From a virus: a DNA stretch of 23,415 bases. The notes under the pieces were generated by a model. The model made no database searches. It had not been told where the DNA came from and worked only from the letters and a program-made list of their open reading frames with translations. The position numbers and the translations under genes were made by a program. Location: IMG/VR virus record IMGVR_UViG_3300009514_000091, positions 1 to 23,415 of that record. One strand, 5' to 3'. Below, piece after piece: positions 1 through 23,415 of the stretch; within the stretch, counting starts at the first letter, position 1; every line of letters starts with the position of its first letter.

Positions 1-36
1 TCGTCGCGGTCGTCGTCGCGGTCGTCGTCATCGTCG
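1..36. repeat. 12-bp tandem repeat, cut by window edge
   Basis: Three units of 12 bases follow each other: two identical copies of TCGTCGCGGTCG and a third with two changes. The repeat begins at the first base, so more copies may lie outside the window. In the third reading frame each unit encodes Val-Ala-Val-Val (the last Val-Ile-Val-Val), so the repeat builds most of a hydrophobic helix in the partial gene listed next. Confidence 0.7.
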
Positions 37-272
37 TAGCCATCCTCGTTCCTCCTGACCCGCTTCGGGGTCGTCCACCAGAGCACCACGCCCTGACACC
101 CACTACGCTACACACCGTAGCGCAGTGGCGCAAGCACAAAACGACATCGGGCCTAGAAAAAACCAGCTGGCGCGGCGCAAGCCAGCGCAAACACTGGACT
201 CTTCGCTGCTATGTGAACGGTGTTCACAACGTGGTACGCGCGTGGCACCTCGAGGGGGTCGAGGCGTACTAA
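3..272 (+). CDS. C-terminal part of a small membrane protein (partial)
   Basis: This open frame enters from the left edge and stops at TAA 270-272, giving 89 visible residues with no start codon in view. It opens with about 17 hydrophobic residues (Val/Ala/Ile-rich), a plausible transmembrane helix. A Pro- and His-containing hinge follows, then a basic, Trp-containing tail (WRKHK, then CYVNG and RAWHLEG near the end). Third codon positions favour G/C, as in the other genes. The stop codon lies next to a hairpin, which fits a real gene end. No family was recognised. Small membrane proteins of this shape occur in phage lysis and late regions, but that function is not shown here. An overlapping frame (125-430) was considered less likely because it lacks a ribosome binding site and runs into low-complexity G-rich DNA. 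Confidence 0.45.
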   Translation, partial: VAVVVAVVVIVVAILVPPDPLRGRPPEHHALTPTTLHTVAQWRKHKTTSGLEKTSWRGASQRKHWTLRCYVNGVHNVVRAWHLEGVEAY

Positions 273-292
273 GTACGAAGACCTTCGTACTT
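271..292 (+). terminator. Hairpin at end of upstream gene, possible terminator
   Basis: AAGTACGAA (271-279) pairs perfectly with TTCGTACTT (284-292) around the four-base loop GACC. It starts inside the TAA stop of the upstream frame. The stem is AT-rich and the downstream stretch (CTCTTTGCT) is only weakly T-rich, so this is a poor match to a classical rho-independent terminator. It could instead be an operator or an mRNA-end stabiliser. Confidence 0.4.
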
Positions 293-414
293 CTCTTTGC
301 TGTATGTGTCCCCCGGCTTGGAGCCGTGGTCCACGTGTGGTATGGTGGATGGGCGGAAGGGGGGGAGAGGGAGCCTGCGACCGATGGGGCCAGCGCGGAG
401 CGCCTGGCCCAGCT

Positions 415-442
415 GGGTGAGGGGGGGTAAGGGGGGAGCGGG
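415..442 (+). other. G-quadruplex-type motif, + strand
   Basis: Four G-tracts of 3, 7, 6 and 3 bases are separated by three-base loops (TGA, TAA, AGC), a textbook G-quadruplex pattern. The same G6 tract (431-436) can instead form an 8-bp hairpin with the C-run at 443-450 (GGGGGGAG / CTCCCCCC, loop CGGG). Two alternative structures therefore compete for it. Confidence 0.6.
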
Positions 443-500
443 CTCCCCCCCACCATATGATGGTAGGGGGTTGGGGTTTGAGCCCCGCCCCCAGATCGGA

Positions 501-526
501 GGGGGGTGTCCTGGGGTGGGGAGGGG
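501..526 (+). other. Strong G-quadruplex-type motif, + strand
   Basis: Tracts of 6, 4, 4 and 4 G are separated by loops of 6, 1 and 1 bases (TGTCCT, T, A). Short loops and four-G tracts are the features expected of a very stable quadruplex. The second half (513-526) also pairs with the C-rich block at 580-597. Confidence 0.65.
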
Positions 527-597
527 TGGACCCCTCCCCCCCGATCTTGATCGGGCCACCGAGGAGCTCCTCGAGGAGACCCACCCCACCCCACCCC
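513..597. repeat. Nested inverted repeats with minus-strand G4
   Basis: The arm 513-529 is complementary to 581-597 at 16 of 17 positions. Between the arms lie a perfect 7-bp inverted repeat with a 2-base loop (540-555, CCCGATC TT GATCGGG) and two overlapping 12-bp palindromes (561-572 GAGGAGCTCCTC and 567-578 CTCCTCGAGGAG). The right arm reads CCC-A-CCCC-A-CCCC-A-CCCC (580-597), so the minus strand carries a G-quadruplex motif with one-base loops. The whole could fold as a branched stem-loop or cruciform. Confidence 0.6.
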
Positions 598-623
598 GGG
601 GGGTACCCCGGGGGGTACCCCCC
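593..623. repeat. 12-bp palindromic tandem repeat
   Basis: ACCCCGGGGGGT occurs twice back to back (593-604, 605-616), followed by a partial third copy (617-623). Each unit is close to self-complementary. It adjoins the minus-strand G-quadruplex motif and may be an array of protein-binding half sites or a replication-slippage product. Confidence 0.6.
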
Positions 624-716
624 ACCATCGCCGGGATGGGACCCAAAGGTACATCGCGTAACGGTACCCTTCTCTCTAAATTCAAGCCCTGTACCAACCA
701 CCACCTCGTGCCTAAC

Positions 717-740
717 TTGGGTAGGCCCAAAAGGAGGCCT
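717..740 (+). promoter_or_regulatory. Ribosome binding site with two competing hairpins
   Basis: AAGGAGG (731-737) is the strongest Shine-Dalgarno sequence in the first part of the window and lies 10 bases before ATG 748. Just upstream, TTGGG (717-721) pairs with CCCAA (726-730). Alternatively AGGCC (723-727) pairs with GGCCT (736-740), which would place the Shine-Dalgarno in loop and stem. The two pairings exclude each other, so translation of the first small gene could be switched. This regulatory role is inferred. Confidence 0.45.
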
Positions 741-747
741 TGTTTCT

Positions 748-906
748 ATGCGGTTGGCTCCAACTTCGGTTGACCTCGTCCCGGTGGTTTTCTTCCCGAC
801 GTCCTGGGATGCTGCTTGGGAGCGGTTCCGGGCTCGTTCGAGGTCCCGGTGGGACCAGGTGGTGTTGGTCTACTCTGGTGTAGAGATGGGGCTTCGTGAT
901 GGCTGA
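748..906 (+). CDS. Small phage protein, unknown function (52 aa)
   Basis: ATG 748 is chosen because AAGGAGG stands 10 bases upstream. The frame is open far upstream, but only through the low-complexity G-rich leader. The product has an N-terminal PTSVDL motif, a Trp- and Arg-rich middle (WDAAWERF, RSRSRWDQ) and a short hydrophobic VVLVY strand. It is the first of a chain of eight very small genes and overlaps the next start by 8 bases. The SVD[IL] motif near the N-terminus recurs in the products of 899-1126 and 1293-1529, so the three may be distant relatives. No known family was recognised. Confidence 0.6.
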   Translation: MRLAPTSVDLVPVVFFPTSWDAAWERFRARSRSRWDQVVLVYSGVEMGLRDG

Positions 907-1126
907 CATGGTCGGGTCGCCTCTGTCGGTGGACATCTCGGGGGACAGGAACTTTCCACTGCCGATCCTCCGGGACGTTGGGGCTGCGTTCAGCGCGGGT
1001 GGGGCTGCTTGCTGGGCAATGGTTCTCGAGGTCCACGCGGCTGTCTGGGACGATGTTCGGCGGGCTGGTCTAGACCCTGACGTGTGGCGCTTCCTGGACA
1101 CACCGTACGGAGGGTGGCCTCAGTGA
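899..1126 (+). CDS. Small phage protein, unknown function (75 aa)
   Basis: The start is taken as ATG 899, preceded by a G-rich GATGGGG. GTG 896 and ATG 908 are alternatives. The frame overlaps the previous stop and ends at TGA 1124-1126, sharing bases with the next GTG start. The protein has SVDI near the N-terminus, an Ala/Gly-rich hydrophobic helix around residues 30-50, then an acidic-basic WDDVRRAG segment and a Trp-containing end. No signal peptide, no clear domain and no recognised family. Placement upstream of nuclease and terminase suggests a late-cluster accessory role only by association. Confidence 0.6.
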   Translation: MADMVGSPLSVDISGDRNFPLPILRDVGAAFSAGGAACWAMVLEVHAAVWDDVRRAGLDPDVWRFLDTPYGGWPQ

Positions 1127-1308
1127 AGCATCTGATGAATGACGTCTACGAGGACAGGCTGCGGATGCAGCCCCTCTTTCAGGGGGTGGCCGAGCTCCAC
1201 CCGGCTGCTTGGCGGCTGTACTGGTTGGGGCACCAGCCTGGGAGCGAGGCGCACACTGCTGTCCACCGCGAGATCGAGGGGGATGGGTCGCCATGGTGGG
1301 AATCGTGA
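1123..1308 (+). CDS. Small phage protein, unknown function (61 aa)
   Basis: GTG 1123 overlaps the upstream TGA (GTGA) and follows GGAGGG at 1109-1114, a good ribosome binding site 8 bases away. The longer version from ATG 1084 would overlap the previous gene by 40 bases and is less likely. The protein is rich in His, Trp and charged residues (KHLMNDVYEDRLR at the start, WRLYWLGHQPGS in the middle, SPWWES at the end). It is probably a small soluble globular or helical protein. No family was recognised. Confidence 0.6.
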   Translation: MKHLMNDVYEDRLRMQPLFQGVAELHPAAWRLYWLGHQPGSEAHTAVHREIEGDGSPWWES

Positions 1309-1529
1309 GCCCCCCTGCCGCTCCGGTGTCGGTGGACATCATGTCGTGGTCGGCCCCTCCCCACTGGAGGTACCTCCCAGCCGATCAGATCGGCTGGGAT
1401 CCGCTTGACACGCCGCTGTGTGCGGCGGGCTGGTCGTCGGTCATGGTCATCTTCAATGCCCTCGAAGACGACGTGTGGGTTGAACCCAACCCGGGCGTAC
1501 TGTATAGTTCCTTGACAGGAGCGACCTGA
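1293..1529 (+). CDS. Small phage protein, unknown function (78 aa)
   Basis: ATG 1293 has GAGGGGG about 11 bases upstream. GTG 1305, which overlaps the previous TGA as GTGA, is an equally good alternative and would give 74 residues. The protein carries a Pro-rich N-terminus with PVSVDI, aromatic residues (PPHWRYLP), the hydrophobic segment GWSSVMVIF and an acidic EDDVW. The order SVDI, hydrophobic Trp segment, DDVW resembles the product of 899-1126, so divergence from a common ancestor is possible but not shown. It ends in TGATG overlap with the next gene. Confidence 0.6.
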   Translation: MVGIVSPPAAPVSVDIMSWSAPPHWRYLPADQIGWDPLDTPLCAAGWSSVMVIFNALEDDVWVEPNPGVLYSSLTGAT

Positions 1530-1825
1530 TGGGCGGCGCGGACAACGAGCACGGGGGACTGCTGGCGGCGCTGGCGAAGTACTCGCTGTCGCCGGAGGAC
1601 ATCGAGCGACTGCTGGTCCACCGGCTGCTCGAGGTGGGTACAGGGGATGATGTCAAGGAGGCCCTGAGGGCTCTGAAGTACCTTTCCGAGCACCTGACGG
1701 CTGCTCGGAAGGTGGCGGTCGAGGAGGATCGGTTGGCGCTCTCCTCTGGAGGAGCGCCAGGTGGCCAGGACATCATCGACGTGTTGTCGGTGCTGGTGGA
1801 TGGCGCGGAGAAGCTGGAGGGATGA
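1529..1825 (+). CDS. Helical protein, possible small terminase subunit (98 aa)
   Basis: ATG 1529 overlaps the upstream TGA and has ACAGGAG 7 bases before it. The product is acidic and predicted helical: SLSPEDIERLLVHRLLEV (residues ~19-36), then EALRALKYLSEHLTAARKVAVEEDRL (~44-69), and a C-terminal helix. The second segment resembles the 'ALELLgkHL..f..KVEv' end region of several small terminase subunits. The gene lies about 0.9 kb upstream of the large terminase, with the nuclease between. A helix-turn-helix is not evident and the protein is shorter than usual for a small terminase, so the assignment is tentative. It is the best such candidate in the window. Confidence 0.55.
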   Translation: MGGADNEHGGLLAALAKYSLSPEDIERLLVHRLLEVGTGDDVKEALRALKYLSEHLTAARKVAVEEDRLALSSGGAPGGQDIIDVLSVLVDGAEKLEG

Positions 1826-1992
1826 TGAAGTCGGTAGCTCGGGAGCTTGGTGTGGCTCAGGGAAGCGTGTTCGGTGTGCTGCTTCTCCCCGAGGGATGGG
1901 CCCAGGCGTTATCTCTGCTTCTTGCGTTGGGCCGCCGCGAACGCTGGGTGGTTCTTACCGAGGAGTCGCTGGCCAGGGAGGTGGGGGGGTGA
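1822..1992 (+). CDS. Small phage protein, unknown function (56 aa)
   Basis: ATG 1822 overlaps the previous TGA as ATGA. ATG 1825 is the second methionine, and GGAGG at 1816-1820 is better spaced for it. The protein starts MMKSVARELGVAQGSV, which resembles the first two helices of a helix-turn-helix. It continues with the hydrophobic stretch VFGVLLLPEGW and a Leu-rich helix, ending in TEESLAREVGG. It may be a tiny DNA-binding or scaffold-type protein, but no family was recognised. It ends GTGA, coupled to the next gene. Confidence 0.55.
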   Translation: MMKSVARELGVAQGSVFGVLLLPEGWAQALSLLLALGRRERWVVLTEESLAREVGG

Positions 1993-2168
1993 AGCAGGTG
2001 ATCACCCAGATGGGTGTCTGGCCGGACGGCCGTGCCTATTGCGCGCTGCCGTATTCCTGTGCAGCTGGCTGGCCGACGGAGCCGGTGGATCTTAATCGCT
2101 GGGGGCAGACGGTCGAGGACGCCGTGGCCCGCGCTCTGAGTGATCTGCCGGACCCGTGGTCATCGTGA
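1989..2168 (+). CDS. Small phage protein, unknown function (59 aa)
   Basis: GTG 1989 overlaps the upstream TGA and has AGGGAGG 7-8 bases before it. The frame is open further left, but only as an overlap of earlier genes. The protein begins KQVITQMGVWPDGRAYC, has CALPYSC with two cysteines seven residues apart, and ends in an acidic helix (TVEDAVARALSDLPDPW). The pattern 'V.pDGraYc' followed by a helix suggests a small alpha/beta fold. No family was recognised. Confidence 0.55.
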   Translation: MKQVITQMGVWPDGRAYCALPYSCAAGWPTEPVDLNRWGQTVEDAVARALSDLPDPWSS

Positions 2169-2371
2169 CTGGCATCCACTGCCACGACTGCGGTGGGTGG
2201 ACCTCGACAGCGGTCTTGGAGAGGGCCGGGTCGTGCAGTTGGTGTGGTTCACCGCGAACGTCGTTCGCAATTCGCTCGGGGCCTGAAGATGGACTGGAAG
2301 GATTGGCTGGCTCTGGTGTTGATCGTCGCGGTCATGATCGCGGGTCTCTTGCTCTTGATGGTGGTCCTTGA
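2165..2371 (+). CDS. Small zinc-ribbon protein
   Basis: GTG 2165 overlaps the previous TGA as GTGA; GTG 2156 is an alternative. The first 30 residues contain CHDC (C6, C9) and CSWC (C24, C27), two Cys-x2-Cys knuckles 14 residues apart, which is a zinc-ribbon arrangement. Such ribbons bind nucleic acid or protein partners. From about base 2282 the frame loses its G/C third-position bias and turns into Gly/Asp/Arg-rich sequence, while another frame starting at ATG 2289 gains it. The true C-terminus may therefore lie near base 2286, with a one-base frame change. The listed end is that of the uncorrected frame. Confidence 0.55.
   Translation: MTGIHCHDCGGWTSTAVLERAGSCSWCGSPRTSFAIRSGPEDGLEGLAGSGVDRRGHDRGSLALDGGP
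2289..2371 (+). other. Membrane-helix reading frame crossing the zinc-ribbon end
   Basis: In the frame beginning at ATG 2289 the translation reads MDWKDWLALVLIVAVMIAGL and continues hydrophobic to about residue 28 (then ERPG). This is a clean single transmembrane helix. Of the 18 codons in the hydrophobic part, 16 end in G or C. In the zinc-ribbon frame the same bases give almost only T-ending codons. The frame stays open to 2729, but beyond about 2371 it is a shadow of the nuclease. It may be a short membrane protein whose stop has been lost to an indel, a sequencing error, or a true overlapping gene. Confidence 0.45.
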
Positions 2372-2736
2372 GCGGCCGGGCCTCGAGGAGAAAGGGTCAC
2401 GACTACGAGCGCCAACTGGCTCGTCTTCTGCGGGATGTGTTCCCCCAGGAGGGCGTGAAGAGAGGGTTCCAGACCCGCTTTGGTGGGAAGGAGGAGGCCG
2501 ACGTGGTCGTGCCTCACTTTCACCTCGAGGCCAAGCGGCAGAAGCAGCCCAACATCAGGGCCGCCTTGCGCCAGGCGGTAGCAGACTCCCAGGGAGGGAA
2601 GGTCCCGATCGCTATTACGAAGGGCGACCGCGACCCAGATATCGTGTCTATGAGGCTCGAAGACTGGATGGCGCTGGTGGCGGAGTGGTGGAGCTTGCGG
2701 AGGAAGGAGCCGGGGGTGTCTGGGTCTAACGAATGA
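2368..2736 (+). CDS. PDDEXK-type nuclease (resolvase-like), 122 aa
   Basis: The N-terminal motif RRKGHDYERQLARLLRDVFP, then EADVVV and HLEAKRQ around residues 46-58, gives the order E, D, ExK expected of a PDDEXK nuclease core. Phage relatives of this shape are annotated as Holliday-junction-resolvase-like or VRR-NUC-like endonucleases that resolve branched DNA before packaging. TTG 2368 is used as start because a stop lies in frame just upstream and the nuclease motif follows within ten residues. It overlaps the previous stop as TTGA, with no strong Shine-Dalgarno. Its position directly before the large terminase fits a role in clearing packaging substrates. The exact substrate is inferred. 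Confidence 0.75.
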   Translation: MSGRASRRKGHDYERQLARLLRDVFPQEGVKRGFQTRFGGKEEADVVVPHFHLEAKRQKQPNIRAALRQAVADSQGGKVPIAITKGDRDPDIVSMRLEDWMALVAEWWSLRRKEPGVSGSNE

Positions 2737-2740
2737 CCAG

Positions 2741-4384
2741 ATGAAGGAGATCCTCGCCTGCCGGCGAGACCTCCTGTATGCGATCCAGACGTACGGGACG
2801 CTTATCGACAAGCGCACCCGCACGATCAAGCCGCGCCTGTACCCGGCGCAGTTGCTGCTGCACAACACCCTCGAGAACGACCCATGGGTCATGATCTTGA
2901 AGGCCAGGCAGCTCGGCAGCACCAGCTACGTGGCGCTACGGTTCTTCTTCAAGACCCTGCTGAACAAGAACTTCCGGTGCGCTGTGGTGGCCCATACGAG
3001 AGAGGCCGCGGAGCAGATCTGGAAGATCTACAAGACGATCTACGACCACCTCCCCGAGTGGTTGAGGGTGGAGTCGTCCTCCGACAACGCGAGGGAGCTC
3101 GCGTTCGCCCATGGGGGCTACCTGCGGGTGGGGTCCGCCGGCTCGATGAGCTGGCGCGGGAGCACGTTCAACGCCATCCACGCAAGCGAAGTGGCGTTCT
3201 GGGAGAACACCGAGGAGTCGGTACGCGCCCTGTTCCAGGCCGCGTCCGATGGGTCCGAGGTCATCCTCGAGACAACGGCCAACGGCCTGAACGCGTTCAA
3301 CCGGATCTGGTACGGCAGCGACGGGTTCACCCGGCTGTTCTTCTCGTGGACGATGGACCCGCTCTACCTGAACACCAGGGTCCCCAGGACCCTGACCGAG
3401 CCGGAGCAGGCCTACATCACCGAGCACGAGCTCGAGCCTGACCGCGCCAATTGGTTCGTCCAGACCCTCAGAACCAAGTGTCTGGGGTCGATGGACACGT
3501 TCAACCAGGAGTATCCCATCACGCCCGAGCTGGCCTTCCTGGCCAGCGGCGGACCGTTCTTCACGGTTCGGTACCCGCCCGAGGAGTCGAACCACCACCC
3601 CAAGCTCAAGAGCACCGGGTGGGTGATCTACGAGAAGCCCAAGGAGTTCCGGTCCTACATCCTCGGGGCCGACCCGGCCTCCGGCTCTCAGAGCAAGGGC
3701 GCCTCGTACTCGGCGTGCGTCGTGATCGACATCACAGATCGCGAGTGCATGACCGTCGTCGCCACCTTCCAGCAAAAACTTCCCACCTGGCAATTTGCTA
3801 AACAGATCCTCGAAAAGGCCGAGGAATATCACGCACTTGTGGTGGGCGAGGTGTGGCGTGGAGGGCCCGGTGAGGAGGCCAACGGACAGGCGGTACTTGA
3901 CTACTTACTTGACGCCGAGTACCCATATCTGTATCGTCGGCTCTCAAGAGAACGGATCGGGGGGCAGATGCAGCAGCTGTTCGGATTCGCGACCACGTCA
4001 AAGACCCGGCCCCTGATGCTGGGTCGAGCCCACGAGGCCATCGACATGGGACACCTGGATCCGGTGTGCTGCCGCCTCAAGTCCGAGATGAACTCCTTCA
4101 GGTACAACGAATCGGGCCGCCCGATGGCGTCCGAGGGGGAGAACGACGACCTGGTGATGTCGATGTCGCTGGCCATCATGGGCCTCGACCAGGCGAACTT
4201 CTACCAGGACGAGATCCAGCGCCGCAGACGGCCCCGAACGAACCGGGAGTGGCTCGAGTACGAGGCGCAGACCGGAAAGCTCGGCGACGAGATCGCCGAT
4301 GACGAGTTTCTTGACAGTCCGTGGGACGCGATCATCGACGAGCCGCCCTTGGGCAGGGCTCGTCGATGGGTGCAGCCCACATGA
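2741..4384 (+). CDS. terL: Terminase large subunit (packaging ATPase-nuclease)
   Basis: This 547-residue protein is the motor that pumps DNA into the prohead and cuts concatemers. The ATPase domain shows a Walker A-like KARQLGSTS (residues 54-62), a Walker B region NAIHASEVAFW with the SE variant (~144-154), and the coupling motif ETTANG (177-182). The nuclease domain shows GADPASG (D311), VVGE (E370) and NDDLVMSMS (D469/D470), the acidic triad of an RNase H-like fold. The start at ATG 2741 lies 5 bases after the nuclease stop and lacks a strong ribosome binding site, so it may be translated by coupling. The length is normal for the family. Confidence 0.95.
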   Translation: MKEILACRRDLLYAIQTYGTLIDKRTRTIKPRLYPAQLLLHNTLENDPWVMILKARQLGSTSYVALRFFFKTLLNKNFRCAVVAHTREAAEQIWKIYKTIYDHLPEWLRVESSSDNARELAFAHGGYLRVGSAGSMSWRGSTFNAIHASEVAFWENTEESVRALFQAASDGSEVILETTANGLNAFNRIWYGSDGFTRLFFSWTMDPLYLNTRVPRTLTEPEQAYITEHELEPDRANWFVQTLRTKCLGSMDTFNQEYPITPELAFLASGGPFFTVRYPPEESNHHPKLKSTGWVIYEKPKEFRSYILGADPASGSQSKGASYSACVVIDITDRECMTVVATFQQKLPTWQFAKQILEKAEEYHALVVGEVWRGGPGEEANGQAVLDYLLDAEYPYLYRRLSRERIGGQMQQLFGFATTSKTRPLMLGRAHEAIDMGHLDPVCCRLKSEMNSFRYNESGRPMASEGENDDLVMSMSLAIMGLDQANFYQDEIQRRRRPRTNREWLEYEAQTGKLGDEIADDEFLDSPWDAIIDEPPLGRARRWVQPT

Positions 4385-4389
4385 CCTCT

Positions 4390-4408
4390 CGCGTGGGGGA
4401 AACACGCG
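4390..4408 (+). other. Short hairpin between terminase and scaffold genes
   Basis: CGCGTG (4390-4395) pairs with CACGCG (4403-4408) around a 7-base loop, in the 61-base gap after the large terminase gene. This is the largest gap within the structural genes. There is no T-tract, so it is not a classical terminator. It may pause transcription or protect the downstream capsid mRNA. Confidence 0.35.
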
Positions 4409-4445
4409 CAAACCCGCCTGATCCGGGCGTAAAATGGAGGCGCAG

Positions 4446-5309
4446 ATGACCACACAATCCTTTGGAGAGCGAGTCGCTGCCAGGTTCGACGCGGCTCCGG
4501 CCGCAGATCCGCCTGCTGAGCCCGAAAACAGCGGAGAAACCGTCGCGGACGCTTCCGCCGAAGCTGTTGAGGCCGAGACCGAGGGCGTTAAAGACCAGGT
4601 CGTGGACGATGGGGGCTCCGAGGAGCCGTCCGAGACCGAGCCGGATGAGCAGTTCGCTCATCCTCGAGGCCGGTTCTACAAGCGGTTCCAGAGTGTCAAC
4701 GAGCAGAAGAAGCAGTATCGGCAGGAGGCCGAGGAGTTGCGCCAGAAGTTGGCCCAACTCGAGGCCGAGCGCGAGGCTGCGAAGAACTGGGCCCCCAAGT
4801 CCCAGGAAGCGGAGGCGCAGGAGTCCGATGATTGGCTCTCCGAGTACCTCGGAGAGCCGGATTCGGGCGATGATGACAAGATCGCAGCCGTGCGCCGCGA
4901 AGTGGCTCAGCTCCGCGCTGAGCGCGCGGTCGACAAGCTCGATCAGCAGATCGACGTCGCCATCGCTGGCCTAGATGTTCCGCCGGAGCTCCCGATCGAC
5001 GGGGAGAACGGCCTCCGACACCAGGTCTACAAGGCAATCAATCAGGGGAGTACCCGCGGCCGCAAGGTCGACGTGGCGAAGGTGATCCAAACGGCGCTCG
5101 AGGAGCATCGAACGCTCGAGGATCGCATCATCCAGCGATACCTGGCCTCTCAGGGGTCCGGGAAGGGCAAGAAGGCGGCACCAGACGTGCCGCCGAGGGC
5201 CGCGTCCACCTCTGTGGCGAAGGCAACTCAGAGGGTCAACGCCCCCGCAACCACCGCCTCCATCGCTGACGCCGCCGCTCGAGCAAGGGCCAAGTACGGG
5301 ATCTCCTAG
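4446..5309 (+). CDS. Putative scaffold protein
   Basis: This 287-residue acidic, helical protein is encoded directly upstream of the major capsid protein, the usual place for a scaffold. It starts MTTQSFGERVAARFD, has a long Glu/Asp/Pro/Ala-rich disordered region (~18-70), and a charged coiled coil (QKKQYRQEAEELRQKLAQL and following, ~85-110). A second helical part follows, and then a basic Ala/Thr-rich C-terminus ending in ARARAKYGIS. C-terminal basic helices bind coat protein in known scaffolds. ATG 4446 is preferred over ATG 4434 because GGAGG (4436-4440) lies 5 bases before it and inside the longer version. The function rests on composition and position rather than on a recognised motif. 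Confidence 0.8.
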   Translation: MTTQSFGERVAARFDAAPAADPPAEPENSGETVADASAEAVEAETEGVKDQVVDDGGSEEPSETEPDEQFAHPRGRFYKRFQSVNEQKKQYRQEAEELRQKLAQLEAEREAAKNWAPKSQEAEAQESDDWLSEYLGEPDSGDDDKIAAVRREVAQLRAERAVDKLDQQIDVAIAGLDVPPELPIDGENGLRHQVYKAINQGSTRGRKVDVAKVIQTALEEHRTLEDRIIQRYLASQGSGKGKKAAPDVPPRAASTSVAKATQRVNAPATTASIADAAARARAKYGIS

Positions 5310-5327
5310 TACCACTAGGGAAAGAAC

Positions 5328-6608
5328 ATGGTCGCCACTCTCGCAACGTTCACGAATGTCCTCAAGGAGGATTTTGAGCCTGAACTGCTCAGGATCCTCA
5401 ACAACGAGACCGAAGTCTGGAACGCGTTCATGCGCGGCACGGCCAAGTGGGAAGGCCGGAACTGGAACAAGTCCATCAAGACGTCCCGGAACAGCGGGAC
5501 GGCCTACACCGACGGTACGCTCCCGACTGCGGGGCAGCAGGGCTACCAGCGCCTGCAGGGCACCGCCAAGCGCCTCTACGCCACGGTGCACATCGATGCC
5601 CTCCTGATGGAGGCCGCACGGAGCGGCGGCATCAACCAGGTGATCGACTGGGCCGAGGGCGAGCTCCAGGGTGTCGTCGAAGACCTCTCGGTCTACGCCG
5701 ACCGGCGCCTCGTCAGCGGCGGGACCTGCGTCGGCTTCCTGAGCGGCCAGAGCAACGCGGCCACCCAGAACTTCGACGGCGACTTCGACAAGGTGGCCGC
5801 GGCCATCGCGGCTGGCGGCGGTACCTGTACGGTGTCCGTCATCCGCGGCGACACCTACGCGGCAACGGCGGGCACCCTCAACGCATCCGATGCGGTCAAC
5901 GGCACCGTGACCTTCACGGCCGCCTTCGACACCACCCCGGCCGACAACGACCGGGGCTGGGCCGTCGTCATCAACGACGCCGCCGTTGAGGCAGCGCTCA
6001 ACACGGCCTTCCAGCCGGTGGGCATCTACGGGAACCTTGGGCTGCCGACACACCACAGCGTCGACCGCACCACGGCGACCGGCACGGCCACGGTGCTGCA
6101 GAGCCTGATCTTCCGTCAGCCCACTCTGGAGAACCAGACCCGCGTGGCCCTGACCCGGGCGCGCATGAAGCGGGTGATGACTGAGATCTACCTGGCGTCC
6201 GGCAAGCGCCCCGACGAGATCTGGATGCCCGCCCGCCAGATCGAGCGCTACGAGGACATCGTTCTGGCGACGACCAACGTGAGCCAGATGCATGTGTCCG
6301 GTGAGCGCGCCACCCGCGGTGACGCGGGCATCGCTGCGAAGTCCTCGGACGAGACCGGGCTCAGCTTCGAGGGGATCCCGATCAAGCGCAAGCGCCACCT
6401 CGACAACGGCCTGATCCTGTTCATGCAGACCAAGAACAAGGGCTGGACGCTCGAGGAGCTCCGCAAGGGCGGGTTCGAGTCTCGCGGCGGCGGTATTCTG
6501 CAGCCGGTGGGCGGCGACGACTCCTTCGAGGGCTACTGGAAGGCGTACCACGAGCTGGTGTGCTGCAAGCCGAACCGCCAGGCCGTCCTGACCGGACTGG
6601 CGCTGTAG
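5328..6608 (+). CDS. Major capsid protein, HK97 fold
   Basis: This 426-residue protein matches a group of HK97-fold capsid proteins that begin 'L.e.f.pel...lnNEtevw' (here FEPELLRILNNETEVWNAF, residues ~16-34). They continue with 'nsGtaytdGTLPTAGqQgY' (GTLPTAGQQGY, 63-73) and a helix with 'dl..yadRrLvsG' (119-131). Residues ~165-215 form a beta-rich Thr/Ala stretch that looks like a surface insertion. The start ATG 5328 follows AGGGAAAG and lies 18 bases after the scaffold stop. The C-terminal half includes the well-conserved block FEGIPIKRKRHLDNGLI. It assembles the icosahedral shell around the scaffold. Confidence 0.9.
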   Translation: MVATLATFTNVLKEDFEPELLRILNNETEVWNAFMRGTAKWEGRNWNKSIKTSRNSGTAYTDGTLPTAGQQGYQRLQGTAKRLYATVHIDALLMEAARSGGINQVIDWAEGELQGVVEDLSVYADRRLVSGGTCVGFLSGQSNAATQNFDGDFDKVAAAIAAGGGTCTVSVIRGDTYAATAGTLNASDAVNGTVTFTAAFDTTPADNDRGWAVVINDAAVEAALNTAFQPVGIYGNLGLPTHHSVDRTTATGTATVLQSLIFRQPTLENQTRVALTRARMKRVMTEIYLASGKRPDEIWMPARQIERYEDIVLATTNVSQMHVSGERATRGDAGIAAKSSDETGLSFEGIPIKRKRHLDNGLILFMQTKNKGWTLEELRKGGFESRGGGILQPVGGDDSFEGYWKAYHELVCCKPNRQAVLTGLAL

Positions 6609-6611
6609 TCG

Positions 6612-6812
6612 ATGGACACGCTCCTCCAGGTTCTCCTGTCCCTCTCCCTCCTGCTGCTCATGGCGGTACTGGTGCTCCTCGGCCTCTTCCTCCGGGGGCT
6701 GATTGATGAGCACCGGGAAACCAAGCAGTTCCTGCAGGGGAACCTGGAGGAGCCCTCCTCCCCAACAGACAACATCTTCAGACTACAGGGAAAACCATGG
6801 GACGACACGTAA
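6612..6812 (+). CDS. Small single-helix membrane protein (66 aa)
   Basis: The gene starts 3 bases after the capsid protein stop and overlaps the next start by 16 bases. Residues ~4-30 are almost entirely Leu/Val/Ala/Met and form one transmembrane helix (LLQVLLSLSLLLLMAVLVLL). A charged RGLIDEHRETKQF and a polar tail follow. Third positions are strongly G/C, which supports real coding. No good ribosome binding site is visible, so expression by coupling to the capsid gene is likely. It could be a lysis-related (holin- or spanin-like) or membrane-penetration factor, but nothing specific was recognised. A membrane protein is unexpected between capsid and decoration genes. Confidence 0.65.
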   Translation: MDTLLQVLLSLSLLLLMAVLVLLGLFLRGLIDEHRETKQFLQGNLEEPSSPTDNIFRLQGKPWDDT

Positions 6813-7633
6813 AAGGGACGAGCAAGGCGCCTTGCCGAGCAGCCACCACCGCGAACATCACCCTCTCCGCAACCCAGACCATCGACGGCATCGCCATCGG
6901 GGTCGGTGACCGGGTTCTGGTGAAGAACCAGACCTCCGCCGACGAGAACGGGATCTACGTCTGCCAGACCGGCACCTGGACCCGTGCCGACGACTTCGAC
7001 CACGTCAACAACGTGCTGCCTGGCAGCTCGGTGTACGTCACCGAGGGCACGGTCGCCGCCGGGCAGACCTGGGTGCTGAGCAACACGCTGCCCCTGGTGG
7101 TCGACACCACCGACCTCGTCTTCACCCCCATGAAGGGACGAGGGCAGCTGTTCATCGGCGCCACCGAGTTCGCCCCCGGCACGGGCACCTGGACTCCAGG
7201 CGTGACCGCCGCGAACGACTGGCCGGACCTGGTTCGCACGGCCGCGGCGTCCGACCAGTTCGTCCTGGCGGCTGTCAACGTGCCTGGCGCGGTCACTGGG
7301 TACACGGTGATGTACAACGTGCTCACCGCCATCGCCGATGACGTTCGGTGTGAGCTCATCCGCGGCACCATCCCGGCCGAGGGTGCGCCCGCCGGCGCAG
7401 CCACGGTTCTCTGCGGTGCCCTCGCTGACGATGGCACCGAGCTCCCGGCCGGGACCGACACCCCGGCAGAGCGCCAGACGGTGGATGACCACACCCTGAT
7501 CTACACGGTGCAGGCCGCGAACCAGGTCCGCCCGACGGACCAGCAGTTCACGTACCTGAAGTTCATCGCCGAGTGCGCCGGCGCAGCCACCTCGGTCGTG
7601 AGCCTCAGCGGCGTCGTGGTGTACTACGACTGA
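6797..7633 (+). CDS. Fibre/decoration-like virion protein (278 aa)
   Basis: Residues ~13-110 contain a phage structural module with the signature 'aaTtaNItLsatqtiDGiaigvGDRVLVKNQ', 'ENGIYv', 'gtWtRadDf', known from tail-fibre and baseplate proteins. Residues ~117-278 form a second beta-rich domain (RGTIPAEGA, TYLKFIAE, ending SGVVVYYD). The start ATG 6797 has AGGGAAAA upstream, very similar to the capsid gene's site, which suggests high expression. The position right after the capsid protein, and before the portal, points to a capsid decoration or head-fibre protein. Family evidence alone would say fibre. Which virion part it decorates is inferred. Confidence 0.65.
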   Translation: MGRHVKGTSKAPCRAATTANITLSATQTIDGIAIGVGDRVLVKNQTSADENGIYVCQTGTWTRADDFDHVNNVLPGSSVYVTEGTVAAGQTWVLSNTLPLVVDTTDLVFTPMKGRGQLFIGATEFAPGTGTWTPGVTAANDWPDLVRTAAASDQFVLAAVNVPGAVTGYTVMYNVLTAIADDVRCELIRGTIPAEGAPAGAATVLCGALADDGTELPAGTDTPAERQTVDDHTLIYTVQAANQVRPTDQQFTYLKFIAECAGAATSVVSLSGVVVYYD

Positions 7634-9015
7634 TGGCTAGGCACACCCCCCGCCAGCCGGTTGTGTTGGTCCAGGCAGCGTCGACGGCCGACGTCTCGCT
7701 GCCCCGGACCGGCACGGCCACCGTCGACGGGGTTGCCCTCGTAGAGGGTGACCGCGTCCTCCTCAAGGACCAGGCCACGGGCTCGGAGAATGGGGTGTAC
7801 CTCGTTCATGTCGGGCCCAACTGGGAGCGAGACCCGAACCTCTCGGTCACGGCCAACTACTTCACGGGGCAGCGCTTCTACGTGCAGGCCGGAACGGCCA
7901 ACGCGGACACGTTCTGGACGCTTGCCACCGACACTCCGTTTGCGCTCGACGCTACCGCGCTCACCTTCAGCGAGACCACCGTGGCGCTGGCCGACAGGGC
8001 CACGACGGCGGCGCTCGGATCGGACGGTGACCACGGCACCCGGGGCGGTGGAACGCTGCACCCGATTGCCACCGACGCGGCCGAGGGGTTCTTCCCGCAG
8101 TCCTACTTCTTCAACGCGGGCGCCTGGCCGACACCTGCCGACACGGACGCTGCGGGGTGGTCAGACGGCAGCATCTGGGCCGAGAAGTCGCCGCTCGGCA
8201 AGAACCAGTACAATGTTTGGTACTGCTACGACGCCTCGGCTGGCCTGTGGTTGCGGATTCCGGCGGAGTTCCAGCCGGTGGAGGCGACGAACCCAGCCGC
8301 CGGGTTCGCCGAGACGGACTCCCGCCAGAACCCCAACACGTTCCGGCTGAACGAGCACTTTCTCATCAAGGCCGGCGGGTCGCTCCCACTCCCGTGGGCG
8401 ACCCAGACGACCGATCCCGGCACCGCGGCTCCCACCACCACCTTCGTCAGCACGTCTGCGACCAACGACCTGCAGGGCGAGGTGCAGCTGGCGTTGTCGG
8501 TGGACAACGAGGCCGAGACCCACGCACTGACCTGGAACGACGGGCTCTGGTTGCCGATGCGCAACCAGGCCACCGGCGGGATCATCCAGGCTCGGATCAG
8601 GTTCGCTGGGGAGCCGTACACGGCGACCACCGAGGTGGTGTTCGGCGTGATGGGCGCCTACTCCTCGGCCTTCACCGGCGGCAACTACGCCTGGTTCAAG
8701 GTCAAGACCGGGTCCGACCTGTTCATCGAGTGCAACGACGGCAGCGGTGCCCAGAGCGAGGATACTACCATCAACGTGGCCGCCGCCACGGTCTACGATC
8801 TGAAGATCGACCTGACCGACTCGACCGCAGTCAGGTTCCTGTACAAGACGTGGCCGTCAGGTGCGTGGACGGAGGTGACTCCGAGTCCGCTGGACTTCAG
8901 CAACGTCGCTGACCACAACTTCCAGCCGGTGGTTGGCATCAAGAAGACCACCGGTGCTGTCGCGGACGATGTCTGGGTCGACTACGTCGATATCTGGTGG
9001 CAGACGGATGAGTAA
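7633..9015 (+). CDS. Fibre/decoration-like protein, lectin-like C-terminus
   Basis: ATG 7633 overlaps the previous TGA (TGATG); the longer start at 7573 would run inside the previous gene. The 460-residue protein repeats the same N-terminal module as its neighbour: TVDGVALVEGDRVLLKDQ (~30-47), SENGVYLV (~51-58), NWERDPNL (~63-70). A Gly/His linker follows (~128-150), then a Trp/Tyr-rich middle domain and from ~285 a beta-sandwich-like region (QARIRFAGE, YAWFKVKTG, VYDLKIDLTD, WVDYVDIWWQ). That region resembles concanavalin/laminin-G-type carbohydrate-binding folds. It is probably a head or tail fibre with a sugar-binding tip, an inference from fold-like patterns. Confidence 0.6.
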   Translation: MARHTPRQPVVLVQAASTADVSLPRTGTATVDGVALVEGDRVLLKDQATGSENGVYLVHVGPNWERDPNLSVTANYFTGQRFYVQAGTANADTFWTLATDTPFALDATALTFSETTVALADRATTAALGSDGDHGTRGGGTLHPIATDAAEGFFPQSYFFNAGAWPTPADTDAAGWSDGSIWAEKSPLGKNQYNVWYCYDASAGLWLRIPAEFQPVEATNPAAGFAETDSRQNPNTFRLNEHFLIKAGGSLPLPWATQTTDPGTAAPTTTFVSTSATNDLQGEVQLALSVDNEAETHALTWNDGLWLPMRNQATGGIIQARIRFAGEPYTATTEVVFGVMGAYSSAFTGGNYAWFKVKTGSDLFIECNDGSGAQSEDTTINVAAATVYDLKIDLTDSTAVRFLYKTWPSGAWTEVTPSPLDFSNVADHNFQPVVGIKKTTGAVADDVWVDYVDIWWQTDE

Positions 9016-11014
9016 GAAGGGCAACGAGCCGGCGTTTCCAGGCAACTTCTCTCGGGAGATTGAGCGCTCCAAGAGCAACAAGTCCGAGTTGGAGTACCTG
9101 TGGGACTACTGTCTCCTCTTCCTCGAGGGGAAGCAGTGGCTCTGGTTCACCAAGGACCAGCGCCGGTTCAACCTGGACTCTCGGGGTGGCACGAAGAAGG
9201 TCACGATCAACCTGCTGATCAACCTCTATCGTGCCATCCTGAGCCGTCTCTCGCTCAACTACCCATCGGTCACGGTGCTGCCGGGCAGCCCCTCATCGGA
9301 GGACATCGCGAAGGCCAAGTCCTCCGACCTGGCCCTCCAATACTACTGGACCCAGCAGAAGCTGAAGCACAAGATGCGCGACATGTTCGCTTGGGGCATC
9401 ACGTGCGGCAACTGCGCCATCCACACCTACTTCTCACGCGAAGACGAGGATGTCCGCAGCGACGTCATCTCGCCCTTCGACCTTTTCTACGAGGACGGGG
9501 TCTCGACCATCGAAGAGGCCCGCTGGGTCGCCATCCGGTCCATCGTCCACAGGGACGACCTCAAGGCCAAGTACCCGGACAAGGCCTCGGCCATCAACAG
9601 GATGTCCACGGGCGAGCGTCCCAACGAGCGCCGTGTCGAGGACATCGGCACACACTCACCGAGTGTCGGTCCAGCCGAGGACCGGCTCGAGGTGTACGAG
9701 GTCTATTGGCGGGACGGCCGGCACGGCATCGTGGTGAACGACCTCTGGCTCTGGAAGGGCGAGTGGGACCTGCCAGAGATGCCCGTGCAGCACTACCGGT
9801 ACACCGAGGTGCCCGGGATGCTCTGGGGCATCGGCGTTCTCGAGCAGGTGCTGGATCTGCAGTACCTGTACAACAAGCGCCGCGGTCAGCTGATGGAGAA
9901 CATCGACCTCAACAGCAACATCCGCTGGTTCGTGCCCAAGAACTCCGGCATCCCCAAGAACTCGATGACCAACCGCCCCGGCGAGATCATCCCGTTCAAC
10001 CCAGCCGGCGGACCGCCGATCCCCATCGAGTCCCCGTCGATGGCACCGCAGATCTTCGATGACCTGGACCGCATGGTCCAAGAGATCAGCGACGTGTCGG
10101 GCCTGCACTCCACGTCGTTCGGCAAGCGCGTTGCGGGCATCAACTCCGGTCGCGCCATCGAGGAGCTCTCGACCCAGGACCAGAGCCACCTGGGCATCAG
10201 CCAGGAGATGGCTGAGGAGCTCGTGGCCAACCTCTCTCGCGTCGTGCTGTCGCTGATGAAGCAGCACTACAGCGAGCAGAAGATGATGCGAATGATGGAT
10301 AGCACCGGCGGGGTGGTCTTCCACTACCTGTCGGGCACTGACCTGGTGGACGACCCCGAGGTCTTCATCCAGGGCGGCACCATGTTCCGCACGGACGCCG
10401 AGGAGCGCGACCGCAGGGTCCTGCGCAACCTCGAGATCGGGGCCATCACCCCCGAGGACGCCAAGGATCAAATGTCCGAGCGTCCCGGAGACCGGGACGG
10501 CATCGAGAAGCTGGCCACCACCAAGCACGCCCAAGAGCTGCTTGAGGCCGCCAAGCAGGGCGCCACCATCGAGATCTTCCCATCGGACGACATCGAGGTG
10601 TTCGAGCAGGTCTGGGGCGAGTACATCCGCAGCCCCGAGTACTACGAGCTCCCGCCCAACCCGCTGGGCGCGCAGACGCGCCAGCAGGTTATCCCGGTGA
10701 CCGGCCCAGCAGGCGAGCTGATCTCCCAACAGGTCCTTGATGTGCCCATCGCTCCCGGCGAATACATCCGGGACGTCTACATGGCGCTCATCACGTTCGG
10801 GCAACCCTACCCGGTTTATGAGGAGGCGCGGGCGGCGAAGGTCTTCCCGAGAACGCCAGAGGCCGGCATGGGGCCGGCCAACGCGATGCAGCAGCAGGAG
10901 CATCAGGCCAACTCTCGAGCGCAGGACCAGCACCCGGGTCGAGCACCGACCGCGCCTCCTCTGCCGGGTGTAGTCCCGCCCGGCGGGATGAGCGGGATGG
11001 GAGGTAGCGTCTGA
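9008..11014 (+). CDS. Portal protein (P22-like)
   Basis: The protein has 668 residues from ATG 9008, which overlaps the previous stop by 8 bases. Starts further left fall inside the preceding gene. The N-terminus shows the portal pattern of a helix followed by EGKQW (residues 40-44), then KVTINLLINLYRAILSRLS with a conserved Asn-rich segment and repeated 'D.L.vYEdg' type strands. The block SGLHSTSFGKRVAGINSGRAIEEL (positions ~373-396) matches the 'sG.....g.....~Sg.Ai..l' crown-stem region of P22-type portals. The C-terminus is Gln/Pro/Gly/Met-rich. It forms the dodecameric ring through which DNA enters and leaves. Here it follows the capsid and fibre-like genes, whereas most phages place it before the capsid gene. 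Confidence 0.88.
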   Translation: MSKKGNEPAFPGNFSREIERSKSNKSELEYLWDYCLLFLEGKQWLWFTKDQRRFNLDSRGGTKKVTINLLINLYRAILSRLSLNYPSVTVLPGSPSSEDIAKAKSSDLALQYYWTQQKLKHKMRDMFAWGITCGNCAIHTYFSREDEDVRSDVISPFDLFYEDGVSTIEEARWVAIRSIVHRDDLKAKYPDKASAINRMSTGERPNERRVEDIGTHSPSVGPAEDRLEVYEVYWRDGRHGIVVNDLWLWKGEWDLPEMPVQHYRYTEVPGMLWGIGVLEQVLDLQYLYNKRRGQLMENIDLNSNIRWFVPKNSGIPKNSMTNRPGEIIPFNPAGGPPIPIESPSMAPQIFDDLDRMVQEISDVSGLHSTSFGKRVAGINSGRAIEELSTQDQSHLGISQEMAEELVANLSRVVLSLMKQHYSEQKMMRMMDSTGGVVFHYLSGTDLVDDPEVFIQGGTMFRTDAEERDRRVLRNLEIGAITPEDAKDQMSERPGDRDGIEKLATTKHAQELLEAAKQGATIEIFPSDDIEVFEQVWGEYIRSPEYYELPPNPLGAQTRQQVIPVTGPAGELISQQVLDVPIAPGEYIRDVYMALITFGQPYPVYEEARAAKVFPRTPEAGMGPANAMQQQEHQANSRAQDQHPGRAPTAPPLPGVVPPGGMSGMGGSV

Positions 11015-11691
11015 TGCTTGTCGAGGAAGTGGCGGCCCTTTTCCGCAGCTACATCGACGAGGCCGACCAGGCCTTCGTCACCGACGCACAGATCTCCATC
11101 TACCTGGCCCAGGCGTACCGGGAGTTCGTGGACTACGTATCATCGATCGACCCCCGGCCCTATGCCCTGCCGGCCACCCTGGCGTTCGCCGGCAGGTTCT
11201 ATGACCTCGACGGCGCCAACCCCGTGGTTCTCCTCGGGAACACCGCTACGACGCGGGCCGTCCGGTTCCTCGAGCTGTGGGAGGAGCGCACCGCCACGTT
11301 CGTAGGGCAGCCCTGGACGCGGGTCCACTCCTACCAGGAGCTCCAGTCCACCTCGCACTCCTGGACCATCTTTGGCAACTCGCTCCACATCTCCGAGACC
11401 CGCACCGCGAACATGACCCTCTGGTACCTGCCAGACAGGTCGGTGTCCGCCGCCGTGGACTGGACCCAGATCAACGCATCCGACAACGAGTGGATCGACG
11501 ACCTCGTTGGCTACCACGACATCATCGCCCTGATGGGGTATCGGCACTACGCGATTCGCGACGGCTCGCCCAACTACCTGGTCGACGCGGCGCTCGACAA
11601 GCGCCTGATGGACCTCAACGACTACCTGTGGAACAGGGTGGGCCACGGTCCGCAGTACATCAGACAGATCAACGACGTAGGCGCCTTCTGA
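11014..11691 (+). CDS. Head-tail adaptor (connector) protein, putative
   Basis: This 225-residue protein starts at ATG 11014 overlapping the portal TGA, with GGGAGGT at 10999-11005. Its N-terminus (LFRSYIDEADQAFVTDAQI, then YLAQAYREFVDYV) has the 'l...~De....~tD.~i...l~.AyrEf' pattern of head-completion or adaptor proteins of short-tailed phages, such as P22 gp4-like and T7 gp11-like proteins. A beta-rich middle (TLWYLPDRS) and a C-terminal helical end (DALVGYHDI-like, then DKRLMDLNDYLW) follow. Its place between portal and nozzle gene strongly supports an adaptor ring below the portal. The fold itself was not verified. Confidence 0.7.
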   Translation: MLVEEVAALFRSYIDEADQAFVTDAQISIYLAQAYREFVDYVSSIDPRPYALPATLAFAGRFYDLDGANPVVLLGNTATTRAVRFLELWEERTATFVGQPWTRVHSYQELQSTSHSWTIFGNSLHISETRTANMTLWYLPDRSVSAAVDWTQINASDNEWIDDLVGYHDIIALMGYRHYAIRDGSPNYLVDAALDKRLMDLNDYLWNRVGHGPQYIRQINDVGAF

Positions 11692-14663
11692 TGGCGACCC
11701 AAGGACTAGAGGTCGAAGTCCTTGGCCAGGGCACGGACCAGTCGCAATCGAGGAAGGGCTCGTATGTGCTGAACATGTTCCGCGACGCCGGAGCATGGGA
11801 GGTGCGCGCTGGGTTCGGCCAACTGGCGCAGTTTGACAGCACATTGCGCATGAATGTGCCTGGCATATACGACGACAGCTGGCTGACCGACCCCCCATAT
11901 GGGTACAAGAAGCACCTGGGATCGTACCTGATGGTGACCGACTTCGGTCACGAGCAGATCGTCTCGGTGTTCACGGCCACGGTCCATACCGCGGACTGGA
12001 ACGGCCGGCCCGCGGTTGGCTCGAACACCCAGTTCATCGACCTGTACGTTGTGTCCATCTACGACGTGACCACGGACGAGCGGGTCGAGGAGCCGGTGTA
12101 CTCGCAAACGTCTTCGATGAGCGAGGACGTGCTCCCGATGATCGACTGGCATGGCAACTACGCCACCTGTCGCCGGGGCCGCGGGATCTCCACCCTGGAC
12201 CCCAACTGGAGCCCGGCGGCCAACTACACATCGACGATGGACGACGAGTTCCAGACCTTCATCCATGCGTCGGACCCCGAGCCTGTGTTCTTCGCCGAGA
12301 TGGGGGACATCCTCTTCTTCGGCAACAAGGACACCGGGCTCCTCGCCTACCTGCCCTGCATCTTCAGCCGCGACCTGAGCAACACTCGGATCTGGCATCG
12401 GGACAAGCAGGTGAATGGTGCCCACCACCTGCGCGACAACAAGCAACCCTACGAGGAGTCGTCCTTCCTGGTGAAGGCTGTGGGGACGGAGGGCGTCTTC
12501 CCAGACGCCTTCGTCTACCTCGGGCGTCACGAGCTCCCGGCGACCCACCTGGCCGCGGTGGTTCTCGGCAGGCTCAGCTACGTAGTTGACCGAACCGTGT
12601 ACTTCTCGGACGTCGGCTTCCCGACGTCCATCGTCGCGGACAATTACATTCAGGTCCCCAGCCAGAAGCCCATCACTGCGATCACCGAGCTGAACGGCAA
12701 CCTCTACCTGTTCACCGAGTCCGAGACCTTCCACTACAACCCGCCGGCCCAGTTTCTGGCCTCCGGCGGCATCCTTACCCAGGTCTCCGAGCACATCGGC
12801 TGTGTCGGCCAGAACGCCATCGTCAAGGACGAGCAGGACCTCTTCTGGGTGGACCGGTCTGGTGTGTACACCACGACCGGCAACCTGGTCATCACAAGGA
12901 TCTCGGACCCGATTGACCGGTTCTTCCAGGAAGAGGGGCTCGCCAATCCGCTGACGTCCTACTTCGCGGACACCGGGGCGGTCATCTTCAGCGAGCTCGT
13001 GGTGGACCCTCCCCGGGGCCTGACCTCGTTCGAGTATGAAATGCCCCGGATGCGGGCCAAGTTCCGGCCCGACATGGTCAACGTGACCTGGCACCAGGAC
13101 ATGAAGGCGCTCATCGTGTCGGTGCCCGGGGAGAACGTCGCCCTCGTGCTTACCGAGGGCGAGTGGTCGGTGTGGTCGTTCGACTCGGTGGTCCACACCA
13201 CCGACTCGCCAGAGGTCCCCAAGGTCGACATCACAGCCAACATCCAGAACGCGTGGTTCCTGAGCAACGGCAAGCGACTTTTCGTGGTCGGCGGGCCCGA
13301 GACGTGGGCCTACCTCGACTACGTCGAGATCCGGGGGTCCTCCGAGAACGACGACTGGTGCAGCCAGTCCTACTACATCTGCGAGTACGGCCGCGGAGGG
13401 GCCCTGGACCGCACGTCGGTCCAGGAGGACTATCGCCAGTTCACTGGGAAGTGGGACAAGTCCTTCAGCTCGGCAGGACCCGGCGAGATCATCGTCGGCA
13501 AGCCCATGCAGGTACCCGCCGGCCTGGTGCTGCCCGATCAGGTGCAGCCCGGGATCCACCCGAACGGAGAGGTCTGGGCCGAGGACAGCCAGGTGTTCCT
13601 GGTGCCCGTGTATGTGTGCCCGTGGAACCAGCCCACCGAGGGCATCGCGTCCATGCGCATCAGGTTCTACTTCGACAACGAGGAGTGGGTCCCAATCGTG
13701 CGGGACCCAGATCCCGTCGGCTACGATCCCGCGCTCCACTTCGAGATCAGCTTCCTCCTGCCGCCGGAGCGGCAGGGCATGGACGCCGGGTACTCGAACC
13801 TGGGGACCCCAGTAGCTGGCCGCCGCGTTGTGGTCTGGGACCAGGCCGCCGGCCTGCCCAACGCCAACGGCAACATGATCTCCATCGAGTGGACGGTGCC
13901 GCCGGCGGCACTCTACACCGGCATGAACCTGATCCAGCGGGCGCTCAACCCGCTGATCTGGTTGCCGTTCTACAAGAAGACCGCTCAGGGCGTTGCCCAC
14001 ATGGGCGTTTCGTTCGGTGGGGTAGGCGTCCTCACCGAGCTCACGGGCGGAAACGACCCCCCGGCCGTGTACAACTACTCGGCCTGGGTGTGGGAGCAGG
14101 CCGCGATCGACTACGCCGACCGGACGTCTACATCCTTGCGTGCCCAGGCCGTGGACTGGGCGTACAAGCCCCCACCTGTCGGCCTCAACGAGGGCCAGCG
14201 CATTCAGTGCCGCGGAGCGTACGTGCGGGCCCTGTCGCACGGGCGCGCTGGCGATCCGTTCGAGTCCACCTGGCACCGCGGCCTGTGCAACGGGCTGTTT
14301 GGGAGTGACTACCGCGAATGGGTGACACAGACAATCGATGCGTCCGGCGATGCTGTCGCACTCGAGGTGGATGCGAACAAGACCGGGATCCGTGCCCGTG
14401 TTCAGAACGCTGCGGGTGTTGTGGCGACGAAGGTGTTCGGGACGAACCTGAGGTGGGGGAACTCCGCGACAGCGGCCGAGGGGAACTACCTAGTTGACGA
14501 CGAGGAGGTGAATACCCTTGCCCTGTCCGTGGGCGTCAAGGGGGAATGGGCCTCGCTGATGCTCTACGGGCACATGCAGGACCGCGCGGAGCGGCTTCGG
14601 ATCGAGAGCATCAAGGCTGTCATCAGGCCGTCTCCGGGACGGCGCCGGAGGACCCATGGGTAA
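11691..14663 (+). CDS. Tail nozzle / DNA-stabilization protein (P22 gp10 / T7 gp12-like)
   Basis: The 990-residue protein starts at ATG 11691 (TGATG overlap). Residues ~295-412 carry the characteristic block of nozzle proteins: VVDRTVYFSD (299-307), 'qvpsqkpITAITELNGNLYLFTESE', IGCVGQNAIV (369-378), FWVDRSGVYTTTG (385-397) and DPIDRFF. The N-terminal segment NMFRDAGAWEVRAGFGQL (29-45) is also typical. These proteins form a hexameric beta-propeller tube under the adaptor and plug the packaged DNA. The C-terminal ~400 residues are beta-rich (YFDNEEWVPI, HFEISFLLP) and make it longer than P22 gp10 (472 residues) or T7 gp12 (794). The extra part may anchor fibres. Confidence 0.82.
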   Translation: MATQGLEVEVLGQGTDQSQSRKGSYVLNMFRDAGAWEVRAGFGQLAQFDSTLRMNVPGIYDDSWLTDPPYGYKKHLGSYLMVTDFGHEQIVSVFTATVHTADWNGRPAVGSNTQFIDLYVVSIYDVTTDERVEEPVYSQTSSMSEDVLPMIDWHGNYATCRRGRGISTLDPNWSPAANYTSTMDDEFQTFIHASDPEPVFFAEMGDILFFGNKDTGLLAYLPCIFSRDLSNTRIWHRDKQVNGAHHLRDNKQPYEESSFLVKAVGTEGVFPDAFVYLGRHELPATHLAAVVLGRLSYVVDRTVYFSDVGFPTSIVADNYIQVPSQKPITAITELNGNLYLFTESETFHYNPPAQFLASGGILTQVSEHIGCVGQNAIVKDEQDLFWVDRSGVYTTTGNLVITRISDPIDRFFQEEGLANPLTSYFADTGAVIFSELVVDPPRGLTSFEYEMPRMRAKFRPDMVNVTWHQDMKALIVSVPGENVALVLTEGEWSVWSFDSVVHTTDSPEVPKVDITANIQNAWFLSNGKRLFVVGGPETWAYLDYVEIRGSSENDDWCSQSYYICEYGRGGALDRTSVQEDYRQFTGKWDKSFSSAGPGEIIVGKPMQVPAGLVLPDQVQPGIHPNGEVWAEDSQVFLVPVYVCPWNQPTEGIASMRIRFYFDNEEWVPIVRDPDPVGYDPALHFEISFLLPPERQGMDAGYSNLGTPVAGRRVVVWDQAAGLPNANGNMISIEWTVPPAALYTGMNLIQRALNPLIWLPFYKKTAQGVAHMGVSFGGVGVLTELTGGNDPPAVYNYSAWVWEQAAIDYADRTSTSLRAQAVDWAYKPPPVGLNEGQRIQCRGAYVRALSHGRAGDPFESTWHRGLCNGLFGSDYREWVTQTIDASGDAVALEVDANKTGIRARVQNAAGVVATKVFGTNLRWGNSATAAEGNYLVDDEEVNTLALSVGVKGEWASLMLYGHMQDRAERLRIESIKAVIRPSPGRRRRTHG

Positions 14664-15129
14664 GGAAGGGAAGATCAAGTTCGATGGATGGAGAGACGCA
14701 GACCGCCAGTTCAAGGTGTGGTGGGGGATTCTCCAGCTGGTCCGCGCTGTGCACTTCGAGGCGTACAGGCAGCGGTGGGACAAGACCAGGGAGGAAGTGA
14801 AGCGGGACACCCAGAAGGCCTGGCGCTGGTGGATGATGGGCGGCCACAAGAAGAACGCCCGAGCCGCCCACTACTGGAGGTCGATACTGGAGGTCGATGG
14901 GATGAGCCGCTGGATCGTCAAAACCGTCAGAGCACACAAGAGCCACCAGCAGATGGCACACGACGTGTGCGCTGTGATCGCCGACGCGCTCGACCGAGGA
15001 ATCGAGAGCGCAACCCGGAAGGACACGGCCACCATCAGCATCGGTTTCAAGTCGATGACCGGCCAGGGATCCTTTTCCCTGGTCGCATACCCAAAGGACT
15101 CGGCATCCCTCCCCACCACACAGAAATAA
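14656..15129 (+). CDS. Tail-region protein of unknown function (157 aa)
   Basis: ATG 14656 overlaps the nozzle gene stop by 8 bases and has GGAGG 4 bases upstream (14647-14651). The N-terminal two thirds are basic, helical and very rich in Trp, Arg and Lys (FKVWWGILQLVRAVHFEAYRQ, QKAWRWWMMGG). The last 40 residues (TATISIGFKSMTGQGSFSLV) look like beta strands. The Trp/Arg-rich part could bind membrane or nucleic acid. The position among tail genes suggests a minor virion protein. No family was recognised. Confidence 0.6.
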   Translation: MGKEGKIKFDGWRDADRQFKVWWGILQLVRAVHFEAYRQRWDKTREEVKRDTQKAWRWWMMGGHKKNARAAHYWRSILEVDGMSRWIVKTVRAHKSHQQMAHDVCAVIADALDRGIESATRKDTATISIGFKSMTGQGSFSLVAYPKDSASLPTTQK

Positions 15130-15494
15130 CCAACCTCCCGCCCACCAGGGCGGAGGCCTACCAGAAGGACCAGCGCCTGCGGTGGCAGTTCGGCGTGACG
15201 GCCAGGCTCGACACCTGGCCTGTCCGTCGGATTGCGGCTGCAGACTCGCCGGCCCAATGCCGAACGACAGACTTCAACCTGTTCTGCGCCACCGACACCG
15301 GTCCCATCACCATCCTGCTGCCCCCGGCCCTGCCGGGGATGCGGTACCGGATCGTGAACACGGGCGCGTCGGGCAACGCCGTCACGCTGACCCCCCACGG
15401 ATCCCAGCTGCTTCTGGGGTTCAACAGCAACTACTCTGTGACCGACGGCGCTGTGCTGATCATCGCCTATGAGGCGACCGAGGGGTGGTGGTGA
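15126..15494 (+). CDS. Small fibre-type virion protein, apparent AUA start
   Basis: The C-terminal half (TDTGPITILLPPALPGMRYRI, then 'NTGASGNAVTLTPHGSQ', ending AYEATEGWW) matches a short beta domain common at the ends of phage fibre and tail proteins ('itvtLPpa..pGr.y.ivn.gasgnavtl'). The start is uncertain. All 16 codons from 15129 to 15176 end in G or C, so coding seems to begin at the upstream stop. There ATA (15126) overlaps TAA as ATAA, where neighbours use ATGA or GTGA. Alternatives are CTG 15177, with AGAAGGA 7 bases upstream, and GTG 15195. The product is 122 residues from ATA. It is probably a small tail or fibre component. Confidence 0.6.
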   Translation: MTNLPPTRAEAYQKDQRLRWQFGVTARLDTWPVRRIAAADSPAQCRTTDFNLFCATDTGPITILLPPALPGMRYRIVNTGASGNAVTLTPHGSQLLLGFNSNYSVTDGAVLIIAYEATEGWW

Positions 15495-16264
15495 GTAGGA
15501 CGCCCACCAAGGACTACGGGCTCGAGGCCGCCGCAGGCCGCATCCCCAACGTCACCACCGTCAACAAGTACGGCGAGTCAATCGACGTAGACGCAACCGG
15601 GTTCTCGGACCTGTGGGAGGGCACCGGCGGCCTCAAGATCTGGGTGCCCCCGACCACCGCCCGCATCCACAACGTGGTGTCCAGCAGCGCTAGCGACACG
15701 CTAGCCGGCACAGGCGCGCAGAGGGTGACCGTCTATGGGTTGACGTCTTGGGACACCCCCGAGGTGTCCGAGGTCGTGAACCTCAACGGGGTTGTGGCGG
15801 TTCCCACGGTCAACGCCTACGTCATCATCCACCGGCTGTGGATCACCCAGTGGGGCTCGGCTGGGCCGAGCGTCGGGATCGTGAGCGCCATCGCGCAGGT
15901 AGACCTGACCTACACGGCGTCCATGTACGCCAACGTGGGGTCAACCGTGATGGCCATCTACGGCATCCCGAGCGTTCGCACGCTCTACCTGAACGACATC
16001 TATGCCTCGCTGAACAAGGCCGCCGCCGCGACGGTTGGCATCAACGTCGAGCTGGTGGTCAACCCGATCCCGAAAACCCAGCTGCTGGGCTACCGCCTGG
16101 CACACGCCACGGCGCTCATCGCCGGCGGCACGTCCCAGACGCGGAGGGTGTTTGACCCGCCCATGCGCATCGACGGACCGGCCATCGTGAAGCTGCGCGC
16201 CAACGCCACGGCCAACAATCAGATCGTTACCGGCGGATTCAACGGCGTGCTGGAGGTGCTGTAG
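15491..16264 (+). CDS. Conserved phage virion structural protein (257 aa)
   Basis: GTG 15491 overlaps the previous TGA and follows GAGGGG at a normal distance; GTG 15485 and 15488 are alternatives. The protein contains a chain of motifs that I recall from a conserved structural protein of short-tailed environmental phages. They are DLWEGTGGLKIWVPPTTARI, 'HNVVSSSASDTLAGTGAQRVTVYGLTSWD', 'SEVVNLNGVVAVPTVNAYVIIHRLWI', and STVMAIYGIPSVRTLYL. It is almost all beta strand, as expected for a trimeric or hexameric virion component. The exact role (tail knob, spike base or fibre) is not known to me. Coding density and coupling support a real, well-expressed gene. Confidence 0.75.
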   Translation: MSRTPTKDYGLEAAAGRIPNVTTVNKYGESIDVDATGFSDLWEGTGGLKIWVPPTTARIHNVVSSSASDTLAGTGAQRVTVYGLTSWDTPEVSEVVNLNGVVAVPTVNAYVIIHRLWITQWGSAGPSVGIVSAIAQVDLTYTASMYANVGSTVMAIYGIPSVRTLYLNDIYASLNKAAAATVGINVELVVNPIPKTQLLGYRLAHATALIAGGTSQTRRVFDPPMRIDGPAIVKLRANATANNQIVTGGFNGVLEVL

Positions 16265-16452
16265 TGCTACCCAACTTCATGGTCGTGATGGAACGCGGCC
16301 CCAGGACCCAGGTCGACTACCACCAGACCCGTCAGGCCGCGGAGGACGCGGCGCGCACGATGGGTGACGCCGGCGAGGGCACCTACTACGTGATCCGCGT
16401 ACCCCCGCCACTGCTGACCGTGTCGTCGGCGCTCGTCAAGACGGAGACCTGA
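16264..16452 (+). CDS. Small conserved-looking phage protein (62 aa)
   Basis: GTG 16264 overlaps the previous TAG and has GGAGGTG (16251-16257) about 6 bases upstream. The protein shows a beta-alpha-beta layout: NFMVVMERGP strand, QTRQAAEDAARTMGDAG helix, TYYVIRVPPP strand. Tiny proteins of this layout are frequent between tail genes of short-tailed phages and probably act as small structural or assembly factors. No specific function is known to me. Confidence 0.65.
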   Translation: MLPNFMVVMERGPRTQVDYHQTRQAAEDAARTMGDAGEGTYYVIRVPPPLLTVSSALVKTET

Positions 16453-17426
16453 TGGCATGGGACACTGACAGCCCCCGCCACGTGACCAAGGAGCAGTTCT
16501 CCGACGGCACGACCGTGGATGGTAACCGCATCGAGCGGGCCATGGACGAGTTGGCGAGCTACTTCAACGCCATCCCCCTGGGCGGCGTCCGGCGCCGCCT
16601 GGTCGCGAACACCTACTGCTCGGGATGGAGCCCCATGGGCGCCGACCCGGACACCGTCGAGAACAATCAACACTACGTCGGCGCAGCCGGCGCCGACATC
16701 ACCCACCACTGGCCCTGGCTGCCGGCCTACAACGAGGGAGACATCTCGCTGGCACCCGCCGTCAACGGGTCAACCCCATCCCCCGAGCCTGTCGGGGGGA
16801 TCCAGAATCCGTATCGCCACAAGGGGATCCGGTCCGGCCTCGGCGATGCCCATCCCAAGGTGGACCAGTACGCGTGGACCACGTCGTTCTACTTCACTGC
16901 ACCTGCCATCATCACCACCATCACCCTGTGGATGATGGTGCAGGACGACGCCACCGGGGACGACTACAGGAACGACTTCACGTGGAAGCAGGCCGAGGGG
17001 GACCACGTTGCCAACGAGTGGACCCACGACTTTGCGCTGCAGCTGTCCGTTGATAGCCGGCTCGCTCCCGAGGACCGGACCCAGAACGCGGTGGAGATCA
17101 ACAAGTGGGAGTGGGGCCTCGACGCCTCGTCCTTCAGCTACCACGGGTCCCAGAACGCCCCACCCGCGCCCAGCACCGACATGAGCCTCGCAGACGCTGG
17201 TGATGAGTGGGGCGTGGTGGTGGACCTCGAGAACCTGTCCGTGCTCATCCCCGCGCATTCGAGGGTGCGGGTGTCGGTGCTGCTTCCGGTGTACACGGAC
17301 AGCCCCGACGTGGATGGGAACCCCTGGCGGGAGCACACGTCAGGCACAAGCGAGGAGTGGGAGCGGGCCTTCTTCAACCAGCAGATGAACCTGAACATGA
17401 CCGTGCTGGAGGAGATCAGTGGCTAA
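16452..17426 (+). CDS. Virion structural protein, tail region (324 aa)
   Basis: ATG 16452 overlaps the previous TGA, with GGAG at 16443-16446. The N-terminus (PRHVTKEQFSDGTTVDGNRIERAMDELASYFNAIPL) has a 'F.dGt..d...i..am.~l...fN.ip' shape that resembles attachment segments of tail and fibre proteins. The next gene's N-terminus is similar. The remainder is beta-rich with many aromatic and acidic residues (FYFTAPAIITTITLWMMV, VVDLENLSVLIPAHSRVRVSVL). The two products may be related or partner subunits of the same tail structure. No catalytic motif was seen. A receptor-facing role is plausible but inferred. Confidence 0.6.
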   Translation: MAWDTDSPRHVTKEQFSDGTTVDGNRIERAMDELASYFNAIPLGGVRRRLVANTYCSGWSPMGADPDTVENNQHYVGAAGADITHHWPWLPAYNEGDISLAPAVNGSTPSPEPVGGIQNPYRHKGIRSGLGDAHPKVDQYAWTTSFYFTAPAIITTITLWMMVQDDATGDDYRNDFTWKQAEGDHVANEWTHDFALQLSVDSRLAPEDRTQNAVEINKWEWGLDASSFSYHGSQNAPPAPSTDMSLADAGDEWGVVVDLENLSVLIPAHSRVRVSVLLPVYTDSPDVDGNPWREHTSGTSEEWERAFFNQQMNLNMTVLEEISG

Positions 17427-19266
17427 GGTCACCAGAAAGCGCCTGGCCCGCGGCACCAAGCTCTACACCGAGCAAGTGCACGAGCTCCTCGACGACATCG
17501 TCACCGAGTGGAACGCCGGCACGATCGAACGCGAGCAACTGCAGGCGGACTGGGCCCCGTGGTCGGTGAGCTACAACATTCCCTTCATCGACTCGCTCTG
17601 GCAGCAGAACGGCGACGACCGGATGCTTGCTGCGTCCCATCCGACGTACACCAACGGTCACGTGCCGTACTGCTTCCCCCTGGCCATCCCGCCCACTCAG
17701 GACTACTTCGACCAGACCGGGTCGCTGGCCAACGACACCCCGATCATCCTCCTCGACGAGGTGACCTTCTCGTTTGACCAGCGCGACGAGGCCGCCGCGC
17801 TGACAGACAGCTACCTCGGGTCGGACGCCCAGCCGCCCGTGGCAGACCACGAGCAGTGCGGCCTGCTGCACTATGGTCTCGTGGACAGGTACGAGGTCAA
17901 GATCAGCATCATGGGTCGCCGGCCGACCTACATCCGGGCTGACGCAGCGGCGGACAAGTACCTCTACCACACCGACCCCGAGGCCTGGGGCCTCGAGTAC
18001 GAGGTGTGGTCGACGACCATCCCATCGACCGCCTACAGCACCCGCCGCATCCGGCAGAACCCCTTCTCGTACCGCGGCATCCGCAAGGCGCTCAATCCGT
18101 ACCACACCTATGTGGTGGTGGTCTCCTGCCCCGGGCTCTTCGATGGCGCCGCGCAGGACGACCGCATCGCCATGGTCAACCCGACCATCACCCTCAAGGG
18201 CCGAACCCCCCTGATCGGTCATGACGTGAACGTCGCGGCCAGCTCTGTTGCGCCCGATGTGCAGAACATGCCCCCGCACTACGGGGTTGTGCCCACCGGC
18301 TTCTCACCCCTGGCAATCACCACTCCGGCCGGGGACAGCAGCATCCTGGCCGACGGAGCCGGCGGCATCAGTACAGAGTACGAGAAGGTCGACAGGGTGT
18401 TGCGGGGGGGTGCCCACGGCGGGTACACCAACTTCTCCGACGTCCCTGGGTGGGACTACCAGATCGCCGATGATGCCGCCTGGGGCATCATCGCGGTGCC
18501 CATGTTCCAGAACAAGGAGATGGGCGAGATCAACTTCAACACGGTGCGGCGCTCGGGTGGGGCGTCTACCGGCCCCCCGTACACCCACACGATCTACGAC
18601 CGGTACCGACTGAAGGTGCCCTATGCCATGGTCGTTCACCACGTCATCGCGTGCGTGAACTACCAGACCACCCAGTCGAGCGCCACCTACATCCGCAGCA
18701 ACAACGCCGTGCCTGACGTGACCCACACTGTCAATGTGGCAGTCAGCTCTGGCCTGCGCGCCGACGATCTCAACCACCAGGACATGGCCTACGCCCAGTG
18801 GGCCGTAGACCTGAACGCCTCGGGCACCCGGCACGATGAGTTGCTCATCGACCGCATCGCTGCCCCGGGCACCATCAAGACTGACCCTCCGGGGAGCGGC
18901 GGGTACGGCGCGTGGATGGCGTGGGAGCTCATCAGCGTCCCGCTGGTGAAGGACACCGACACCAGCATCGGCACGGGGTACGACCAGGCCAAGCAGGGGA
19001 AGCCCTTTTTCGTCGGCCCAGCGCTCCGGGCCCGTGACGGCGACCTCCGCACCAATGTGGGGATCGCCAACGCAGCGGGCTCCGGTGGGGCCGGCGTCCA
19101 GCCGGCCACCAACGGCTCCGACCAGTACCTGACCTTCCGCTGGAGCATCGCCCCGACGGTCAATTGGACGACCGTAGACACCAACGCTGGCGGTACCAAC
19201 GACTGCGTGTTCATGGGATACCAGGGGGCGTGGATCCTCCTCATCGTCAAGAGGCACCTCACATAA
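17419..19266 (+). CDS. Large virion structural protein, tail region (615 aa)
   Basis: GTG 17419 overlaps the previous stop by 8 bases and follows GGAGGAG (17408-17414). The protein begins with a basic segment and a helix (LYTEQVHELLDDIVTEWNAG). It continues with WAPWSVSYNIPFID and long beta-rich stretches rich in Tyr, Pro and Gly. A segment NPFSYRGIRKALNP resembles NPYRHKGIRSGLGD in the preceding protein, again hinting at relatedness. The C-terminal part ends in strands (YLTFRWSIAP, GYQGAWILLIVKR). No enzyme motif was noticed. It is a strong candidate for a major tail or receptor-binding protein by size and position, but this is unproven. Confidence 0.6.
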   Translation: MAKVTRKRLARGTKLYTEQVHELLDDIVTEWNAGTIEREQLQADWAPWSVSYNIPFIDSLWQQNGDDRMLAASHPTYTNGHVPYCFPLAIPPTQDYFDQTGSLANDTPIILLDEVTFSFDQRDEAAALTDSYLGSDAQPPVADHEQCGLLHYGLVDRYEVKISIMGRRPTYIRADAAADKYLYHTDPEAWGLEYEVWSTTIPSTAYSTRRIRQNPFSYRGIRKALNPYHTYVVVVSCPGLFDGAAQDDRIAMVNPTITLKGRTPLIGHDVNVAASSVAPDVQNMPPHYGVVPTGFSPLAITTPAGDSSILADGAGGISTEYEKVDRVLRGGAHGGYTNFSDVPGWDYQIADDAAWGIIAVPMFQNKEMGEINFNTVRRSGGASTGPPYTHTIYDRYRLKVPYAMVVHHVIACVNYQTTQSSATYIRSNNAVPDVTHTVNVAVSSGLRADDLNHQDMAYAQWAVDLNASGTRHDELLIDRIAAPGTIKTDPPGSGGYGAWMAWELISVPLVKDTDTSIGTGYDQAKQGKPFFVGPALRARDGDLRTNVGIANAAGSGGAGVQPATNGSDQYLTFRWSIAPTVNWTTVDTNAGGTNDCVFMGYQGAWILLIVKRHLT

Positions 19267-19916
19267 TGGCAACTGCAGGCAAGCCAAAGACCCAGACGAC
19301 CGTTCGGAAGAACGGTGAACTCAGCGCCCTCGACCAGGACCGCGCCCGCGCGGCGGCCAGCGCCCAGACTGCCCAGTATGGCCACCTGGCCAAGACTGGC
19401 ATCGCCGATCTGCAGGCAGCATCGAGGGATTCGGTCGGCCTCCTCGCGGCCGCCCAGCGCCAGCAGCTGGAGTCATCGCGGCACGCCGCCGGCCAGGCGC
19501 TGGCCTTCTCGACGGGTGGGGTCGGCGGGATGGTGTCGGGTGGCGGTCAGGCCGCGGGCCTTCGCCAGGCCGGCCTCGACATCGGCGCCCAGCAGGGCGC
19601 GCTGGCCGTCCAGCAGGCACAGGACCTCGCCACAGCCAAGCAGCAGGCAGCGCAGGCCCAGGTGCAGGGTGCCGTGGCTCTGCAGCAGATGGGCACCGAC
19701 CTGCAGAATGCTCAGCAGAAGATCTCGTTCTACGAGCAGCAGAAGCAGGCGGCCATGGCCTCAGGGGTCCCCGTTTCGGAGATCGACCGCTACATGCGCA
19801 TGCTGCTCCAGTATGAGACTGACCCCAACATCATCAACCACTTCCTTGGAAACCCGTCGGGCACCAGTGTGACCCTGCCGTTCGGTCAGGGTCACGCACG
19901 CTTCAAGCCAGAGTAG
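19266..19916 (+). CDS. Ala/Gln-rich internal virion protein, putative
   Basis: ATG 19266 overlaps the previous TAA; AGAGG lies 11 bases upstream. The 216-residue protein is dominated by Ala, Gln and Gly in long helices (SAQTAQYGHLAKTG, AAAQRQQLESSRHAAGQAL, LAVQQAQDLATAKQQAAQAQ). A Gly-rich break (~78-100) contains TGGVGGMVSGGGQAAG. This resembles the ejected internal proteins of short-tailed phages, such as T7 gp14-like and P22 gp7-like proteins, which enter the host envelope with the DNA. The Gly-rich segment might insert in membrane. Location after tail genes and before two larger helical genes supports the idea. Confidence 0.6.
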   Translation: MATAGKPKTQTTVRKNGELSALDQDRARAAASAQTAQYGHLAKTGIADLQAASRDSVGLLAAAQRQQLESSRHAAGQALAFSTGGVGGMVSGGGQAAGLRQAGLDIGAQQGALAVQQAQDLATAKQQAAQAQVQGAVALQQMGTDLQNAQQKISFYEQQKQAAMASGVPVSEIDRYMRMLLQYETDPNIINHFLGNPSGTSVTLPFGQGHARFKPE

Positions 19917-19925
19917 GAGACGCCG

Positions 19926-21896
19926 GTGGGCCGAATCGTAGCACTCCCAGACCTTAGCGGCTTCGCCGGGGGTAAGAGGCCGGACGTCGTCCAGTTCGCC
20001 AAGCGCCCCAAGCGCAGCAACCCCCTGAAGGATCTGCTCGGCACAGCTGCGACCATCGCACAGATGATTCCGGTTCCGGGGGTACAGGCCGCCGGCGCAG
20101 GGGTCAACCTGCTGCTGGACCCCAAGAACCCGTCCAACATCGCCAACGCTGCCGGCGCAGCGTCGAACCTGAGCGCCGACCTGCAGCAGCGCAGCGCGGA
20201 GCAGGAGCGCCAGGAACTCCTGGCCCGAATCGCCGGGGGCCTAACCGGCCCCGCCGGTCCCCCCACCCAGCCCTCTCCCGGCGCCCCCGCGCCTCAGCCC
20301 CAAGCGACCAAGCCTGCACCTGTGCAGGCCCCCACCCAGCCGGCCATGCCACCGCAGGTCCCGCCGCCAACGAGCCCTGCGCCCGGGCCGCTGGTCGACC
20401 GGGGACCGGCCGGTCCCCCGGGCATCCCCGGACCGAACCTCACGCCGGCGCCCCTTCCGCAGCAGCCCACGGCGACCCCGCAGCCCACGGCGACCCCGCA
20501 GCCCACTCCCACCCAGCCTGCAGCCCGCGCCCCACTGGCCCCACACACGGGGATGGACACAGAGATCGCGCGCCTGCAGGGCACCGACGCCCAGGTCGGG
20601 TCCCTCCTTGGCCAACTGGTCGAGCGGACCGCCGCCGGCGGCGGTCGGGTGCTAACCAACGAGGACCACAGCACCACCGCTCGCGGTGCTGTGGAGTCCA
20701 TCCTTGCCCAAGAGGGCGCCCCGCCTGAGCTCATGGGCCGGCTGGCGGAGGCCATCGAGAACGATCCGAGCAAGACGTGGGATGGTGTTCTGTGGCGGCT
20801 CGGGAACGACTCGGGCGTGAAGCTCGAGATTCGGCAGCTCGAGAAGCTGGGACTGGCCAACAACCGACCGCACCAGTTGGTGGCGAAGGCCATCCAGGCG
20901 GCCATCCAGGGCGATCTCAAGAAGCTCTCGGTCATCATGTCCGCCGTGGACTCGGCCCAGTTCTCGTCCACGGACCTCGGAGACCTGGTCACCGGGTTCT
21001 CGGACGACAAGAGGCAACTCGCCCAGTCTCTGGGCGCCATTATGAGCATGGCGGCCAAGCAGGCCGCCGCCGCGAAGGGCATGGATCCGATGGACTTCAT
21101 GCTCAAGTACTGGCAGATCAGGAACGCGATGGGCAAGTACGCCCTGGGCGACCAGAAGCACGGCCACCGGGCTGACATGCATCCGGGCAACCTCAAGATG
21201 CAGGACGCCAAGATCGCCCTCACCGAGGCCAGAACCGACAAGGTGAGGGGTGACACCAAGCGCCCACGAGCTCCGGGATCTGGGGGTGGTTCACAGAAGT
21301 CCAGGGGGGAGATCATCAAGGGCCACCTCGCCATCATGGCCGATGCCACCGGATCCGACGGCACACCTCAGTTCTCCGACAGCCGGCTGATCACCGAGGA
21401 GAACGCCCTCCGCGCCGCGGCCAAGGCCGGTGGCCGCGCCTGGAAGCAGGCCCTCGCCCGCATGTCCAAGACCGCTGAGAAGATCGACACGGCCACCCTC
21501 AGCCGGACCAGTTCGCAGATCCGTCAGACCGGCCGGGACAAGTCGAAGGAGGTTTCCGACGAGCGCCGCTTTGGCGAGAACCGCACCAAGCGACTGCACG
21601 ACATGGTCGGCGACACCACCAAGGCGATCATCACAGCCGCCGGCAAGGACGCCAGGGCCAGGGCAGACGCTGATGCCAAGGCGAAAGCGGCCAAAGAGAA
21701 GGCGACACAGGCCAGACAGAAGGAAAACCGGGGCGTCAGGGAGAAGCAACTCAAGGCGTGGCGGACGGAGGCCGCGGGGATTCGAAAGAAGAAGTCAATG
21801 ACGGCTGATGACAGAGCCCGCATCCGCAACCTCGAGGGCCTGATTCGGGTGATGGAGGCGGCGGTCCTCAAGGCTGCGAGAGACACCGGTGAGTGA
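19926..21896 (+). CDS. Putative internal virion protein, Pro-rich linker
   Basis: GTG 19926 is chosen because TAGGAGA ends about 5 bases before it. The product has 656 residues. The first ~105 are helical with an Ala/Gly-rich part (TAATIAQMIPVPGVQAAGAG). Residues ~105-205 form a Pro/Ala/Gln/Thr low-complexity linker (ATPQPTATPQPTPTQP). Then come folded helical segments (EDHSTTARGAVESILAQEG, DPMDFMLKYWQIRNAMGKYA). The C-terminal third is charged and repetitive (ARADADAKAKAAKEKATQAR), a probable coiled coil. No lytic-transglycosylase or peptidase motif was seen. Ejection-protein function is inferred from composition and gene order. Confidence 0.6.
   Translation: MGRIVALPDLSGFAGGKRPDVVQFAKRPKRSNPLKDLLGTAATIAQMIPVPGVQAAGAGVNLLLDPKNPSNIANAAGAASNLSADLQQRSAEQERQELLARIAGGLTGPAGPPTQPSPGAPAPQPQATKPAPVQAPTQPAMPPQVPPPTSPAPGPLVDRGPAGPPGIPGPNLTPAPLPQQPTATPQPTATPQPTPTQPAARAPLAPHTGMDTEIARLQGTDAQVGSLLGQLVERTAAGGGRVLTNEDHSTTARGAVESILAQEGAPPELMGRLAEAIENDPSKTWDGVLWRLGNDSGVKLEIRQLEKLGLANNRPHQLVAKAIQAAIQGDLKKLSVIMSAVDSAQFSSTDLGDLVTGFSDDKRQLAQSLGAIMSMAAKQAAAAKGMDPMDFMLKYWQIRNAMGKYALGDQKHGHRADMHPGNLKMQDAKIALTEARTDKVRGDTKRPRAPGSGGGSQKSRGEIIKGHLAIMADATGSDGTPQFSDSRLITEENALRAAAKAGGRAWKQALARMSKTAEKIDTATLSRTSSQIRQTGRDKSKEVSDERRFGENRTKRLHDMVGDTTKAIITAAGKDARARADADAKAKAAKEKATQARQKENRGVREKQLKAWRTEAAGIRKKKSMTADDRARIRNLEGLIRVMEAAVLKAARDTGE
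20463..20506 (+). repeat. 18-bp in-frame tandem repeat in Pro-rich linker
   Basis: CAGCCCACGGCGACCCCG occurs twice in direct succession (20463-20480, 20481-20498), followed by a partial third unit. It encodes QPTATP repeats in the linker of the surrounding gene. Copy number may vary between strains. Confidence 0.8.
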
Positions 21897-23415
21897 GCCC
21901 CTCCCCAGCCCAGAGGACCTGGCCAAGGAGCTCGGCGTCACCCCGGAGGACATCGCCCAGGTGGGGCTGCCGACCGAGGCGGATCTGATGGCCGAGCTCG
22001 GGGTATCTCCCCAAGACCTCGTCGCGCGCGACACAGCGCTCCTCGAGCGCAAGGCCAGGGCCACAGGTTCCTACTTGCAGAGGGTAGCCCGGGACCCGGA
22101 CCGGGGTCCATTCTCGAAAGGCGCCATCCGAGAGGCATCTGCGGAATACGACCGGGTCGCCGGGAGCCCGGGCATCCTGAACCCCGCGCTGCTCACGGGC
22201 GGAATCGTCAAAAGTGTCACCGACATGCTCGAGGAGCAGGAGGGCCTGTTCCTCAGGCAGATGCACTCAGGTGCAGCGCCAGCGACCCCGGCGGAGGCGT
22301 TCCTGCGCGCGGAGGCGCGCACCAGAGGCTCCGCGACGCCGGTGAACATGAGCGGCCTGGCCAGTACGCCAGACCAGGCGGGGTGGGACAGGGCCCGCAA
22401 GGAGTCCAGGGCCCGCGCCGGAATGGAACGGGAGGCCAACATCCAGACCTCCGTGGCGCTGCAGAAGGAGCTGGACCGGGTCCAGCTCGCCGAGGGGTCG
22501 GGCATCCTCGACATGGCCGCGCAAGATGCTGGTGAGCTCGCCCAGGGCGTTGTGCAACTGCTGGATCTCGTCCTTGGCGATGCGCCGGGCGAGTCGTTCA
22601 TGGAGCGGGCCGAGAACAAGGTCGCACAGGGAGAGGCGTTCCCCGAGGCCCTGCTGGTGCAGGCCAGGGTCTTCGCTGACGAGCCCCTTCAGTCCGTCCA
22701 GCGCCGCCCGCTCTCCGCCATTCTGATGCTGGCGGACGTCACTCGAGCTGCCCGAGCCCAGCTCCCGCCGGAGCTCGGGCAGACCGTTACCCGCTTGCGG
22801 AAGAAGTGGCTAACCGACCCGGTGAGGAACGTACTGGACGATGCGGTGGTGTCGAGGCTGGACGACGCCTTCAACGTTCTGTCTGGCTCCCACAGTGGCG
22901 TCCTCGAGGGCGTAAGCATCGTGGACGCCATCAAGACTGGTGGGTCCCGGATCCTCGCTGCGGCGAAGCGCATCTTGTCGGAGACCGAGCCCCACGCCAG
23001 CACCAACCCCAACGCTGCCAGGTTCGCCGAGGCGGTCTCCCGTGGCTCCGTGGAGGGTGGCGTGGCTGCTGCCGTCACGAGAGCAGCGGGAGACCTTGGG
23101 CCCGATGTTCTGACCAGAGACCCCGTCATTCCGGCCCGCGCGCACCCCCCCGAGCCCCCGCCAGGGGCCCACCTCGACGCCTCGGCGAACGTTCCCGTGC
23201 AGCCGGCCTTCCCGGATGCAGCCCCACCGGACCCGCACCCGATCTGGCCCGTGGCCACCACCAAGACCCCGGACTCGCCCGGCCGGGCACCGGCTCCCGT
23301 ATTCAAGGACAAGGAGTTCGTTCGCCCGGACGATCCCCTCCACGCCGAGAAGGAGGAGATCTTCTCCCGGGTCAAGAAGGAGCAAAACATCCACATCAGC
23401 GGAACGCGTTCCGCT
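21889..23415 (+). CDS. Large virion protein, 3' end outside window (partial)
   Basis: GTG 21889 begins a frame that stays open for 509 codons to the last base, with consistent G/C third positions. It overlaps the previous stop by 8 bases. The ribosome binding site is weak. The N-terminus contains two copies of a 'DL..ELGV.P.Di..' unit (residues 10-23 and 32-45, period 22): DLAKELGVTPEDIA and DLMAELGVSPQDLV. The rest is mainly helical, acidic and Ala/Arg-rich, with a Pro-rich stretch near residues 410-465. The position after two internal-protein-like genes suggests a large ejection protein, in some phages fused to a peptidoglycan-cleaving domain. No such domain is visible in the available part. 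Confidence 0.6.
   Translation, partial: MSEPLPSPEDLAKELGVTPEDIAQVGLPTEADLMAELGVSPQDLVARDTALLERKARATGSYLQRVARDPDRGPFSKGAIREASAEYDRVAGSPGILNPALLTGGIVKSVTDMLEEQEGLFLRQMHSGAAPATPAEAFLRAEARTRGSATPVNMSGLASTPDQAGWDRARKESRARAGMEREANIQTSVALQKELDRVQLAEGSGILDMAAQDAGELAQGVVQLLDLVLGDAPGESFMERAENKVAQGEAFPEALLVQARVFADEPLQSVQRRPLSAILMLADVTRAARAQLPPELGQTVTRLRKKWLTDPVRNVLDDAVVSRLDDAFNVLSGSHSGVLEGVSIVDAIKTGGSRILAAAKRILSETEPHASTNPNAARFAEAVSRGSVEGGVAAAVTRAAGDLGPDVLTRDPVIPARAHPPEPPPGAHLDASANVPVQPAFPDAAPPDPHPIWPVATTKTPDSPGRAPAPVFKDKEFVRPDDPLHAEKEEIFSRVKKEQNIHISGTRSA

Follow-up and report, generated by a model that had tools for sequence, protein, structure and literature searches.

Phage leaders can influence transcription without being translated. 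In HK022, the put sites specify an untranslated antitermination RNA that acts on polymerase in cis, allowing it to pass terminators. R-loops (RNA:DNA hybrids) left by transcription may also prime replication, as in ColE1-type plasmids and at the mitochondrial G-rich element. The influence of such structures on transcript output has been studied with T7 RNA polymerase. With quadruplex motifs in the non-template strand downstream of the start, R-loops form and output rises (PMC7341879), and on supercoiled DNA quadruplex/R-loop formation suppresses the output of the same polymerase (PMC11982182).

Here we analyze a G-run-rich leader in an uncultured phage whose linear IMG/VR record was examined in full (23,415 bases, both ends open; hereafter, the window). 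Considering the motifs of the leader together with the T7 RNA polymerase precedents, we favor its interpretation as a structured, R-loop- and G-quadruplex-prone leader that would tune elongation into the late operon (probability about 0.45).

Genomic setting of the leader

All confident genes of the window are on the + strand and point rightward. TerL, MCP and portal genes lie downstream of the motif cluster (Table 1), in agreement with the preliminary description, which had placed the cluster in a phage leader. Small genes are tightly packed or overlapping from 748 to 2736, up to TerL. The place just before TerL is taken by a PDDEXK_15 endonuclease in the window and by other genes in sister phages; in one of these, L067, a DnaB-like helicase and a CHAP-like endolysin (named by eye from sequence) are found further upstream of TerL. 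Base skew shifts at the TerL start: the + strand is T- and G-rich over 500-2740 (AT skew -0.12 to -0.20), with A mostly in excess from 2741 onward. Two adjoining decoration/tail-fibre-like proteins (6797-9015) match the same PHROG families. At the DNA level, the gene of the first matches Curtobacterium phage Sunfish (76% over 143 b) and Gordonia phage GMA4 (74%), which suggests domain exchange.

The preliminary description also took the cluster to follow the end of an upstream gene. This part could not be upheld. The codon scores of ORF 3-272 are poor, and this frame lacks a start in the window. Instead, an AGGAGG is present on the - strand at 56-51, 7 nt ahead of an ATG at 43-41, and the only positive codon score within positions 1-120 belongs to a - strand frame. 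Judging from 14 codons only, a leftward gene probably starts at 43, and the region 44-747 is most likely a divergent junction between leftward and rightward arms. The same junction is seen in L067, where leftward small genes extend up to about 5.3 kb and rightward genes run from 5696. The annotated distant relatives DS1, Shocker and Brad have this architecture as well. The T6 hairpin at 157-186, which would lie in the leader of the leftward gene, was seen in the - strand sequence; its 9-nt loop places it outside the limits of the terminator scan.

According to codon scores in all frames, no frame of the leader is clearly coding. The candidate promoter contains TGNTATNNT, which occurs nowhere else in the window on either strand; as the promoter was picked by eye before occurrences were counted, we treat it as a lead only. 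The region 353-747 is likely the untranslated leader of the rightward operon, comprising the small genes, TerL, capsid and portal.

Table 1. Features of the divergent junction and the main downstream genes (window coordinates).
Feature	Position	Strand	Remarks
5' end of probable leftward (early-arm) gene	1-43	-	M A T T M T T T A T T T A T...; ATG at 43-41; runs off contig
Terminator-like hairpin	157-186	-	GCTGGC..GCCAGC, 9-nt loop, then tgg TTTTTT; reads leftward
Palindrome	212-228		TGTGAACggtGTTCACA; possible operator
10-bp hairpin	271-292	+	AAGTACGAAG/CTTCGTACTT, then CTCTTTG; weak rightward terminator-like
Candidate promoter	318-346	+	TTGGAG-17-TATGGT, extended -10 (TGG); consensus match; predicted start about 353
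G-quadruplex motif	351-371	+	Overlooked in the preliminary description
Predicted untranslated leader of rightward operon	353-747	+	About 395 nt
G-quadruplex motif	415-442	+
9-bp hairpin	431-450	+	GGGGGGAGC gg GCTCCCCCC; overlaps quadruplex motif 415-442
Outer inverted repeat (I13)	493-504 / 536-547	+	AGATCGGAGGGG / CCCCCCCGATCT
G-quadruplex motif	501-526	+	Top G4Hunter score of window (2.60)
16/17 inverted repeat	513-529 / 581-597	+	Inside pair I2 (510-529/581-600, 90%)
10-bp hairpin	518-539	+	GGGGAGGGGT gg ACCCCTCCCC
7-bp hairpin	540-555	+	CCCGATCttGATCGGG
Overlapping palindromes	560-578		CGAGGAGCTCCTCG and CTCCTCGAGGAG
G-quadruplex motif	580-597	-	GGGGTGGGGTGGGGTGGG, 1-nt loops
12-bp tandem	593-621	+	ACCCCGGGGGGT x2.4
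Perfect 12+12 inverted repeat	598-609 / 612-623	+
Ribosome site	729-737	+	AAAAGGAGG; strong; ahead of ATG 748-750, partly within hairpin 723-740
First gene of rightward operon	748-906	+	52 aa; ATG 748-750; no assigned function
PDDEXK_15 phage endonuclease (PF24608)	2368-2736		Immediately upstream of TerL
Large terminase TerL, T4 type	2741-4384	+
MCP	5328-6608	+
Portal, P22-like	8933-11014	+

Quadruplex motifs, hairpins and predicted folds

We scanned both strands of the whole window for quadruplex motifs, defined as four runs of G3+ separated by loops N1-7. The + strand has exactly three, all of them in the cluster, and the - strand has six, one of which (580-597) belongs to the cluster. The five motifs outside it (17149, 20249, 20466, 23135 and 23222) are all on the - strand. 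Thus, the two + strand motifs and the single - strand motif initially reported within 415-623 were all recovered, and the additional motif at 351-371 brings the cluster to four motifs inside 247 b (351-597). The accompanying statement that nothing similar occurs elsewhere in the window holds for the cluster as such. It does not hold for individual - strand motifs, nor for hairpins, which extend beyond 415-623 (also 106-122, 212-228, 248-264 and 271-292).

The cluster is real and exceeds what is expected by chance: in dinucleotide shuffles of the window, more than two motifs per 210 b were seen in 0/200, and none of the 200 reached four motifs in about 250 b. However, when 273-747 was shuffled alone, at least three motifs appeared in 43/500 cases, and therefore local G-richness accounts for part of the quadruplex signal. 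There are 12 runs of G>=4 in 353-747 (1.84 expected), and the G fraction of the non-template strand is 0.55-0.60 at 411-450 and 491-530.

The 16/17 inverted repeat, the further perfect palindromes and the 12-bp tandem noted at the outset were likewise confirmed. Hairpins with stems of at least 7 bp cover 76 stem bases in 290-747, compared to a mean of 10.8 in dinucleotide shuffles and 14.4 in run-preserving ones (0/300 in both cases). For the entire 44-747 region, nine stems of at least 6 bp make up 146 bases versus 24.5 in shuffles (0/200). Among the 95 sequences longer than 5 kb that were compared, the window included, this hairpin array is the densest. RNA folding gave a modest signal (z = -2.4 for 290-747 and -2.85 for 415-623). 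The exact pattern of the double GGTACC palindrome was sought in IMG/VR and no occurrence was found. Streptomyces linear replicons carry telomere-like palindrome arrays; this identity was considered for the present array and rejected, since the array is internal to the contig.

The preliminary description proposed that alternative structures compete, and the folding of growing prefixes of the predicted transcript agrees with this, bearing in mind that the quadruplex energy model is rough for long G-rich RNA. In the model, quadruplexes are favored in partial transcripts: those ending at 440-620 fold about 20-48 kcal/mol better with quadruplexes than without. In the transcript to 530, quadruplexes are predicted at 351-371, 415-442 and 501-526, with a gain of 48 kcal/mol. 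In longer transcripts the first and second are predicted to be lost as C-rich and downstream sequence appears, and in the full leader only the 501-526 quadruplex remains. A switch between quadruplexes and hairpins is thus predicted as the transcript lengthens.

Leaders of sister phages

Relatives were sought in IMG/VR, GTDB species genomes, and phage and plasmid records. The junction DNA produced only chance-level matches in phages and plasmids, and no homologous leader DNA was found. When TerL, MCP and portal served as single-protein queries, GTDB included, essentially no relatives were returned. Alignment-based queries retrieved an IMG/VR contig group with 34-38% identity in TerL, 38-40% in portal and about 29-36% in MCP. 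Most of these contigs begin downstream of the leader and two, L067 and L109, reach it. The TerL of both is ~35% identical to that of the window. The two share about 94% DNA identity over much of the late region, and as such near relatives they amount to about one independent observation. The first gene of L067, used as a query, matched only itself. A contig with 28% TerL identity (L003) is AT-rich and was set aside as irrelevant; a hairpin-dense stretch in L026 (2577-2876) turned out to be an AT-rich terminator-like region.

The L067 and L109 leaders do not align with that of the window, nor with each other beyond 10-15 nt. Nevertheless, in all three the G4Hunter maximum falls in the + strand leader (2.60 in the window, at 501-526; 1.88 in L067; 2.16 in L109). 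In L067 and L109 the peak is directly before the first rightward gene; no scored segment outside reaches it, and the remaining pieces of both contigs also stay below it. By arithmetic from leader and locus lengths on one strand, random placing would put the maximum in the leader with a chance of about 0.8% (window), 0.5% (L067) and 0.2% (L109), the last two values not being independent. The comparison is post hoc and involves about two independent lineages.

The similarity is confined to the G-runs. The hairpin array is absent from the sister leaders, the leader sequence examined in L067 and L109 contains no full G3N1-7 motif, and the predicted fold of the L067 leader is not more stable than those of shuffles (z 0.30). 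We also considered a tRNA-like T-arm in the two sister leaders, but it was not supported. In the preliminary description, homologous phages without the structures were to count against it; the sisters do lack the hairpin array, but they keep the G-run peak. The more distant DS1, Shocker and Brad have no G-rich leader, so this feature is not general to such junctions. A strong G4Hunter peak of L008 is located at another place, and phage DS1 (L004) has two + strand quadruplex motifs at 6704-6805, in an intergenic stretch flanked by leftward genes. The presence of a different but likewise G-rich sequence at the leader position in two distant sisters points to a structured RNA/R-loop control region.

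The contig ends of the two sisters differ. L067 crosses its leader without a break. Its far end (L119:1078-2028) re-enters the early genes (L067:4-1194) at 88-93% identity, suggesting either that the early region is duplicated or that the map, of about 34.2 kb, is circularly permuted and was assembled across strain variants. L109 begins with CTGAGGGGAGGGGAGCGGGGGAGAG inside the leader, 62 nt before the first ATG, and its other end finishes with ...CGGGGAAAGGGGG after a leftward gene (L117:1-110 of the same 34,863-b IMG/VR contig). Since both ends (L109:1-62 and L117:1-110) are in G-run-rich leader, the assembly broke there, which could reflect either sequencing dropout at G-runs or a real end.

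Possible roles of the leader

In the mechanism that we favor, the packaging/virion operon would be transcribed rightward from a promoter near 318-346. With the non-template strand rich in G-runs right after the start, an R-loop would be favored, and quadruplexes might form on the displaced strand as well as in the nascent RNA. Once the C-rich half (531-623) is made, hairpins would capture part of the G-runs. The leader structure could thereby set how frequently polymerase reaches the late genes, by pausing it, by re-initiation or by protecting the 5' end of the mRNA. The promoter, the R-loop and each regulatory step are inferred, and the effect could go in either direction, raising or lowering output. 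For an R-loop-forming leader, the G-rich non-template strand is present and the candidate promoter just upstream is a consensus match only.

Hairpins could also act more directly, either on polymerase itself, as in HK022 put, or by switching between read-through and stop. Such attenuation or processive antitermination would fit a long operon preceded by a long leader with successive hairpins, as well as the predicted alternative folds. However, no T-run follows any hairpin in 353-623 on either strand, so that the leader is not an attenuator of the classical kind, and the scan placed terminator-like hairpins only outside this region (271-292 and 723-740). In addition, Rfam 15 has no match to the leader at gathering score, only sub-threshold ones (miRNAs, BjrC80 etc.) that we treated as chance on G/C runs, and no hairpins are common to the window and L067. 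We consider this explanation unlikely. Of the three roles initially put forward (origin, packaging/termination site, attenuator) the attenuator is nonetheless the best supported, provided it is broadened to an elongation-controlling leader; intrinsic termination does not survive. Alternatively, the junction may be a non-coding spacer whose structures serve no function of this kind, with hairpins and runs arising where G/C runs undergo slippage and template switching, or with palindromes that bind proteins and are unrelated to RNA structure. The tandem of inverted repeats (593-623) and the overlapping palindromes (560-578) are expected products of such events, the structures are not shared with L067 and the leaders diverge freely, yet the G-run peak recurs on the same strand and at the same place in the sisters, making this account rather improbable.

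The other two initial suggestions gained no positive evidence. A replication origin primed by an R-loop that transcription leaves in the leader is compatible with a divergent non-coding junction and its G-rich non-template strand, but no iterons and no AT-rich unwinding stretch were found, no initiator was recognized in the window, and GC skew does not switch at the leader; we give this possibility a small chance. Least probable is a packaging (pac/cos) site or physical genome end. The leader does lie upstream of the terminase genes, and L109 ends exactly inside its own leader, with the opposite end of the contig in a different part of a similar leader. However, TerL is of the T4 type, a group in which headful packaging without cos is the rule. 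Furthermore, L067 was assembled straight through the junction and re-enters its own early region as a circularly permuted map would, and sequencing dropout explains the L109 break equally well.

If the R-loop/quadruplex-prone leader is confirmed, it would represent a natural phage case of late-gene control by G-quadruplex/R-loop formation, in which the physical character of the leader is conserved while its sequence is not. The break of a sister metagenome assembly exactly at the leader would likewise be explained, and a simple search rule would be available for other phages, namely, that the highest G4Hunter score of the contig lies ahead of the first late gene. A bolder and, at present, doubtful extension is that the lineage maintains a fast-evolving late leader, free in sequence and constrained to a G-run-rich non-template strand, with non-B structure as the selected late-gene switch.

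As to known systems, the strong GC hairpins of the leader resemble those of intrinsic terminators and attenuators, which differ in having a T-run. HK022 put leaders are similar in that an untranslated RNA with successive hairpins opens a long phage operon. In contrast to them, the present leader has no sequence or Rfam resemblance, is far more G-rich and has no identified target terminators downstream. Unlike the designed T7-type templates (PMC7341879, PMC11982182), it is a natural phage late leader with an array of perfect hairpins, known from sequence alone. Like those templates, it has G-runs beyond the predicted start in the non-template strand, and, as in those systems, R-loop/quadruplex formation would compete with other structures.
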